The notes under the pieces are model-generated. The model searched no databases and was not told the DNA's origin. It was given only the letters and a program-made list of their open reading frames with translations. Positions 1 through 64,000 of a stretch of DNA of 64,000 nt are shown one piece after another. This stretch comes from Agarivorans albus. GTDB lineage: Bacteria > Pseudomonadota > Gammaproteobacteria > Enterobacterales > Celerinatantimonadaceae. Positions within the stretch are counted from its first letter, which is position 1. Each line of letters begins with the position of its first letter. The stretch covers positions 371,001 to 435,000 of the forward strand of contig NZ_AP023032.1 of the NCBI RefSeq assembly GCF_019670105.1. The letters run 5' to 3'. A program made the translations under genes and the position numbers.

Positions 1-1029
1 AAAGTAGCAATTGCTGGCCCAGTAACTGGTCCGGTTGCGCAATACGGTGACATGCAATTTGCTGGTGGCGGTATTGCAGTAGAATTGCTTAACCAAGCTG
101 GCGCATTATCTGGCAAGCAAATTGAAGCAGTAGTTTACGATGATGCTTGTGAGCCAAAGCAAGCCGTGGCCGTAGCCAACAAAATCATTAACGACGGCGT
201 TAAATACGTAATTGGTCACCTTTGTTCAGGTGCGACTCAACCAGCGTCAGACGTATATGAAGATGAAGGTGTATTGATGATTACGCCTGCTTCAACTAAC
301 CCAGACATCACTACCCGCGATTACCAACTTATTTTCCGCACCATTGGTCTAGACAGCGACCAAGGCCCAACTGCCGCACGTTATATTATCAATGCGGTTA
401 AACCCGAGCGTGTAGCGGTAATTCACGATAAGCAACAATACGGTGAAGGTATTGCTACTTCTGTGAAAAATGAGCTAGAAGGCGCTGGCACTAAAGTAGT
501 GGCTTTTGAAGGTGTAACAGCTGGTGATAAAGACTTCTCAGCACTAATTGCTAAGTTGAAGAAAGAGAACGTAGATTTTGTTTACTATGGTGGTTACCAC
601 CCAGAGCTAGGTTTGATTCTTCGTCAATCTTCAGAAAAAGGCTTAAAAGCCACCTTTATGGGGCCGGAAGGTGTGGGTAACAAAGACATTTCTGCGATTG
701 CTGGTGCAGCTTCAGAAGGTTTATTGGTTACGCTTCCTAAGAAATACGACCTAGATCCTGCCAACAAACCAGTGGTAGATGCTCTAGTTAAGAATGGCGA
801 CGATCCTACTGGTCCATTCGTATGGACAGCCTTTGCTGCCATGCAAAGTATTGTTGCTGGCGTAAATGCTGCAGGTGATGATCCAGAAGCTGTAGCCGAA
901 TTCCTACGTGGTAACACCGTTGAAACGGTTATGGGCCCACTTCAGTGGGATGCTAAAGGCGACCTTAAAGGCTTCGACTTTGGTGTATTCACTTGGCACG
1001 CTGACGGTTCTTCTTCAGCAGCTAAGTAA
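1..1029 (+). CDS. livJ: Branched-chain amino acid ABC transporter, periplasmic substrate-binding protein (5' truncated)
   Basis: The reading frame is open from base 1, so the signal peptide and first residues lie outside the window; the first visible ATG (52) is internal. The protein is a type I periplasmic binding protein of the LivJ/LivK/BraC family: the segments [34 protein letters not shown] and [11 protein letters not shown] are typical of the N-terminal ligand-binding lobe. It should capture Leu/Ile/Val in the periplasm and deliver them to the LivHM permease encoded directly downstream. A stem-loop follows the stop codon, which fits the common arrangement in which the binding protein is made in excess over the membrane subunits. 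Confidence 0.95.
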
Positions 1030-1041
1030 GCGCGTAATACC

Positions 1042-1080
1042 ACACCGGCTAACGATAAGTTAGTCGGTGTTTCTGTTTTT
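1042..1080 (+). terminator. Stem-loop terminator/attenuator between livJ and livH
   Basis: Arms ACACCGGCTAAC (1042-1053) and GTTAGTCGGTGT (1059-1070) pair over 12 positions with one G-T wobble around a 5-base loop, followed by TTCTGTTTTT. It probably ends part of the transcripts after the binding-protein gene and lowers livHMGF expression. Confidence 0.75.
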
Positions 1081-1205
1081 AAGACACTAAATATACCAAA
1101 CAAGATAAGTCAGCTGGGTAACAAGGTTATCAGCGGTTTGGGCCGCAACACTGAATACACTTACTTGCCGGTATAGGTGGCGTTGGCCACTAGATTGGGG
1201 CAGTT

Positions 1206-2132
1206 ATGTCTGAGCAATTTTTTTATTTCTTTCAGCAGCTAGTTAATGGTTTAACCATTGGTAGCACCTACGCACTTATCGCCATTGGGTACACCATGGT
1301 GTACGGCATTATCGGCATGATTAACTTCGCTCATGGTGAAGTGTATATGATCGGTAGTTACGTCGCGTTTATCGTGTTAGCTGCATTGGCCTTAATGGGC
1401 CTAGACTCCTTACCTATTTTGTTATTTGGTGCGTTTGCAATAAGCATCATTATTACCAGCGCCTACGGCTGGACCATTGAAAAGATCGCCTATCGGCCGG
1501 TGCGCGGCGGTAATCGCCTAATTGCGCTCATTTCGGCCATTGGTATGTCGATCTTCTTGCAGAACTTGGTGCGACTGTCGCAGGGCAGCCGAGACATTGC
1601 CATGCCCAGTTTAATTACTGGTGGTTGGACATTTGGTCCAGAAGACGGCTTTAACCTAACTATTTCCTACATGCAGTTAGTTATTTTTGTAGTGACATTT
1701 GTCACCATGATTGCACTAACCACCTTTATTACTCACTCGCGCATGGGACGTGCCTGTCGCGCTTGTTCAGAAGACATCGGCATGGCCAACCTATTGGGTA
1801 TCGATACCAATAAAGTTATCTCTCTCACCTTTGTGATTGGTGCTGCATTAGCGGCAGTAGCGGGTGTGCTATTGGGTATTTATTACGGTGTAATTAATCC
1901 TTACATTGGCTTTATGGCAGGCTTAAAAGCCTTTACTGCAGCGGTATTGGGCGGTATTGGTTCTATTCCTGGGGCAGTGGTAGGTGGTTTGTTGTTAGGC
2001 ATTACCGAGGCAATTACCGCAGGTTACTTTAGTACTGAATACAAAGACGTAGTGTCGTTTGGTTTGTTGTGTTTTGTATTGTTATTTATGCCTACAGGTT
2101 TACTTGGTAAGCCGGAGGTTGAGAAAGTATGA
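1206..2132 (+). CDS. livH: Branched-chain amino acid ABC transporter permease LivH
   Basis: 308 residues, the usual LivH length. It is strongly hydrophobic with about eight membrane segments and carries the family signature [20 protein letters not shown] at the N-terminus and the [19 protein letters not shown] segment near the C-terminus (the EAA-like contact for the ATPases). It forms the inner-membrane channel with LivM. The stop codon overlaps the livM start by 4 bases (ATGA), indicating translational coupling. The start lies in a 176-base spacer after livJ; no strong Shine-Dalgarno sequence is visible, only a G-rich stretch before the ATG. Confidence 0.96.
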
Positions 2133-3400
2133 GTAAGCTCAATCTCTCTGGTGCGTTAATTTCTACCATCACTTTTATGCTGTTGGCCGGCTGGCTATTG
2201 GGCATTCGTATGGAGCCAAGCAGCAGTGGCTTAAACTTGGCTTTGGCCGATGAAGGTCATCTAAAATGGTTATTCATTGGCATGGCGGCAGTATTTGTTA
2301 GCCAGTTACTTCATCCTCTTTTATTTAAGAAAAAAGTCGGAAAAGCCCCAAGCAAGGGCTTTAACTTTAAACTGCCTAGTCCGGAGCAAAACCCAAAGGC
2401 TTATCGCTTGCTGGTGTCTTTTGCCTTAGCTGGCGCAATTATTTGGCCCTTTATGGTAAGCCGTGGCTCGGTGGATTTGGCAACGCTCACGCTTATTTAC
2501 GTGATGCTAGGCTTGGGCCTTAATGTGGTGGTTGGTTTAGCCGGCTTGCTGGATTTAGGTTATGTAGGCTTTTATGCGGTAGGTGCATACACTTATGCGC
2601 TGCTAAGTGCCGACGGCTTTGGTTTTTGGGTTTGTTTGCCCATTGCTGGCGCTATGGCGGCCTTGTTTGGCTTTTTGTTGGGGTTCCCAGTATTGCGCCT
2701 ACGGGGTGATTACTTAGCTATTGTAACGCTAGGTTTTGGTGAAATTATTCGCCTATTGCTAAATAATTTAACTCACCTTACCGGTGGCCCAAACGGGATC
2801 AGTGGTATTCCTAAGCCTACCTTGTTTGGTTTGGAGTTTAACCGCCGGTTGAAAGGCGAGGGTTTTGATACCTTCCACAACTTTTTTGGTATTAGCTACA
2901 ACTCGCAATACAAAGTGATTTTCTTGTATTTAATGGCCTTGTTATTGGTGGTGCTAACGGTAATTGTGATTAACCGTTTATTAAGAATGCCAATTGGCCG
3001 TGCATGGGAAGCACTACGTGAGGACGAAATTGCCTGTCGCTCATTAGGTTTAAATCCTACTGTGGTTAAGTTGAGTGCCTTTACTATTGGTGCTGCCTTT
3101 GCCGGTTTTGCAGGTAGCTTTTTTGCTGCGCGTCAGGGCTTTATTAGCCCCGAATCTTTCACCTTTATTGAATCGGCAATTATTTTGGCGATTGTGGTAC
3201 TGGGCGGAATGGGCTCGCAAATTGGTGTTGTTTTGGCGGCAATTATTATGACGGTATTGCCAGAGATGGCGCGCGAATTTAATGAATATCGCATGTTGAT
3301 GTTTGGTTTGATGATGGTATTTATGATGGTTTGGCGACCACAGGGCTTATTGCCAATGTCTCGTCCTCATATTGAGTTAAAAGAGGAGGCCAAGGCATGA
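2129..3400 (+). CDS. livM: Branched-chain amino acid ABC transporter permease LivM
   Basis: 423 residues, close to the E. coli LivM length including the family's N-terminal extension (about residues 1-110, with two extra membrane segments and a charged loop). The core has [26 protein letters not shown] and the ATPase-contact region [20 protein letters not shown]. It pairs with LivH in the inner membrane. It overlaps livH by 4 bases and livG by 4 bases, both as ATGA, so the four transport genes are translated as one coupled unit. Confidence 0.96.
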
Positions 3401-4161
3401 GTGCTTTATTAGATGTAAATGGCCTTACCATGCGTTTTGGTGGCTTATTGGCGGTAAATAATGTTGCTCTTAAGCTAAACGAGAAAGAAGTGGTGTCGGT
3501 AATTGGCCCAAATGGGGCGGGTAAAACCACAGTATTTAACTGCTTAACTGGCTTTTATAAACCTACTGCCGGGCAAATTCTTTACCGTGGCGAAGCACTT
3601 CAAGGTTTAGCGGGTCATCAAATTGCTCGCAAAGGCGTTGTTCGTACTTTCCAACACGTTCGTTTGTTTAAAGATATGAGCGTGGTCGAGAACCTATTAG
3701 TGGCGCAGCACCGCCATTTAAATACCAACTTCTTAGCGGGTTTACTAAAAACGCCAAGTTTTAAAAAGAGTGAGGCAGATGCCTTAGCCTTTGCTGAATA
3801 TTGGCTTGATAAGGTTGATCTAAAAGAGTTTGCTAATCGCAAAGCCGGCAATTTGGCGTATGGTCAGCAGCGCCGCTTAGAGATTGCCCGTTGCATGGTA
3901 ACGCGTCCAGAAATTTTGATGCTCGATGAGCCTGCCGCTGGTTTAAACCCTAAGGAAACCGACGATCTAGATCGCTTGATTATGGACTTGCGTGACAATG
4001 AAAATGTATCGGTATTGCTGATTGAGCACGATATGAAGTTGGTGATGGGCATATCAGATCGTATTTATGTGGTTAACCAAGGCTGTCCTTTAGCCAACGG
4101 TACGCCAGAAGAAATTCGCAATAACCCCGAGGTGATTAAAGCCTACTTGGGCGAGTTTTAG
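3397..4161 (+). CDS. livG: Branched-chain amino acid ABC transporter ATP-binding protein LivG
   Basis: 254 residues. Walker A is GPNGAGKTT (about residues 38-46), the Q-loop region is [10 protein letters not shown], the signature is the LivG-type [12 protein letters not shown], Walker B is [12 protein letters not shown] and the switch histidine is in [11 protein letters not shown]. It is one of the two ATPases that power the LivHM permease from the cytoplasmic face. It overlaps livM by 4 bases and is followed after 19 bases by livF. Confidence 0.97.
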
Positions 4162-4180
4162 GCTGAGGTAGAAAATAACA

Positions 4181-4882
4181 ATGTTAGAGTTAAAAAATGT
4201 TTCAACCCACTACGGCCCAATTCAAGCTCTGCACGATGTAAGTGTAAAAGTGAACCAAGGCGAGATTGTGAGTTTAATTGGTGCCAATGGTGCCGGTAAA
4301 ACCACTTTGCTAATGACTTTGTGTGGCGACCCGCGAGCCAGCAGTGGCCAAGTTTTGTTTGACGGTAAAGACATTACCAATAGTCAAACCCACGACATCA
4401 TGCGTGGCGACATTGCTGTGGTACCAGAGGGCCGCCGGATTTTCTCGCGTTTAACCGTTGAAGAAAACCTGCACATGGGCGCGTTTTTTGCGACTAAGCA
4501 AGAAACCGCCGAGCGCATTGAAGAGGTGTATAGCTTGTTCCCGCGTTTGTTAGAACGGGTGAGTCAGCGCGCGGGCACGATGTCTGGTGGTGAGCAACAA
4601 ATGTTAGCCATTGGCCGCGCGTTAATGAGCAACCCTCGTTTGCTGCTATTAGATGAGCCTTCGCTTGGTTTGGCGCCAATTATCATTCAGCAGATTTTTG
4701 ATATTGTGGAGCAGTTGCGCCAACGTGGAATGACGGTGTTTTTAGTAGAACAGAATGCTAACCAAGCGTTACGCTTAGCCGACCGTGGTTATGTACTGGA
4801 AAATGGCAGGATTGTTCTTGAAGACACTGGTGATAACTTGCTGGTGAACGAGGATGTGCGTAAAGCCTATCTTGGCGCCTAA
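4181..4882 (+). CDS. livF: Branched-chain amino acid ABC transporter ATP-binding protein LivF
   Basis: 233 residues, normal for LivF. Walker A GANGAGKTT (about residues 37-45), signature MSGGEQQMLAIGRAL, Walker B LLLLDEPSLGLAP, and the LivF-type VFLVEQNANQAL replacing the usual switch-histidine context. It is the second ATPase of the complex and the last gene of the operon; a rho-independent terminator follows 21 bases after the stop. Confidence 0.97.
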   Translation: MLELKNVSTHYGPIQALHDVSVKVNQGEIVSLIGANGAGKTTLLMTLCGDPRASSGQVLFDGKDITNSQTHDIMRGDIAVVPEGRRIFSRLTVEENLHMGAFFATKQETAERIEEVYSLFPRLLERVSQRAGTMSGGEQQMLAIGRALMSNPRLLLLDEPSLGLAPIIIQQIFDIVEQLRQRGMTVFLVEQNANQALRLADRGYVLENGRIVLEDTGDNLLVNEDVRKAYLGA

Positions 4883-4903
4883 ATCCTTATCCAGAACTAA
4901 TTT

Positions 4904-4929
4904 AAGCAAGCTTCGGCTTGCTTTTTTTA
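4904..4929 (+). terminator. Rho-independent terminator of the liv operon
   Basis: Perfect 8-bp stem AAGCAAGC / GCTTGCTT with a TTCG tetraloop followed by a run of T residues. Loop type and U-tract make this a strong terminator. Confidence 0.92.
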
Positions 4930-4938
4930 TGCTTACAG

Positions 4939-5206
4939 CTAGGGTCTGTTGATCTTTGCTGATGGATTTTGCAGCAATTTATTAGCCATTTAGGCAAGGC
5001 AGTGAGTGTGCAGTTAAGTGGTCTTAATAATCACTCGCTAACGCTGAATAAATGGCTAAGAAATGTTGCCTGAAGGGTTCGGATAAGCGAACTTTACTCT
5101 TTGTTAAGCACTTCTTGCTTAGCCCACTAGGCTTCTAAGTGCTCGCCGCGATTAAAGCCCGCTTATCTTGAACAAAATTTCAACACCAAAGATCAACAGA
5201 CCCTAG
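4939..5206. mobile_element. MITE-like element with 20-bp perfect terminal inverted repeats
   Basis: The left end CTAGGGTCTGTTGATCTTTG (4939-4958) is the exact reverse complement of 5187-5206. The outermost CTAG or TA may be a target-site duplication rather than part of the repeat, which would leave 16-18 bp of true terminal repeat; the inverted symmetry continues imperfectly inward (an ATTTTG block on both sides). The 268-bp element has no ORF, which is the architecture of a non-autonomous miniature inverted-repeat element moved by a transposase supplied elsewhere. It fills most of the 400-bp gap between livF and glpE. A diverged relative lies at about 7024-7174. Confidence 0.85.
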
Positions 5207-5287
5207 TAATCTCCTTATGGTTTGTGGCTTTTTCTTTGCCCTTAAACCAGTTAAAGTGAAACAAAAATTACAGCGGTGAAAAAGATG

Positions 5288-5614
5288 ATGGAACAGTTTG
5301 AACAAATTGATGTAAATGGCGCTCAGCAAAAGCTCGCTTCAGAAGGCGCGGTATTGCTAGATATGCGCGATCCGCAGTCTTTTTCTCAAGCTCATCCTGT
5401 TAATGCCTTTCATTTAAGTGATGGCAGCTTAAATCAGCTTATTTCGGAAACCGAGTTTGATACGCCACTTATCGTAATGTGTTACCACGGTATTTCTAGC
5501 CAAGGTGCTGCGCAGTATTTAATTCATCAAGGCTTTGAAGAAGTATATAGCCTGCAAGGTGGCTTTGAAGCTTGGCGCCAAGTTGCTCCTTTTGAATCAG
5601 GTGATGCTGAGTGA
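5288..5614 (+). CDS. glpE: Thiosulfate sulfurtransferase GlpE (rhodanese)
   Basis: 108 residues with a single rhodanese domain. It has the DMRDPQSF motif and the active-site loop CYHGISS with catalytic Cys65, the same number as in E. coli GlpE. It transfers sulfane sulfur from thiosulfate to cyanide or thiol acceptors in the cytoplasm. An ORF reading extends to GTG at 5276 and ATG at 5285, but the start MEQFEQID at 5288 matches E. coli GlpE and lies about 8 bases from GGTGA, a good Shine-Dalgarno match. Its stop overlaps the glpG start by 4 bases, so the two are coupled, as in other gammaproteobacteria. Confidence 0.93.
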
Positions 5615-6459
5615 AGCAATTAATCGTAATGGGTAACCCTCGGGTCGCCCAAGCTTTTGTCGATTATATGGCAGTGCTTAAAATTGAGTGCCAATTGGCA
5701 CCAGCTGATCAAGGTGTGGCGGTTTTCTTAATTGATGAGCAACATCTAGATAAAGCTGAATACGAGCTCAAGCAGTTTATTGAAAACCCTAACGATGAAA
5801 AATACCTAGCAGCTTCTTGGACTGTGGCCGATAGCCGTAAAGCTAAATTCTCTTATGGTGGAAAGGGGCTGGTTAAAAGTGCTTTTTTTGCGCATGCTGG
5901 CCCAGTTACTTTGGCGGTTTTGCTGATTTCCGCCGTGGTTTATTTGTTTATGAACATTGGTTTTGAGCGTTATTTGATGCTCAACCTTACCATTACGCCA
6001 CAGTTGAGTATGTTAGCCTCAGATCAGTTTTGGCGAGTGATAACACCTATCTTTCTGCACTTCTCGGTGATCCATATTGTCTTTAATGGTTTGTGGTGGT
6101 GGCAGTTGGGGGGCGAAATTGAACGCCAGCTAGGTAGCTCTAAATTGTTGCTGATTACCCTTGTGGCTGCGGTGATACCTAACGTGGCACAACTGCTGGC
6201 AACTGGCCCCTACTTTGGCGGTTTGTCGGGGGTAGTGTACGCCTTACTGGGATACTGTTGGTTTACCGGCTGGTTACGCCCGCAGGCTGGTTTGCAGCTT
6301 AGCCCGGCTATTGTTGGCTTTATGTTAGTCTGGCTGGTCATTGGTTTTATGGACGTGGTGGGACCTTCTACCGCTAACTTGGCCCACTTATTTGGTTTGT
6401 TTGTTGGCTGTGCTCAGGCGCTGTTAGATAAATTTTTCGACAAGCAGCAGCCCAATTAA
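5611..6459 (+). CDS. glpG: Rhomboid intramembrane serine protease GlpG
   Basis: 282 residues: a cytoplasmic N-terminal GlpG domain (about residues 1-75) and a six-helix rhomboid core. The catalytic serine is Ser206 in GGLSGVVY and the catalytic histidine is His259 in NLAHLFG; the oxyanion helper is in [10 protein letters not shown]. It cleaves transmembrane segments within the inner membrane. Translation starts with GTG overlapping the glpE stop. A bidirectional terminator lies between it and the convergent FliL-like gene. Confidence 0.94.
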
Positions 6460-6477
6460 CATCAGTTGTTAATAAGC

Positions 6478-6505
6478 AAAAAGCCCATCGACGATGGGCT
6501 TTTTG
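6478..6505. terminator. Bidirectional terminator between glpG and the FliL-like gene
   Basis: The arms AAAAAGCCCATCG and CGATGGGCTTTTT give T-rich exits on both strands; the real loop is the central few bases. It serves the two convergent genes. Confidence 0.88.
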
Positions 6506-6526
6506 GGTTTAATCTATCAACGAGCT

Positions 6527-6928
6527 TTATTGGTATAAGTACTTAGTGAACAGCAATTTGCTCACTAGCTTTTTACCGGTTTCTTGTACTAATAAATCGT
6601 TAACCGCTTCTTGGCATAAAATGCGAATTTCTTCGCGGCCTTTTAAAGACTTAATGTCTTCTTCACGTTGATGACCCAGTATCTCGATAATTGCGTCGCG
6701 AATGAGTGGTGCGTGGTGCTCAATGCTGCTTAAAGCACTTTGGTTCTCGACCATTACTTCGGCAGTAATGCGCACGTAACCAAGCTTCTTGCCAGTGCTA
6801 ATGTAGTTAGTAATGATATCGGGTTCGAAGCCAAAATATGCATAACTAGAGTTTCCTGCTTCTTGGCTGTAGGCCAGCGAGGAGAAGAATAAGCTGCAAC
6901 ATAACAGCAAGCTGTGAACAAATTTCAT
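6527..6928 (-). CDS. FliL-like flagellar basal body-associated family protein (stand-alone)
   Basis: 133 residues from the ATG at 6928; the open frame continues to 7057, but a typical signal peptide (MKFVHSLLLCCSLFFSSLAYS) starts at 6928, so the longer reading is unlikely. The mature part YFGFEPDIITNYISTGKKLGYVRITAEVM and the C-terminal GREEIRILCQEAVNDLL match FliL C-terminal domains, which stabilise stator rings around the flagellar motor. No flagellar genes are nearby. My recollection is that a FliL-like gene beside glpG/ubiC is a recurrent arrangement in Vibrio-like genomes, so it may have a motor-independent membrane role. Confidence 0.78.
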   Translation of the reverse strand: MKFVHSLLLCCSLFFSSLAYSQEAGNSSYAYFGFEPDIITNYISTGKKLGYVRITAEVMVENQSALSSIEHHAPLIRDAIIEILGHQREEDIKSLKGREEIRILCQEAVNDLLVQETGKKLVSKLLFTKYLYQ

Positions 6929-7023
6929 GCGACGGTGTATTTCCTTGGTAGTCCTAGCTTTATTGTTTCTGTTAGCGGGCACTAGGTCAAGCTGGTGATG
7001 GAAAATAATACAAGACTTGTTAA

Positions 7024-7174
7024 GGGCTGTTGGCCTTTCGAGTTGATTTTGCGCCAATTTATGGCTTATTTATACAAGGTAGCGGCTCTAATGTTTACCT
7101 AGCCTGCACAGGCCTTGCCGCGCTTAAAGCGATTTTCTCTCGAACAAAATCTAACCGTGAAAGACAGAAACCCC
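7024..7174. mobile_element. Diverged, internally deleted relative of the 4939-5206 MITE
   Basis: The left part (GGGCTGTTGGCCTTTC ... GATTTTGCGCCAATTTATGG) aligns with the left end of the element at 4939, and the right part (GCCGCGCTTAAAGCG ... CGAACAAAATCTAACC) aligns with its right end. About 110 bp of the middle is absent and the terminal repeats are degenerate. It lies in the 380-bp gap between the FliL-like gene and ubiC; apart from this relic and a presumed ubiC promoter I see nothing else in that gap. Confidence 0.7.
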
Positions 7175-7322
7175 AAGTAAAGCAGTTTGGTAACTTAGCT
7201 TAACCCCACAAATATTACTGATAAATGTAAGGCAAATCAGCGAAGCATTCGTACAAAGTAGAGTTTACTTTAAACCGCTGTTTACTGGATAATGCCAGTC
7301 TAATTCTTTGCAATGTGATCGC

Positions 7323-7886
7323 GTGAAACCAAATCAACAGCAGCCTTGCGGGGCCGATGGTAAGTGGCAATTGCCACAACAAGTAAGCATGACAGCACTA
7401 CAGTTGCGTGACTGGCTAGAGTACCCAGGTTCGTTGACCGCGCGCTTACGCCAACATTGCCAGCAATTCTCTATTCAAGTGTTGTTTGAGGGTTACGCCG
7501 AGATAGCCAATCATGAGCTTAAGACCTTGGCCTGCGCAGGACCCTATTGGGTGCGTGAAGTACTGCTATGCTGTGATGGCGAGCCGTGGGTATTTGCGCG
7601 TAGCGTGATACCTAAAAGCTCCTTAGAAGGCGATGCCGCCGAGGTAAGCCGTCTCGCTAATAAACCACTAGGTGAGTTACTGTTTACTGATAAAGGCCAA
7701 CGACAAACTTTAGAGTTAGCTCAAATTGACCAAAGCTCGGCAATTTACCAGCATGTTAAAGATCCGCAGCCTTTGTGGGGGCGACGTTCACGTTTTTTAT
7801 TAGCCTCGGCACCATTGTTGGTTTCTGAGATTTTTTTGCCATCTTGTATTGCCTATCAAGGAGAAAGTGGTGTTGCAGCTAGCTAA
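7323..7886 (+). CDS. ubiC: Chorismate lyase UbiC
   Basis: About 187 residues. It converts chorismate to 4-hydroxybenzoate and pyruvate, the first committed step of ubiquinone synthesis. Family segments are [21 protein letters not shown] (with the conserved Arg), PLGELLF, and the C-terminal [10 protein letters not shown] and EIFLPS. The start is uncertain: TTG at 7308 and GTG at 7323 are both in frame and neither has a convincing ribosome binding site; I chose GTG. It overlaps ubiA, which encodes the next enzyme, by 17 bases. Confidence 0.9.
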
Positions 7887-8748
7887 CGCAAAACCCTATT
7901 GGCAGTTAATGCGGGCGGACAAACCCATTGGCACTTTATTGTTGCTGTGGCCGGCTTTGTGGGCACTTTGGTTAGCCGCCGAAGGATTACCCGATTTTTC
8001 TATTTTGCTGGTGTTTGTATTAGGGGTGTTTTTTATGCGCTCGGCTGGCTGTGTGATCAATGATTTTGCCGATCGTAAAGTGGATGCTCATGTGAAACGC
8101 ACTGCTCAGCGTCCGTTGGCCACTGGAGTGGTCAGCGAGCGTGAAGCGCTCACCTTATTTTTTGGTTTGGTGGTGTTGTCGTTTCTGTTGGTACTAAGTC
8201 AAAACACCCTTACCATTTTGCTATCTTTTGCAGCCCTAGTATTGGCGGCAATTTATCCGTTTATGAAACGCTATACCCATTTACCGCAGTTGTTTCTTGG
8301 CTTGGCCTTTAGTTGGTGTATTCCCATGGCTTACGCGGCGCAAACCAACACTGTACCTGCCGAGGCGTGGTTGCTATTAGTGGCTAATGTGTGTTGGACA
8401 GTGGCCTACGATACTAAGTACGCAATGGTTGATCGTGATGACGACTTAAAAGTGGGTATTAAGTCTACCGCTATCTTATTTGGCCGTTTCGATAAACTCA
8501 TTGTGGCGCTGTTACAGGCTGCCAGTTTGTTGTGTTTGGCGCTTTTAGGTCATGTGAAGCAATTAGGTTTTATCTTTGATCTTGGTTTGCTCGCTGCAGC
8601 GGTATTGTTTGTCTATCAGCAAAAATTGATTAGGTATCGTGAGCGAGAAGCGTGTTTCCAAGCTTTTTTAAACAACAACTATGTAGGTTTGGCGGTGTTT
8701 ATAGGCATAGCCAGCCATTATGCATGGCTGGCTATTAGTGCGGCTTAA
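7870..8748 (+). CDS. ubiA: 4-hydroxybenzoate octaprenyltransferase UbiA
   Basis: About 292 residues and nine membrane helices. It attaches the polyprenyl tail to 4-hydroxybenzoate in the inner membrane. The two Asp-rich motifs are present: [19 protein letters not shown] and [23 protein letters not shown] at 7870 is preceded at 6 bases by AAGGAG and gives [19 protein letters not shown], aligned with E. coli UbiA, so the in-frame TTG at 7849 is unlikely. It overlaps the end of ubiC. Its TAA and the plsB stop on the other strand share the palindrome TTAA. Confidence 0.95.
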
Positions 8749-11138
8749 GCTTCTAAATCTAACAATTCACTGATTGATTGGTACACCCCATCGGCCAGCA
8801 ATGGCGAGAGTTGCTTGAACAAACCCTCTGCCGATTGACTGTCACTTAAGCCTTGCTCGCGGATTAGTGAGAGCAAGTTGGTGGTAATGCGCTTGTCGTA
8901 ATATTCCGGCGCGTCGATATTGTGTAACTGCGCTAAACGTTGTGCGCCGGCCAATGCTTGCTGTTCTAACTCTGCACGCTCTAGGTGAGGGCGCTTGGCT
9001 AGCAATGCCGCAACAATGGCGTAGCGGTGCAAACTTTCTTGAGCCACTTGAGCTAGCAGCAACAAACGCCCACGACGTTGGCTGTCAATGTTAAAGCAAT
9101 CGCCTTGATCACTAATTAGTTTTAGTGCGGCAAATTCTTCTAAGTAGCGGTCAGCCAAGTTGCTCATGTCACTTACTTGATAACGCAGGAATAATTCACC
9201 TTTTAGCAAAGGATAAAGCTGCTCAAGTAAGGCGACTAATTGGCTACGGCACAGGCTGCGATGTTGCAATAACGCGGTGGCGATAAAGGCTGGAATAATT
9301 AGCAAATGGATAATGTTATTGCGATAGAAATTAAGCAGTACCTGCTGTTTTTCATCTAGAGCAATAATTTCGCCTAGGTAGTCGCTGCGAATTTCAAACT
9401 TGTCGAGGCTAATAGCCTGATCCAACAGTGTTTCTGCATCCACTTCCGGTAGCGTTACATGGTCACTATAAGGCACGTTTTCGATTAAAGATGTGTATAA
9501 ACTTATCTGCTTAACCAGTTGCTTGCGCGGCAGGGCTCGGTTCTCGGCGGCCAATAAAATAGTGGCGCTTAAACACAAACCATTTACCGCAGCGGCGCTG
9601 TTAATATTCACCATCAATTGATTGGAAATATCGTTAACCGCAGGTACCAACCAGTTGGGTTTTAAACCTTCTTCTGGATGTTCTCGCCACTCCGGTGCTA
9701 GTTTGTTTAAGCTTTGGTTTACATTAATCGGCTCGCCAAAGTTTACGTAGCCGTGGCCAAAGTTGCGCAATTTACGCAGCATCCCAAATAGTGAAAATAA
9801 CGACTCTTTATCTTTAGATTTGCCTTTTAACTCTTTGTAGTAAGTGCCTACTTCCATTACGTGTTCGTAACCAAAGTACACGGGAACAATGGTTACCGGG
9901 CGCTCTAAGCCTTTTAGCATGGCTTGCACGGTCATGGCTAACATGCCGGTTTTAGGTGGCAATAAACGTCCAGTGCGGCTGCGACCGCCCTCGGTAAAGT
10001 ATTCTACCGAGTAACCGCGGCTGAATAGCTGTCCTAAGTACTCTCTAAATACGGTGGAGTAGAGTTTGTTACCTTTGAAGCTGCGGCGAATAAAAAACGC
10101 GCCAGAGCGGCGAAAGAACGGACCGGCAGGCCAGAAGTTTAAGTTTACCCCCGCTGCAATGTGCGGCGGCACCATGCCTTGGTGGTATAAAACATAAGAC
10201 AGCAGTAGGTAGTCCATGTGGCTACGGTGACAAGGTGCGTAAACTATCTCATGGCCTTCTTGGGCCAGTTTACGCACTTTTTCTGCGTGGTTTACTTCAA
10301 TGCCGGAATAGATTTTGTTCCAAACCCAACTGAGTACCGCGTCGGCCATACGTAAGTTACGGTACGAGAAGTCGGCAGCAATTTCTTCTAAGTATTTTAA
10401 GGCGGCTTGGCGAGCAGCAGCCTTGTCGATGTTCTTGGCTTTTGCTTCTTCATTAATCGCTTCACGAATGGTTGCCGAAGCCAGTAGTTGCTCAAACATG
10501 TGGCGACGGTTAGGTAATTTAGGGCCGGTTGCGATCATTTGCATGCGGCTAAAGTGAATCCGAGCTACACGTGCCAGTTTGTGGCCAATACGTTTGTCGG
10601 AGCCTTGGCGTTGCGCCATGTCTTTAAGTGATACCGGTGGACTAAAACGGACTAAGTTTTCGCGGCCTTTAAAGATAACCTGCCAGGTTTTCTTTAACAC
10701 CCCTGCAGGGCGTTCTGGCTTGCCGCCCATTAAGTCGTCTACACTCTCGCGCCCCGGGTAACGGTCCCAAAACAATTTAACTGGCACTAACTGCGCGTTG
10801 TGGCTTTCGTCACTACGGTGAATGGCCAAGGCGGAGGTGAATTGCTCAATGGTTTGCTCTAGGGTTTCTCCATTGCCATCAACTAAAAAAGCTACCCGTT
10901 TATGCGCTTCGCCAGCAAACATTACCGGTTCAAAGGGATCGGGTAAGCCAAGTTCTTTACTGGCTAGCTGTAGAGTTAATACATCGGCCAATGAATGACT
11001 AGGGATCACATAAATAATCGGCTGAGTTAAATCTAAATTGAACTCAGCGATGGGATTGTCTGGGACAAATTTTCCGCGAGTAAAAAAGCCAATTATTGCT
11101 CGCAAAACGGCTAAAACTGGAGAGGGTAAATGTAACAT
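8745..11138 (-). CDS. plsB: Glycerol-3-phosphate O-acyltransferase PlsB
   Basis: 797 residues, typical for PlsB (about 800). It transfers an acyl group to the sn-1 position of glycerol-3-phosphate, the first step of phospholipid synthesis, at the inner membrane. The acyltransferase HX4D motif is HRSHMD (His304, Asp309), followed by the substrate block [20 protein letters not shown]. It converges on ubiA and shares the TTAA stop palindrome with it. Nothing unusual is seen in the reading frame. Confidence 0.97.
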
Positions 11139-11382
11139 CTCAAGAGCTTATAGTGGTGAATTGATACAGGGCATAGGGTAGCAGACTTATCTAAATTTGG
11201 CTTTGATTTGATGCAATATCTTAAATAATTAAGAATCTGGATAAATAACTGAAATAAGGCTCAAGAGTTACTCTGGGTAGGTTATTCTTGCTGCAAAAAT
11301 TAGTTTATTCAGTTGTGGATGCTATTGTTAATAATATGTTACTCAAGGTTTTCATTAGGCTTACCACGCTAAGGAATATGTT

Positions 11383-12066
11383 ATGACTCTGCCCACAAAA
11401 AGCTCAGTATTCGCCTTATTGCTATTTGTTTCATCAATGGTACAGGCGGCCTTTATTACCACCAATGAAGCGGCAATGGATGAAATATATTCGCAAGCTA
11501 GCTTTGGCCAAAATATCATCGATATTCGTATTGGTACGGCCAGCGAGTTGGTGTTTCCTGAACTGCTTGATATAACCACTAGCGCAGAAGTCACCCAGCT
11601 ATTTAATCAGCACGTTGGCCCAGCCAATGTAGTTAACTTCTATTTCATCGACACGATTAGTGCCTGTGGTAGCTTTGTGCTTACGGGGATTGTTGGTTGT
11701 GGTGAGTACTTTGGTAACGATTTTGTGGTTGAGTCTTCCTATGCTGCAGGATCTTTTGGTGGAGAGCTATTAGCACACGAGCTCGGTCATAATTTAGGTT
11801 TGCCTCATATGAATGGTGCGTTTTTGATGAACCCATCTTTGAACAATCAAACCCTGATTACGCCTGATGAAGTCACGCGTATTTTTAACAGCCCCTTAGT
11901 GCAAGGCGATGAAGATTACTATTGGATAGACATTAATCCAGTGTTGATTGTGGCAGAAGCTACCAGAGTTAGTGAGCCGCTATCGGCAGGTTTGTTTGCC
12001 GGTATTCTGTTGATGCTAGCATGGAGAAATGCTGGCTTTAAAACAAACAAGGGTGTAACAGTTTAA
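11383..12066 (+). CDS. Secreted zinc metalloprotease-like protein with PEP-CTERM-like C-terminus
   Basis: 227 residues. An N-terminal signal peptide (to about residue 22) is followed by an extracellular domain with HELGHNLGLPH (about residues 136-146), the extended zinc motif HExxHxxGxxH of metzincins, then a Met-containing segment AFLMNPSLN that could be the Met-turn. The C-terminus has VSEP, a hydrophobic helix (SAGLFAGILLMLAW) and a short basic tail, the layout of PEP-CTERM sorting signals cut by exosortases, though the motif is SEP rather than PEP. The substrate is unknown. An isolated gene with its own upstream region. Confidence 0.72.
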   Translation: MTLPTKSSVFALLLFVSSMVQAAFITTNEAAMDEIYSQASFGQNIIDIRIGTASELVFPELLDITTSAEVTQLFNQHVGPANVVNFYFIDTISACGSFVLTGIVGCGEYFGNDFVVESSYAAGSFGGELLAHELGHNLGLPHMNGAFLMNPSLNNQTLITPDEVTRIFNSPLVQGDEDYYWIDINPVLIVAEATRVSEPLSAGLFAGILLMLAWRNAGFKTNKGVTV

Positions 12067-12085
12067 CTGTTACACCCTTGTCATT
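12047..12085 (-). terminator. Long palindromic terminator between the metalloprotease and dehydrogenase genes
   Basis: Arms of 17 bp (12047-12063 and 12065-12081) form a near-perfect palindrome that includes the last codons of the metalloprotease gene. A T-rich exit (TTGTTTGTTTT) is present only on the minus strand, so it mainly terminates the dehydrogenase transcript. Confidence 0.75.
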
Positions 12086-12096
12086 AAGAGCTCGAG

Positions 12097-12981
12097 TTAC
12101 TTTTCTAGTTTAAGAAAGTAATCGAAAATCTCTGGTACATTGCCGTTGCCTAGGCCTGCATCTAGTGCAGCGGCTAAGTTAGCAGAAGAACCTTCAGCGA
12201 TTTTAGACTCAGTACCTAAGTCTTTAACCATTTCTAAGAAGTAGCCAAGGTCTTTGTTTGCGTTAGCAATAGAGAAACCTAAGTCACTAACACCATCCAC
12301 AGCGTAATTTTTACAAAACTGCATGAACGGTGAGTTAGAAGGGCCTGCTGACATAATGTCGAATAACTGTTGGCGGTTTACACCAGCGCGGTCGGCTACA
12401 GCAAATGCTTGCGACATAGCAACGACAGTAGTCATACCCATAAAGTTATTTACTAATTTAGTAGTGTGACCAGCGCCAAGAGCACCTAGGTGGAATACAT
12501 TTTCACCTTGCTCGTCTAATACCGGTTTAACTTTGTTAAAGGTATCGATATCGCCAGCTGCCATAATGTTTAGCAAACCATCTTTAGCGTGAGCAGGAGT
12601 ACGACCTAATGGTGCGTCAATCATGCCTGCGCCTTTAGCGGCTAGGTCTTCACCAATCTTACGGGTAGAGGCTGGGATAGAAGTACCAAAATCTACTAAT
12701 ACCGCGCCTTCTTTAATACCAGCTAAAATGCCGTCGTCAGCGTAGATAAGTTTTTCAACTACTGCAGAAGTGGTTAAACAAAGCATTACAATGTCACTAG
12801 CTGCTGCTAGTTCTTTTGCTGAGCTTGCTTCTTTAGCACCACGAGCAACACACGTTGCAACAGCCTCTTTATTTAAGTCCATTACATTTAGTTGGTAACC
12901 GCGCTTTTGCAGGTTTTCAACCATGTTGCCGCCCATAAGACCAAGGCCGATGAAACCGATGACAGGTTTTGTCATTTTCAA
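12097..12981 (-). CDS. NAD(P)-dependent 3-hydroxyacid dehydrogenase (HIBADH/GarR family)
   Basis: 294 residues. The N-terminal Rossmann fold has GFIGLGLMGGNM, the substrate-binding region is DAPLGRTPAHAKDGLLNIMAAGD, and the catalytic lysine lies in GHTTKLVNNFMG, all diagnostic for beta-hydroxyacid dehydrogenases such as tartronate semialdehyde reductase, 3-hydroxyisobutyrate dehydrogenase and sulfolactaldehyde reductase (YihU). Which substrate it uses cannot be told from the sequence, and no pathway partners are adjacent. It appears monocistronic and ends at the palindromic terminator. Confidence 0.85.
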   Translation of the reverse strand: MKMTKPVIGFIGLGLMGGNMVENLQKRGYQLNVMDLNKEAVATCVARGAKEASSAKELAAASDIVMLCLTTSAVVEKLIYADDGILAGIKEGAVLVDFGTSIPASTRKIGEDLAAKGAGMIDAPLGRTPAHAKDGLLNIMAAGDIDTFNKVKPVLDEQGENVFHLGALGAGHTTKLVNNFMGMTTVVAMSQAFAVADRAGVNRQQLFDIMSAGPSNSPFMQFCKNYAVDGVSDLGFSIANANKDLGYFLEMVKDLGTESKIAEGSSANLAAALDAGLGNGNVPEIFDYFLKLEK

Positions 12982-13568
12982 CTCCAGTAAATCATATTGT
13001 ATTATTAATAGGGGCTAAGCATATACCTCAGTCACTTTTTAAGCAATTGGCCAGCGGCTTTTATTTATCTTAAAGTACGAATTATTTGATTTTGATCGTA
13101 CAAAAGCCGTCCTTTATTGCCCTCTAAGCAGAAATTCCATAAAGCCAACAAACCTTAATTTTCCGCTTTTAGTACTTAGTTCGCTTTTTATTACAAGCGC
13201 TTTGGTGCCGACCTAGCGACTAGAATGCGAGGGTTGGAACCGTCAAGGTTGATTCTTCATTTTTGTGCCTCAGCCATGAGCTCAAGCTTGGTTTATGACG
13301 TTGAGGCAATGATGAAGGGCCTATACCACATTGCGATGATTGCGGTTAAAAAGTCAGATACTCCAGAACATTTAGGGGCGATTAACGAAGGAGGACACTT
13401 GTTCCTAGCGATAATCATAACAATCAAGACATTGTTATTTACGTAGTACACCGTGCCGGGAATTAAGCTTGTGTTATTCAACCAAGAACTGATTTTTGGT
13501 TGAATACCTTTGGTTTATTAAGTGTGCATTGTTGCTAATGCGCTAATCTCCTAAGACTCTGCTCTGCC
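12982..13568. other. Intergenic region without a recognisable gene
   Basis: 587 bases between the dehydrogenase (start at 12981, minus) and the Lrp-family regulator (end at 13569, minus). Short open frames exist on both strands at about 13225-13480 (73 and 62 codons), but they overlap each other antiparallel and neither resembles a known family. The AT-rich part next to 12981 should hold the dehydrogenase promoter. I see no RNA gene here. Confidence 0.5.
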
Positions 13569-14051
13569 TTACTCTAAGGGGATGGAGTAGCTGTTCTTTA
13601 TCTCTTTAACCGAGATATTGGAGTGCAAGGCACTTACACCGTTTACTCTTCGCAATTGGCTGATGCGTTCGTAATATTCATCTAAGTCTTTGGCAATTAC
13701 TTGCACCATGTAATCAGCCCCACCTGCGATGCAATGGCACAGTGGGATCCACTCGGTGGCTGATACAAATTCTTCGAAGTTATCGGTGTTTTCAACATCA
13801 TGACTACCTAGTGAAACTAAGGTAAAGCCTACCATGCTAAAGCCCAGTTTTTTGCGATTAAGCACTGCGGTGTATTCACTGATGTAATTGGCTTCTTCGA
13901 GTCTTTTCCAGCGCCGCCAACAAGGTGTTTCACTTAAGTTAACCTTTTCAGACAGCTTACTATTGCTAATGCGACCTTCACGTTGAATATGCTTCAGGAT
14001 CGCAATATCGGTATCATCAAGTATTTCTTGGGTGTTTTCTTGTCTTCTCAT
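13569..14051 (-). CDS. Lrp/AsnC family transcriptional regulator
   Basis: 160 residues. An N-terminal helix-turn-helix (about residues 12-60, LDDTDIAILKHIQREGRISNSKLSEKVNLSETPCWRR...) precedes a RAM ligand-binding domain (CHCIAGGADYMVQVIAKDLDEYYE). Lrp/AsnC proteins sense amino acids. It is divergent from a LysE-type exporter gene with about 140 bases between the starts; this regulator-exporter pairing suggests it controls amino acid export. Confidence 0.92.
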   Translation of the reverse strand: MRRQENTQEILDDTDIAILKHIQREGRISNSKLSEKVNLSETPCWRRWKRLEEANYISEYTAVLNRKKLGFSMVGFTLVSLGSHDVENTDNFEEFVSATEWIPLCHCIAGGADYMVQVIAKDLDEYYERISQLRRVNGVSALHSNISVKEIKNSYSIPLE

Positions 14052-14189
14052 ATTTAATTTTAAAATATTCTGCCTTTAATAGAGTGTATTTTAACGCATA
14101 AAGCAAAATTCTTCCTGCATAAGCAAATAAACTATTCATCTCGCTATTAAAACTATGCTGAATATCGAATTTGTGTGGAGTGGATGTTT

Positions 14190-14792
14190 ATGAGTGTTCA
14201 AATTGCAGTCGCTTTTTTGTTGTTTGCTACATCCATGTCTATTACACCTGGAGCTGGTAATTTAGCTTTATTGGGCATATCCAATCGCTTTGGCTTTGCT
14301 GCAGCTTTGCCATTTATTGCAGGCACCTCATTCGGAGTGCTGATTGTATTTGCGGGCACCAGTGCAGGGCTAATTAGCTTACTTACCGCCAATCCTGAGT
14401 TATATAGCGCTCTCAAATACTTGGGAGCAGCTTACTTATTGTATATTGCTTGGGGCATCAGCCAGCATAGTGTGGCCGAGCAAGATAGAGTAGAGCACTC
14501 AGCGGGGTTTGGGGCTGGTGCCCTAATTCAGGTGTTGAACCCAAAAGCTTGGATTGCTGCCATGACCGTCTTTTCGCAATTTACCGATGTGTCGGGAAAC
14601 TACCTATTGCAGGTGAGTGTTATCATCGTAGCTTTTTTAGTTGTCACAACTTTGTGTACCATGGTGTGGGCCTACTTTGGCGCGGCGCTAAAACGCTTAC
14701 TAAAATCCTCTTCGCAAATGCTGATTGTTAATCGCTGCTTAGGGCTTACTTTGGCGGCAACAGTGGTATTTATGTTGAGCCAAGGTCATTAA
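14190..14792 (+). CDS. LysE/RhtB family amino acid exporter
   Basis: 200 residues with six predicted membrane segments. The N-terminal block ITPGAGNLALLGISNRFGF and the central GALIQVLNPKAWIAAM (NPK motif) are LysE/RhtB hallmarks. The ATG at 14190 lies 9 bases after GGAG; in-frame upstream starts at 14175 and 14184 are too close to that site. It probably exports an amino acid or analogue across the inner membrane under control of the divergent Lrp-type regulator. The specificity is not readable. Confidence 0.88.
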   Translation: MSVQIAVAFLLFATSMSITPGAGNLALLGISNRFGFAAALPFIAGTSFGVLIVFAGTSAGLISLLTANPELYSALKYLGAAYLLYIAWGISQHSVAEQDRVEHSAGFGAGALIQVLNPKAWIAAMTVFSQFTDVSGNYLLQVSVIIVAFLVVTTLCTMVWAYFGAALKRLLKSSSQMLIVNRCLGLTLAATVVFMLSQGH

Positions 14793-14819
14793 TTTAACAG
14801 GTTCTATTGCTTCGAGCGC

Positions 14820-15731
14820 TTAATGCTCAGCGTATTTCCAGTGGCTAATTGCTTGAATGTGTTCAGGATGAATACCACAGCAACCCCCTATGATGGTGGC
14901 TCCAAGCTGGTGCCACTGTTTTACAAACTCTAGGTACTCTTCAGCCGATACAGCATTAGTTTGATTTAATGAGTTATTGGCTTTATGACCCGCTTGAATG
15001 GGACCAAAGCTATTGGCATAAGCGCCTATTTCTAACTCTTTTCCGAACGCTTTACTTAGCGCCTTAGTCTGCTTTATTGCCTCGGCCATAACCTCAGGAA
15101 TAGAACAGTTAAATAGCATACCATCAGCGCCGGTATCGCAAACTTGTTTTACTGTGTCAGCAAGTAACTCGCCAGACCTTAGGCTTGCCTGCTCATTGGG
15201 GACGTCTTGTAGGGTGAAAGAGTAGTACTTTTTCTTAGTGCTGTTTTTAAGTGCCTGTTGAATAGTACTAAACTCCTCAATGCTAGAAATTGTTTCGGCA
15301 ATCCACATATCTACATGGGGTTCTTGAGCTGCTACCAAAGTGTCGAGTATGCCCATTGCTTGCTTTGGTTCAAACAGATCGGGTCGATAACTGCCTAGTA
15401 CCGGTGGGATGGCCCCAGCAACCGTAATCGGGCGCTGGCTGTTGCTTATAGCACACTTTGCTACAGAGTTTGCGATCTTAGCCGCTAGTTGCGCAAGTAC
15501 TGCCCCTTGGCGTTCGAATAATTCCTGACCTAGATGAAAAGGCACACAAGCGTAGCTGTTTACAGTAATTATTTCGGCGCCCGCATCTATAAAGTTTTGA
15601 TGAGCTTGGCGTACTAAGGAAGGTGATTCGATCAGTGCTTGAGCACTCCATAAAGGTTGTGAAAAAGGCGCTCCCATTCTTTTAAGTTCTCGGCCCATTC
15701 CACCATCTAACACCGCTACATGTTTACTCAT
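14820..15731 (-). CDS. mmuM: Homocysteine S-methyltransferase family protein
   Basis: 303 residues from the ATG at 15731 (MSKHVAVLDGGMG); the open frame extends to 15818, but that extension lacks family similarity. The zinc ligands of the family are visible: a Cys in MLFNCSIPE and the paired cysteines of GGCCGIHPEH near the C-terminus. The best fit is MmuM-type S-methylmethionine:homocysteine methyltransferase, which makes methionine in the cytoplasm. Another methyl donor is possible; no mmuP permease is adjacent. Confidence 0.85.
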   Translation of the reverse strand: MSKHVAVLDGGMGRELKRMGAPFSQPLWSAQALIESPSLVRQAHQNFIDAGAEIITVNSYACVPFHLGQELFERQGAVLAQLAAKIANSVAKCAISNSQRPITVAGAIPPVLGSYRPDLFEPKQAMGILDTLVAAQEPHVDMWIAETISSIEEFSTIQQALKNSTKKKYYSFTLQDVPNEQASLRSGELLADTVKQVCDTGADGMLFNCSIPEVMAEAIKQTKALSKAFGKELEIGAYANSFGPIQAGHKANNSLNQTNAVSAEEYLEFVKQWHQLGATIIGGCCGIHPEHIQAISHWKYAEH

Positions 15732-16346
15732 TACTTCTATACCACCAGTACGCATTACCCTAATTACCATAAATGAGTCTAATTCAGATAATGCAACTAA
15801 ATAATGAAAGTTTTTCATGTTGATGAAGCAGGCTTTACCTCTAAGATCTGTTCGATTAAAAGCTCCGAATTATAAGTCATCGTGCTTTAGTCTAAGCATC
15901 GCTTAAGGATAGAATCATTTAGAAAAATGAAGGCAGCCATTTCGTGGAATCTCTTGTAGCTTTCAATTTTAGCAAGCTTAGCGCGGCCGAGAATTCCGCT
16001 TAACAGTGAAATTACTTATAGTTTTGGTGTCAGAGATCGAACTTTTATCTATATTTTTCAATTTCTTATTTCTTATTTCTTATTTCTTATTGGTTTTTGG
16101 TTTAGGGTGAAAATAACAATTTTTGCTATGTTTGAGCGTCATGCTTTAGTGTCAAAAATCTCTTTTTTAAAACTCTTTCTAAGTCAGTTTGTCTAGGGGG
16201 ATTGCTCGCCAGTTAACCGCAACATTGCTTTTTTCTCTAAATATAGAGCCCAGCTCCATTCAATTCGTACACTGTTAATAAACGAAACGCATGCGAATGA
16301 ATGCTTAGCGATTCCAATTCGTTGGTTTCAACTTACAAAATAATTT
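15732..16346. other. Intergenic region containing a heptanucleotide tandem repeat
   Basis: About 600 AT-rich bases without a supportable gene. It contains four tandem copies of ATTTCTT (16061-16088) and T-rich tracts. The promoter of the methyltransferase gene should lie at its left end. I see no hairpin strong enough to call a terminator. Confidence 0.5.
16061..16088. repeat. Tandem repeat, 4 x ATTTCTT
   Basis: Four perfect head-to-tail copies of the 7-mer ATTTCTT in an intergenic region, followed by ATTGG. A short repeat of this kind can vary in copy number by slippage. Confidence 0.9.
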
Positions 16347-16790
16347 TCAGTCCAATCGAGTAATAAAGGTTTGCTCGTCATCCACAAAAGCGACAAAGCC
16401 GCCGTGGTAGATAAACACCCGTCCGCGTCCTTCAACGAGGCAAGCAAGCTGTGGGTTTAAATCTTCTTCGTTATATTGGCTTTGAAAAGTGCCAGTATCG
16501 GTGATAATTCCGCTGAACGTAGGCAAGTATCCATGGGTACGCTTGGCTTGATCAATCAGGCTCAGCTCGCTGGCAGTAGAGAAGCATGAGGGGATCGCAC
16601 CCGCTTCTTCGATAAACAGTGTTTTCAGTTCTTCAAAAGCTGTAATCACCAGCCAGTCGATGCCGTTAACATGATGGATAAACATAGAGTTTCTCGGTAG
16701 TTCTGATGCTGTGATTTTATCACTATCAGGGGAAGAGCTTAGTAGAGATTTAGTTGCTAAAGGCGGTATCTCTGTAACATTTCCGGACAT
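16347..16790 (-). CDS. Hypothetical protein
   Basis: Up to 147 residues from ATG 16790; a shorter start at 16685 (MFIHHVNGIDWLVI) is equally possible because neither has a clear ribosome binding site. There is no signal peptide or membrane segment. The sequence looks like a soluble alpha/beta protein with a C-terminal VFIYHGGFVAFVDDEQTFITRLD. I do not recognise the family. It lies immediately left of the integron cassette array in the opposite orientation, where an integrase gene would be expected, but it has no tyrosine recombinase features. Confidence 0.55.
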   Translation of the reverse strand: MSGNVTEIPPLATKSLLSSSPDSDKITASELPRNSMFIHHVNGIDWLVITAFEELKTLFIEEAGAIPSCFSTASELSLIDQAKRTHGYLPTFSGIITDTGTFQSQYNEEDLNPQLACLVEGRGRVFIYHGGFVAFVDDEQTFITRLD

Positions 16791-17239
16791 TCACTAGGTC
16801 AACTTGAAACACGTTTTTGCCCCAAAGTTTGCTAGGTCTTCTTACGAACAACATCGGCACACACGTCTTTTACCATACCAAAACTAATGGTTTTACATCT
16901 CGACTTTTCTAGGTAACTAGAGAATTTGGTAGTAGCTTAGCCAAAAGGGTTTACGTTCTTTTTAATGTGATTTTATACAGTGTTATTTGGATTTTCAGTT
17001 TTTGCCCAATAAACTTGTTTGATCTTTGCGCGTCTTGCCTTGAGGTGGAAAAATTACAAGAGTAGTATCAATAACTTAGCTTAGTGTTGAAATAAATAAT
17101 AGGTTTATTAACTGTGCATGCGCATTTTGCCCAAAGGTGTATTGAGCCTTTTTCTTGTTTCTTCATTAAATTCAAAAGATTAAGTATGCGCGTTTTCACT
17201 GGTCTAATGAGGTAAACGCACATGCGCAATATACAAATG
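16791..17239. other. Gene-free region upstream of the cassette array (possible attI remnant)
   Basis: No open frame of useful length. Three ATGCGC motifs (near 17118, 17187 and 17222) precede GTTATAA at 17239-17245, the likely left boundary of the first cassette, and there are loosely similar TTTTGCCCAAAG-type segments at about 16810, 16999 and 17125. It could contain the attI site and the promoter that drives the cassettes, but neither can be proved by reading. Confidence 0.4.
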
Positions 17240-17257
17240 TTATAAGGCTAAAAGGTT

Positions 17258-17524
17258 ATGGTTAAATCATCTAAAGCAATTTTCTTAATTAGCACATTAA
17301 TCTCATTGTTAGTCTGTTCTGGTATTTTGTATATTACTTGGCAACACAACCCTCAATGCGAGTTTCATTGTAACAACCAAATAAATTGGTTAGCGTGGTT
17401 GCCTTACGGTTTGATTTCAGGTGCTTTAAGTTTTTTGTTAATTGTAGGCTTAGCTTTTGGCGCTAATACATTAATAAAAGCATTGGTTATAGCGCCATAT
17501 AACAAGGCAATTAAGCGGGACTAA
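17258..17524 (+). CDS. Cassette 1: small two-helix membrane protein, unknown function
   Basis: 88 residues with hydrophobic segments at about 7-27 and 45-70 and a loop containing two cysteines (QCEFHCNNQ). The ATG at 17258 follows TAAGG at a spacing of about 10 bases. Its last codons run into attC1, so the array is compact here. I do not recognise the family. Being first in the array it would be the cassette closest to any upstream promoter. Confidence 0.7.
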   Translation: MVKSSKAIFLISTLISLLVCSGILYITWQHNPQCEFHCNNQINWLAWLPYGLISGALSFLLIVGLAFGANTLIKALVIAPYNKAIKRD

Positions 17525-17597
17525 AAACAGTTTGCTTAGTTTCGCTTCGCTTCACATTTTAGCAAACAATTTTTAGCCCCTTATTGGGGCGTTATAT
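17497..17597 (+). other. attC site 1
   Basis: Starts with ATATAAC (17497) and ends with its exact complement GTTATAT (17591-17597). The inner part contains an imperfect palindrome (TTTGCTTAG ... TTAGCAAAC) and GCCCCTTATTGGGGC before the right box. 101 bp. Confidence 0.92.
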
Positions 17598-17616
17598 GTA
17601 TATAGAGGAAGCAAAG

Positions 17617-17856
17617 ATGGATTTCCCTAGTAATGAAGATTGCTATGATGCAATGTACCAATTCGCTTCTTACTACATGGAAGGTGAAGTGAAAGAAAAG
17701 TGGTTGGATATAATTGTTGATGGCCTTAAAACTGGCAGAAGTGCGCCAGGGAAAGGATTTCTATACGATCTAGACAAAGCGATTAAAGTGTCTGGAAAAC
17801 CTAACATGCCAAAGCGTAAAGAGCTGTATCAGCTTATTTGTGAAGCATCAATTTAA
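17617..17856 (+). CDS. Cassette 2: small hypothetical protein
   Basis: 79 residues, soluble, no membrane segment. ATG 17617 is preceded 8 bases upstream by AGAGGAA; earlier in-frame starts (17584, 17596) lie inside attC1 and are unlikely. It is rich in charged residues (YYMEGEVKEKWLDIIVDGL, KAIKVSGKPNMPKRKELYQLI). The family is not recognised. Confidence 0.72.
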   Translation: MDFPSNEDCYDAMYQFASYYMEGEVKEKWLDIIVDGLKTGRSAPGKGFLYDLDKAIKVSGKPNMPKRKELYQLICEASI

Positions 17857-17859
17857 TAC

Positions 17860-17994
17860 ACATAACAAACGCATCAAGTCACCGCTGAAAAGCGCGGTTG
17901 GGACATCAAAACTACCGGCGATTTAGTTTTGGTGCTTCGCAAATTTTAAACCAATCGCCGCTACGTTTTGCTGCCCCTTATGCGGGCGTTAGAG
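17860..17994 (+). other. attC site 2
   Basis: ACATAAC (17860-17866) followed by AAACGCATCAAG, and GCCCCTTATGCGGGC leading to GTTAGAG (17988-17994). At 135 bp it is the longest of the set; the arms AAAACTACCGGCGATT and AATCGCCG pair inside. The last base of the right box deviates from the Y of the consensus. Confidence 0.88.
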
Positions 17995-18008
17995 TACAGG
18001 TAGGGAAA

Positions 18009-18506
18009 TTGCGTAATCGACGATTTTTCAACGTTAGTAAAGCTGAGAATGAAGCCTTAAGCGCACAGTTCTCAGCTGTGGTTTCTGAACTGGAAAGCCA
18101 TGAAGCAAGAGCCGTTTCCGTGTTTGACCATTGGCTCTCACAAAATGAAGCGCTGCGTGAATTGGACGATGTGCCTGGTTCTGTGCAGCAAGAAAGAGAT
18201 GCTCGTTTGCACCAATTTGCACTGGAGCTTACGGCTCAGTTCAATGGCTTCCTGGTGAAGTTCATCGGTCGCAATAAGCAACGCATCACTTTCAGAAAGT
18301 TCGCAAATGACCATGGGCGCGCTAAATCCGTGAAGCCCCTGTCTTACAGGTACGGAGACATGTGTCGTTTTATCGTGGTTCTGCCAGATCTTGATGCTGT
18401 TTATGTGGAAGGCAGCGACTTCACTCACCACATCTTTGGTCAGGAAAACAAATATCTGAATGCAGTTCAGCAAATCGCACAAAACACCGGGCTGCATGTA
18501 CTCTAA
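18009..18506 (+). CDS. Cassette 3: hypothetical protein
   Basis: 165 residues from TTG 18009; the open frame extends back to 17898, but that part lies inside attC2. A Shine-Dalgarno-like AGGTAGGG (17998-18005) precedes it. The protein is soluble with a long helical N-terminal half (residues about 10-75, Glu/Ala/Gln-rich) and a C-terminal half with beta-like segments (MCRFIVVLPDLDAVYVEGSD). I recognise no family. The stop codon lies inside attC3. Confidence 0.62.
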   Translation: MRNRRFFNVSKAENEALSAQFSAVVSELESHEARAVSVFDHWLSQNEALRELDDVPGSVQQERDARLHQFALELTAQFNGFLVKFIGRNKQRITFRKFANDHGRAKSVKPLSYRYGDMCRFIVVLPDLDAVYVEGSDFTHHIFGQENKYLNAVQQIAQNTGLHVL

Positions 18507-18605
18507 CAAGGCAAATCAGCAAGCACTCGTCGCTTCGCTCCTCGCGTGGACAAAGGCCACAACGCTGCGAGCCGCTGGCCTTTGCCCCTGTTTGCGGCGT
18601 TATGT
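18501..18605 (+). other. attC site 3
   Basis: CTCTAAC (18501-18507) followed by AAGGCAAATCAGCAAG, and GCCCCTGTTTGCGGC leading to GTTATGT (18599-18605). The internal arms GTGGACAAAGGCC and GGCCTTTGCCCC pair imperfectly. 105 bp. Confidence 0.9.
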
Positions 18606-18608
18606 GTA

Positions 18609-19046
18609 ATGGAAGCTTCGGTGTTAAATCATAATTCAAAGTTTCAAATAATTAACTTTATCGAACAACACAAATTAAATGGTGTTATGAATAACACTAA
18701 ATGGAATAAGCTGTTTCATGATCTTAATGAAGTCGATGAACTAATAAGTTTCAAAGTTACTTATATTGATGGTACTACTTGGCCAGAGCCAGAAGCCACT
18801 TTTCCATTTACGTCAGAGTTAGCTCAAATATGGGGTAACTTCTTGGCTCTAGAATTCATTGATATCAATGCCAAAATTAGTCACTCTAGAGGCGCTTTAC
18901 TAAACGATGAAGTAGTGGATCATATTGGTAAAATAATTCAAATATGCATTGATAACTCAGCTAAATTCTCGATAACAGAAGAAGGTGTTAGAATTTACGG
19001 GTATTTAAGACATAGCGACAGCGTCCAATTATACAATTACACATAA
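18609..19046 (+). CDS. Cassette 4: hypothetical protein, possibly DUF6678-like
   Basis: 145 residues from ATG 18609, right after attC3. GTG 18621 (after GGAAG) and ATG 18687 are alternatives. The core NNTKWNKLFHDLNEVDEL ... VTYIDGTTWPEPEATFPF resembles, from memory, small proteins grouped as DUF6678 that occur in integron cassettes; this family call is tentative. It is soluble and acidic. Function unknown. Confidence 0.6.
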   Translation: MEASVLNHNSKFQIINFIEQHKLNGVMNNTKWNKLFHDLNEVDELISFKVTYIDGTTWPEPEATFPFTSELAQIWGNFLALEFIDINAKISHSRGALLNDEVVDHIGKIIQICIDNSAKFSITEEGVRIYGYLRHSDSVQLYNYT

Positions 19047-19143
19047 CAAGCAGTTAAAGGATTGGACGTCTAAAGTTTGGCTGACGTTCGTTCCTCACAA
19101 ATTATAGCCAAGCTTTAGCCGCCCCTTAACGTGGGCGTTATAA
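19041..19143 (+). other. attC site 4
   Basis: ACATAAC (19041-19047) followed by AAGCAGTTAAAG, and GCCCCTTAACGTGGGC leading to GTTATAA (19137-19143). The internal arms AAAGTTTGGCT and AGCCAAGCTTT pair. 103 bp. Confidence 0.91.
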
Positions 19144-19157
19144 GCCTAAAGGTACAT

Positions 19158-19628
19158 ATGAGTAATCTTCAGCATAAATGGATGTTCGGTGGGGCAATTC
19201 TGCTTGTTGCAATTTCAAGCCTTATGATGGCTACTGGCGTTATGAAACCTTGGAATCCAATACCAATTTATCAAGTAATTCTTGCTTGGATCGTTTCCTT
19301 TTTCTATTTGTTATTTATTCCAATAATTTACCTGATTGAATTTAAGCTAATCTCTCAAAGTAAGCACTTTCTTAAAATTGTAACGGGCTTAACATTTTTG
19401 CTTTCACTTCTAAGTATCAAATATTTTTGGGTCTCTTGGGAATACGGGTATAAATATCAAGGTGAGTTACACACTAAAATAGTAGCTATAGAAAATTTAG
19501 TTGGATTTTCTGGGGTATTAGGAATTTGCTTCTGGGCTATCAAAAAAGAGAGTCAAATCGCAGGATATGTCGCCAACTTATTATTTTTTTCTATATTAGC
19601 TTGGTGTGCATTTCCATATTTAGGCTAA
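19158..19628 (+). CDS. Cassette 5: polytopic membrane protein, unknown function
   Basis: 156 residues. The ATG at 19158 has AAAGG at a good distance. There are four to five hydrophobic segments (about 9-28, 39-63, 73-92, 107-124, 132-152). No motif ties it to a transporter family. The stop lies just before attC5. Confidence 0.7.
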   Translation: MSNLQHKWMFGGAILLVAISSLMMATGVMKPWNPIPIYQVILAWIVSFFYLLFIPIIYLIEFKLISQSKHFLKIVTGLTFLLSLLSIKYFWVSWEYGYKYQGELHTKIVAIENLVGFSGVLGICFWAIKKESQIAGYVANLLFFSILAWCAFPYLG

Positions 19629-19647
19629 ATGCCTTAGTGTAATCGGC

Positions 19648-19746
19648 TTATAACAAGTCGTTTAAAAGGACAAAAAACAGTTGGCTTTTGCTCCTTCGTC
19701 GCTTATTTTAGCCAACAACTTTTTGCCTCTTAACGAGGCGTTAGGT
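19648..19746 (+). other. attC site 5
   Basis: TTATAAC (19648-19654) followed by AAGTCGTTTAAAAG, and GCCTCTTAACGAGGC leading to GTTAGGT (19740-19746). The internal arms AACAGTTGGCTTTT and TTAGCCAACAAC pair. 99 bp. Confidence 0.9.
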
Positions 19747-19770
19747 ATTTATCAAGAAGGAGTCTAAATT

Positions 19771-20103
19771 TTGGTATCAGTTGTATTGTGGTTAATAGGA
19801 TTAATAGCAATTATATTTTATGGTGGAAAGAGGGTCTATGCTCTATACAAAGCAGAGAAGCCACCTAACGGAGAATTTCTTAAGCAAGGAACTATTCTAA
19901 TTTTTTACTCAACGTTAGTGGTAGGTGCGGCTCAATTTTTAAATGATGCTACAACTACTTATAATGTTAATACCCCTGAAGTTTCCCAGTTCTGGATACT
20001 TGTAGGGCTTTTTGCTTCTTACCTAAAGTATTTAGCTCCTTTTGTGTTTGCTGCAATAGGTGTAAATATGGTTTCTCATTCATTGGCAAATAAAAATACC
20101 TAA
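19771..20103 (+). CDS. Cassette 6: three-helix membrane protein, unknown function
   Basis: 110 residues starting with TTG at 19771, which is supported by an excellent AGAAGGAG at 8 bases. Hydrophobic segments at about 4-22, 40-58 and 78-100. The stop codon overlaps the left box of attC6. The family is not recognised. Confidence 0.7.
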   Translation: MVSVVLWLIGLIAIIFYGGKRVYALYKAEKPPNGEFLKQGTILIFYSTLVVGAAQFLNDATTTYNVNTPEVSQFWILVGLFASYLKYLAPFVFAAIGVNMVSHSLANKNT

Positions 20104-20200
20104 CAAGGCCATTAAGAGCGGACCCGCAACAGCTTGCTCGGTTCCGCTTCGCTTCACATTTTAGCAAGCTATTACTTGTCTGCTTATGGCGGCGTTAAGT
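20098..20200 (+). other. attC site 6
   Basis: ACCTAAC (20098-20104) followed by AAGGCCATTAAGAG, and TGCTTATGGCGGC leading to GTTAAGT (20194-20200). The internal arms AACAGCTTGCT and TTAGCAAGCTATT pair. 103 bp. Confidence 0.9.
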
Positions 20201-20502
20201 GCAAAGCCCCAAAGTCTCAAAAAACGTAGAGCTTGGGTAAATAAATTGCAGTATGTATCCATTCGCAAAATGGGCGGGTGCTTCAACAGGTTCGGTGTTC
20301 ATACAGCCTGCTAAAGCGAGATGGTGGTGCCCAGGCATAGCCAATCGCATTCCAAAGGTTGGGTAGTTAGATCCTCCACAATTCGTCGTTGTAGGTTGGC
20401 TCAATCTATCAAATACGTGCGGTATTTGTAGTGCTTTCAAATAGTAGGTTTTACCTGCATACTGCGGTCAAAAGGGCAGTTTTTTGTTCAATGGTATTGT
20501 CC
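20201..20502. other. Cassette 7: no clear plus-strand gene
   Basis: A 300-bp cassette. The longest frame is on the minus strand (20195-20440, 81 codons, TTG start, running into attC6). A plus-strand ORF of only 37 codons exists at 20253-20366 (ATG). The minus-strand reading includes SNYPTFGMRLAMPGHHHLAL, which looks protein-like, but I cannot name it. It is either a reverse-oriented gene or a non-coding cassette. Confidence 0.5.
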
Positions 20503-20631
20503 ACTTAACAAAGCCATCTTGCATCGCCCGCAAGCGGGCTGGACAAATTTTCCGTGGTTCGTTTTGTGCTTTTCGCTTACGCTGGCACAAATCAAACCAC
20601 TCCAAATTTGCCGCAAATGGCGGCGTTATGT
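20503..20631 (+). other. attC site 7
   Basis: ACTTAAC (20503-20509) followed by AAAGCCATCTTGCATC, and TTGCCGCAAATGGCGGC leading to GTTATGT (20625-20631). The internal arms GGACAAATTTTCCGTGGTTCGTTTTG and its partner CAAATCAAACCACTCCAAATTTG form the palindrome only imperfectly. 129 bp. Confidence 0.88.
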
Positions 20632-20656
20632 GTATAAGTACAGGAGTTATATCAAA

Positions 20657-20839
20657 GTGAATGACGCAAATATCGAAATGGTCTTGGCTTCAATTATTAA
20701 TAAATCTAAAAAAATAGAATACAACGATAATAATGGTGAAATATATATTCACTTGAATAACTTGGCAGTGGGGCAACGTGACTGCATCGTGACACTAGGT
20801 CAATTAAAAACGAGTATCGAATTATCATTAAAAAATTAG
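20657..20839 (+). CDS. Cassette 8: very small hypothetical protein
   Basis: 60 residues starting with GTG at 20657, about 10 bases after CAGGAG; the longer open frame from 20519 lies within attC7. Soluble, with a Lys/Asn-rich middle and the C-terminal segment DCIVTLGQLKTSIELSL. The family is not recognised. Confidence 0.58.
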   Translation: MNDANIEMVLASIINKSKKIEYNDNNGEIYIHLNNLAVGQRDCIVTLGQLKTSIELSLKN

Positions 20840-20856
20840 ATTTGTTTGCCAAACAC

Positions 20857-20956
20857 ACATAACAAACAAATCAACGAATGGACTTAAAAAGCTTGGCTCA
20901 GCTCGTGGCTCGCTTTAATAGCCAAACTTTTTAAGCCCGTTATTTGGGCGTTATGA
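20857..20956 (+). other. attC site 8
   Basis: ACATAAC (20857-20863) followed by AAACAAATCAACG, and GCCCGTTATTTGGGC leading to GTTATGA (20950-20956). The internal arms AAAAAGCTTGGCT and AGCCAAACTTTTT pair. 100 bp. Confidence 0.9.
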
Positions 20957-20967
20957 ATCAGGTGGAA

Positions 20968-21610
20968 ATGGATAAAGTAATTGTTTCAATTTATCTTTGG
21001 ATAAAGAGGTACACGCATCCACTCAGGGTTTTGGGAGGCGTGTTTTTTGGTTTCGCATTATTAGCTGGGGTATTTTTGGATTGCGGGTAAAGAGATTGAG
21101 CCAGTAGCGTTCCTACTTGGTCTTTTATCATCGCTATTCCTCGCTAGTCCTTCGGTTGCTCAATACTTTGTACCAGACAGAAAAGCTGTACGTGACATGA
21201 CTTTTGAAGAGGTACTTGATTTTATAACTACAACAGATGCGAAAGTTGACTGGAAAGGAATATCTACGGATTGGTCAAGTGAATATTTCCTAACTGAAGA
21301 CCCACGCCTTAGGTTTAGAATGAACTATCTCGAAGATGGTTTACAAAATAGCAATTTTGTTGAGCCTTGGGCGAATTGTCATGCAGATACTAAAGCTCGA
21401 GGTTATTGGTGTGATTTGTATTATGACGGCTCTTTTATCGATAGGTTGATCTTAGTCGCTGTTGATGGTGGTCGTTCCTTACTTCCAGCTCCTGAAGCTG
21501 GAACACTTGAAGTTCTAAAATACAATTATTGTGTTGCTGAAATACACGATACATTGAACACTCTGACAAAGTACATGAAACGTTCAAAGCTAGCTGTACG
21601 AGATTCATAA
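20968..21610 (+). pseudogene. Cassette 9: frameshifted gene for a membrane-anchored hypothetical protein
   Basis: Two open segments belong together. ATG 20968 (after GGTGG) opens a frame with one hydrophobic segment that stops at 21088. The next frame continues without a break as KEIEPVAFLLGLLSSLFLAS, a second hydrophobic segment, then PSVAQYFVPDRKAVRDMTFEEVLDF and a soluble domain to 21610. Removing one T from the TTTTT run at 21073-21077 fuses the frames into a continuous protein of about 213 residues. An isolated start at 21197 would lose the membrane part. The cause may be a real mutation or a sequencing error. Confidence 0.72.
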
Positions 21611-21628
21611 CAAGGCGTTAACACCAAC
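21605..21628 (+). other. Truncated attC site (3' end of array)
   Basis: TCATAAC (21605-21611) followed by AAGGCGTTAACACC looks like the left half of an attC. No matching palindrome or terminal GTTRRRY box is found in the following 130 bases, so the array appears to end in a truncated site. Confidence 0.7.
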
Positions 21629-21861
21629 TGTTCCATACTTTCGCTAATCCGAAACACCATTGAATAAGTCATCACCCAAACACGCTTTTGTCCAAAAGTG
21701 AGTTAGACTCTTTGTATCCTTCTTTTACCCTAACTTCTATCTATTTGTGAAGTACGTCCCTAAATATGGGGTGTAGTTTTAAAGTAGCGAAAAGAATTCC
21801 AAAGAAACTGAAACCTACAATAAGTCACTGATTTAGATAAATCCTTGCTTCATTGCTCATG

Positions 21862-21897
21862 CTGTATATACTAACAGTGTGCTGTATAAACTTACAG
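21862..21897 (+). promoter_or_regulatory. Two tandem LexA (SOS) boxes upstream of lexA
   Basis: CTGTATATACTAACAG (21862-21877) and CTGTATAAACTTACAG (21882-21897) both match CTGT-N8-ACAG exactly and are spaced 20 bases start to start. The second reaches to within 7 bases of the lexA ATG and overlaps its ribosome binding site region. This is the arrangement expected for LexA autorepression. Confidence 0.96.
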
Positions 21898-21904
21898 GTA
21901 GACT

Positions 21905-22552
21905 ATGAAGCCCTTAACACCCCGTCAAACAGAAGTATTTGAATTAATTCGTCGTCATATTTCCGAAACGGGTATGCCGCCAACCCGTGCAGAGATCGCT
22001 AAAGAATTAGGCTTTCGTTCCGCTAATGCGGCAGAAGAGCACCTAAGAGCACTTGCTAAGAAAGGGGCTATTGAGATGATCCCTGGTGCTTCGCGTGGTA
22101 TTCGCATTAGTGAAGAGTATTTGCCAGCCAGCGCTAATGAGCCAGTAGCCGAAGACTTAGAACCCGGTTTACCTTTAATTGGCCAAGTGGCTGCCGGCGA
22201 GCCTATTTTGGCGCAGGAGCATGTAGAATCGCACTATGCGGTAGATGCTAACTTGTTTAATCCTCATGCTGATTATTTACTGCGGGTGCAGGGAATGAGT
22301 ATGAAAGACATCGGCATTATGGATGGTGACTTGTTAGCAGTGCACAAAACCAATGATGTTCATAATGGACAAGTAGTGGTGGCACGTTTAGAAGACGATG
22401 TTACAGTTAAGCGTTTTGAGCGCGACGGTAAAATGGTTTACTTGCACCCAGAGAATGAAGAGCTCTCAACTATTGAAGTTGATTTAGAATATCAAAGCAT
22501 CGAAATCGAAGGCTTGGCGGTAGGTATTATTCGCACTGCCGATTGGATGTAA
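21905..22552 (+). CDS. lexA: SOS repressor LexA
   Basis: 215 residues. The N-terminal winged helix (residues 1-70) binds SOS boxes. The autocleavage site is Ala97-Gly98 in QVAAGEP, with the catalytic dyad Ser132 (QGMSMKD) and Lys169 (DDVTVKRF). RecA filaments on single-stranded DNA trigger self-cleavage and derepress the SOS regulon. Two perfect SOS boxes precede the gene. Unlike E. coli, dinF is not directly downstream: the cytochrome oxidase operon intervenes and a DinF-type MATE gene follows it at 30420. The gene abuts the integron cassette array. Confidence 0.98.
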
Positions 22553-22583
22553 GCCCTATATAGCAATAAGTTCCGCCCTTTTT

Positions 22584-22614
22584 AAGCCCAAATCAGCCCG
22601 ATTTGGGCTTTTGT
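22584..22614 (+). terminator. Rho-independent terminator after lexA
   Basis: The arms AAGCCCAAATC (22584-22594) and GATTTGGGCTT (22600-22610) pair perfectly around a 5-base loop; TTTTG follows. Confidence 0.88.
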
Positions 22615-22819
22615 CGTTAGCATCACATCTTTTGTGTTTATCCATAAAAATCTCAACAATATATTTACATTTCTTTAACTTAGGGGTTAATTTATAAGCA
22701 GTAGCTTGTATTTAGCTGTTGCTGTCTACTACTTTTGGGGTGGGGGATTTCCCTTTTTCTGCAGCTACTTTCCTAGTTTGGAGAGTTGTTGTCGTTGGCT
22801 ACTAGCAAAGGAGAGCGCT

Positions 22820-23950
22820 GTGGGCCGATGGATTCAGCTAATAATGCTGACATTCTTTTCGTCGCAAGTATTTGCGCAAGAAATGTCATTCAACTTACGT
22901 CCGGGTGTTACCGCCATTAGTGAGCAGGTTTATGGCCTGCACATGACAATTTTTTATATTTGTTGTGCTATTGGGGTGCTGGTGTTTGGCGCCATGTTCT
23001 GGGCTATTTTTCATCATCGCAAATCTAAAGGGGCCAAGCCGGCTCAATTTCATGAAAGTACCAAAGTAGAAATTATTTGGACCATCGTTCCTTTCATTAT
23101 ATTGATAGGGATGGCGATTCCTGCCACTAAAACCCTGCTGGCCATGGAAGATCCTTCCGATGCCGATATCACGATTCAAGTAACAGGTTCCCAGTGGAAG
23201 TGGCATTACAAATACTTTGACCGTGAACTGGAATTCTACAGTGTGCTGGCATCTGATATGGATGAAGTTAACGGCAAGCTGGAAAAACGCAAAAACTACT
23301 TGCTTGAAGTAGACCGTCCGCTGGTATTGCCCATCGATAAAAAAGTACGCTTTTTGATGACTTCGGAAGATGTTATCCACTCCTGGTGGGTACCGGATTT
23401 TGCAGTTAAAAAAGACGCCAACCCAGGTTTTATTAATGAGGCTTGGACCATCATTGATAAACCCGGCATATACCGCGGCCAGTGTGCTGAGTTATGTGGT
23501 AAAGACCACGGCTTTATGCCGATTGTGGTTATCGCTAAAACGCAGGCCGATTATGATGTTTGGTTAGCCGAGGAAGAAGCCGCTTATCAAGCCAAGCAAG
23601 CTCAAGAGTTAGAGCTGGTTGCTATGACTATGGAGCAAGACGAACTGATGTCGCTGGGCAAAAAAGTCTACGACAAAAGCTGTGCGGCTTGCCATCAAGT
23701 TAACGGTGAAGGCTTACCAGGTGTGTTCCCTGGTTTGAAAGACAGTCCAATCGCTATTGGTGATGTGGGCAAACATATTGAAGTAGTTGTGAATGGTGTA
23801 CCGGGCACTGCGATGCAAGCCTTTGGTAAACAGCTAGGTTTAAAAGAGCTGGCTGCCGTAATTACTTACGAGCGTAACGCTTGGGGTAATGATACCGGTG
23901 ATTTAGTGCAGGCCAAGGATGTTGTGGCCGTGCAAAACGCAGCGCAGTAG
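22820..23950 (+). CDS. coxB: Cytochrome c oxidase subunit II with fused cytochrome c domain (caa3 type)
   Basis: 376 residues from GTG 22820, which has AAGGAG at 6 bases; the open frame upstream (to 22706) is not supported. A signal peptide ends near FAQ, then come two membrane helices, a cupredoxin domain with CuA ligands ([16 protein letters not shown]) and a C-terminal cytochrome c domain with the heme motif CAACH and axial Met region GTAMQAF. It receives electrons from cytochrome c on the periplasmic side and passes them to CoxA. First gene of the oxidase operon. Confidence 0.96.
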
Positions 23951-23961
23951 GGAGAGAGATA

Positions 23962-25554
23962 ATGAGCACGATTAGTGACGTTCATGCTGACCATGATGAG
24001 CACCATCACGGTGCCCCGCGCGGTTTAATGCGTTGGGTATTAACCACTAACCACAAAGACATTGGTTCAATGTATTTGTGGTTTAGTTTTGCCATGTTTA
24101 TTACCGGTGGCGCGATGGCGATGGTGATTCGCGCCGAGCTGTTCCAACCAGGTTTACAGTTAGTAGAACCTAACTTTTTCAATCAAATGACCACCATGCA
24201 CGGCTTAATCATGGTGTTTGGTGCAGTAATGCCGGCCTTTACCGGTTTGGCTAACTGGCTGATTCCGATGATGATTGGGGCGCCAGATATGGCCTTGCCA
24301 CGCATGAATAACTGGAGCTTTTGGATTTTACCTTTTGCTTTCACCATGCTGTTAGCCTCGTTGTTTATGGAAGGTGGTGGCCCTAACTTTGGTTGGACTT
24401 TCTACGCGCCGCTTTCTACTAACTACAGCCCAGACAGTACCGCTTTGTTTGTGTTCTCGGTGCATATTATGGGGATTAGTTCGATTATGGGGGCGATCAA
24501 TGTGATTGTTACCATTATGAACTTACGTGCACCCGGCATGACTTACATGAAGTTACCGCTGTTTGTATGGACTTGGTTTATCACTGCATTTTTGCTGATT
24601 GCTGTGATGCCGGTATTAGCGGGTGCAGTGACCATGGTGCTTACAGATAAGTATTTTGGTACGTCGTTTTTTGATGCTGCTGGTGGGGGAGACCCCGTAT
24701 TGTTCCAGCACATATTCTGGTTCTTTGGCCACCCTGAAGTTTACATTATGATTTTGCCGTCATTCGGCATTATCTCGGCGATTGTTCCAGCCTTCTCTCG
24801 TAAAAGGTTATTTGGTTATGCCTCGATGGTTTACGCCACTGCATCTATTGCTGGTTTAAGCTTCATTGTGTGGGCGCACCATATGTTTACTACTGGTATG
24901 CCGGTTGCGGCTGAGTTGTTCTTCATGTTTTGCACCATGCTGATCTCGGTGCCTACTGGGGTGAAGGTATTTAACTGGGTAGCCACCATGTGGCGCGGCT
25001 CAATGACCTTTGAAACGCCGATGTTATTCGCACTGGCCTTTATTGTGCTGTTCACCATTGGTGGTTTCTCGGGATTGATGTTGGCGATTACGCCGGTGGA
25101 TTTCCAATATCACGATACCTATTTTGTGGTGGCACACTTCCATTATGTACTAGTAACAGGCGCGGTATTCTCGATTATGGCCGCTGCTTATTATTGGCTA
25201 CCTAAGTGGACCGGTAATATGTACGACGAAGGCCTGGGCCGGCTACATTTCTGGTGTTCGCTTATCTCGGTAAATGTGTTGTTCTTCCCTATGCACTTCT
25301 TAGGCTTAGGTGGCATGCCACGGCGTATTCCTGACTATGCGCTGCAGTTTGCCGATGTTAACGCCATTGTGAGTATTGGTGGCTTTGCCTTTGGTTTGTC
25401 GCAATTCATCTTCTTGTACATGGTGATTAAGTGTATTCGAAGCGGTGAACCTGCGCCGGCTAAACCTTGGGAAGGCGCAGAGGGCTTAGAATGGGATGCA
25501 TTGCCATCGCCAGCGCCTTACCACAGTTTCTCTACACCGCCGGAGATTAAATAA
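23962..25554 (+). CDS. coxA: Cytochrome c oxidase subunit I
   Basis: 530 residues, twelve membrane helices. Heme and CuB ligands are visible: MHGLIMVF (low-spin heme His), [14 protein letters not shown] (CuB His with cross-linked Tyr), WAHHMFTTG (CuB His pair) and the C-terminal VVAHFHYVL (heme a3 and heme a His). HPEVY and the helix VI glutamate indicate an A-type oxidase. It reduces oxygen to water and pumps protons. It begins 11 bases after coxB with GGGAGAGAG as the ribosome site. Confidence 0.98.
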
Positions 25555-25555
25555 T

Positions 25556-26134
25556 ATGCTTGGCCATGGCCGTTTAGTCACAAAGCTGCTGCTTGTAGTA
25601 GTGGCTATGTTCGGCTTTGGTTACGCCTTAGTGCCGCTGTATGACGTATTTTGTCAGGTTACCGGCATTAACGGCAAAACAGCTACAGAAGCCAGTGAAA
25701 TAAGCCCTGTTACCGACCAACAGCGCACCGTAACCGTGGAGTTTATTAGCTATGTACCGCAAGGGCTTAATTGGAAGTTTGGCCCTAAGGTTAACCAAGT
25801 AAAAGTCCATCCAGGTGAGACACTACAGGTTGATTTTAGTGCTAGTAACCTTACTCCCAAACGTGGCACGGTGCAGGCGGTTCCTTCGGTTAGCCCTGGT
25901 TTGGCGGCCAATCATCTAAAAAAAGTCAGCTGTTTTTGTTTTGAGCAGCAAACCCTAGCTCCGGGTCAGCAACAAGACATGCCATTGTTTTTCTATGTAG
26001 ATCCTGAGTTACCTAAAGATATAAATACCTTAACTTTGGCTTACACCTTATTTGCCGTAGAGGGCGAGCCGATTGAATCTGAAACTGCACAAGTAAGTGC
26101 CGATGGAGAGGTGAGCAATGACGCAGCCTTATGA
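25556..26134 (+). CDS. ctaG: Cytochrome c oxidase assembly protein CtaG/Cox11
   Basis: 192 residues from the ATG at 25556, directly after the coxA stop; upstream in-frame starts lie in coxA. One N-terminal membrane helix (about 7-28) anchors a periplasmic domain with the copper-binding CFCFEQQ motif and YVDPEL. It delivers copper to CuB of subunit I. Its 3' end overlaps coxC by 17 bases. Confidence 0.96.
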   Translation: MLGHGRLVTKLLLVVVAMFGFGYALVPLYDVFCQVTGINGKTATEASEISPVTDQQRTVTVEFISYVPQGLNWKFGPKVNQVKVHPGETLQVDFSASNLTPKRGTVQAVPSVSPGLAANHLKKVSCFCFEQQTLAPGQQQDMPLFFYVDPELPKDINTLTLAYTLFAVEGEPIESETAQVSADGEVSNDAAL

Positions 26135-26993
26135 GAAGTATTACGTTCCTGCGCAAAGTATATGGCCAATTGTTGGCGCGGTGGGTTTATTCCTAATCGC
26201 CATGGGCGCTGGTTTTTCTGTTCAACAAATGGGCAGTGAACAAAGCTACGGCCTTTGGATATTGTCATGTGGCTTTGTGGTAATTGTTACCATGATGTTT
26301 GGTTGGTTTGGCAATGTTATCCAGGAGAGTATGGATGGCTTATATAGTGCCCAAATGGACCGCTCTTTTCGCCAAGGCATGAGTTGGTTCATTTTCTCTG
26401 AGGTAATGTTCTTTGGTGCATTTTTCGGAGCGTTATTCTACGCCAGAATGATTGCTGTGCCTTGGTTGGGGGGCGCAGGTAACAATGAAATGACTGGCGC
26501 GGTGTTATGGCCAGAATTTACTGCCATGTGGCCGCTAGTTGAAACGCCCGGCGGTACAACAACCCAAGCGATGGGCTGGTTTGGCTTGCCATTGTTGAAT
26601 ACCGTAATACTGGTGATTTCGTCAGTGACATTGCACTTTGCTCATGTGAGTTTAGAAAAAGATAAACGTGGGCCACTTAAAACGTGGTTAGCCATTACCT
26701 TGGTGCTAGGTTTTGCTTTCTTATTTTTCCAGATTGAAGAATACATTCATGCATATCAGGAATTAGGCTTGCGCCTTGATTCAGGTATTTATGGCAATAC
26801 CTTTTTCTTACTCACAGGTTTTCACGGCTTACACGTTACGTTAGGCGCCATTATGCTTACGGTGATGTTTTTGCGAGTACTAAAAGGCCACTTCTCCGGT
26901 AAGAGTCACTTTGCATTTATGGCATCGAGTTGGTATTGGCACTTTGTAGATGTGGTGTGGTTGTGTCTGTTTATTTTTGTCTATGTGCTTTAG
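26118..26993 (+). CDS. coxC: Cytochrome c oxidase subunit III
   Basis: 291 residues with seven predicted helices. Family segments: YYVPAQSIWPIVG, MSWFIFSEVMFFGAFF, FQIEEYIHAY, TGFHGLHVTLG and WYWHFVDVVWL. It stabilises the catalytic core and proton uptake. The start at 26118 has GAGAGGTGAG just upstream and overlaps ctaG. Its stop overlaps the convergent DUF2909 gene by 4 bases. Confidence 0.97.
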   Translation: MTQPYEKYYVPAQSIWPIVGAVGLFLIAMGAGFSVQQMGSEQSYGLWILSCGFVVIVTMMFGWFGNVIQESMDGLYSAQMDRSFRQGMSWFIFSEVMFFGAFFGALFYARMIAVPWLGGAGNNEMTGAVLWPEFTAMWPLVETPGGTTTQAMGWFGLPLLNTVILVISSVTLHFAHVSLEKDKRGPLKTWLAITLVLGFAFLFFQIEEYIHAYQELGLRLDSGIYGNTFFLLTGFHGLHVTLGAIMLTVMFLRVLKGHFSGKSHFAFMASSWYWHFVDVVWLCLFIFVYVL

Positions 26994-27193
26994 TAAGGGC
27001 GTGGGTTGGGCTGAATGATGCCCAAGGCCATGGCGAGTAAAACCAATAGGATAACCAACACGCTAAAGATTAAGCGTTTACCTAAGTAATGGGTCATTGG
27101 TTTTTCTCCGCCCTTTAGCATTACCCGTAAAGCAAACAGCATGTTCACCACTACAAACAGGATTAACGCGGTAATTAGCAGTTTTATGACCAT
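26990..27193 (-). CDS. DUF2909 twin-helix membrane protein
   Basis: 67 residues with two membrane helices (about 3-25 and 42-62) and the intervening LKGGEKPMTHYLGKRL, as in DUF2909 proteins. Such genes typically sit in oxidase operons between coxC and surf1 on the opposite strand. Here the ORF overlaps coxC at its 3' end by 4 bases and the surf1 start by 8 bases (ATGACCAT serves both starts). Probably an oxidase assembly factor, but its function is not established. Confidence 0.85.
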   Translation of the reverse strand: MVIKLLITALILFVVVNMLFALRVMLKGGEKPMTHYLGKRLIFSVLVILLVLLAMALGIIQPNPRPY

Positions 27194-27914
27194 AACTAAG
27201 CTCTCTCAAAAGGCTGATAAAAAAACAGTTTCTTACCGCTTGATACTGTTTGTTGTGCTTATGGTTGCGCTGATAGGGCTAATGGTCAAGCTTTCCTTGT
27301 GGCAATGGCAACGCAGTGAACAAAAACAGCAGTTATTAGATCAATACCAGCAGCAATCACAGCTCGAAACCAGCTTAGAACAGGCCCTTGCTTCGGGTGT
27401 GCAGCCGTTTCAATTAGTTACGCTAAGTGACATTGCAAGTTCGGGTAAGTTTTTGTGGTTAGACAATAAAGTAAATGAAGGAGTAGTGGGGTACGACGCC
27501 TATACCTTAGCAGATACCCCTCAAGGCAATGTACTAGTGCGTCTTGCTTGGCAGCCCGCTGGAACAGATAGGCGTTTGCTACCAGAAGCCATAAGTGCTC
27601 AAGAGCTACCTTCGCGCTATCGATTAAGAGAAATAAGCTTGCCAGTGGTACTTAATCAGCAGCACTGGTTAGAAGAGTTTCCGCAGGGATTGCGGGTTCA
27701 GCAAATCAATATTGCGGCTTTGTCCGATTATTGGAATCTTGAATTATTGCCTTTTGTGCTAGATAGCCAACTTGAGCATAGTTCTGAACAGCTAGTGTCA
27801 ATATCGCCGCAAAAACACCAAGGTTATGCGCTGCAATGGTTGTTAATGGCCTTAGTTGCCGTTGGCTTAACCGTTTATTTTTGCGTGCAAAATAGAAACA
27901 AGGAAGGTTTATGA
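27186..27914 (+). CDS. SURF1 family oxidase assembly protein
   Basis: 242 residues from the ATG at 27186 (the frame is open from 27141). Two flanking membrane helices (about 20-40 and 217-236) enclose a periplasmic domain with the N-terminal LSLWQWQRSEQKQQLLDQ signature and GYDAYTLADTPQGNVLVRLAW. SURF1 is thought to help insert heme a. It overlaps the next gene by 4 bases (ATGA). Confidence 0.92.
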   Translation: MTITKLSQKADKKTVSYRLILFVVLMVALIGLMVKLSLWQWQRSEQKQQLLDQYQQQSQLETSLEQALASGVQPFQLVTLSDIASSGKFLWLDNKVNEGVVGYDAYTLADTPQGNVLVRLAWQPAGTDRRLLPEAISAQELPSRYRLREISLPVVLNQQHWLEEFPQGLRVQQINIAALSDYWNLELLPFVLDSQLEHSSEQLVSISPQKHQGYALQWLLMALVAVGLTVYFCVQNRNKEGL

Positions 27915-28414
27915 GAAGTCACCAAAAAACCATGTTGTTACTTGCTTCGGTATTTTTAGTGCCGCTTATTTTGGCTTGGGTGGTACTTAAAATGGGTTGG
28001 TATGAACCGGGCGCACTAAGTCATGGTGAATGGTTAGAGCCGCCAAGACAGCTGGAAAACTATCCCATAGGTAAGTGGTCGATTGCTCAGGTTATTGATG
28101 GCGACTGCTCGCAAGCTTGTTTGCAACAGCTTAGCAAACTCAATAATGCTTGGTTAGCTTTGGGCATCGCCAAACAGCAAACTCAAAAAGTTGCGCTTAT
28201 TTCCGGCGAACAGCTCAATCAAATAAACGATGGCCTTGAGCAAATGAGGTTGGGACAAGCTAATCAGCAACTGGCCGATTACGATCAACAGTGGTTAGTG
28301 ATAGACCCAACAGGTTGGGTGATAATGAGCTACCAACCAGCTCAAGGTGATGAGCAGATCAAAGGGCTAATCACCGATTTGAAGCGACTGATTAAAAATT
28401 CGCGGTTTCAATAG
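27911..28414 (+). CDS. Uncharacterised membrane-anchored protein of the oxidase operon (thioredoxin-fold-like)
   Basis: 167 residues: one N-terminal membrane helix (about 8-27), then a periplasmic domain with DGDCSQACLQQL, in which two cysteines are spaced CxxxC as in SCO-type copper proteins, and WLVIDPTGWVIMSYQP near the end, resembling the thioredoxin/SCO core. No canonical SCO1 gene is seen in the operon. I infer a role in copper or redox handling during CuA assembly. Coupled to surf1 (ATGA) and 16 bases before ctaA. Confidence 0.7.
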   Translation: MRSHQKTMLLLASVFLVPLILAWVVLKMGWYEPGALSHGEWLEPPRQLENYPIGKWSIAQVIDGDCSQACLQQLSKLNNAWLALGIAKQQTQKVALISGEQLNQINDGLEQMRLGQANQQLADYDQQWLVIDPTGWVIMSYQPAQGDEQIKGLITDLKRLIKNSRFQ

Positions 28415-28430
28415 AGTTTAAGGACAGCAT

Positions 28431-29447
28431 ATGCAAAAGGGATTAATTGCCGCTATTTTACTTGCCATTGTTGTCATTGGTTTAGGCGCGTTTACCCGCT
28501 TAACTGATGCCGGTTTAGGTTGCCCTGATTGGCCTGGCTGTTATGGGCAGTTAGTGGTTCCACAGAGTGAAGAGCATGTTCAACACGCGGCTAGTGCTTA
28601 TCCTGAGCGGCCGCTAGAAGCGCACAAAGCCTGGAATGAGATGATTCATCGCTACTTTGCTGGTGGCTTAGGTTTGCTAGTGGTGGGACTAGCTGCGTTG
28701 GCATTTTGGCAAAAGCAACACCGCTTTTGGGCGCTAGCCTCGGTGCTGCTTATTGGCTTTCAAGCCATATTAGGCATGCTCACGGTGACACTTGGTTTAA
28801 TGCCCATTGTGGTTATGGGCCACCTATTGGGTGGTTTTTCAATGCTGGCTTTATTGTTTACGTGGTTGATGATTGCAAAACGTCCTTTAGCTAAGCCCCA
28901 GCGAAGTGGCCGTTGGTTGTGGCTAGGTTTGTTGGTACTAGTTGTGCAAATAGCATTAGGTGGCTGGACATCGGCTAACTACTCGGCCATTTCTTGTCAG
29001 GGCTTGCCGCTTTGCCATGAAGAGTGGCTAAGCTCTTATAAGCTGGATGCATTTGATCCGCTGCCGCTTGCTACTGGCAATGATTACGAATTTGGTGTGC
29101 TTAGTCATGAACAGCGCAAAACCATTCATGTTACTCATCGTATTTGGGCAGGCGTAACAGCCATCTACTTGTTCATACTGGCGCTAAGTTACATTCAGCG
29201 ACGGCATAGTGATATGGAACGAGGGCGCGCCTCTAGGCTGATTTTTATATTGTTTACTCAAGTCGGTTTAGGCGTTGCCAATGTGCTTTGGCAAGTACCC
29301 TTGGCGATAGCTGTGGCACATAACTTAGTGGCTGCCATGCTGTTGTTAAGTCTAATAAGTTTAATCTTGGCTCACTATCAGGGTGCGGCCGTAGCAACAT
29401 TCGTTGAGCAAAAGGAGACGCATTATGGCGAAGTTGAACACGCTTAA
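28431..29447 (+). CDS. ctaA: Heme A synthase (COX15/CtaA)
   Basis: 338 residues with eight predicted helices. Family marks: RLTDAGLGCPDWPGCYGQ at the N-terminus, EMIHRYFAGGLGLLVVG and the repeat-related HVTHRIWAGV with heme-ligand histidines, and QGLPLCH. It oxidises the heme O methyl group to heme A in the inner membrane. Its end overlaps ctaB by 23 bases. Confidence 0.96.
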   Translation: MQKGLIAAILLAIVVIGLGAFTRLTDAGLGCPDWPGCYGQLVVPQSEEHVQHAASAYPERPLEAHKAWNEMIHRYFAGGLGLLVVGLAALAFWQKQHRFWALASVLLIGFQAILGMLTVTLGLMPIVVMGHLLGGFSMLALLFTWLMIAKRPLAKPQRSGRWLWLGLLVLVVQIALGGWTSANYSAISCQGLPLCHEEWLSSYKLDAFDPLPLATGNDYEFGVLSHEQRKTIHVTHRIWAGVTAIYLFILALSYIQRRHSDMERGRASRLIFILFTQVGLGVANVLWQVPLAIAVAHNLVAAMLLLSLISLILAHYQGAAVATFVEQKETHYGEVEHA

Positions 29448-30339
29448 CCCGCCAAGTTCACTCAACAAAGGCATTAATTGGCGCGCCTTATACAAACTTA
29501 CTAAACCCAAAGTGGTAGCCCTTATTGTGCTCACTGCGGTGGTAGGAGCATGCTTGGCAACTTCTGGTTTGCCGCCTTGGCAAGCTCTGCTAGTAGGTAA
29601 CTTAGGCATAGGTTTAATGGCTGCGGGCGCTGCCGCCTTTAATCACTACATTGATAGCGAAGCAGATGCCGCAATGGCACGCACTCATAAACGCCCTTTG
29701 CCTACTGGTGCTATAGCCAATTGGCAGGCCTTGTTATGGGCCTCACTTTTATCGGTGGTGGGCTTTGCCATGTTGTATTGGTGGGTCAATCCACTGACTG
29801 CTTGGTTAACTGCAGCTAGCTTAGTGGGGTATGCGGTGATTTATACCCTTTGGCTTAAACGAGCTACGCCGCAAAACATTGTAATTGGCGGCTTGGCTGG
29901 CGCTATGCCCCCATTGTTGGGGTGGACGGCAGTAAACAACGCCATATCGGCTGAACCCTTATTGCTAGTTATGCTGATATTCACTTGGACCCCGCCACAC
30001 TTTTGGGCCTTGGCCATTGCTCGCCGTGAAGATTACGCCAAGGTTAATATTCCAATGCTGCCGGTTACCCACGGTGTTGGCTTTACCAAAAAGTTGATAG
30101 TTCTTTATTCTCTGCTGCTATTCGCTGTTGCTTGGCTACCCTTTCTAGTAGGTATGAGTGGGGTGCTTTATCTCGTATTAAGTTGTGCGCTTAACCTACG
30201 TTTTATGCACTTAGCTTGGAGACTGTATAAGGGGGATAACCAGCGTGACGCCATGCGCCTATTTGCCTTCTCGATAGTGTATTTGATGTTGTTGTTTGTT
30301 GCCTTGTTGGCAGACCATTGGTTGTTTGCTTTGCTATAA
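29425..30339 (+). CDS. ctaB: Protoheme IX farnesyltransferase (heme O synthase)
   Basis: 304 residues from the ATG at 29425, 8 bases after AAGGAG; an earlier in-frame start at 29404 lacks support. UbiA-type prenyltransferase with Asp motifs NHYIDSEADAAMARTHKRPLP and the TWTPPHFWALA segment typical of heme O synthases. It makes heme O, the substrate of CtaA. Last gene of the oxidase operon. Confidence 0.96.
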   Translation: MAKLNTLNPPSSLNKGINWRALYKLTKPKVVALIVLTAVVGACLATSGLPPWQALLVGNLGIGLMAAGAAAFNHYIDSEADAAMARTHKRPLPTGAIANWQALLWASLLSVVGFAMLYWWVNPLTAWLTAASLVGYAVIYTLWLKRATPQNIVIGGLAGAMPPLLGWTAVNNAISAEPLLLVMLIFTWTPPHFWALAIARREDYAKVNIPMLPVTHGVGFTKKLIVLYSLLLFAVAWLPFLVGMSGVLYLVLSCALNLRFMHLAWRLYKGDNQRDAMRLFAFSIVYLMLLFVALLADHWLFALL

Positions 30340-30365
30340 ACAGCCCCTAGCCTTTAAAGGCTTGC

Positions 30366-30394
30366 CGAGAGTGTAACTAACTCTTACACTCTCG
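30366..30394 (+). terminator. Stem-loop after the oxidase operon
   Basis: The arms CGAGAGTGTAA and TTACACTCTCG pair perfectly around a 7-base loop. No T-run follows, so it may be a weak or factor-dependent terminator or an mRNA 3'-end stabiliser. Confidence 0.6.
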
Positions 30395-30419
30395 CTATCG
30401 CCTGCTTAGTTTCCCTTTC

Positions 30420-31757
30420 ATGTCTGTTTCGCGTTTTTCCGCCATTGCGGCCATTGCCGTGCCAATGATTTTATCTAATATCACTATTCCTTTATTAGGG
30501 CTGGTGGACACCGCTGTGATTGGCCATTTAGATCATGCTTATTATCTTGGCGGGGTTGCCTTAGGCTCAATGATGATTAGCCTGGTGTATTGGTTATGTG
30601 GTTTTTTGCGCATGTCGACCACAGGCTTAAGTGCGCAAGCTTTTGGTGCAAATGACCAGCTAGCGTTACAGCGAATAGGCTTTAACTCTGCCTGCATTGC
30701 TGTGCTTATTGGATTGGCCTTACTGCTACTTAGCCAACCAATATTGCAACTTGGTTTGGCTTTAGCCGGCGGTAGTGAGCAGGTTCAATTTTATGCGGCG
30801 CAGTATTTCTCTACCCGTATTTGGGGCGCACCAGCGGCACTGCTTAACTTAGTGCTGTTGGGGTGGTTATTGGGCATGCAGAACGCTCGAGCCCCCATGT
30901 TACTGCTGATTGTAGCCAATACCACTAACATTGCCTTGGATGTGCTGTTTGTGGTGGGACTAGATTGGAAAGTGCAGGGTGCTGCTTTAGCCAGTGTGAT
31001 TGCCGACTATTTTTCATTGGCAGTTGGCTTGGCGTTGTGCCGCCAGCAGTTTTTAACGCGATTTAATGCCTTACCGTCGTTAAAGGTTTGTTGGGCCGAT
31101 TTTAATCGCCAGCATTTGGCGGGATTATTCTCGCTAAACCGAGACATATTTTTGCGCTCACTTGCCTTGCAAGCTTGTTTTGCTTTCATCACTTTTCAAG
31201 GCTCGCGTTTGGGTGACCACATTGTTGCGGCCAACGCAGTATTACTTAACTTCTTGATGTTTGTTTCTTTTGCTTTAGATGGTTTAGCTTACGCCGTAGA
31301 AGCCTTAGCGGGTAAAGCCAAAGGCAAAAATGACCGCGCTTTGTTTGTGGTAACGATTAAACAGTGTTTGCAGTTAGCCTTAGTGGCGGGCATTGGCTTT
31401 AGTTTGGTTTTTGGAGTACTGGGTGAGCAACTGGTTGCGTTGCTTACCGATATACCTGAAATCCGCAGCACTGCGGCTAGCTACCTTAATTGGATGATTT
31501 TGCTGCCGTTAGTCTCGGTATGGTGCTTTATCTTAGATGGAGTTTTCATTGCTACTTCTGAGGGGCGCATTATGCGCAACTCGATGTTGTTGGCTAGTTT
31601 CGCCGGGTTCTTTCCGCTTTGGTGGTTTACTCAAAGTTGGGGGAACCACGCTCTATGGTTGGCGATGTGTGGTTTTATGGCGATTAGAGGAATGAGCTTG
31701 GGGTGGGTTTATTACCAGGCTCTAAAGAGCCAGCGCTGGTTTAAGCATGAGGCTTAA
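30420..31757 (+). CDS. dinF: DinF-subfamily MATE efflux transporter
   Basis: 445 residues, twelve membrane helices arranged as two related halves. The N-terminal AVPMILSNITIPLLGLVDTAVIGH matches DinF-type multidrug and toxic compound extrusion proteins. In E. coli dinF follows lexA; here the oxidase operon lies between them, and no SOS box is visible in the short upstream region. It starts with ATG at 30420 after a stem-loop and converges on a GNAT gene whose stop overlaps it. Confidence 0.9.
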   Translation: MSVSRFSAIAAIAVPMILSNITIPLLGLVDTAVIGHLDHAYYLGGVALGSMMISLVYWLCGFLRMSTTGLSAQAFGANDQLALQRIGFNSACIAVLIGLALLLLSQPILQLGLALAGGSEQVQFYAAQYFSTRIWGAPAALLNLVLLGWLLGMQNARAPMLLLIVANTTNIALDVLFVVGLDWKVQGAALASVIADYFSLAVGLALCRQQFLTRFNALPSLKVCWADFNRQHLAGLFSLNRDIFLRSLALQACFAFITFQGSRLGDHIVAANAVLLNFLMFVSFALDGLAYAVEALAGKAKGKNDRALFVVTIKQCLQLALVAGIGFSLVFGVLGEQLVALLTDIPEIRSTAASYLNWMILLPLVSVWCFILDGVFIATSEGRIMRNSMLLASFAGFFPLWWFTQSWGNHALWLAMCGFMAIRGMSLGWVYYQALKSQRWFKHEA

Positions 31758-32193
31758 CTGAGCGAAGCATTTCGTTGGCTATTACCGCAACGCCATTGTA
31801 GCTGGTTTGAAAGGTATCGCTGACAATAAAACCATAATCTTGGTAGAGCGCTTTGGCAGGCCAATTGCTTTTGGCAACATATAAGCAGGTAGTGTCGTTG
31901 ATATTGTTTAATAGGTGCTCTAGCAGCTGTTTGCCAAACCCTTTACCTCGTGCGTCGGGGTGGACAAACAAAGCGCTTATCACCGAGCCTTGGTGCGCGC
32001 CATAAGCCACTACCTTATCGGTTTGATAGACAAAAATAGTTGATTGTTTAAGAGAGGCGAAACGTTGCTGATCTTGAGTTAATGGTAGAAGACTAAATGT
32101 ATTTTGCTCAAAGCGTAACTCGTCGAGTTTAGAAAGATTGTAAATGTTAATAATGGAGTTCAGATCGCTATGTTGGTAATCACGTATTTGCAC
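31741..32193 (-). CDS. GNAT family N-acetyltransferase
   Basis: 150 residues. The acetyl-CoA loop is VHPDARGKGFGKQLLEHLL (R/QxxGxG/A), preceded by the beta4 segment SVISALFV and followed by ALYQDYGFIV. The substrate is unknown. The end of the gene overlaps the 3' end of dinF by 17 bases on the opposite strand. It lies 28 bases downstream of trmL and may be co-transcribed with it. Confidence 0.88.
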   Translation of the reverse strand: MQIRDYQHSDLNSIINIYNLSKLDELRFEQNTFSLLPLTQDQQRFASLKQSTIFVYQTDKVVAYGAHQGSVISALFVHPDARGKGFGKQLLEHLLNNINDTTCLYVAKSNWPAKALYQDYGFIVSDTFQTSYNGVAVIANEMLRSVKPHA

Positions 32194-32221
32194 GGCCTGA
32201 ACACCTTTAGTAGTAGCTTAG

Positions 32222-32686
32222 TTACACACCGTCTACATAACCTAGTTGACGCCAAGCTTCGTAAACAAATACCGATACTGCATTAGATAAGTTCATGCTG
32301 CGGCTATCGGCCAACATTGGAATGCGCAGCCTAAATTGACCATCTATCTCATTTAGCACTTCATCAGGTAGGCCGCGTGTTTCAGGGCCAAACATTAGAT
32401 AATCACCCGCTTCAAAAGCAAAGTCACTATGAAAACCGCTGCCTTTGGTGGTACAAGCAAGCAAGCGCTTAGGCTGCTCGCTGCTTAAGAAGGCTTGGTA
32501 GTCGGGGTGGCGTTTTACCTCGGCAAACTCGTGGTAGTCCAAGCCGGCACGTTTAACTTTTTTATCATCCCAGGCGAAACCTAAAGGCTCGATAAGATGT
32601 AAGTTACAACCGCTGTTCGCCGCTAAACGGATAATTGCGCCGGTGTTTTGCGGTATTTCTGGTTGATATAGCACAATGTTAATCAT
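32222..32686 (-). CDS. trmL: tRNA (cytidine/uridine-2'-O)-methyltransferase TrmL
   Basis: 154 residues, a minimal SPOUT methyltransferase. Motifs: [20 protein letters not shown] at the N-terminus, [11 protein letters not shown] (motif 2) and [23 protein letters not shown] (motif 3, knot region). It 2'-O-methylates the wobble nucleotide of tRNA-Leu isoacceptors. It sits downstream of cpxRA on the same strand. Confidence 0.96.
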
Positions 32687-32713
32687 GATTAATCCAAGTG
32701 GCTGCGAAAAGCG

Positions 32714-34048
32714 CTATTGTAGTGGCAAGCGTAGGCTAACTTCTAGCCCTTTACGCGAATGATTGCTGGCGCTAATGCTGCCGCCGTGTTGGCGAATCGC
32801 CGATTCGGCAATCGCCAAGCCTAAACCCACCCCGCCACTGTCACGGTCTCGTGCTTCACCGCTACGATAAAATGGTCGGAAAATGCTGTTTAATTCGTCA
32901 TCAGGAAGGCCTGGGCCGTCATCTCGCACAATCAAGGTGAGCAGGTTGTCTTGCACACTCGCGCTTAGTTTAACCTTACGGTCTGCGTATTTAAGAGCGT
33001 TGCGACAAACGTTCTCAAGTGCCGATGCGAGTAGCTCTGGGTAACAAATCACACTCAGTTGCTGCGGGTAGTTGGCACTAAACTGTTTGTTTAACTGTTC
33101 TGCTTCAAACTCACAATCGCTAACTAAGTCTTCAATGAGTTCCTGCAAGGTCATTTTTTGTTGTTTGGCGTTAACTTGCATGCGCGATAAAGATAGCAAG
33201 GCGTCAATCATTTCGGCTAGGCGTTGCGATTCTCGCTCTATTCGCTCCACTTCGGGAGTTACTTGCTGGCGCTTTTTATGTAGCGCGAGTGCCATGTTTA
33301 AGCGAGTAAGTGGCGAGCGCAGCTCGTGAGAAATATCACTAAGCAGGCGTTGTTGGTTGCTAATGGCTTGATTAAGGGTGTCTACCATTCTCTGCAAGCT
33401 ATCAGATAGTTGACCAATTTCATCACCACGATTGATCTCCGGTAATGGTGTATCTAGATATCCCAGTGACACCTTATTCGCGGCAGATTGCAGTTTTTTA
33501 AGTGGCCTTACGATGTGGCGAGTAAGTAAGAAACAAAGCGCTAAACTCAAACCTACGGCTACTAGCGACAAAAACCACGGCGATACACCAAAGTTACGGA
33601 TAGCGTGCAGCTGTTCTGGGTTACTTCGGCGCTCTACATAGAGTAGGTAACGCTGGTTATCGATGGTAAGCGCTTGCGGACCAATCAAAATATGCTTTTT
33701 ATCGAGCATGATTCGAGGGTCTTCAATATTGTCGTGGTTAACTAAAAAGCGTCTCATGCCCCGGCTGATGTTTTCACGGTTTACCACTTCGCCTTCGCTA
33801 TTAACGATAAAGGGCTTACCAAAACGTGATTTAAGGTGAGGCTCTAAACGCGGGCTTAACATGCGTTCAGGGTTACGCTCTATACGTAGGGCAAATTCAT
33901 GTAAGTTTTTTACCGCCCATTTAGGCGCTTTGAAGTTGTCTTCGCTAAGCATTCTGGACAGGTTAATCGACACAAAAGCCGTAACCAGCAAAATCATCCA
34001 AAATGAGATGAAGATTTTTACAAACAGATTGTTGATTAAGCGCTTCAT
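32714..34048 (-). CDS. cpxA: Envelope-stress sensor histidine kinase CpxA-like
   Basis: 444 residues from ATG 34048, 5 bases after an AGAGTGG that overlaps the end of cpxR; a longer start at 34066 is less likely. Two membrane helices (about 8-30 and 160-180) flank a periplasmic sensor domain; then HAMP, the DHp box with phospho-acceptor His in LLSDISHELRSPLTRL, and the ATPase with the N box ENVCRNALKYA and G boxes DDGPGLP and GVGLGLAI. It phosphorylates CpxR in response to misfolded envelope proteins. Similarity and gene context support Cpx identity. Confidence 0.9.
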   Translation of the reverse strand: MKRLINNLFVKIFISFWMILLVTAFVSINLSRMLSEDNFKAPKWAVKNLHEFALRIERNPERMLSPRLEPHLKSRFGKPFIVNSEGEVVNRENISRGMRRFLVNHDNIEDPRIMLDKKHILIGPQALTIDNQRYLLYVERRSNPEQLHAIRNFGVSPWFLSLVAVGLSLALCFLLTRHIVRPLKKLQSAANKVSLGYLDTPLPEINRGDEIGQLSDSLQRMVDTLNQAISNQQRLLSDISHELRSPLTRLNMALALHKKRQQVTPEVERIERESQRLAEMIDALLSLSRMQVNAKQQKMTLQELIEDLVSDCEFEAEQLNKQFSANYPQQLSVICYPELLASALENVCRNALKYADRKVKLSASVQDNLLTLIVRDDGPGLPDDELNSIFRPFYRSGEARDRDSGGVGLGLAIAESAIRQHGGSISASNHSRKGLEVSLRLPLQ

Positions 34049-34050
34049 TA

Positions 34051-34737
34051 TTACCACTCTAACCACATGTAACCTTTGCCTCTCACCGTTTTGATACGCG
34101 GCAGTTGGTCTTTGCGAGCAGGGATCTTTTTACGTAAATTACTAATGTGCATATCCAAGCTGCGATCAAACGCTTGTAGGCGTTTACCCAATACTTTTTG
34201 ATTCAGGCTATCTTTTTCTAATAGCTTGCCTGGCTGCTCCAGCAAGTGTTGTAGCAATAACAGCTCGGTACTGGTGAGCTCTAACTCTTGCTCATCACAG
34301 TGTACTTGCTGTTTAGCAACCGAGAGGGTCAGATCTTGGTGGCAAATAAGGTCTTGTTTAGGGTCGGCTGGCGGACTGTTTTGAGTGCGTCGTAAAATGG
34401 CTCTTATGCGCGCTAGCAATTCTCGCTCGCTGAAGGGCTTGGCTAAGTAGTCGTCGGCGCCTAACTCTAAACCCAGTACTCGGTCTATCTCATCACCTTT
34501 GGCAGTAAGCATTAATACCGGTTGTTGGTTGTCTTTACGTAATTCTTTTAATACTTCGAAGCCGTTTTTACCCGGCATCATTACATCGAGCAGAACTAAG
34601 TCGTAACGCTTTTCTGCTAGCTTGGCTAGGCCGCTCAAGCCGTCGTTGCATACCTCACAACTAAATCCCTCTAGTTCTAAGAGTTCGCCGAGTAACTCGG
34701 TCAGTTCTTTGTCGTCATCTATAAGTAGTAAATCCAC
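34051..34737 (-). CDS. cpxR: Response regulator CpxR-like
   Basis: 228 residues, OmpR/PhoB type. The receiver domain has acidic pocket DDD (residues 7-9), phospho-acceptor Asp51 in LVLLDVMMPGKNG and Lys in LAKPF; the C-terminal winged helix ends with RIKTVRGKGYMW. It is the first gene of the cpxRA operon and is divergent from a cpxP-like gene. A consensus CpxR box lies between them, indicating autoregulation. Confidence 0.93.
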   Translation of the reverse strand: MDLLLIDDDKELTELLGELLELEGFSCEVCNDGLSGLAKLAEKRYDLVLLDVMMPGKNGFEVLKELRKDNQQPVLMLTAKGDEIDRVLGLELGADDYLAKPFSERELLARIRAILRRTQNSPPADPKQDLICHQDLTLSVAKQQVHCDEQELELTSTELLLLQHLLEQPGKLLEKDSLNQKVLGKRLQAFDRSLDMHISNLRKKIPARKDQLPRIKTVRGKGYMWLEW

Positions 34738-34813
34738 TGGGCGATTCTCTATTCAACATTAATAAGCAAATTGTACAAAACTCACAGCGCTTTGCCGTGC
34801 TTAATGTTCGCCT

Positions 34814-34828
34814 TTTACATAGCTTTAC
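34814..34828 (-). promoter_or_regulatory. CpxR binding box between cpxR and the cpxP-like gene
   Basis: On the minus strand the sequence reads GTAAA-GCTAT-GTAAA, an exact match to the GTAAA-N5-GTAAA consensus. It lies 77 bases upstream of cpxR and 70 bases upstream of the cpxP-like start, suited to control both. Confidence 0.9.
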
Positions 34829-34897
34829 ACTTTGCTGCGGTTAGTTTGCATTGGCTTTTGTAGACTACAAATGACCGAATAGACCCGAGGAAAGAAA

Positions 34898-35353
34898 ATG
34901 AAAAAGTTACTAGTTACTACCCTTGTTGGCGCACTTGTTGTTGCTCCTGTAGCCTTTGCTGCTAAATCTAATGGTGAAGGTAAGCAACGTGGCGGCCATC
35001 CAGCCATGAAGATGATGAAGCAGTTAGATTTAACTGATGAGCAAAAGGCCCAAGTAAAAGAGATTATGCAGCAGCATAAACCTCAAGCCAATGCGGAACA
35101 GCGTCAAGCGATGTATCAACAGCGTATGGAAATTATCACCGCAGCCAGTTTTGACGAAGGTGCCGCTCAAGCGTTTATTGATGTGCAGCAAGCTAATCAT
35201 CAAACTCGCATGATGAATATGCTGCAAGCTCAACAGGAAATTTATCAAGTATTAACCCCTGAGCAACAGCAGAAATACCAAGAGTTAAGTGCTAAAAAGA
35301 TGGAAAAACAGCAAAAGCGTATGCAGAAGGGCGATAAAAAAGCTCAACTTTAA
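34898..35353 (+). CDS. CpxP/Spy-family periplasmic protein
   Basis: 151 residues. A signal peptide (to about residue 21, AFA) is followed by an all-helical, Gln/Met/Lys-rich domain with the two LTxxQ-type motifs of the family (LDLTDEQKAQVKEIM and LTPEQQQKYQEL). CpxP inhibits CpxA and assists turnover of misfolded proteins; Spy is a related chaperone. Its place opposite cpxR and the shared CpxR box favour a CpxP role. Confidence 0.85.
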   Translation: MKKLLVTTLVGALVVAPVAFAAKSNGEGKQRGGHPAMKMMKQLDLTDEQKAQVKEIMQQHKPQANAEQRQAMYQQRMEIITAASFDEGAAQAFIDVQQANHQTRMMNMLQAQQEIYQVLTPEQQQKYQELSAKKMEKQQKRMQKGDKKAQL

Positions 35354-35401
35354 CATGCACTAAACGTTATACTTTACAAAATCTTCCAAAGAATTTGTAA
35401 A

Positions 35402-36304
35402 GTGGATAAGCAACGTTATCAGCGCTTGGTCACCTTAGCTACATGGGTTGCAACTTGTGTAGCGGTGACCTTGCTTGTTATTAAAAGCGCCGCATTTTTA
35501 TATACTGGCGCGGTAAGTATTCTTGCTTCCTTAATTGATTCACTAATGGACATTGCTATGTCGTTAGTGAACCTTCTAGCAGTGCGCTATGCCCTGCAAC
35601 CCCCCGACAAAGAACACAGTTTTGGCCATGGTAAGGCAGAGCATTTAGCTGGTCTTGCGCAAGCGGCCTTTATTACCGGTTCGGCCTTAATGCTGATGTT
35701 TGGCGGCGTGAGTGAATTGCTACACCCCAAAGCCATTGAGCACAGCACTGTTGGTATTACGGTTATGGTAATTTCTACTGTTATCACCTTTGCCTTAGTC
35801 ATGTTCCAGCGCTACGTTATCGCTAAAACCAATAACGCAGTAATTAAAGCCGATTCGATGCACTATGCCATGGACATATACATGAATATTGCAGTGCTGG
35901 TGGCCTTAGTACTTAGCTTTTATGGTTGGTATTGGGCTGATGGCTTGTTCGCTGTGCTTATTGCCATTTATATTTGTTACGGCGCCTTTGGCATTGGTAA
36001 AGAGTCGGTACAAAATCTATTGGATAGGCAGCTTCCAGAGGCCTTTCAAAAACAAGTGCTTAGCTCTGCTTTAGCGATTGAAGGGGTATTAGGTGCTCAT
36101 GATATTCGTACTCGCCAATCTGGGCATACAAAATTTATACAACTTCATTTAGAGCTTGATGATAAGCTTAGCCTGTATGAGGCGCATAGAATTGCCGATG
36201 AGGTTGAAGCTGCTTTTATGGCCGAGTGGCCGGAAGCTGATGTATTGATCCACCAAGACCCTCAATCGGTGGTTCCGCAAGAAAAGAAATTAGATCTTGA
36301 GTAA
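35402..36304 (+). CDS. fieF: Cation diffusion facilitator FieF
   Basis: 300 residues starting with GTG at 35402. Six membrane helices and a C-terminal cytoplasmic domain. The metal-binding residues match FieF/YiiP: Asp46 and Asp50 in LIDSLMDIAMS, and His and Asp in SMHYAMDIY; the cytoplasmic part has GHTKFIQLHLELD. It exports Zn2+/Fe2+ in exchange for protons. The E. coli order cpxP-fieF is the same. Ribosome site weak. Confidence 0.93.
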   Translation: MDKQRYQRLVTLATWVATCVAVTLLVIKSAAFLYTGAVSILASLIDSLMDIAMSLVNLLAVRYALQPPDKEHSFGHGKAEHLAGLAQAAFITGSALMLMFGGVSELLHPKAIEHSTVGITVMVISTVITFALVMFQRYVIAKTNNAVIKADSMHYAMDIYMNIAVLVALVLSFYGWYWADGLFAVLIAIYICYGAFGIGKESVQNLLDRQLPEAFQKQVLSSALAIEGVLGAHDIRTRQSGHTKFIQLHLELDDKLSLYEAHRIADEVEAAFMAEWPEADVLIHQDPQSVVPQEKKLDLE

Positions 36305-36313
36305 GGTGAAGTA

Positions 36314-37120
36314 GTGGCAAAGGTAAAGGATTATCAAATCAAACAAACTCTAGCTGAGACGGTATGGTTACAAATCCGTGATGAAGCAACCCGCATGGCG
36401 GCAGACGAGCCAATGCTATCGAGTTTCTTTTACTCCACCATTCTAAATCATCACAGCTTGTCTTCTGCATTAAGTTTTCAGCTTGCTAGTAAGCTTGACA
36501 GCTCAACGGTTCAAGCGATTTTACTGCGAGAGTTTATTGAAGAAGCTTTGTTGGCCGATCCTGGTATTTTAGAAGCCGTAGCCGCAGATATTGTTGCGGT
36601 AAAAGACCGAGATCCGGCAGTAAAATACTACGCCATCCCGTTACTTTACTTAAAAGGCTTTCATGCCTTGCAAGGCCATCGAGTTGCAAATTGGCTTTGG
36701 CACAAAGGCAGACTAGCCTTAGCCCGTTATATGCAAAATCAAATCTCAGCGGTATTTGCGGTTGATATTCACCCTGCTGCAACCATTGGTAAAGGCATCA
36801 TGCTCGATCATGCCACCGGTATTGTAGTGGGTGAAACTGCGGTTATTGAAGACGAAGTTTCAATTTTGCAGTCGGTAACTTTAGGTGGTACCGGTAAAGA
36901 TCGTGGTGACCGCCACCCAAAAATTCGTCGCGGTGTATTGATTGGAGCTGGGGCTAAAATCCTTGGTAACATCGAAGTTGGGCGCGGTGCTAAAGTAGGT
37001 GCGGGTAGCGTAGTATTAGAGTCGGTTCCGGCTCATACTACAGTTGCTGGCGTACCGGCAAAAGTGGTTGGCACGCCTAGCTGCGACATGCCAGCCATTG
37101 ATATGGGGCAAAATATTTAA
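36314..37120 (+). CDS. cysE: Serine O-acetyltransferase CysE
   Basis: 268 residues starting with GTG at 36314 after AAGGTGA. The N-terminal helical domain (1-135) is followed by a left-handed beta-helix of hexapeptide repeats (IHPAATIGKGIMLDHATGIVVG onward) with catalytic His in LDHATG and the CoA-binding loop GGTGKDRGDRHPKI; the C-terminal tail regulates feedback by cysteine. It makes O-acetylserine for cysteine synthesis. Ten bases after fieF, so probably co-transcribed. Confidence 0.96.
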   Translation: MAKVKDYQIKQTLAETVWLQIRDEATRMAADEPMLSSFFYSTILNHHSLSSALSFQLASKLDSSTVQAILLREFIEEALLADPGILEAVAADIVAVKDRDPAVKYYAIPLLYLKGFHALQGHRVANWLWHKGRLALARYMQNQISAVFAVDIHPAATIGKGIMLDHATGIVVGETAVIEDEVSILQSVTLGGTGKDRGDRHPKIRRGVLIGAGAKILGNIEVGRGAKVGAGSVVLESVPAHTTVAGVPAKVVGTPSCDMPAIDMGQNI

Positions 37121-37125
37121 CCTGG

Positions 37126-37344
37126 CTACTCTTGTGCTTCGATTAATGAAAATCGAGGCACTGGCTTACCTTCAAACTCCACGTTTTCAAAAAACATATC
37201 GTAGGGTCTCACCCATAGTTTCCCTTCACCATATAAAGGCTTGTAAAGCACCAATACTTCTTCTGTTTCTGAGTGTATTGCAGTATCAATAACTTGGTAT
37301 TCTGGGCCTTTGTAGTGACGATAACGGCCTTTTTGTAAATTCAT
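37126..37344 (-). CDS. DUF1653 family small protein
   Basis: 72 residues. The pattern GRYRHYKGPEYQVIDTAIHSETEEVLVLYKPLY...LWVRPYDMFFE is the DUF1653 domain, a small beta-barrel-like protein of unknown function. It converges on cysE with 5 bases between the stop codons and is oriented away from zapB. Confidence 0.9.
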   Translation of the reverse strand: MNLQKGRYRHYKGPEYQVIDTAIHSETEEVLVLYKPLYGEGKLWVRPYDMFFENVEFEGKPVPRFSLIEAQE

Positions 37345-37536
37345 GATTATTTATTCAACAACTAGTTAGGGAAATACATTTCTACCCTTGTTGGCTATAG
37401 ATGACAAGAGTATGCTGCTTTAAAAGCAGTCACCATCAGTAGGTGAACACTAACTAGCGTTCATATATCCATGATGACTGACTCAACAAAAATAAGCTGA
37501 GTTGGCTTTGAGACGGAATTAACGGGAGAAATATTA

Positions 37537-37743
37537 ATGTCTTTTGATGTATTAGAAAAATTAGAAGCAAAAGTGCAGGTTGCAGTTGATAGCATCGAAC
37601 TATTACGTATGGAAATTGACGAGCTTAAAGAGCAAAACAGCAAGTTAAACGACGAGAATGGCCGTTTAGTGCAGGAGCAACAAGCTTGGCAAGAACGCCT
37701 TAAAGCCTTACTAGGCCGTATTGAAGACGTTCACGCCGAATAA
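37537..37743 (+). CDS. zapB: Cell division protein ZapB
   Basis: 68 residues forming one continuous coiled coil ([41 protein letters not shown]...), as in ZapB, which associates with the Z-ring through ZapA and links it to MatP and the chromosome terminus. ATG 37537 has GGGAG about 8 bases upstream. Convergent with rraA, as I recall the arrangement in Vibrio-like genomes. Confidence 0.94.
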
Positions 37744-37759
37744 TTAGTTACTTGAGAGC

Positions 37760-38248
37760 TTATTCTATATCTAGCGGCTCTGGCGATAAAATTACCCCGG
37801 TGGTATCTGCATAAATGTGATCTTCTGGAAGGAAGGTCACACCACCAAAGTTAACCGGAATGTTCACATCGCCGGTTTCATCTTCTGCATCAGCGCCTAC
37901 CGGAATAGAGGCTAGGGCTTGAATGCCTATGTCTAAGTCTTCCAGTGCATCTACATCACGAACGCAACCGTAAACAATAATACCGTCCCATTCATTGTCG
38001 GCGGCCGTTTCGGCGATGCTTTCATCTACCAAGGCGCGACGTAGCGAACCACCGCCATCAATCAACAATACTCGGCCAGTTCCAGACTCTTGAACTACCT
38101 GAGCAATTAAGCCGGCATTTTCAAAGCACTTAATGGTGGTAATTTCGCCCCCAAAAGCGTTTCTGCCACCATAGCTGGCAAACATCGGTTCAACAACGTC
38201 AACCGTATCTGCATAAAGGTCACAAAGTTCAGAGGTATTATATTCCAT
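37760..38248 (-). CDS. rraA: Ribonuclease E activity regulator RraA
   Basis: 162 residues. The fold has [29 protein letters not shown] and [23 protein letters not shown], typical of RraA. It binds RNase E and lowers mRNA decay. The C-terminal [29 protein letters not shown] is also conserved. RraA-like proteins include aldolases, but the length and context fit the RNase E regulator. Confidence 0.94.
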
Positions 38249-38371
38249 GGTCTGGATCCTAAATTGGCCCGAATAATCGCTACCAGTATAAACCCTAAGT
38301 TGCCGTTTTCAATTAAGAAATATCAAGTCTTTTACTTAGGACTTAATGAGCGTTGAAGTAAATGGCAGGTG

Positions 38372-38397
38372 CAAAAAAGCCGCCAATCTGGCGGCTT
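38372..38397 (-). terminator. Rho-independent terminator of hslVU
   Basis: The arms AAGCCGCCA and TGGCGGCTT pair around a 3-base loop, with a run of six T on the minus strand. Confidence 0.92.
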
Positions 38398-38419
38398 GAT
38401 AAAAGACTTAACGCGATGC

Positions 38420-39751
38420 TTACAAAATAAAGCGACTTAAATCTTCATCTGCTACTAAGTCGTCTAGGTACTTAGTCACGTAATCGGCATCAATTACGAT
38501 GGTTTGTCCTGCATTGTCTGAGGCAACAAAGCTTAGCTCTTCCATCAGCTTTTCCATTACCGTGTGCAAGCGGCGAGCACCAATATTTTCGGTACGCTCG
38601 TTTACTTGCCATGCCGCATTAGCGATGCGACGAATGCCGTCTTCGGTAAACTCGATGTCTAAACCTTCGGTGGCCATTAAGGCTTTGTATTGCTCGGTTA
38701 AAGAGGCATTTGGCTCAGTAAGAATACGGACAAAATCTTCGGCACTTAAAGCGCTAAGGTTTACGCGAATCGGCAAACGGCCTTGCAGTTCAGGGATTAG
38801 ATCTGAAGGTTTAGCCACTTGGAAAGCACCAGAGGCAATAAACAAAATGTGGTCGGTTTTCACCATGCCGTGTTTGGTACTTACCGTTGAACCTTCTACC
38901 AAAGGTAATAGGTCTCGCTGCACACCTTCGCGGCTTACATCTGGGCCTGAGGTATCGGCGCGTTTACAAATTTTATCAATTTCATCTAGAAACACGATGC
39001 CGTTGTTTTCTACCGCATGCAGGGCTTTTTCTTTAAGCTCTTCTGGGTTAACCATTTTGGCTGCTTCTTCTTCAACCAACAGCTTAAAGGCTTCTTTAAT
39101 TTTGAGTTTGCGCTTCTTGCTGTCTTTGTTGCCCGAAAGGTTTTGGAACATGCCTTGCAGCTGGTTGGTCATTTCTTCCATACCAGGAGGCGCCATGATC
39201 TCTACACCAACTTGTGGTTGAGCCACATCGATTTCGATTTCTTTATCATCGAGCTGGCCTTCACGTAGTTTTTTACGAAATGTTTGGCGAGTCGAGTTTT
39301 CTTTGGTGTCTTCTTCGTGACCAAAAGTGTCTTTAGCGGGCGGAAGTAAGGCATCTAGTATGCGGTCTTCGGCTTGGTCTTCGGCGCGAAAACGGAATTT
39401 TTCGGTTTCTTGTTCGCGGGTAATTTTAAACGCAACATCAGCTAAATCACGAATGATGGTCTCAACTTCTTTACCCACGTAGCCCACTTCGGTGAACTTG
39501 GTCGCTTCTACCTTAATAAACGGCGCGTTGGCTAGTTTGGCTAAACGACGAGCAATCTCGGTTTTACCTACACCCGTTGGGCCAATCATTAAGATGTTTT
39601 TTGGGGTCACTTCTTGGCGCAACTCGTTATCAAGTTGCATACGACGCCAGCGGTTACGCAGAGCAATCGCTACCGCACGCTTAGCGTCACTTTGGCCAAT
39701 AATGTGGTTGTCTAATTCTGAGACAATTTCTCTTGGGGTCATTTCCGACAT
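38420..39751 (-). CDS. hslU: ATP-dependent protease ATPase subunit HslU
   Basis: 443 residues from ATG 39751 ([10 protein letters not shown]), 8 bases after AGGAAGA; an in-frame extension to 39766 is not supported. Walker A is [16 protein letters not shown], the pore loop region follows [18 protein letters not shown], Walker B is [10 protein letters not shown], and the C-terminal LSRFIL tail docks into HslV. It unfolds substrates for HslV in the cytoplasm. It begins 19 bases after hslV. Confidence 0.98.
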
Positions 39752-39770
39752 AATTTCTTCCTGCAAAGCT

Positions 39771-40301
39771 TTAGGCTTTGGCGTCTAATTCTTCAATAGT
39801 GTGGTTTAGGTTGGTAAACACACAGATGTTTCCAGCGATGGTAAGGCTTTTCTCAGCAATTTCGCGTGCGCCTAGCTCGGTATTTTCAAGTAATGCTAAT
39901 GCAGCAGACTGGGCAAATGGCCCGCCAGAGCCAATAGCAATCAGGTCGTGTTCTGGCTGCACTACGTCACCGTTGCCGGTGATAATTAGCGACGCTTCGC
40001 TGTCGGCTACTGCAAGCAACGCTTCTAGCTTGCGCAGCATTCGGTCGGTTCGCCAGTCTTTGGCAAGCTCTACTGCTGCTTTAGTTAAGTGGCCTTGGTG
40101 CATTTCTAGCTTAGCTTCAAAACGCTCAAATAGGGTGAAAGCATCTGCAGTACCACCTGCAAACCCTGCGAGTACTTTTCCGTGGTATAGGCGGCGCACT
40201 TTTTTGGCGTTGCCTTTCATTACGGTGTTGCCAAGGGAGACTTGGCCATCGCCAGCAATGATCACTTTGCCGTTGCGGCGTACGGAGACGATAGTAGTCA
40301 C
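39771..40301 (-). CDS. hslV: ATP-dependent protease peptidase subunit HslV
   Basis: 176 residues starting with GTG at 40301. Thr2 after the initiator is the N-terminal nucleophile ([23 protein letters not shown]); Lys and Gly residues of the proteasome-type active site are present ([21 protein letters not shown]). It forms the double hexamer of the HslVU protease. A sigma-32-like promoter is located 60-85 bases upstream. Confidence 0.98.
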
Positions 40302-40358
40302 GTTATTTCCTCAGTTTGTTGAGCTAACTTGCAGCGTTAGCTTGGCTATAACTGTGAA

Positions 40359-40385
40359 ATGGGGGGGAGTCGCAGAGTTTTCAAG
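40359..40385 (-). promoter_or_regulatory. Heat-shock (sigma-32) promoter of hslVU
   Basis: On the minus strand CTTGAAA (40385-40379) is followed after 14 bases by CCCCATTT (from 40364), a match to CTTGAAA-N(11-16)-CCCCATNT. The spacer ends in a C7 tract, so its length could vary by slippage. Confidence 0.9.
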
Positions 40386-40410
40386 GTGTAACTTAAAAAA
40401 CAGCGCGGTT

Positions 40411-40734
40411 TTAGCGCTCTTGGTTCTCCTCTAACAGGGCTTGTTGCTGCTGAGGGCTGAGTGAGTCGAATTGCTTTAGTAGCAGCCTAAGTAGTTTAGA
40501 TTTAGCCACTTTATGTTGCTGGGAAGCTTGTTGTAAGTGGCTAATTGCCGATGCATCGAAGGTAAAAGTACAGTGGCGGAAATTTGTTGTAGGTTTAGCC
40601 TCGCTTGTCAGTTTATTTACGGTGCTAGGTTTACCCTGTGCATAGTTATCGGCGTCTTCAATAAATTGATCAACACTTACTTTGTTGCGCTTAACAGTTT
40701 GTTTAGAGCGCTTTTTAAGATCAGTTAAACTCAT
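40411..40734 (-). CDS. Small partner protein of ParA-like ATPase (ribbon-helix-helix-like)
   Basis: 107 residues from ATG 40734 (MSLTDLKKRSKQT); a longer frame to 40773 is open. The basic N-terminus is followed by a C-terminal segment FRHCTFTFDASAISHLQQASQQHKVAKSKLLRLLL, a beta strand and two helices in the order of ribbon-helix-helix DNA-binding proteins. It overlaps the ParA-like gene by 14 bases. Small RHH or ParG-like partners of ParA bind centromere-like sites on plasmids; that role here is inferred. No strong hit is recognised. Confidence 0.6.
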   Translation of the reverse strand: MSLTDLKKRSKQTVKRNKVSVDQFIEDADNYAQGKPSTVNKLTSEAKPTTNFRHCTFTFDASAISHLQQASQQHKVAKSKLLRLLLKQFDSLSPQQQQALLEENQER

Positions 40735-41389
40735 GAGAGTCTTCTTGTTGGATCGCAAATAACTCATCAACAATGGCGGCTATTTCCGCCGCGGCTTTAC
40801 CATCCTGCTCTATTTCAATCACCGAGCGGCCACTTTCTTCGCTATCGTCATAAATGTTGCGAGAGAAGGTGACAGAGTCTAGTACGTGTAGACCAAAGGA
40901 GCGGCAAACGTCTTTTGCATCAAGTATCCGTTGTACTTGGCTAGGTAAGGCAGGGCACTGGGTAATAACAAAACTGGCCACCATTTTTGGGTTAACCATT
41001 TTACAGGTGCTAAGCATGTCTTCCATGTGCGGTAGGGTTTTTAAATCACGGCGTTTTGGACGCAATGGAATAAGTACGTATTTTGCGACCGACATAGCGG
41101 CGCGCATTGCGAGGTTATCTTGGCCGCCGCAATCAACAATTACAAAGTCGTAGCCACCTTCTAGGCTTAATAGGTCTTTGCGGATCTTGCCGTAAAGTTG
41201 AATGCAGTTGATACCTGGTAGCGATTCATCTTCATTACGGGCTTGAATCCAATCAGAAGTAGTGCGCTGTGGGTCGCAGTCCACCATCAAGATGTTGGCA
41301 TTTAGGCTGGTTTTAAGGTGTACAGCAATGTTTTGTGCGAGGCAGCTTTTGCCACTGCCGCCTTTTTCTCCACCTACTAGTATTAGCAT
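40721..41389 (-). CDS. ParA/MinD-family ATPase
   Basis: 222 residues. Deviant Walker A GEKGGSGKSCLAQN at residues 7-20, Walker A' MVDCDPQRTTSDW and Walker B FVIVDCGGQD classify it as a short ParA (type Ib, plasmid-like) ATPase. It lacks an N-terminal HTH. It is transcribed with the small RHH-like gene downstream. Chromosomal ParA copies that are not next to parB commonly position other cargoes or derive from plasmids. It lies between ftsN and hslV, which are neighbours in many gammaproteobacteria. Confidence 0.85.
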   Translation of the reverse strand: MLILVGGEKGGSGKSCLAQNIAVHLKTSLNANILMVDCDPQRTTSDWIQARNEDESLPGINCIQLYGKIRKDLLSLEGGYDFVIVDCGGQDNLAMRAAMSVAKYVLIPLRPKRRDLKTLPHMEDMLSTCKMVNPKMVASFVITQCPALPSQVQRILDAKDVCRSFGLHVLDSVTFSRNIYDDSEESGRSVIEIEQDGKAAAEIAAIVDELFAIQQEDSHEFN

Positions 41390-41496
41390 GGCTGCTCCTT
41401 GTTATCGCTACTTGTTGTTTTTTATCTCGTTAAGATTGCTACAAGTAATAATAAGTATAAGACAGTTCGCCAGTTTTGCTCGTGCAGGTGGTTTTT

Positions 41497-41799
41497 CTAT
41501 AGTAATAACAAAAACATATGATAGCTGGAGAAATTTTTACGGTGACAGCGTGCAACCTTGGCTTTCATTTCTGAGGTATCACTATGCCCCGCAGAAAATT
41601 GTATTTTTAGCTTGGTTCCTATTTGCAGATCGTTGCTATGTTTTACCAACATGCCACGTCGAGAGATATCTATGCAGGTTGCTTCAATGCTTTGATCTTC
41701 GCCTTCGCCGTCTTTCCACGTTAGTTGCACTGGCTCATTCTCTAAATCCAGTCGCATTGAGCGACGACGGTCGAGCTGCTCTAGTTCCGTGTTTTCCAT
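41497..41799 (-). CDS. PilZ domain protein (c-di-GMP binding)
   Basis: 100 residues. The N-terminal RRRSMRLD corresponds to the RxxxR motif, and CIDISRRGMLV to D/NxSxxG, the two c-di-GMP binding motifs. The C-terminus (VARCHRKNFSSYHMFLLLL) ends earlier and less regularly than usual for PilZ domains, where a Y-R-V/I-G-V-E-F strand is expected. It may be a slightly truncated domain. The gene is single, between the ParA pair and ftsN. Confidence 0.82.
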   Translation of the reverse strand: MENTELEQLDRRRSMRLDLENEPVQLTWKDGEGEDQSIEATCIDISRRGMLVKHSNDLQIGTKLKIQFSAGHSDTSEMKAKVARCHRKNFSSYHMFLLLL

Positions 41800-42069
41800 T
41801 TCATCGCGTTCCTATTACGAGTCGCGGATTGAAGCTTATAGATATTCCGCATTTTAGTTATTCCTAACATACTAGCCTAGCTACATTTTTATAACATAGT
41901 TGAGAACTAGTTCAAATAACTAATATTTTTAATTGCTTAGCGTTGTTTTTTTCTGTCTTTTTCACTAAAGGGTGAGGATTTTTTGCTGAAATAGTGCCCT
42001 AAAGTAGTTGTTTTAACGGTCGATTGTTAATACAAAACTTTAATACTACTTTGATTCTAACTAATTAAA
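41800..42069. other. Intergenic region between PilZ and ftsN genes
   Basis: AT-rich sequence with no open frame that looks coding. It should hold the promoter of the minus-strand PilZ gene. Right of it lies the ftsN terminator. Confidence 0.5.
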
Positions 42070-42102
42070 AAATAAGCTGAATTAGGATTATTCAGCTTAT
42101 TT
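42070..42102 (-). terminator. Terminator after ftsN
   Basis: The arms AAATAAGCTGAAT and ATTCAGCTTATTT (13 bp) pair around a 7-base loop; the minus-strand exit is T-rich (TTTTTTAATT). Confidence 0.85.
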
Positions 42103-42117
42103 AGTGTGGGAGGTGTT

Positions 42118-42681
42118 TTAGAAGTTCCAATGCCAAATTTGGCAGCCATTAATTTTGGCTCGCTGCAGTATGTGTCGAGCACGTTCTGCGTCGCGTTTAG
42201 TGGGGTAAGGACCTAAAACCACTCGATACCATGCGCCGTTTTTCCCTTCGGTGCGTCTAATTTGGCTTTCTAGGCCGGCAAAGGCGATAAGCGCTTTGCT
42301 TTCTTCGGCTTTATCTCGGCTGCGAAAAGACGCGCACTGCATTTGATAAGGCTTGCTTGGTTTAGAGGACTGCTCGGCAATCTCTACTTCAACCTTTTTC
42401 TCTTCTAGCTCTTTAACGTAAGTACGTTCTTTAGGTGGCTCGGGCAGCGTTGTTTTGGGTTTAGTGGGCGTGGCTGTTTTAGGTTTTACTATCTCGCTTA
42501 GCTCTGGTGCGGGGGTTGGGGCTGTGCCTTTAATATTAAAGAGCAACGCTGCAAATCCCACAATAGCCGCAATTACCGCTAATGCTAGCGGTAAAGGGAA
42601 ACGTTTATTGTTAGATACCGCGCGGCTAGGTTTAGCCGCGCGCTTCTTGGGCTTACTACGCCCTACGTAATCCTTGGCCAT
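42118..42681 (-). CDS. ftsN: Cell division protein FtsN (SPOR domain)
   Basis: 187 residues. A short basic cytoplasmic tail (YVGRSKPKKRAAKPSR) precedes one membrane helix (about 29-48), a Pro/Lys/Glu-rich linker and a C-terminal SPOR domain (YQMQCASFRSRDKAEESKA ... WYRVVLGPYPTKRDAERAR) that binds denuded septal peptidoglycan. It activates septal cell-wall synthesis. Shorter than E. coli FtsN (319). It follows argS by 2 bases. Confidence 0.92.
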   Translation of the reverse strand: MAKDYVGRSKPKKRAAKPSRAVSNNKRFPLPLALAVIAAIVGFAALLFNIKGTAPTPAPELSEIVKPKTATPTKPKTTLPEPPKERTYVKELEEKKVEVEIAEQSSKPSKPYQMQCASFRSRDKAEESKALIAFAGLESQIRRTEGKNGAWYRVVLGPYPTKRDAERARHILQRAKINGCQIWHWNF

Positions 42682-42683
42682 GC

Positions 42684-44438
42684 TTACATACGTTCCAGGG
42701 TTTCAATTCCTAGTAGTGATAGGCCTTGGTCAAGAACTTTGGCGGTAAGCGAGGCTAGGCGTAAACGGCTAGATTTAGTATCGGCTGCTACGTCTTCTTT
42801 AAGAATTGGGCAGGCCTCGTAGAAGGTCATGAAGGCACCCGCTAGCTCGTAGAGATAGTTACACATCATGTGTGGCATACCTTTGTTAGCCACGTTATGT
42901 ACCGCATCGCTAAATTGAATAAGTTTTTGTGCTAATGCAATTTCGGCATCTTGCTCTAAGCTAATTGCTTGCTGCAAATTGGCTACATCCACTTCCGAGC
43001 GGCGAATAATTGATTGGATACGGGTATAAGCGTACTGCAAGTAAGGAGCTGTATTGCCGTTAAAGGCCAACATGTTTTCCCAATCAAAAATGTAGTCGGT
43101 AGTACGGTTTTTCGATAAATCGGCGTATTTTACTGCACCCATAGCAATCGCTTTAGCGGCTACCACTTGTTGCTCGGCATCTAAATCGCGAGATTTTTCA
43201 GCCACGATGGTTTGCGCGCGTTGCTCAGCTTCTTCTAATAAGTCCACTAACTTAACAGTGCCGCCGCTACGGGTTTTAAATGGGCGCCCATCTTTGCCCA
43301 ACATCATACCAAAGGCGTGGTGCTCTAATGGAACTTCCTCTGGCACGTAACCGGCTTTGCGAACAATGTTCCAAGCTTGCATCAGGTGCTGGTGCTGGCG
43401 TGAGTCAATGAAGTACAGTACTCGGTCTGCATTAAGGTTTTGGTAGCGGTATTTAGCACAGGCGATGTCGGTGGTGGTATACAAGAAGCCGCCATCTTTT
43501 TTCTGGATGATCACACCCATTGGGTCGCCGTCTTTGTTTTTGTATTCATCAAGGAATACCACGGTAGCGCCATTATCTTCTACTGCTAAACCTTGTTGTT
43601 TTAAATCGGCTACCACGTCGTTAAGCATGGGGTTGTACATGCTTTCGCCCATAACATCGTCTTTAGTTAACGATACATTTAAGCGGTCGTAAACGGCTTG
43701 GTTATGGCTAAGGGTAATGTCTACCAGTTTGCGCCACATAGTGTTGCAGTACTCGTCGCCACTTTGCAGTTTTACTACATAGTTACGGGCACGTTCGGCA
43801 AATACTTCGTCGCTGTCGTAGCGTGCTTTAGATTCGCGGTAAAATACTTCTAAGTCGGCTAATTCAATATCGCCAGCATCGGTGCCACGCGCCTCTACTT
43901 CTTCTAGGTTGGCGATTAGCATGCCAAACTGAGTACCCCAGTCGCCAATGTGATTAGCGCGAACCACTTTGTGACCTAAAAACTCTAAGGTGCGAACAAC
44001 AGCGTCGCCAATAATGGTTGAGCGCAAGTGGCCTACGTGCATTTCTTTGGCTACGTTTGGCGCTGAGTAATCCACCACAATAGTTTGGGCTTTGTCAGCA
44101 GGCTTAACGTTAGCGGTTGGCGAGCTAGCCATAGCTTCAACTTGCGACGCTAACCAATCATTGTTTAGGTAGAAGTTAATGAAGCCTGGTCCCGCAATCG
44201 CAGTTTTTTCTACCAAGGCTGAAGCCGGTAGGTTATCTACGATGAGTTGAGCCAACTCGCGTGGGTTTTTGCCCGCAGGCTTAGCAGCCATTAGCGCAAG
44301 GTTGGTGGCTAAATCACCGTGAGCTTTATCTTTGGTTCGGTCTACTTGGATACGTGGTTCGAATCCTTCAGGCAGCACCTGCTGTTGTTTTAGGGCTGTG
44401 ACCGTTTGTTCCAGAAGTTGTTGAATAAGCTCTTTCAT
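42684..44438 (-). CDS. argS: Arginyl-tRNA synthetase
   Basis: 584 residues from ATG 44438 ([11 protein letters not shown]); TTG 44453 is an alternative. Class I synthetase with the HIGH variant HVGH in [19 protein letters not shown] and, as usual for ArgRS, a modified KMSKS region ([17 protein letters not shown]). The N-terminal additional domain and C-terminal anticodon-binding domain ([13 protein letters not shown] onward) are complete. Couples arginine to tRNA-Arg. ftsN is immediately downstream. Confidence 0.98.
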
Positions 44439-44625
44439 GTAGGTTGGCACCAATCTCGCGTAAATAAATTGTACAAAGCGGGCATTTTACCGACAATTTG
44501 TGACGAAAACTATCTCTTATCTGGGCTAATTAGCCTTAGTTTTGGAAGCTAGGGGAAATCACCGAAGATCCTAGGTGCTGCTTGGCGAGAGATTGATCTT
44601 TTAAGCCTTACAAAAAGCCTTAGAT

Positions 44626-46830
44626 TTATTGCATGTCGTAAGGGTCGATATCCAGTGACCAACGTACTTTGCGGCTTAGTTTTAAGCTTTCTAGTTGAGG
44701 TAACAGGCGATAAACCAATTGGTGCAATTGCGGGCGTTGTTCGGCTTGAATCAACAGTTGCATACGAAACTTACCCGCACGGCGAGCTTGTGGCGCAGGG
44801 CAGGGCGGAAATACCCACGTTTCGCCCTGCTGTAACGGTTGAGCAAGTTGGTATAGCTGTTGGCTAAGCTCGTTAACTGCGTTGCCATCGGCAGCTTCAA
44901 AGCGAAACAGCGCCTGAAAGCTAAAGGGCGGTAGTTCGGTATCTTTACGCTCGTTTAAGGCAAAGCGAGCAAAATGTTGGTAACCGTTGTTGATAAGATC
45001 TTGCAACAGCTCGTGTTCAGGGTGGTGAGATTGCAACAACACCTTGCCCAGCAGGTTCGCTCGACCAGCTCGGCCAGCTACTTGAACGTAAAGTTGGGCT
45101 AAGCGTTCTGGCGCACGAAAATCAGAGCAAAACAACGCGTGGTCTATGTCTAATAAGGCAACCAAGGTTACATTTGGAAAGTGGTGGCCCTTGGCCAACA
45201 TTTGGGTGCCAATTAATATTTGGTATTGGTTGTTGTGAATATCGTCCAGTAACTGTTCTAAGCTGCCTTTGCGGCGGGTACTGTCGCGGTCGATACGCGC
45301 CACTTTGTATTCGGGAAATATCTCCAGCAAGGCTTCTTGCAACTGCTCGGTGCCTAAACCTGTTGTTACCAAGTTGGTAGAGCCACATTTTTCACATTGG
45401 TGTGGCACGGCTTTTTGGCTGCCACAGTGGTGACAAGCTAAATGGCGAGGCTGCTGATGATAGGTAAAGTAAGCCTCACAACGCTCACATTCGCATACAT
45501 GGCCACACTCATGGCACAGCAACGCAGGGGCGTAACCTCGGCGATTTAAAAACAGCATTACTTGGCGGCCAGCTTTTAACTCAATGCGCATGGCTTTAAT
45601 TAGTGCTGGTGATAAACCTGAGGATAAAGGTTGCTGGCGAATATCCAGTAATTGTTGCTCGGCCAATACTGCATTACCGGCGCGTTGCTTTAGTTCTAAG
45701 TGTGAGTAACGGCCGCTTAGCGCATTGTGCAAACTTTCTAGCGATGGGGTGGCAGAGCCAAGCACCACCGGCATTTTTTCTAAGCGGGCACGCACTATGG
45801 CTAAATCGCGCGCGTGGTAGCGAAAGCTGTCTTGCTGCTTAAAAGAGCTGTCGTGCTCCTCATCGATAATAATTACCCCAGGGTTTTTCATGGGGGTGAA
45901 TACTGCCGAACGCGTGCCAATAATAATGCCTGCTTCGCCTTGTTTGGCTTTAAGCCATGCGGTAAAACGTTCGGTGTCGTTTAACCCAGAGTTAATCGCA
46001 TAAACCGGCACTTTAAAGCGCTCGGCAAAGCGCGCTAAGGTTTGTGGCGTTAAGCCAATTTCGGGCACCAATACTAAGGCTTGTTTACCTTTAGCAAGCA
46101 CTTCGGCAATAATATTTAAATACACCTCGGTTTTGCCCGACCCGGTAATACCCTCGATAAGAAAGGCCTGAAAACTGCCAATGCTTTGATTGACTGCCGC
46201 CACTGCAATGGCTTGTTCTGCATTAAGCTTCAGCGAGGCTTGGTTGTTGGTATCGCTTTTCGACCACAGCGCTGGTGCGGGCGTAATCTCATGTTTTTCG
46301 ATAAAACCTTTATCTACTAGCGCTTTAATGGCAGTACGGGATAATTCTTGTTGCTTGCATTGTTCGTCACTCAGCTGGCCATCTTCTTGCTGTTGCAAGC
46401 TGCCTAATACAACCCCTTGCTTGGGGGCGCGGGTAAAGTTAGCTAGATCGGCCGCTTTGCCTTGCTCGCTTAAACGCCACACAACAATGCTTTTAGCTTT
46501 GGCTGGCTCACCTTTGCGTAAAAGTGCCGGCAAGGCTTGGCTGATAACATCTCCTAAGCTGTGGTGATAATAAGAGCTAGCCCAATTAAGTAGCTTAAAT
46601 AGGCTTTCTGGTAATAATGCTTGTTGATCGAGTGATTCACTAAATGGTTTGAGTTTATCTTCGGCAATGTCGCTATCGCTGGGGTGTTCTATTACCAAAC
46701 CCACTTTTTCGCCTTTACCAAAAGGCACCTTTACCCGAGTACCAATGGCTGGCATGGGGGTGTTTGCTGGCACGCTGTAATCAAAAAGGCGACGCAGGGG
46801 AATAGCTAAGGCAACACGAACAATCGACAC
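44626..46830 (-). CDS. priA: Primosomal replication restart helicase PriA
   Basis: 734 residues, typical of PriA. An N-terminal DNA-binding domain is followed by the helicase with Walker A EGITGSGKTEVYL and DEEH box VIIIDEEHDSSFKQQ, then a zinc-binding insertion with eight cysteines in CHECGHVCECERC and CHHCGSQKAVPHQCEKCGS, and helicase motifs including GTQMLAKGHHFPNVTLVALLD. It recognises stalled forks and reloads DnaB. Divergent from rpmE. Confidence 0.97.
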   Translation of the reverse strand: MSIVRVALAIPLRRLFDYSVPANTPMPAIGTRVKVPFGKGEKVGLVIEHPSDSDIAEDKLKPFSESLDQQALLPESLFKLLNWASSYYHHSLGDVISQALPALLRKGEPAKAKSIVVWRLSEQGKAADLANFTRAPKQGVVLGSLQQQEDGQLSDEQCKQQELSRTAIKALVDKGFIEKHEITPAPALWSKSDTNNQASLKLNAEQAIAVAAVNQSIGSFQAFLIEGITGSGKTEVYLNIIAEVLAKGKQALVLVPEIGLTPQTLARFAERFKVPVYAINSGLNDTERFTAWLKAKQGEAGIIIGTRSAVFTPMKNPGVIIIDEEHDSSFKQQDSFRYHARDLAIVRARLEKMPVVLGSATPSLESLHNALSGRYSHLELKQRAGNAVLAEQQLLDIRQQPLSSGLSPALIKAMRIELKAGRQVMLFLNRRGYAPALLCHECGHVCECERCEAYFTYHQQPRHLACHHCGSQKAVPHQCEKCGSTNLVTTGLGTEQLQEALLEIFPEYKVARIDRDSTRRKGSLEQLLDDIHNNQYQILIGTQMLAKGHHFPNVTLVALLDIDHALFCSDFRAPERLAQLYVQVAGRAGRANLLGKVLLQSHHPEHELLQDLINNGYQHFARFALNERKDTELPPFSFQALFRFEAADGNAVNELSQQLYQLAQPLQQGETWVFPPCPAPQARRAGKFRMQLLIQAEQRPQLHQLVYRLLPQLESLKLSRKVRWSLDIDPYDMQ

Positions 46831-47070
46831 TAATGAATAAACTCAAGCAAAAAACCTGTCTCATTCTACTGGCAGAGCACCTTGCGGAGCAAATCAAGCG
46901 TTTGGCGAATTTTTGCCCGCTTTTTGTTGTTGGGTGCTTGCTATGCTAGGTGGCTTCTTATATGATCCGCCACCTAAAATTTATAGGCTCTGATAGAGTT
47001 GCTTTCGTATGGTGTTTGGTGTCAATTGTGGCGACCAGATGGCGATACGGCCCAAGTATTGAGGTAATCC

Positions 47071-47283
47071 ATGAAAACTGATATCCACCCAACTTACGAA
47101 GTACTTACTGCTACTTGTTCTTGCGGTAACGTAATCGAAACTAAATCTACTCGCACTGGCGCAATGTTCCTAGACGTATGTGACAAATGTCACCCGTTCT
47201 ACACTGGTAAGCAACGTAACGTTGATACCGGTGGTCGTGTTGATCGTTTCAACAAGAAATTCGCTGTATTGGGCAAAAAATAA
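47071..47283 (+). CDS. rpmE: 50S ribosomal protein L31
   Basis: 70 residues. It is the zinc-binding (C+) form, with Cys16, Cys18, Cys37 and Cys40 (CSC ... CDKC). It belongs to the large-subunit central protuberance and bridges to the 30S subunit. The C+ form is the one used under zinc sufficiency. The opposite orientation of priA and the strong terminator after it are as in E. coli. Confidence 0.97.
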
Positions 47284-47312
47284 GCCAGCCTTATTTTCGC
47301 TACACAGCAAAC

Positions 47313-47338
47313 AAAAAGCGCCTAAGGGCGCTTTTTTT
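47313..47338 (+). terminator. Rho-independent terminator of rpmE
   Basis: The arms AAAAAGCGCC and GGCGCTTTTT flank a 4-base loop, with a following T-run. Confidence 0.93.
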
Positions 47339-47359
47339 GTGTCTGGGGCTTAATAGTTT

Positions 47360-47848
47360 TTAGATTAAGCTAAATTGCTTTTTAGTTAGAAGTTTACCTT
47401 CATGGAATACTTCAAATAACCAGTCACCAGTAACAGCTTCCCATTTTTCTTCGATGAAGTAGAAATGACAATTACTCGTTGTCCCGTTTTTTAGTTTTAG
47501 CGTTTTACTGTATGACATCGAAGTATAGATTTTCCCGTCATCATCTATCATTTCAGGGCTGGTAATCGATTTAGTTACTTCAACCTTTTTTTGTCCAGCT
47601 TTTACTTCAAAACAATAACCAAAAGTTGTACCCACTTGAGCTGCTATCTCAGTTGTTTGCTTAGTGACTTTTCCACTCTTACCCGTTAGTACCGAATCGT
47701 TTGGCGTATTGCTTGCTGAGTATTCTCCTGTGAGACTTGATTGCCCGTAAATCCCGTAGTCGAGAATTGTTGAAGTTACTTCGGTATTTGATTCAGTACT
47801 GGCACATCCTGCTAATAGAATTAGCGCAGCTGTGTATAGCTTTTTCAT
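47360..47848 (-). CDS. Lipoprotein, DUF3859-like
   Basis: 162 residues from ATG 47848. The N-terminal MKKLYTAALILLAGCAS contains a lipobox (LAGC), so it should be lipid-anchored in an envelope membrane. The rest is a beta-rich domain (VTSTILDYGIYG ... GTTFGYCFEVKAGQK ... EKWEAVTGDWLFEVFHEGKLL) that resembles DUF3859 domains from memory. Function unknown; no operon partners. Confidence 0.72.
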   Translation of the reverse strand: MKKLYTAALILLAGCASTESNTEVTSTILDYGIYGQSSLTGEYSASNTPNDSVLTGKSGKVTKQTTEIAAQVGTTFGYCFEVKAGQKKVEVTKSITSPEMIDDDGKIYTSMSYSKTLKLKNGTTSNCHFYFIEEKWEAVTGDWLFEVFHEGKLLTKKQFSLI

Positions 47849-48229
47849 GATCATCCTTGACGTTATTAACTGACTTAAAATAGAAATTTTTTTGAGGATG
47901 ATAACTAACTAAACTAGAAAGTCGATTGCTTAATGTTTTGCTGAGCTTATTTTCTTTCGAAGTTAGACATACGCAGCTGAACTCATTAGCAAACGCAGTA
48001 CAAACTTTCACTTCATATTTAGTGTCTCCTGAGTGTTCAGATAATGCGGGGCAACCTTTCTTTTGCTTCATTTTCTTTGGTTGTTCAAAGAAAATGACGT
48101 CGCAGTTAGGCGAAACGGGAGCGTTTAGCTAACAGATGAGAAATAAAGCAAATGGAGGCAAGCGTAGCCTTAGGTAAGATAAAGCAACAAAAGCCGCTTA
48201 ATCAGCGGCTTCGTTTTATCAATTAGTAC
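47849..48229. other. Intergenic region between the DUF3859-like and DoxX-like genes
   Basis: An open frame of 92 codons on the minus strand (47793-48071) and one of 68 codons on the plus strand overlap each other; neither shows family features. The right end has the stem-loop AAGCCGCT / AGCGGCTT (48191-48211), whose minus-strand exit (TTGTTG) makes it a possible DoxX-like gene terminator. Confidence 0.5.
48191..48216. terminator. Stem-loop terminator at the 3' end of the DoxX-like gene
   Basis: AAGCCGCT (48191-48198) and AGCGGCTT (48204-48211), 5-base loop; followed by CGTTTT on plus and TTTTGTTG on minus. Confidence 0.7.
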
Positions 48230-48676
48230 TTAGTTGTTGGCTTCTTCTCTCTGCTCTAAAGAGTGAGCTTTACCCAAAGTCCAAGTGTCATAATCTCGCA
48301 GCAAATAGAGAGCTAAGCATGCAGCGAGCATTGGCCAAGCAGCAAAGAACAATAAGTTATTAAATGGGTCTAGATACTTAGCAAATGAAGAAAATGTTGA
48401 ACCAGCATGCAGTACCAATACTGCAAGGTAGGTGATGTTTTTCCATAAACCTAAGGTAAAGGCTGCGATAAAGGCCAGTTGTGCAAGCCCCATGGCAATA
48501 AGTGTATTGGTGGTTAAATTTAATCCGTAAAAGCCAGAGAACACTTTTATTGCATGCTCTGGCACAAGTACTTTATCTAAGGCCCATATTGTAAACACGA
48601 GGGCAATGCTTAGCCTTAAACATAAAAGACCAAGCGATAGTTTTGAGGCTAACTGAGGAGGGTACGACGTTTTCAT
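48230..48676 (-). CDS. DoxX-like four-helix membrane protein
   Basis: 148 residues with four hydrophobic segments (about 15-33, 55-75, 80-100, 107-126). The layout and LCLRLSIALVFTIWALDKV start resemble the DoxX/DoxD family of small membrane proteins; no catalytic motif can be seen. It is isolated between two terminators. Confidence 0.6.
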   Translation of the reverse strand: MKTSYPPQLASKLSLGLLCLRLSIALVFTIWALDKVLVPEHAIKVFSGFYGLNLTTNTLIAMGLAQLAFIAAFTLGLWKNITYLAVLVLHAGSTFSSFAKYLDPFNNLLFFAAWPMLAACLALYLLRDYDTWTLGKAHSLEQREEANN

Positions 48677-48792
48677 CCTTTTACCTATTTTAAGTTAAGA
48701 GCCTGTTTACAGACCGGTAAGCCCTCAATTTGATTACAGTTTATGAGTAAAAGTTGGTGAAAATAATTTGTCGTACGCTGGGTTTAGGCAAC

Positions 48793-48817
48793 AAAAAAGC
48801 CGCTCAATGAGCGGCTT
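48793..48817 (-). terminator. Terminator of metJ
   Basis: The arms AAGCCGCTCA and TGAGCGGCTT (10 bp) pair, with six T following on the minus strand. Confidence 0.9.
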
Positions 48818-48826
48818 CCTAGTTTC

Positions 48827-49138
48827 TTATTCTTCTTTATCCAATTCCGCTTGGGCGGCTTTCTCTAAGGCCGGGTCGGGCTTGTCTTTTTGCAAGTCGG
48901 CGTCGTCGGGGAGCGGCTGGCCTGTGTAGGCGTGCAAAAATGCTTCGCAAAGTAGCTCACTGTTGGTGGCGTGGCGTAGGTTATTTATTTGTCTACGGGT
49001 TCGCTCATCGGTCAATATCTTTAGCACTTTTAGTGGGATAGATACTGTGATTTTTTTTACTTGTTCGCTTTTTTTACCGTGCTCAGCGTAAGGGCTGATC
49101 CACTCACCATTCCAATCTGTAGACATTCTGCAATACAC
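48827..49138 (-). CDS. metJ: Methionine repressor MetJ
   Basis: 103 residues, close to E. coli MetJ (105). The beta-strand and helix of the ribbon-helix-helix fold are in [44 protein letters not shown]-adenosylmethionine is the corepressor. It is divergent from metB with 140 bases between, in which the four Met boxes lie. Its own expression is likely autoregulated from the same site. Confidence 0.97.
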
Positions 49139-49197
49139 ACCAAACTAAAGAGACCCTATTGTAACGGGGGAAATGCGACTTAGCAATCCAACAGCAA

Positions 49198-49229
49198 AGA
49201 CATTTAGACGTCTAGAAGTGTTGACGTCT
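49198..49229 (+). promoter_or_regulatory. Four contiguous Met boxes (MetJ operator)
   Basis: Consecutive 8-mers AGACATTT, AGACGTCT, AGAAGTGT, TGACGTCT; the second matches the AGACGTCT consensus exactly and the last differs by one base. Four adjacent boxes would allow cooperative binding of MetJ dimers. They sit 50-80 bases before metB. Confidence 0.95.
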
Positions 49230-49278
49230 TTTTTGCTAGTGGTAAAGTGGCAGGATAAATTGAGGGAGTAAATCAGCA

Positions 49279-50436
49279 ATGTCTTTAAAAGATCTACAAG
49301 CGGCTACTATAGCAGTGCGCAGCGGTATTGAAAGTGATACCCAACACGGTGCGGTAGTACCGCCTATTTATTTGTCGAGTAACTACAGCTTTGCTGATTT
49401 TAACCAAAAACGCCAGTTTGATTACAGCCGTTCAGGTAACCCTACTCGCCACATTTTAGCCGAGGCGATTGCCGATTTAGAACATGGCGCTGGTGCGGTA
49501 ATTACTAACACCGGTATGTCGGCGGTTAACCTTGTTACTGCCTTGCTTGAGCCTGGCGATTTATTGGTTGCGCCGCATGATTGTTACGGTGGTAGCTACC
49601 GTTTATTCGACAGCCTAGCTAAAAAGAATGCCTTTGAAGTGGCTTTTGTTGATCAAAACGATGACGCAGCTCTAGCTCAGCTATTGGCTAAGAAGCCTAA
49701 ATTGGTGTGGTTAGAGACCCCAAGTAACCCTTTGCTTCGAATTGTAGACATTAAAGCCATTGCCGAGCAAGCACATGCTGCTGGCACGTTGGTAGTGGTA
49801 GACAACACCTTTTTGTCGCCTGCCTTGCAAACGCCAATTTTGTTAGGTGCCGACATTGTGGTGCACTCGGCCACTAAATATATTAACGGCCACTCGGATG
49901 TGGTGGCCGGTATGGTGGTTGCAGCCAACGAAGAACTGGCCGAGCAATTGGCGTGGTGGGCAAACTGTTTAGGGTTAACGGGTTCTGCTTTTGATTCGTA
50001 CCTTACTTTGCGAGGTTTGCGTACCCTTAAAGCACGTATGAATGTACACCAACAAAATGCCCAAGCCCTGGTGGAATGTTTGCAGCAACAAGAAGCGGTA
50101 GGCGCGATTTACTATCCTGGTTTACCAGAGCATCCTGGGCATGTTTTAGCGCAAAGCCAGCAAAAAGGCTTTGGTGCTATGTTCAGTTTTGAATTGAATT
50201 TAGAAGAAAGCCAAATGGTTAAGTTTTTAAAAAGCTTACAGTTGTTTTCTTTGGCGGAATCTTTAGGTGGCGTAGAGAGTCTAATTGCTCATCCGGCTAC
50301 CATGACACACGCTGCGATGTCGGCGGAAGCGCTAGAAGAGGCTGGCATTTCTAATCAGTTATTGCGGGTATCGGTAGGCTTGGAAGATTCGCAAGATTTA
50401 GTTAATGATTTACAGCAGGCCTTTGCCCAACTGTAG
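49279..50436 (+). CDS. metB: Cystathionine gamma-synthase MetB
   Basis: 385 residues, a PLP enzyme of the Cys/Met metabolism family with the cofactor lysine Lys200 in VVHSATKYINGHSD. GNPTRHILAEAIADLE and the C-terminal SLAESLGGVESLIAHPATMTH are diagnostic. It condenses O-succinylhomoserine with cysteine. It precedes metL by 28 bases, as in E. coli metBL. Confidence 0.96.
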   Translation: MSLKDLQAATIAVRSGIESDTQHGAVVPPIYLSSNYSFADFNQKRQFDYSRSGNPTRHILAEAIADLEHGAGAVITNTGMSAVNLVTALLEPGDLLVAPHDCYGGSYRLFDSLAKKNAFEVAFVDQNDDAALAQLLAKKPKLVWLETPSNPLLRIVDIKAIAEQAHAAGTLVVVDNTFLSPALQTPILLGADIVVHSATKYINGHSDVVAGMVVAANEELAEQLAWWANCLGLTGSAFDSYLTLRGLRTLKARMNVHQQNAQALVECLQQQEAVGAIYYPGLPEHPGHVLAQSQQKGFGAMFSFELNLEESQMVKFLKSLQLFSLAESLGGVESLIAHPATMTHAAMSAEALEEAGISNQLLRVSVGLEDSQDLVNDLQQAFAQL

Positions 50437-50464
50437 TTTTACCAGCGTTGTAGAGAGGTAAGTC

Positions 50465-52876
50465 ATGTCGGTAAATAGACATGTGCATAAATTTGGTGGC
50501 AGCAGCTTAGCTGATGCAGGGTGCTTTAAGCGGGTGGCGGCCATTGTGGCCGAGCATACCCAAGCACAGGATTTAATTGTGGTATCGGCAGCGGGTAAAA
50601 CCACTAACCGTTTAATCAATATTATTGAGTTGGCTAAACAGGCCGATAATGCTGCAGCCGATGCGCTAACCGGTTTAATTGAATTCCAAAGCAAGTTGGT
50701 GAATGAGCTTCTTGATGAAGCCGCTGCCAAACTGATCCTAACAGCGCTTGATGGCGAACATCACCAAATCGCTAGTATTCTTGAAGGTGAGCTTACAGCC
50801 TTTACCTGTAATGAAGTATTGTCTTTTGGCGAGCGTTGGTCTGCACGTTTATTAGCTGCTTTGTTAAGTGCTCAAGATTGCCAAGCCGAGTGGTTAGATT
50901 CTCGCCAGTTTTTTAAAGCGGAGTTATCTACTCAACCGCAAGTAGATGTTGCGCAAAGTACACCGTTATTAGCTAAATGTTTAGCTGAAAAAGCCGCTTG
51001 CCGTATAGTGGTAACGGGGTTTATTTGTAGTGATAGTGAGCAGCGTACCGTGACTTTAGGTCGCAACGGCAGTGATTACTCGGCTACCGAGTTAGCCGCC
51101 TTGGCCGATGCAGTGTCTACTACGATTTGGAGTGATGTAGCTGGTATTTATAGTGCTGATCCACGTTTAGTGAAAGATGCGGTATTGCTCGAAAACCTTG
51201 CGTTGAATGAAGCTGCAGAATTATCGCGAATTGGTACCTCGGTATTGCATGCGCGCACCTTAGAGCCACTGGCGCGCTCTCGCCAAAAAGTGAACTTGCG
51301 TTGCAGCTACGCTCCCAACGATGGACAAACCTTAATTCACCGTAAGGGCGCAAACAGCCACAGCGCTAAAATTGTTACCTCGGTAGACAATGTGGTATTG
51401 CTGGAGCTTACTTTTACCGAAGATTTTTCTCACAATGCCACCGCGTTGTTAGAAGCTTTGGCCTGTAGCCATTTAGCACCTGCTACTCGCCATAAACATA
51501 GCGAAACCGGTTCTTTACGTATGGCTTACACCTGTGAGCTTGTGGATGAAGCCTTAGCAAAAATAGACCAACTGGCGAGCCAATTTCATATCCAAAAAAT
51601 TGAACGTAGCGAAGGTTACAGTTTAGTGGCTCTAGTGGGTGCGGGCGTGTGTGATAACCCGCAGCAGTGTTACCAGTTTTTTCAGCATCTGGCTGAACAG
51701 CCATTAGAGTTTATTCACTCTAGTGCTGATAAATTAAGTTTGTGTGCGGTGGTGAGAAAAATCACCTTAGAGCCGCTATTAAAAGACTTGCATAGCCACT
51801 TATTCAAGCAAAAAACCAAGTTGGGTTTGGTGGTATTTGGTAAAGGTAACATCGGTAGCCAGTGGCTTGAGTTGTTTAGCCAGCAACAGGCTAAGTTGGA
51901 GCAGCAACATCAAATTGAGTTGTGTTTGGCGGGTGTGTTTTCTAGTAAAGCTGGCCATTTAGATTTTGCTGGCTTAGCGCTTGAGCAGCTAAACAGCAGT
52001 GAGGCCGATACTGCACTTATTTGGCCAGAGATATTTGATAAGCTAAAGCGTCATCCCTATGACGAGCTTGCTGTGTTAGACATTACCGCTAGTGAGGCAT
52101 TAAGCGCTTATTATGGTGAGTTTGCTCGACATGGTTTCCACCTTATTACCACTAACAAGCATGCAGGGGCGAGTGAGCAAGCTAATTATTCAGCCTTGCA
52201 GCAGGCCTTTAGTGACCATGGTGCGCAATGGTTAAGCAACGCCACAGTAGGGGCGGGCTTGCCAGTGCAAAAAAGTATTCAAAGTTTGCGCGACTCTGGC
52301 GATGAGATTCATACTATCTCAGGAATATTTTCTGGTACCTTGAGTTGGTTGTTTCAACAGTACGACGGAACAGTGGCCTTTTCTGAATTGCTCGCCGATG
52401 CCTTAAATCAAGGTCTAACCGAGCCAGATCCTCGCGAGGATCTTTCTGGGAAAGATGTGCAGCGCAAGTTGCTTATTTTAGCTAGAGAGGCGGGGTTACA
52501 GTTGGAGCTAGCCGATATTGCGCTTAGCTCTTTAGTGCCAGAGCATTTAGCGGCCTTAACGGTAGAGCAGTTTTTAGACTCGATGAGCGAGCTAGACCAA
52601 AGCATGTTAGAAGCCTTTAATGACGCTAAACGTCAAGGCAAAGTGATTCGTTTTCTAGCCAAAGTGAATCAAAAGGGAGAGGCTGAAGTTGGCTTATCGG
52701 CAATTGATGCACTTCATCCTTTTGCTAACCTTAAACCTTGTGACAATGTGTTTGCCATTGAGAGCTTATGGTACAAGCAAAACCCTTTGGTGATTCAAGG
52801 GCCAGGCGCGGGCAGAGAAGTGACAGCAGGGGCTATTCAAGCTGATTTAGTTAGCCTTTGTAAAAGCCTTAAATAA
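50465..52876 (+). CDS. metL: Bifunctional aspartokinase II/homoserine dehydrogenase II
   Basis: 803 residues. The N-terminal aspartokinase domain has HKFGGSSLADAGCFKRVA and GRNGSDYSATELAAL; a middle regulatory region is followed by the C-terminal homoserine dehydrogenase with NAD(P) site LVVFGKGNIGSQWLELF and TNKHAG, and GLTEPDPREDLSGKDVQRKLLIL. It carries out steps one and three of the aspartate-to-homoserine path. Co-transcribed with metB and controlled by the Met boxes. The length matches MetL (810). Confidence 0.96.
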   Translation: MSVNRHVHKFGGSSLADAGCFKRVAAIVAEHTQAQDLIVVSAAGKTTNRLINIIELAKQADNAAADALTGLIEFQSKLVNELLDEAAAKLILTALDGEHHQIASILEGELTAFTCNEVLSFGERWSARLLAALLSAQDCQAEWLDSRQFFKAELSTQPQVDVAQSTPLLAKCLAEKAACRIVVTGFICSDSEQRTVTLGRNGSDYSATELAALADAVSTTIWSDVAGIYSADPRLVKDAVLLENLALNEAAELSRIGTSVLHARTLEPLARSRQKVNLRCSYAPNDGQTLIHRKGANSHSAKIVTSVDNVVLLELTFTEDFSHNATALLEALACSHLAPATRHKHSETGSLRMAYTCELVDEALAKIDQLASQFHIQKIERSEGYSLVALVGAGVCDNPQQCYQFFQHLAEQPLEFIHSSADKLSLCAVVRKITLEPLLKDLHSHLFKQKTKLGLVVFGKGNIGSQWLELFSQQQAKLEQQHQIELCLAGVFSSKAGHLDFAGLALEQLNSSEADTALIWPEIFDKLKRHPYDELAVLDITASEALSAYYGEFARHGFHLITTNKHAGASEQANYSALQQAFSDHGAQWLSNATVGAGLPVQKSIQSLRDSGDEIHTISGIFSGTLSWLFQQYDGTVAFSELLADALNQGLTEPDPREDLSGKDVQRKLLILAREAGLQLELADIALSSLVPEHLAALTVEQFLDSMSELDQSMLEAFNDAKRQGKVIRFLAKVNQKGEAEVGLSAIDALHPFANLKPCDNVFAIESLWYKQNPLVIQGPGAGREVTAGAIQADLVSLCKSLK

Positions 52877-52889
52877 GCTGATGTTGGAT

Positions 52890-52920
52890 AAAAAAAGGCC
52901 TCTTAAACTAAGAGGCCAAA
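52890..52920. terminator. Stem-loop after metL
   Basis: The arms GGCCTCTTA (52897-52905) and TAAGAGGCC (52909-52917) pair; the T-run (complement of the A7 at 52890-52896) is on the minus strand, so on the plus strand this may act as a weaker terminator for metL. Confidence 0.7.
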
Positions 52921-53001
52921 TAGGATATTAAGGGTGTTTACAAACGCTTGAAGGTTGCTACCTTCACTCTAGTTTTAAGGGTTGCTAGAAAACCTTCCGC
53001 A

Positions 53002-53026
53002 CAAGAAAAGGTGGCATGAAGCCACC
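53002..53026 (-). terminator. Terminator of the GH13 gene
   Basis: Minus-strand hairpin GGTGGC-TTCAT-GCCACC followed by TTTTCTTGT, 10 bases after the stop codon. Confidence 0.78.
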
Positions 53027-53035
53027 CCTCAATTT

Positions 53036-55105
53036 TTACTCACACTTGCTTACCATCATTGTGCCAGCAGCTGACACAGGATCTGCATTGTCAATTTTAA
53101 GGCTATAAACGTACTTACCTGCTTCAGGAATCGTTACGTTCATTTCTTTACCAGAGCCTTCAATGCGTGATACTGGGAGTGTTGTTCCTAATACAACAGT
53201 TTGACTCGGAGTCGACACTTCGAAACGCTTAGTACTGTCGTCACTCCACTCAGCAACTGCGTATTTAAAGCCAAAGGCTGTATCACTAGGCTCATCAAAT
53301 ACCAATTGATAGAGGTTGTTACCTTTGTAGTTTAGTTTGTGAGAATCGACCGCAGCCCAGCCGTTGTGAGAACCACGAGCAAATACATCTTCGCCGATTG
53401 GCCCAACTTCACTTGAATCAGGTAGGGTACAATCTGCTAACTCGCCTTCTCCCACAATGCCGCCTGTATCTGGGCCTTCTGGAGAAGGATCTACAACTTC
53501 TAAGAAGCGAGACTCTAGGGCTCCTAATGTGATTTCATATTCACCAGAAGCTTGAGAAATAAGGGCATCGCTAACTAAGTCTTTCAGGTCGCCATTGCTA
53601 CCAATTTGCGCATCGCTAACGGTAACAGTTTTGGCTGAAGTGCTAGTATTGGCTAGGAATAATACTACGTTATCTCCAGACAACTTGTGGTCAAAATAAA
53701 CATTGACTGCTTCGTCGGTAACGATTGCAGTGCGTTCGCCTTTATATAAGGCTGGGTTTTCTGAACGAATTTGCATTAGCGTTGATATGTAGTCACGCAA
53801 ATCTGCTTGCTCAGTATTAGCTGTAAATATATCACCGTTGGTTCGGGCGCCAGTTGGCAAGCCTTCAACTTTTCCGCTGTTTCGAGCTACGTGGTCATCA
53901 CACAAACCAACTGCTGCACAGGTAGTGTTGTCTTCTTGGTCGGCAAAGCCAGGTACTTCATCGCCAATTTCTTCGCCATAGTAGAAAGTAATTGGTCCTG
54001 AATAGGCAGCCAAAAACGCATTTGCTGCTTTATGTCGTAACCAGTATTCTGATTCATTCGGTTCTGCGATGTTGCCGCGCTGTTGTAAGTCGCCTAAGCG
54101 AACTAAATCGTGGTTAGAGATAAAACCATTAGGAACGGCGTGTTCAGGGTAAGCAGAATGTGTGCTAAATACACTGGCTAGGTTGCCCGCGCTGTGATTA
54201 TTGCCGCCACTTTCTTCCACAGCATAAGACTGAACAATGCGGTATCGACCTGGGAAATCAAAGGCTGAGCATAAACCGGGCTGTTCTGTTGTTCCATAAG
54301 CCTGTTCTGCAATTTCAGATTCACCTCTCCAGATTTCGGCAACTAGGTAGCCCATAGGATTAACAGTTTCGCCATTCATGGTGTAGGTGGTTGCTTTAGA
54401 TGCATCTTCAACCGCTTTACGAATTTCGCCCCATGCACCAACAGGTACTTGATAAGCTTGGTCTAGACGCCAGCCATCGATACCCAGTTCTGTTACCCAG
54501 TAGCTAGCAACTTCTTTATAAAACTCAAGGGTATCGTTATCGGTACCTGGGTAGCTAACAGGGTTATCAGAGCCTGAAGGCGTTAAGCCATTTGGAGAAG
54601 GAGTTACATTGCCTTTATGGTGACCAAATACGCCATCAAAGATTACGTACATGCCACGCGCATGTGCTTCATTTACTAATGTGCGAGCTTGCTCTATGGT
54701 GCCAAAGTTAGGATCGATGGCGAAGTAATTACGGGTAAAGTAACCGGTAGCATCTAGCTTGCTATCGCCTTCTGAGTCAAAGATAGGCGTCATCCAAACG
54801 GCATTCATGCCTAAGCTTTGGATGTAATCAAGCGAGTCAATAATACCTTGCAGGTCACCTTTGTGGTGGCTAGTACCGTAACCGTCGTTGTAGTCGTGGT
54901 TTGAATCACCATCGATAAACGCTTCGGTCATCACTTGATAGATGCGCAGTTCTTTGGCTTTTTCATAAATTTCAGCATCACAAGCATAAGCTTGGTATTC
55001 ATAATCAGGTGTTCCGCCGTTGCCGCCGCCATCACCGCCGCCACCGCCACAAGCACTTAAACCAAATACTACTGCCATTGAGATGGCGCTCTTGGACCAA
55101 TTCAT
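53036..55105 (-). CDS. Alpha-amylase family (GH13) lipoprotein
   Basis: 689 residues. A signal peptide with lipobox LSAC (Cys19) is followed by a poly-Gly linker, then a GH13 barrel: GMNAVWMTPIF, GVFGHH, catalytic Asp in GIDGWRLDQAYQVP, proposed acid/base Glu in YLVAEIWRGE, and the conserved FISNHDLVRLGD. After the barrel come an all-beta domain C (about 480-545) and an extra C-terminal domain (about 570-689, RGSHNGWAAVDSHKLNYKGNN...) resembling starch-binding or E-set modules. It would hydrolyse alpha-glucans at the cell surface. No other starch genes are nearby. Confidence 0.9.
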   Translation of the reverse strand: MNWSKSAISMAVVFGLSACGGGGGDGGGNGGTPDYEYQAYACDAEIYEKAKELRIYQVMTEAFIDGDSNHDYNDGYGTSHHKGDLQGIIDSLDYIQSLGMNAVWMTPIFDSEGDSKLDATGYFTRNYFAIDPNFGTIEQARTLVNEAHARGMYVIFDGVFGHHKGNVTPSPNGLTPSGSDNPVSYPGTDNDTLEFYKEVASYWVTELGIDGWRLDQAYQVPVGAWGEIRKAVEDASKATTYTMNGETVNPMGYLVAEIWRGESEIAEQAYGTTEQPGLCSAFDFPGRYRIVQSYAVEESGGNNHSAGNLASVFSTHSAYPEHAVPNGFISNHDLVRLGDLQQRGNIAEPNESEYWLRHKAANAFLAAYSGPITFYYGEEIGDEVPGFADQEDNTTCAAVGLCDDHVARNSGKVEGLPTGARTNGDIFTANTEQADLRDYISTLMQIRSENPALYKGERTAIVTDEAVNVYFDHKLSGDNVVLFLANTSTSAKTVTVSDAQIGSNGDLKDLVSDALISQASGEYEITLGALESRFLEVVDPSPEGPDTGGIVGEGELADCTLPDSSEVGPIGEDVFARGSHNGWAAVDSHKLNYKGNNLYQLVFDEPSDTAFGFKYAVAEWSDDSTKRFEVSTPSQTVVLGTTLPVSRIEGSGKEMNVTIPEAGKYVYSLKIDNADPVSAAGTMMVSKCE

Positions 55106-55389
55106 TATTCATCCTTGCTAAATACAACTTATATGAGCTCAGTTAATCACAGCGTCTGTAGACTAGATACTTGATAGCGTTTTCAGATTGATGGAAAATT
55201 GACCCAGCTCGCATCTTTCGTTTAATTGAGAATATTGTTTTTTTATGAAATGGTTTTCATTTTGATTATTCTGTTCAAGAAACGATTCATGGTTAAAAAC
55301 TTGGTTTGTGAGGATTTGCATTGTTCGATTTGGGTTTTTTACTACTCACGGTATGATAGCCCTACAAATAGAAAGAAAGTGGCAGGTTT

Positions 55390-56010
55390 ATGAGTGGCGT
55401 TAGGGCCCAGCAAAAAGAGAAAACACGTAGAGCAATTATTGATGCTGCGTTTAGTCAGCTAAGTGCTGAACGTGGTTTGTCGAGCTTAAGTTTGAGGGAA
55501 GTGGCTAGGGAAGCGGGTATTGCACCCACTTCTTTTTATCGTCACTTTTCCGATATGGAAGAACTGGGACTAACCTTAGTAGATGAAGGTGGATTAACCT
55601 TACGCCAGCTTATGCGCCAAGCGCGCCAGCGCATTATTGCCAGTGGTGGCAGTGTTATTGGCACCTCGGTAGAAACCTTTATGGAGTTTGTTTATAACAA
55701 TCCTAATGTGTTTCGTTTGTTGCTGCGTGAGCGTTCAGGGACATCTCCGGCTTTTAGGGCCGCTGTGGCGCGGGAGATCGCCCATTTTATTGCCGAGCTT
55801 ACCGACTATTTAGAGCTGCAATATCGCTGCCCGCGAGAGGATGCGCAAATGCAAGCCGAGGCAATGGTGATCATTGTTTTTAATGCTGGAGCATCTGCTT
55901 TAGATTTAGCCGAGTTTGATCGCCAATTGTTGGCCGATAAAACCATTAAACAGTTACGCATTGTTGCCAAGGGAGCGGCACTCTACAATCGCTCGGAAGC
56001 CTTAAGTTAA
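55390..56010 (+). CDS. fabR: TetR-family regulator FabR
   Basis: 206 residues. The N-terminal [22 protein letters not shown] and [25 protein letters not shown] are practically those of E. coli FabR, the unsaturated fatty acid synthesis repressor that senses the acyl pools and controls fabA/fabB. It is followed by yijD in the same operon, as in E. coli. Confidence 0.96.
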
Positions 56011-56019
56011 GAGGTGAAT

Positions 56020-56358
56020 ATGAAGGTAAGAAAATCGCTGCTATTGCTAGCTTTTATTGCAGGCTTATGTGGTAACGCCAGCTTGGCCCTGTTTACGGTG
56101 CCTGAGTTAAAGTTTTCGGTGTTTCCAATCATTGCCTTTGTACTGGCCATTATGCAGCTGTACCACTTATATACTGAGAAAGACTTAAGTGAAGACTCAC
56201 CCTTAATGAGTGTAGCCGCCTTTTTGCTGGGCGCGCTGGGTTATTCGGCCATGTTGCGTGCTCAGTTCCCCGACATCGGTAGCAACTTAGTATTGCTAAT
56301 CATCTGTTTGTTTATTGGCTTATGGTTGATGTTTAAGTTAGGTGGCTTTAAACGCTAA
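56020..56358 (+). CDS. yijD: YijD family (DUF1422) inner-membrane protein
   Basis: 112 residues from the ATG at 56020, 5 bases after AAGAGGTGA; GTG 56014 is in frame but overlaps the ribosome site. Four membrane helices. The length, order after fabR, and text (MKVRKSLLLLAFIAGLCGNASLA) match YijD. Function unknown. Confidence 0.9.
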   Translation: MKVRKSLLLLAFIAGLCGNASLALFTVPELKFSVFPIIAFVLAIMQLYHLYTEKDLSEDSPLMSVAAFLLGALGYSAMLRAQFPDIGSNLVLLIICLFIGLWLMFKLGGFKR

Positions 56359-56374
56359 GGTTTGAATTTTTAAG

Positions 56375-56833
56375 TTATTGTAAAGCCTGCTTCCATGCTA
56401 AATCGGCCTGTTGTTGGTAGGCTTTCCAATCTCCTTTTAACCAGCGTTGGCGACCTTTTTCTGCAAAAAATAGATGCAGTTGGTTATCAAAAAATTCCCA
56501 CACTTGGCCATCGGTTGCAATTAAGCCCTCGCCTAAAGACAGCGCATTGGCACAAAATCCGTTGTATTTAGCTTGGTAGGTCTCGGGACTAGCCGCAAAT
56601 TTGTCGGCGCTTTGTTGACTGGCAAACTGCCAGTTTGCCTCTTTCCACCTCACGGTATACTTTTTATTGCCCTGCTGAATGTTGCGATTGGCTTGTTCTT
56701 GAGCAAGTTGGTAACTGGTTATGTCGATTCCGCCTATGGCTTTGTCGCTCCAAAAGCTGGTGCTTACCGGCTCATTGGCAAAGCTGCTTAAACTGAATAT
56801 CAAGCAAGTGGTGGCAAATATAGTCTGTTTCAT
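56375..56833 (-). CDS. Periplasmic YHS-domain protein
   Basis: 152 residues. An N-terminal signal peptide (to about residue 19) precedes a YHS-like domain (KAIGGIDITSYQLAQEQANRN ... KYTVRWKEANWQFASQQSADKFAASPETYQAKYNGFCANAL). YHS domains are thought to bind metals; only one Cys is present here. It is inserted between yijD and trmA and convergent with yijD. Confidence 0.8.
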   Translation of the reverse strand: MKQTIFATTCLIFSLSSFANEPVSTSFWSDKAIGGIDITSYQLAQEQANRNIQQGNKKYTVRWKEANWQFASQQSADKFAASPETYQAKYNGFCANALSLGEGLIATDGQVWEFFDNQLHLFFAEKGRQRWLKGDWKAYQQQADLAWKQALQ

Positions 56834-56901
56834 AATCTTCCCTAGATGCTGAGTAAGCCATAAATGGAGACCGTGCTTAGCAGAGCACTATTTCAAATAG
56901 T

Positions 56902-56929
56902 AAAAAGCCGCGTCAATTAACGCGGCTTT
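56902..56929 (-). terminator. Terminator of trmA
   Basis: The arms AAAGCCGCGT and ACGCGGCTTT, 6-base loop, T-run on the minus strand. Confidence 0.9.
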
Positions 56930-56951
56930 AAGTTGCGGGTGAATACTTGTG

Positions 56952-58055
56952 CTAGCGACGCTGCAGGTACATGCCTACTTCGATGTGGTCGGTATAGGGA
57001 AACTGGTCAAACAGCGCCCAATGGCTAATTTTGTGAGTACGGCTTAACTCACTTAAATTGTCGTAAAGTGTATTAGGATTACACGAGATATAAACAATGT
57101 TGTCGTAGCCTTGCACCATGCCTAAGGTAGCATCATCTAAACCCGCTCGTGGTGGGTCTACCAAAATGGTATCGCATTGATAGGTTCTTAAATCAACATC
57201 TGCTTCTTTTAGGCGGCGGAACTCGCGCTCACCTAACATGGCTTGAGTAAATTCTTCTGCCGACAAACGAATGATTTTTACATTGTCGATGTTGTTATGT
57301 TTAATGTTGTATTGCGCTGCTTCAACCGAGGGTTTGGCGATTTCGGTGGCTAACACGCGATCGAAGTTTTTGGCTAAGGCTAATGAGAAGTTACCATTGC
57401 CACAATACAGTTCTAGCAAATCACCTCGGCTATCGCTGGTGGCACTTTGCGCCCATTCCAACATATGTTGATTTACTATTGCGTTAGGTTGAGTGAAGCT
57501 GTTTTCTATTTGCTGGTAAATAAGTTTTTCACCATTAACAGTAAGTACTTCATCTACTCTATCTTGGTCTAAGCACATTTTTTGTTTACGTGAGCGACCA
57601 ATTAGCTGAATGGAAAACTGCTTGCTTAGCTCTGCTTTTAGTTTTTCGGCCTCTAAGCGCCATGCCTCGTCGATAGGCTTGTGGTAGAGCATGCTTACTA
57701 TCACTTCGCCGCTTAAAGTAGATAAGAAGTCCACTTGAAACAGTTTGTGGCGCAGCAGCGGATTTGGTTTTAGCTGCTCAACTAAAATTGGCATAAGCTG
57801 GTTGATGATTTCGCTAGCCGGAGGAAAGCTGTCTACTCTAAATTTTTGTTTGGTTTGCTGATCAAACATTATGTAGAAGAGATCGTCACCTTCATGCCAC
57901 ACTCTAAACTCGGCACGCATTCGATAATGTTTCGTCGGTGATGCAAATACACTCGGTTGAGCAGGCGAAAATTCGGCAAACTGCTCTAAGCGTTTTGCCA
58001 CTTTGTCGGCCAATAGTTGTTGGTACTGTTCTGGGTAGTATGCAATAGCGCTCAT
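56952..58055 (-). CDS. trmA: tRNA (uracil-54-C5)-methyltransferase TrmA
   Basis: 367 residues, same as E. coli TrmA. SAM motif [17 protein letters not shown], catalytic cysteine in [10 protein letters not shown] and conserved [16 protein letters not shown]. It makes ribothymidine 54 in the T-loop of tRNAs. It lies opposite fabR-yijD as in E. coli, with one extra gene in between. Divergent from the DUF5610 gene. Confidence 0.97.
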
Positions 58056-58201
58056 GGCCGTTCCTCTGTTCTAGCAAGCAGCGCAATTTAAAGGGGCGTG
58101 GCTTGCTTGTCCAGTTTATCTACAATAATAGTGATAATATTTCTAAAGTTTTAATTTTGGTCGCCGATAAGCTGTGACTAGGGTAAATCCGTGGAGGCTT
58201 T

Positions 58202-59377
58202 ATGAACGAACTGAATGGCGTGGGCAAAACCCCCGTACAACAGTATGCCGAGCGCTTGTTGCAGCAGTCGGCACCGACGATTGAGAAACGCAATAACTTG
58301 GCTGATGACAAGGCAAGCTTAAACCAACAAGGTGCGGTAGCTAGCCATGTGTTATTAAGTTCTATTGAAAAACATACCTTGTCTATGGCAACGGGTGGAG
58401 TAAGCCTCCCTAAACCCCAGCAAGTGAGCGTGTTTGATGCTGAAGAAGTCGCTCGAAACGTGCTTAATTTTGTTGCCAGTTCCCTGCATAGTGCTAAACA
58501 GTCGGGGATGTCGGAAGATAAGCTTGCCGAAATGATGGCCCAAGCCCGAAAAGGGGTAGATATGGGTTTTGAAGGTGCCCGTGAGGAACTTAGTGATGCG
58601 GGTATTCTTAATGAAGAGTTAGAAAAAGGCATCGATAAGAGTTATGACCTAATTCAAGAAGGTTTAGAAAAGATTGAAGAAGGTGATTACGAAATTCAAT
58701 CTGCTCCTCTTTATAGCCAACTGGCAATGTCTAGTTCGCAATCCGCCACTATGGAGTTAGAAACAGCAGAAGGCGATAAAGTCACTATTAGCTATGGCTC
58801 GCAATTAGCCGCCAGTTATAGTGAAGGGCGTTCTTCTATCCAAGCCTCTTTTTCCTCGCAGCAACAATTCAGCTTTTCGGTTGAGGGTGACCTTAATGGT
58901 GATGAATTGGCGGCAATTGCAGATTTGATTAAACAGGTTGATGAGGTTGGCCAGCAGTTTTTCTCGGGCGATTTAGATAAAGCCTTTGATCAAGCCTTAA
59001 ATATTGGTTTCGACGAACAGCAGCTAGTTGGCTTTGCGGTTAACTTTCAGCAACAACAAAGCGTAGCGGTTACGCAAGCCTATCAACAAGCTAATGACAA
59101 ATCCTCTGGTGGCTCTGAGCTGGTACCAGACTTAAGTGAGTTTTTGAGTTCTTGGCAAGATATTCAAGCCAAGGTGAGTGCTTTGTTTGCTCAACCTGAA
59201 TCTGCCACCGAAACGCTATTGGCTGGAATACTGCCTATTTCTAGCCCTAGCGACGAAGAAAACAAACAAGCAGATGTAGAACGCTTTAAAGGTTTTGCCG
59301 ACCGCATGGCTGAAGCTTTGGCGATGTTTAACAACACACCTGCTACTGCGAATAACGCAGCCGACAACATTAGTTAA
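58202..59377 (+). CDS. DUF5610 domain protein
   Basis: 391 residues, without signal peptide or membrane helix. The segment VARNVLNFVASSLHSAKQ ... LAEMMAQARKGVDMGFEGAREELSDAGILNEELEKGIDKSYDLIQEGLEKI (about 80-165) matches the helical DUF5610 domain. The rest is Gln/Ser-rich. Function unknown; ATG 58202 follows GGAGG at 6 bases. The gene sits between trmA and btuB, a position that is empty in E. coli. Confidence 0.85.
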   Translation: MNELNGVGKTPVQQYAERLLQQSAPTIEKRNNLADDKASLNQQGAVASHVLLSSIEKHTLSMATGGVSLPKPQQVSVFDAEEVARNVLNFVASSLHSAKQSGMSEDKLAEMMAQARKGVDMGFEGAREELSDAGILNEELEKGIDKSYDLIQEGLEKIEEGDYEIQSAPLYSQLAMSSSQSATMELETAEGDKVTISYGSQLAASYSEGRSSIQASFSSQQQFSFSVEGDLNGDELAAIADLIKQVDEVGQQFFSGDLDKAFDQALNIGFDEQQLVGFAVNFQQQQSVAVTQAYQQANDKSSGGSELVPDLSEFLSSWQDIQAKVSALFAQPESATETLLAGILPISSPSDEENKQADVERFKGFADRMAEALAMFNNTPATANNAADNIS

Positions 59378-59450
59378 TTTCAAGTTGGGTAAAAGGGCGG
59401 CTTTTTGTGCTATCAATCACATTAAGCCTCGCTTATAATCTCGCCCGCTG

Positions 59451-59647
59451 TGGTGCTTGCGTAGTAAATACTCAAGCTTAATAGGGAATCTGGTGCAAAT
59501 CCGGAACTGACGCGCAGCGGTAATGAGGAACGAAAGCTCAAGGATTGGCCTTTTCCAAGGATCTCCAGACACTGTTTGTATCGCCAAACGGGAAGTCGCA
59601 GCCGTAGTACAAGTAATACGCCTCTAAGTCCGAATACCTGCCACATC
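59451..59647 (+). ncRNA. Cobalamin (B12) riboswitch upstream of btuB
   Basis: The B12-box region and the flanking conserved segments are present in order: AATAGGGAATCTGGTGCAA, ATCCGGAACTGACGCGCAGC, GAACGAAAGCTCAAG, the GGGAAGTCGCAGCC-type stem, and the 3' AGTCCGAATACCTGCCAC. A TATAAT (59434-59439) lies before it. It ends 50 bases before the btuB start and most likely blocks ribosome binding when adenosylcobalamin is bound. Confidence 0.93.
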
Positions 59648-59696
59648 GCACATGCTTATAACAGCAAAGTACTACGCGACGATTAGGATTACATCG

Positions 59697-61547
59697 ATGA
59701 AGAAGTTCATATTACTGGCCGCAGTAGCGCCAGCTTTTGGCTATGCCCAAGAAACCCAGCAAGCACCCCAAACAGAACAGCCAGCTACTATGGTTGTTAC
59801 CGCCAACCGCATGGAACAAACCGAAGCCAGTGTTATTGCGCCACTTACTGTGGTTAGCCGTAGCGAAATTGAAAGCAGCGGCGCTCAAGACATTATTGAT
59901 GTGCTAAGTCAGCAAGTGGGTATTAGCGTTACCCGTAATGGCGGTAAAGGACATACCGAAAGTGTGTTTATTCGTGGTACCAGCTCGGCACAATCTTTGT
60001 TTCTTATCGATGGCGTGCGAATCAATACTGCTACAAATGGCGGCGCGCAGTTGTCATTACTACCTTTGGAGTTTGTTGAGCGTATTGAGATTTTACGTGG
60101 TGCGAGAGCTTCGATTTACGGCGCCGATGCCGTAGGCGGGGTAATCAATATTATTACTCGCCCTAGTTTTGGCAGCGAGTATCACGGCTTGAAAGCTGCA
60201 GTTGGTACTCAAGAAACTGTGAAGCTTGCCGCTCGTGCAAGCGGACAACTAGATGATGCTACTCAGTACAATGTTATTTTTAGCAAAGATAAGAGCAATG
60301 GCTATGATATTCGTCCACAAGATAACTTAGACGAAGACTATGGCTACGATACCTTTGGAGGATTGTTAAGCTTGGATCATGAATTCAACCAAGCTTGGCG
60401 TGGACGAGTATTTTTACTCCTAAATGATAGCGAGTCCGAATTTATTCAAGGTGGTAAAGCTTTAACCAAGCACAAGCAGACCGTTTACGGTGCTAGTGTT
60501 AATTACGCTCAAGACCGAATCAATAGTGAGTTCGCATTAAACTCCCAACAAGACCAATCGGATACAGCTCCAGCCGATAATTTTGTTGATCCCCAGCGCT
60601 ATTCTACAGAACGAGTTGCTGCTAACTGGCTACTGGGCTACCAACTTAACCAGCAATGGTTATTGCAAGGCGGGCTTGATTATCAAAAAGATGATATTTC
60701 TGGTACAAGCTTGATTTATCAACAAGAAAGCCGAGATAACAAAGCGGCCCATATTGGTACGCGAGCAGACTACGACCAGCATACTCTCGAGGGTAGCTTA
60801 CGTTATGATGATAACGAACATTACGGTGACCACACTACCTATAACCTAGGTTGGGCTTGGCAGTTCCAACCGTCAATGCGCTTTAATGCATTGCATGGCA
60901 CCGCCTTCAGAGCACCAACTTTTAACGATCTTTACTACCCAGGTAGCGAAAACCCTAGTTTAAAAGCAGAAACGTCAACTAATAGTGAGTTGGGCTTAGA
61001 GCTTAATTTACTGCAAAGCCAATGGCAGCTTAATGTATTTCGTAATGACGTGGATAATCTTATTGCTTGGGGGTGTGTAGCGCGTTGTGATAACGACTAC
61101 ACTGGAACGCCTGATACATGGCCATTATGGACACCAGACAATGTAAGTGATGCGCGCATTCAGGGTATCGAGTTCCAAGGTGAGTTTTCTACAGCTTGGG
61201 TAAACCATAGGGTAATTGTAGAGTTTTTAGATCCAAAGGATCGTAGTACCGATAAAAACTTGATTCGCCGTCCAGAGGAGCAAGTTAAGTATAAAGCTGA
61301 TATGTATTGGCAGAGCCTGCAAGTTGTCGTCGATTTTCTATGGCGCGGAGATTCGTATGAAGATGCAGCAAATACTACAACCATTGATAGCCATTCAATT
61401 TGGGATTTAAGTGCTAACTATAAGTTTGCTAGCGGGTTACGTGTTGATGCGAAACTACGAAATGTATTTGATAAGCAGTACTCAACAGTAAACGACTACC
61501 AAGCACAAGGTCGTACCTTTGAGTTGGGCGCAAGTTACCAGTTTTAA
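59697..61547 (+). CDS. btuB: Vitamin B12 outer-membrane receptor BtuB
   Basis: 616 residues from ATG 59697, with AGGA at 7 bases; an open frame to 59652 lies in the riboswitch. Signal peptide ending FGYAQ, TonB box in ATMVVTANR, the plug domain with DVLSQQVGISVTRNGGKG ... SLFLIDGVRINT, and a beta-barrel of 22 strands ending in the aromatic C-terminus F. It takes up cobalamins with TonB energy. Position before murI and rRNA as in E. coli. Confidence 0.95.
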   Translation: MKKFILLAAVAPAFGYAQETQQAPQTEQPATMVVTANRMEQTEASVIAPLTVVSRSEIESSGAQDIIDVLSQQVGISVTRNGGKGHTESVFIRGTSSAQSLFLIDGVRINTATNGGAQLSLLPLEFVERIEILRGARASIYGADAVGGVINIITRPSFGSEYHGLKAAVGTQETVKLAARASGQLDDATQYNVIFSKDKSNGYDIRPQDNLDEDYGYDTFGGLLSLDHEFNQAWRGRVFLLLNDSESEFIQGGKALTKHKQTVYGASVNYAQDRINSEFALNSQQDQSDTAPADNFVDPQRYSTERVAANWLLGYQLNQQWLLQGGLDYQKDDISGTSLIYQQESRDNKAAHIGTRADYDQHTLEGSLRYDDNEHYGDHTTYNLGWAWQFQPSMRFNALHGTAFRAPTFNDLYYPGSENPSLKAETSTNSELGLELNLLQSQWQLNVFRNDVDNLIAWGCVARCDNDYTGTPDTWPLWTPDNVSDARIQGIEFQGEFSTAWVNHRVIVEFLDPKDRSTDKNLIRRPEEQVKYKADMYWQSLQVVVDFLWRGDSYEDAANTTTIDSHSIWDLSANYKFASGLRVDAKLRNVFDKQYSTVNDYQAQGRTFELGASYQF

Positions 61548-61569
61548 GGTTTACGCTTTAACATAGCTC

Positions 61570-61608
61570 TCAGCCCTAGCTTTGGTTAAACTAGGGCTGA
61601 ATTATTTT
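61570..61608 (+). terminator. Terminator of btuB
   Basis: The arms TCAGCCCTAG and CTAGGGCTGA pair perfectly around an 11-base loop, followed by ATTATTTTAA. Confidence 0.87.
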
Positions 61609-61628
61609 AAAGGCTTATTGGTAGAGTA

Positions 61629-62414
61629 ATGCACGTTCTTGTTTTTGATTCTGGTGTGGGTGGTTTATCTGTTTTAGAGCAACTGCAGCAGCGAAATCCT
61701 AATATGCAATACAGCTACTTGTTCGATAACCTTTATTTTCCCTATGGGGAGTTAGACGACCAACAACTGATTACCCGTGTGGTCGAACTGCTTACTAAGG
61801 CAGTAAATAAGTTTAACCCCGATCTGGTGGTTGTGGCGTGTAATTCTGCCAGTACCTTATCCCTTCCTTCTTTGCGCGAAACTCTCTCCATACCAATAGT
61901 TGGCGTTGTGCCTGCGATAAAATCTGCTGCGAACAAAAGCATCACTCGCCACTTTGGTGTTTTGGCGACTCCCGGTACCGTAGAGCGCAGTTATACTGAA
62001 CAACTTATTGCAGACTTTGCTAAAGATTGTCGCGTTGAGTTACTCGGTTCTACATTATTAGTGCAATTGGCAGAACAAAAACTAGCAGGTGAATCTATAG
62101 CGCTTGAAGATGTAAAGCAGGCGTTAGCATCGTGGTTATTGTTTGATGATCTAGATTGCGTGGTATTAGGTTGCACACATTTCCCCTTATTAAAGGATGA
62201 AATCCAGCAAGTATTGGGTGAGCGAGTATGTTTGGTTGACTCCGGCGCCGCGATAGCCAATCGTGTACACAGTTTGCTATCAACTAACGAAGCCTTGAAT
62301 CTAAGCCAAAAAAAAGCGGAAGCTCATGCTTACTGCACTATGCATCCCGCTAATTCTTCGTTGTTAAAACAGCTACAAGCTTACCAACTAAGTAGCTTGC
62401 AACTATTTACTTAG
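61629..62414 (+). CDS. murI: Glutamate racemase
   Basis: 261 residues. Catalytic cysteines are Cys71 (VVACNSAST) and that of VLGCTHFPLL; the N-terminal FDSGVGGLSVLEQL is conserved. It supplies D-glutamate for peptidoglycan. The stop overlaps the end of the convergent RRM gene by 4 bases. murI just before an rRNA operon is the E. coli arrangement. Confidence 0.96.
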   Translation: MHVLVFDSGVGGLSVLEQLQQRNPNMQYSYLFDNLYFPYGELDDQQLITRVVELLTKAVNKFNPDLVVVACNSASTLSLPSLRETLSIPIVGVVPAIKSAANKSITRHFGVLATPGTVERSYTEQLIADFAKDCRVELLGSTLLVQLAEQKLAGESIALEDVKQALASWLLFDDLDCVVLGCTHFPLLKDEIQQVLGERVCLVDSGAAIANRVHSLLSTNEALNLSQKKAEAHAYCTMHPANSSLLKQLQAYQLSSLQLFT

Positions 62415-62872
62415 GCTTCTTTACGCTCATTCGCTTCACGAACCTTTAAAGTGCGTTGTTGAAACTCCTGTTCGTTTAGGGCTTCAACTGCTTTTGGTGC
62501 ATCTTTAGCTGCCATTTCAACAAAACCAAAGCCGCGACGTTTACCGGTTTGCTTATCTTTCAATAAACGCACTGATACTACTTGGCCGTAATCTGAGAAT
62601 AATTTGCGAATAGCTGACTCGTTTGCCCGATAAGGCAGGTTACCAACGTATAGGGTTTGTGTTTCCATACCGTCGGATGATTCATTCGTTGATGAACTTG
62701 CTGGTTGTTCGTCGCTAGTAGCACCGTTAGAACTTAACAATACGATGGCGCCGCCAACAATTACTGCTATAGATAGGTATAAAGGCTGTAGTGGAGCGAC
62801 TGCGGCAGCCACAAAATAGGCAGCAACTGCTACCGCTATAAGTATGACAACAGATAAACTGGAATTTTTCAT
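62411..62872 (-). CDS. RNA-recognition-motif protein with N-terminal membrane anchor
   Basis: 153 residues from the ATG at 62872 (MKNSSLSVVILIAV); an open frame to 62914 adds nothing recognisable. Two hydrophobic helices (about 5-25 and 30-47), a short acidic Ser-rich linker and an RRM domain (72-147) with RNP2 TLYVGNLP and RNP1 RRGFGFVEM. Single-RRM RNA-binding proteins of this kind occur in marine gammaproteobacteria and cyanobacteria; the membrane part would place the RNA-binding domain at the inner face. Convergent with murI. Confidence 0.88.
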   Translation of the reverse strand: MKNSSLSVVILIAVAVAAYFVAAAVAPLQPLYLSIAVIVGGAIVLLSSNGATSDEQPASSSTNESSDGMETQTLYVGNLPYRANESAIRKLFSDYGQVVSVRLLKDKQTGKRRGFGFVEMAAKDAPKAVEALNEQEFQQRTLKVREANERKEA

Positions 62873-63139
62873 AATAAATTCAATGCTCAATGTATTCAGA
62901 ATAATGGAAAGCAATTTTTTAACAAAATTGCGACATCATGGTAGCCAGCTTTTTGCCGATAAGCTAGAAAATGTACAATTTCTCTATCAGAAACTTGCTA
63001 AATGACACAATTACTTTTAATTCATAGGCTTGTTTAGTCGCGAACTTGCTTTTCTGTGGATAAGTTTGTGGGTATTTTGTGGCTTAGTTGGGGGTTAATT
63101 ATCAATTCAAAATTAATTGTGATTTTCTTCAAAAAACGC
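62873..63139. other. Upstream region of the rRNA operon
   Basis: 267 bases without a gene. AT-rich directly before the P1 promoter, suggesting UP-element/Fis control. It also holds the start-side region of the RRM gene. Confidence 0.55.
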
Positions 63140-63167
63140 TTGCGCCGCGGGAATCGATCCCTATAAT
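63140..63167 (+). promoter_or_regulatory. rRNA promoter P1
   Basis: TTGCGC (63140-63145), 16-base spacer and TATAAT (63162-63167), followed by the GC-rich discriminator and CCACTGACACGG, as in E. coli rrn P1 promoters that are under stringent control. Confidence 0.88.
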
Positions 63168-63288
63168 GCACCTCCACTGACACGGCACGCAGCGCGCTAA
63201 AGCGAAGCAAGGCTACGTCAAGGTTAGCAAGGCCTAGGGCTGAGTTAGCCGGTTGAAAAACTTCTTCTTAATTAATATTAAAAAGCGG

Positions 63289-63316
63289 TTGACAGCCACA
63301 GAGGAAAGCGTAGAAT
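63289..63316 (+). promoter_or_regulatory. rRNA promoter P2
   Basis: TTGACA (63289-63294), 16-base spacer and TAGAAT (63311-63316), followed by GCGCACC; resembles E. coli rrn P2. Confidence 0.87.
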
Positions 63317-63342
63317 GCGCACCTCGCTTCGGCAAGAAGCAA

Positions 63343-63354
63343 CGCTCTTTAACA
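63343..63354 (+). promoter_or_regulatory. boxA antitermination element of the rRNA leader
   Basis: CGCTCTTTAACA matches the rrn boxA core (TGCTCTTTAACA). It loads the NusB/S10 antitermination complex; located 130 bases before the 16S 5' end. Confidence 0.88.
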
Positions 63355-63482
63355 ATTTATCAAGCAATCTGTGTGAGCACTCACAGGACCTTAAGCGAAA
63401 AAATTAAGCTTAAGTGAACTGGAGTCTTGCACTGTAAAACACAGTAATAATTTCAGTTTTTAACTTTGAGCGAAAAAACTTT

Positions 63483-64000
<518 letters not shown>

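Follow-up and report, generated by a model that had tools for sequence, protein, structure and literature searches.

Integrons are usually described as comprising one integrase, one attI site and one array of gene cassettes. A well-known departure from this arrangement is the CALIN, an array of at least two attC sites with no intI gene nearby; the passages of the literature that touch on the point describe CALINs as mobilisable in trans (PMC12444791, PMC11389934), and several such loci have been reported in Xanthomonas (PMC12444791) and Shewanella (PMC9229058), in accounts whose relevant passages leave attI unmentioned. The cassette array of Agarivorans albus analysed here lies in a 64-kb stretch (hereafter the window; C1:371001-435000) of a 4.79-Mb, single-contig genome, and it resembles a CALIN in having several attC-bounded cassettes, no intI nearby, and intI elsewhere in the genome. 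It differs in carrying an attI that can be recognised and in being one member of a recurring set of attI platforms. A preliminary description had treated the array as a CALIN and did not note an attI, a classification that we revise, as its left flank is an attI of the type that we call attI-C, part of a genus-wide set of attI platforms that lack intI.

Other described systems share some of these features. As in sedentary chromosomal integrons, for example those of Vibrio, an attI, an attC array and intI genes with a predicted SOS box are all present in this genome; here, however, attI and intI are uncoupled, and ten intI-less platforms with few cassettes each are found on one chromosome. The delta-attI gene cassettes of mobile integrons, as presented in part of one report (PMC12901181), also involve attI sequence that is used in recombination away from its own intI, although in that account pieces of attI end single cassettes within one array, whereas here attI heads separate arrays. 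By analogy only, the arrangement also recalls MITEs and their helper transposons, in that a short, dispersed, non-coding repeat would rely on an enzyme made elsewhere; unlike in MITEs, neither terminal inverted repeats nor target duplications could be identified for the attI module.

An attI-headed cassette array upstream of lexA

The array consists of nine cassettes of 325-667 bp (window 17240-21617, + strand; Table 1), with eight complete attC sites of about 100-138 bp each (17498-20957, + strand) and a ninth that has collapsed to its ends. These counts of sites and cassettes agree with the preliminary description, whose cassette size range of 0.2-0.75 kb gives way to the measured one. When the eight complete sites were folded with DNA parameters, as had been proposed, the bottom strand was more stable than the top in all eight. 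In an R/L stem alignment of 16 attC sites (eight from the window, six from integron A, one from integron B and one from the relative G005), 98.8% of 164 cells pair and 31 stem cells have changes on both sides. None of 500 shuffles reached any of five measures of covariation in this stem, which was itself drawn from the 16 sequences tested, and the measures also exceeded those of slid partners. In addition, a covariance model built on a hand-given R/L stem, replacing an earlier model with five RNAalifold pairs, recovered all eight window sites rather than none in a whole-genome search (E 5.6e-23 to 1.6e-8), a recovery that is partly circular because the model was trained on the 16 sites that include these eight. 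The first attC pattern script overlooked site a1 and the site at the lexA locus of G005; a looser scan catches both together with many false sites, and was filtered on TAACA...GTTA ends. No attC-type match was returned by Rfam for window positions 15000-24000 at E values up to 1.

The earlier observation that no recombinase gene lies near the array also holds, as tblastn with IntI-A and IntI-B of this genome and IntI-C of a sister genome gave no meaningful match in the 64-kb window. Of the parts of an integron, the locus therefore has attC sites with R and L boxes and an attI; an adjacent intI is missing, and in having at least two attC sites with no intI nearby it falls within the definition of a CALIN.

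The evidence for attI comes from the 280 bp to the left of cassette 1, which form a repeat present at several loci of the genus. The last 146 bp of this flank are 84% identical to DNA directly upstream of intI-C, a complete integron integrase gene, in G006, and in G122, a member of another family, an integrase 72% identical to IntI-C adjoins sequence 77% identical to the window attI. Matches of the flank to attI-C copies span 146-280 bp, reach E 2.4e-38 or better for several copies and end at the crossover (8 of 18 matches, either outside the attI part or weak, were dropped before counting). Because the aligned attI-C copies agree up to ..AAATG/TT and diverge beyond it, we assign 16962-17242 to an attI-C site and place the start of the array at its crossover, between 17239 and 17240, exactly where cassette 1 begins; the preliminary start at 17239 coincides with this point. 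Judged by its sequence, the array is an integron platform that is missing only intI, rather than a bare cluster of attC sites. The LexA-box-like site of this attI has a mismatch, and a consensus promoter scan of 16962-17242 found no rightward promoter-like site and one leftward site, at 16998-16970.

A Pfam family above cut-off was found for one of the nine cassette proteins (DUF6678) and a PADLOC match for one, the others having weak matches or none. The preliminary description had regarded such mostly unknown proteins as a likely source of new functions; in our view the set of intI-less attI sites is of greater interest than the proteins. Among named sequences, the neighbouring LexA is closest to its counterpart in Agarivorans sp. 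Toyoura001 (93%). As for the segment at the right end of the array, one idea is that it represents the right half of the original attI.

Table 1. Features of the window array and intI-less attI copies of the same chromosome. Positions are those of the window, except where given in k (chromosome).
Feature	Position	Strand	Evidence
attI-C type site, left edge degenerate LexA-box-like ATGTGATTTTATACAG, no intI beside	16962..17242	+	matches to attI copies
Cassette 1, 88-aa predicted membrane-like protein; attC a1 17498-17599	17240..17591	+	family matches weak, below cut-off
Cassette 2, 79-aa ORF from 17617; attC a2 17857-17994	17592..17988	+	
Cassette 3, 165-aa reading from 18009; attC a3 18501-18607	17989..18599	+	no family match
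Cassette 4, 145-aa DUF6678 protein; attC a4 19041-19145	18600..19137	+	PF20383 E 2.4e-25
Cassette 5, 156-aa hydrophobic protein; attC a5 19648-19747	19138..19740	+	
Cassette 6, 110-aa hydrophobic protein; attC a6 20098-20202	19741..20194	+	
Cassette 7, no internal + strand ORF reaching 60 aa; attC a7 20504-20633	20195..20625	+	
Cassette 8, 60-aa reading from GTG 20657; attC a8 20857-20957	20626..20950	+	
Cassette 9, 137-aa ORF from 21197; collapsed attC TAACAAGGCGTTAAC, ~21607-21621	20951..21617	+	PADLOC PDC-S50 E 1.7e-7, part of model
Right-end segment	21611..21705	+	97% over 91 bp to integron B end; also at other array ends of genus
lexA, neighbour gene, two LexA-box-like sites upstream	21905..22552	+	
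attI-C copies, intI-less, with attC	window, 1123k, 2088k		
attI-A copies, intI-less, with attC	about 847k, 2137k, 2408k, 3089k, 3555k, 3662k		
attI-A partial copy, intI-less, no attC seen	861k		

Dispersed attI sites and the integrases of the genus

Two intact intI genes were found elsewhere in the genome, where the preliminary description had suggested looking: intI-A (C1:3343913-3344854) and intI-B (C1:3897618-3898553). Their products score above the TIGR02249 cut-off and are 46% identical to each other, each gene has its own cassette array behind it, and a CTGT-N8-ACAG box can be read in the sequence just upstream of the start of intI-A and likewise of intI-B. The earlier alternative of a relic or an array served in trans thus stands as far as it went, intI being present elsewhere, although it overlooked the array's own attI. 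IntI-C, the integrase cognate to attI-C, is represented in this genome by just a 57-aa fragment at about 1852k, with an attC ~2.4 kb away, at 1854k. G001 has no intact intI, only a 76-aa fragment of intI-A, yet it carries 12 attI places.

The site of IntI-A, attI-A, is dispersed in the same way as attI-C. Across seven genomes of the genus, including this one, 63 attI-A and 10 attI-C copies make up 73 places, six to thirteen per genome (for attI-A, 32 of 95 matches were removed as opposite-strand or near-duplicate matches to an internal palindrome), and 68 of the 73 have no intI within 2.5 kb. A model attC lies within 3 kb downstream on the same strand at 37 of these 68, compared with 0.42% of random positions; the figure of 37 is a minimum, as the 18 weakest of 147 covariance-model matches were left out, leaving 129. 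The remaining 31 have no model attC within 3 kb, though some of these are followed by an attC in the looser scan; in G002, only one of six attI copies has an attC. Of the 11 attI sites in this genome, one belongs to integron A; the other ten lack intI, and nine of those are followed by attC. Searches by tblastn with IntI-A, IntI-B and IntI-C detected no trace of intI at the window, at eight attI-C loci, at the lexA locus of G005, at the six attI-A platforms with attC in this genome, or at 861k.

The left edges of the attI-A copies lie at or near CTGT-N8-ACAG, at a fixed spacing. Among intI-less attI-A sites this box is perfect in 8 of 22 and matches at 7/8 or better in 14 of 22, against frequencies of 0.0018 and 0.0096 in random windows. 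We do not claim additional selection on the LexA box, as in copies that are ~75% identical overall it is preserved to much the same degree as the remaining sequence.

Beyond the genus, attI matches were found in at least 10 of 148 genomes of the order when at most four candidates were scored per genome. These include at least six genomes of the genus, G096 of the same family (attI-A), G092 and G122 of another family (attI-C), and G018, in which the match is short and weak. In G092 at least three attI-C copies occur; the 16 kb surrounding each contains no intI, and our own scan places an attC after one. Among the titles and abstract openings searched, which took in few subscription papers, we found no report of dispersed attI sites without intI.

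Cassette turnover at orthologous platforms

At two platforms, designated X (compared with G001) and Y (compared with G001, G003 and G006), synteny of 88-97% extends up to the attI crossover, gives way to unrelated DNA and then resumes. The same pattern of break and resumption is seen at 2408k, about 3090k, 3663k, 2137k and 848k in those relatives that have attI there, the exceptions being short, attC-sized matches and G006 at 2137k, where the comparison stops short of the right flank. The block at 2408k, for example, ranges from 0.8 kb in this genome to 10.4 kb in G003, with 2.75 kb in G001. The lexA locus also varies among the relatives; the preliminary description had proposed looking for the same array in sister strains. 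G005 shares the right flank of the window array and has a last attC before it, but its attI-A-like site (88%) and its cassettes are different, whereas in G003 the lexA locus lacks sequence corresponding to 13100-21835. No clean empty site was found, the flanks of G005 at platform X and 848k being too diverged for a junction.

Comparison of 55 attI places, of which no more than six adjoin an intI and a few lie in genomes of other genera, gave 54 different first-cassette sequences, and an ATG lies within 80 nt of the crossover at 53 of the 55. Two cassettes are shared between an integron and an intI-less platform. In G006, integron A and the intI-less attI-A of platform X share a 514-bp cassette at 100% identity, which comes first at the platform and has crossover edges at both ends; similarly, integron A of G003 contains a cassette 99.2% identical to a 392-bp cassette at the attI-C of platform X in this genome, with exact crossover edges. 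From their sequences, both have the form expected of products of an IntI working at an attI that is not beside it. The other shared stretches compared mostly lack clean ends at crossovers, and the window cassettes have no near copy in 41 other blocks, attC a2 alone giving a match.

Trans loading and its alternatives

We postulate, with a probability of about 0.7, that the window array is an integron platform with its own attI but no intI, one of ten intI-less attI sites in the chromosome, and that its cassettes were inserted in trans by an IntI encoded elsewhere. A quite different possibility is that the platforms were once complete integrons which lost intI independently, leaving fossil arrays without further exchange. 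Loss of intI is indeed evident from the intI-C fragment of this genome, with its nearby attC, and from the intI-A fragment of G001, and one report gives the loss or translocation of the integrase as the prevailing view of how CALINs arise (PMC11389934). We nevertheless consider this unlikely: the platforms searched retain no trace of intI, the attI-A left edges share CTGT-N8-ACAG at a fixed spacing where separate deletions should break at different places, and orthologous platforms, all without intI, carry completely different cassettes, such that the cassettes must have changed after any loss of intI.

Exchange could also have proceeded without IntI in trans, if homologous recombination within conserved flanking sequence and attI repeats swapped whole cassette blocks among platforms and strains. 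Such swapping would explain why, at platform X, lexA and 2408k, genomes that share a left flank differ in attI type, a difference for which cassette insertion alone offers no explanation, and two platforms of G003 have in common, at 99% identity, a 1.96-kb stretch whose edges are not crossovers. As a general account it seems improbable, however, given that both shared cassettes are bounded on each side by crossovers and lie between dissimilar neighbours, and that first cassettes are nearly all different from one attI place to the next. Least plausible of all is insertion at a secondary, attG-like site upstream of lexA, with the likeness to attI arising by chance or later rearrangement. Insertion at attG is a known route to CALINs, according to parts of two reports (PMC12444791, PMC12901181), and one attC of this genome, at 1509k, adjoins none of the attI types A, B and C; for the window array this explanation appears already largely refuted by the multiple attI-C matches that run to the crossover.

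If trans loading is correct, IntI, probably induced via the predicted LexA-box-like site upstream of intI, would recombine cassette attC sites with every cognate attI copy, and one enzyme would thereby fill many landing sites. A precedent for such use of a separate site may be found in Vibrio cholerae, for which part of one report describes IntIA using an attIA on a plasmid and new cassettes being expressed from a promoter near attIA (PMC8191803). In Agarivorans, IntI-A, and formerly also IntI-C, would load cassettes onto cognate attI sites in trans under SOS control. We infer such trans service from sequence comparison, and the case is weakest for the window array, as its cognate integrase is just a fragment here and no near copies of its cassettes turned up at the compared loci. 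Trans loading in general also has to contend with the 12 attI places that G001 retains in the absence of an intact intI, with the intI-less copies, among them most of those in G002, that have no model attC within 3 kb, and with the shared stretches whose ends mostly miss the crossovers. Its attI-C would have been filled by IntI-C before that enzyme was lost, and since only the fragment persists, present activity of the array is uncertain; its cassettes may now be fixed, or moved by IntI-A or IntI-B alone.

It is tempting to speculate further, and we are somewhat inclined to believe, that these genomes contain a distributed integron, in which attI is a dispersed, LexA-box-tagged repeat family offering six to thirteen landing sites per genome, all loaded by one or two SOS-inducible integrases, such that each cell would hold many first-position cassettes. 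If so, attI has been scattered within a genus while intI has not, and cassette capture would be spread over the chromosome. This would also provide an origin for CALINs other than integrase loss or stray insertion, and CALINs elsewhere may likewise be attI-headed platforms whose attI was never recognised. The question of whether integrase-less arrays are alive would thereby become directly testable.

Integrase remnant and IntI-B-type integrases

The IntI-C-like fragment and the attC site that lie near one another elsewhere in the genome of A. albus (see table) represent a relic of the cognate integrase for the attI-C landing site that heads the window array. As for IntI-B, one of the two intact integron integrases of A. 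albus, two integrases of this type were found in a single genome of the genus, G005 (C1:1674906 and C1:3942304), both with 93-94% identity to IntI-B.

Integrase remnant, its attC and copies of the right-end segment
Feature	Position	Strand	Genome position	Remark
IntI-C-like fragment	L227 6372-6202	-	G000:C1 about 1852-1855k	57 aa, 56%
Single attC	L227 8788-8880	+	G000:C1 about 1852-1855k	~2.4 kb from the fragment
Right-end segment	window 21611-21705			~95 bp
Right-end segment	L018 14886-14796			~95 bp
Right-end segment			G003:C1:3365877	~95 bp
Right-end segment			G003:C1:2431315	~95 bp
Right-end segment			G005:C1:2611062	~95 bp

Right end of the array and its cassettes

The last attC of the window array (21607-21621), apparently reduced to TAACAAGGCGTTAAC, looks collapsed, as if it had undergone a hairpin deletion. 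At the orthologous lexA locus of G005, which carries other cassettes, a full attC is retained (L113 16536-16622), followed by the same right flank as in the window array. In several arrays, at dissimilar locations, the final attC is followed by the right-end segment, which may represent the right half of an attI platform in its original, empty state. At three attI loci, L165 and L238 in G003 and L164 in G005, approximately 1.3 kb of additional DNA, perhaps an insertion sequence, appears to separate attI from its left edge or from intI.

Cassette 9 (window 20951-21610) has a single ORF of at least 60 aa, encoding 137 aa; it starts 246 bp inside the cassette, and its gene may therefore be broken. 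A portion of the PADLOC PDC-S50 model matches this ORF at E 1.7e-7. Cassette 7 (window 20195-20625) contains no plus-strand ORF of at least 60 aa, its only ORF of that size being one of 81 aa on the minus strand.

Distribution beyond the genus

Among 55 attI places, a few of them outside the genus, a first cassette was common to two places in a single case, L176 and L253; these belong to G005 and to G096, a genome of another genus in the same family. In G092, from another family, three attI-C copies were detected without intI (L250, L251 and L252), and the pattern of attI sites lacking intI may thus extend past the genus.
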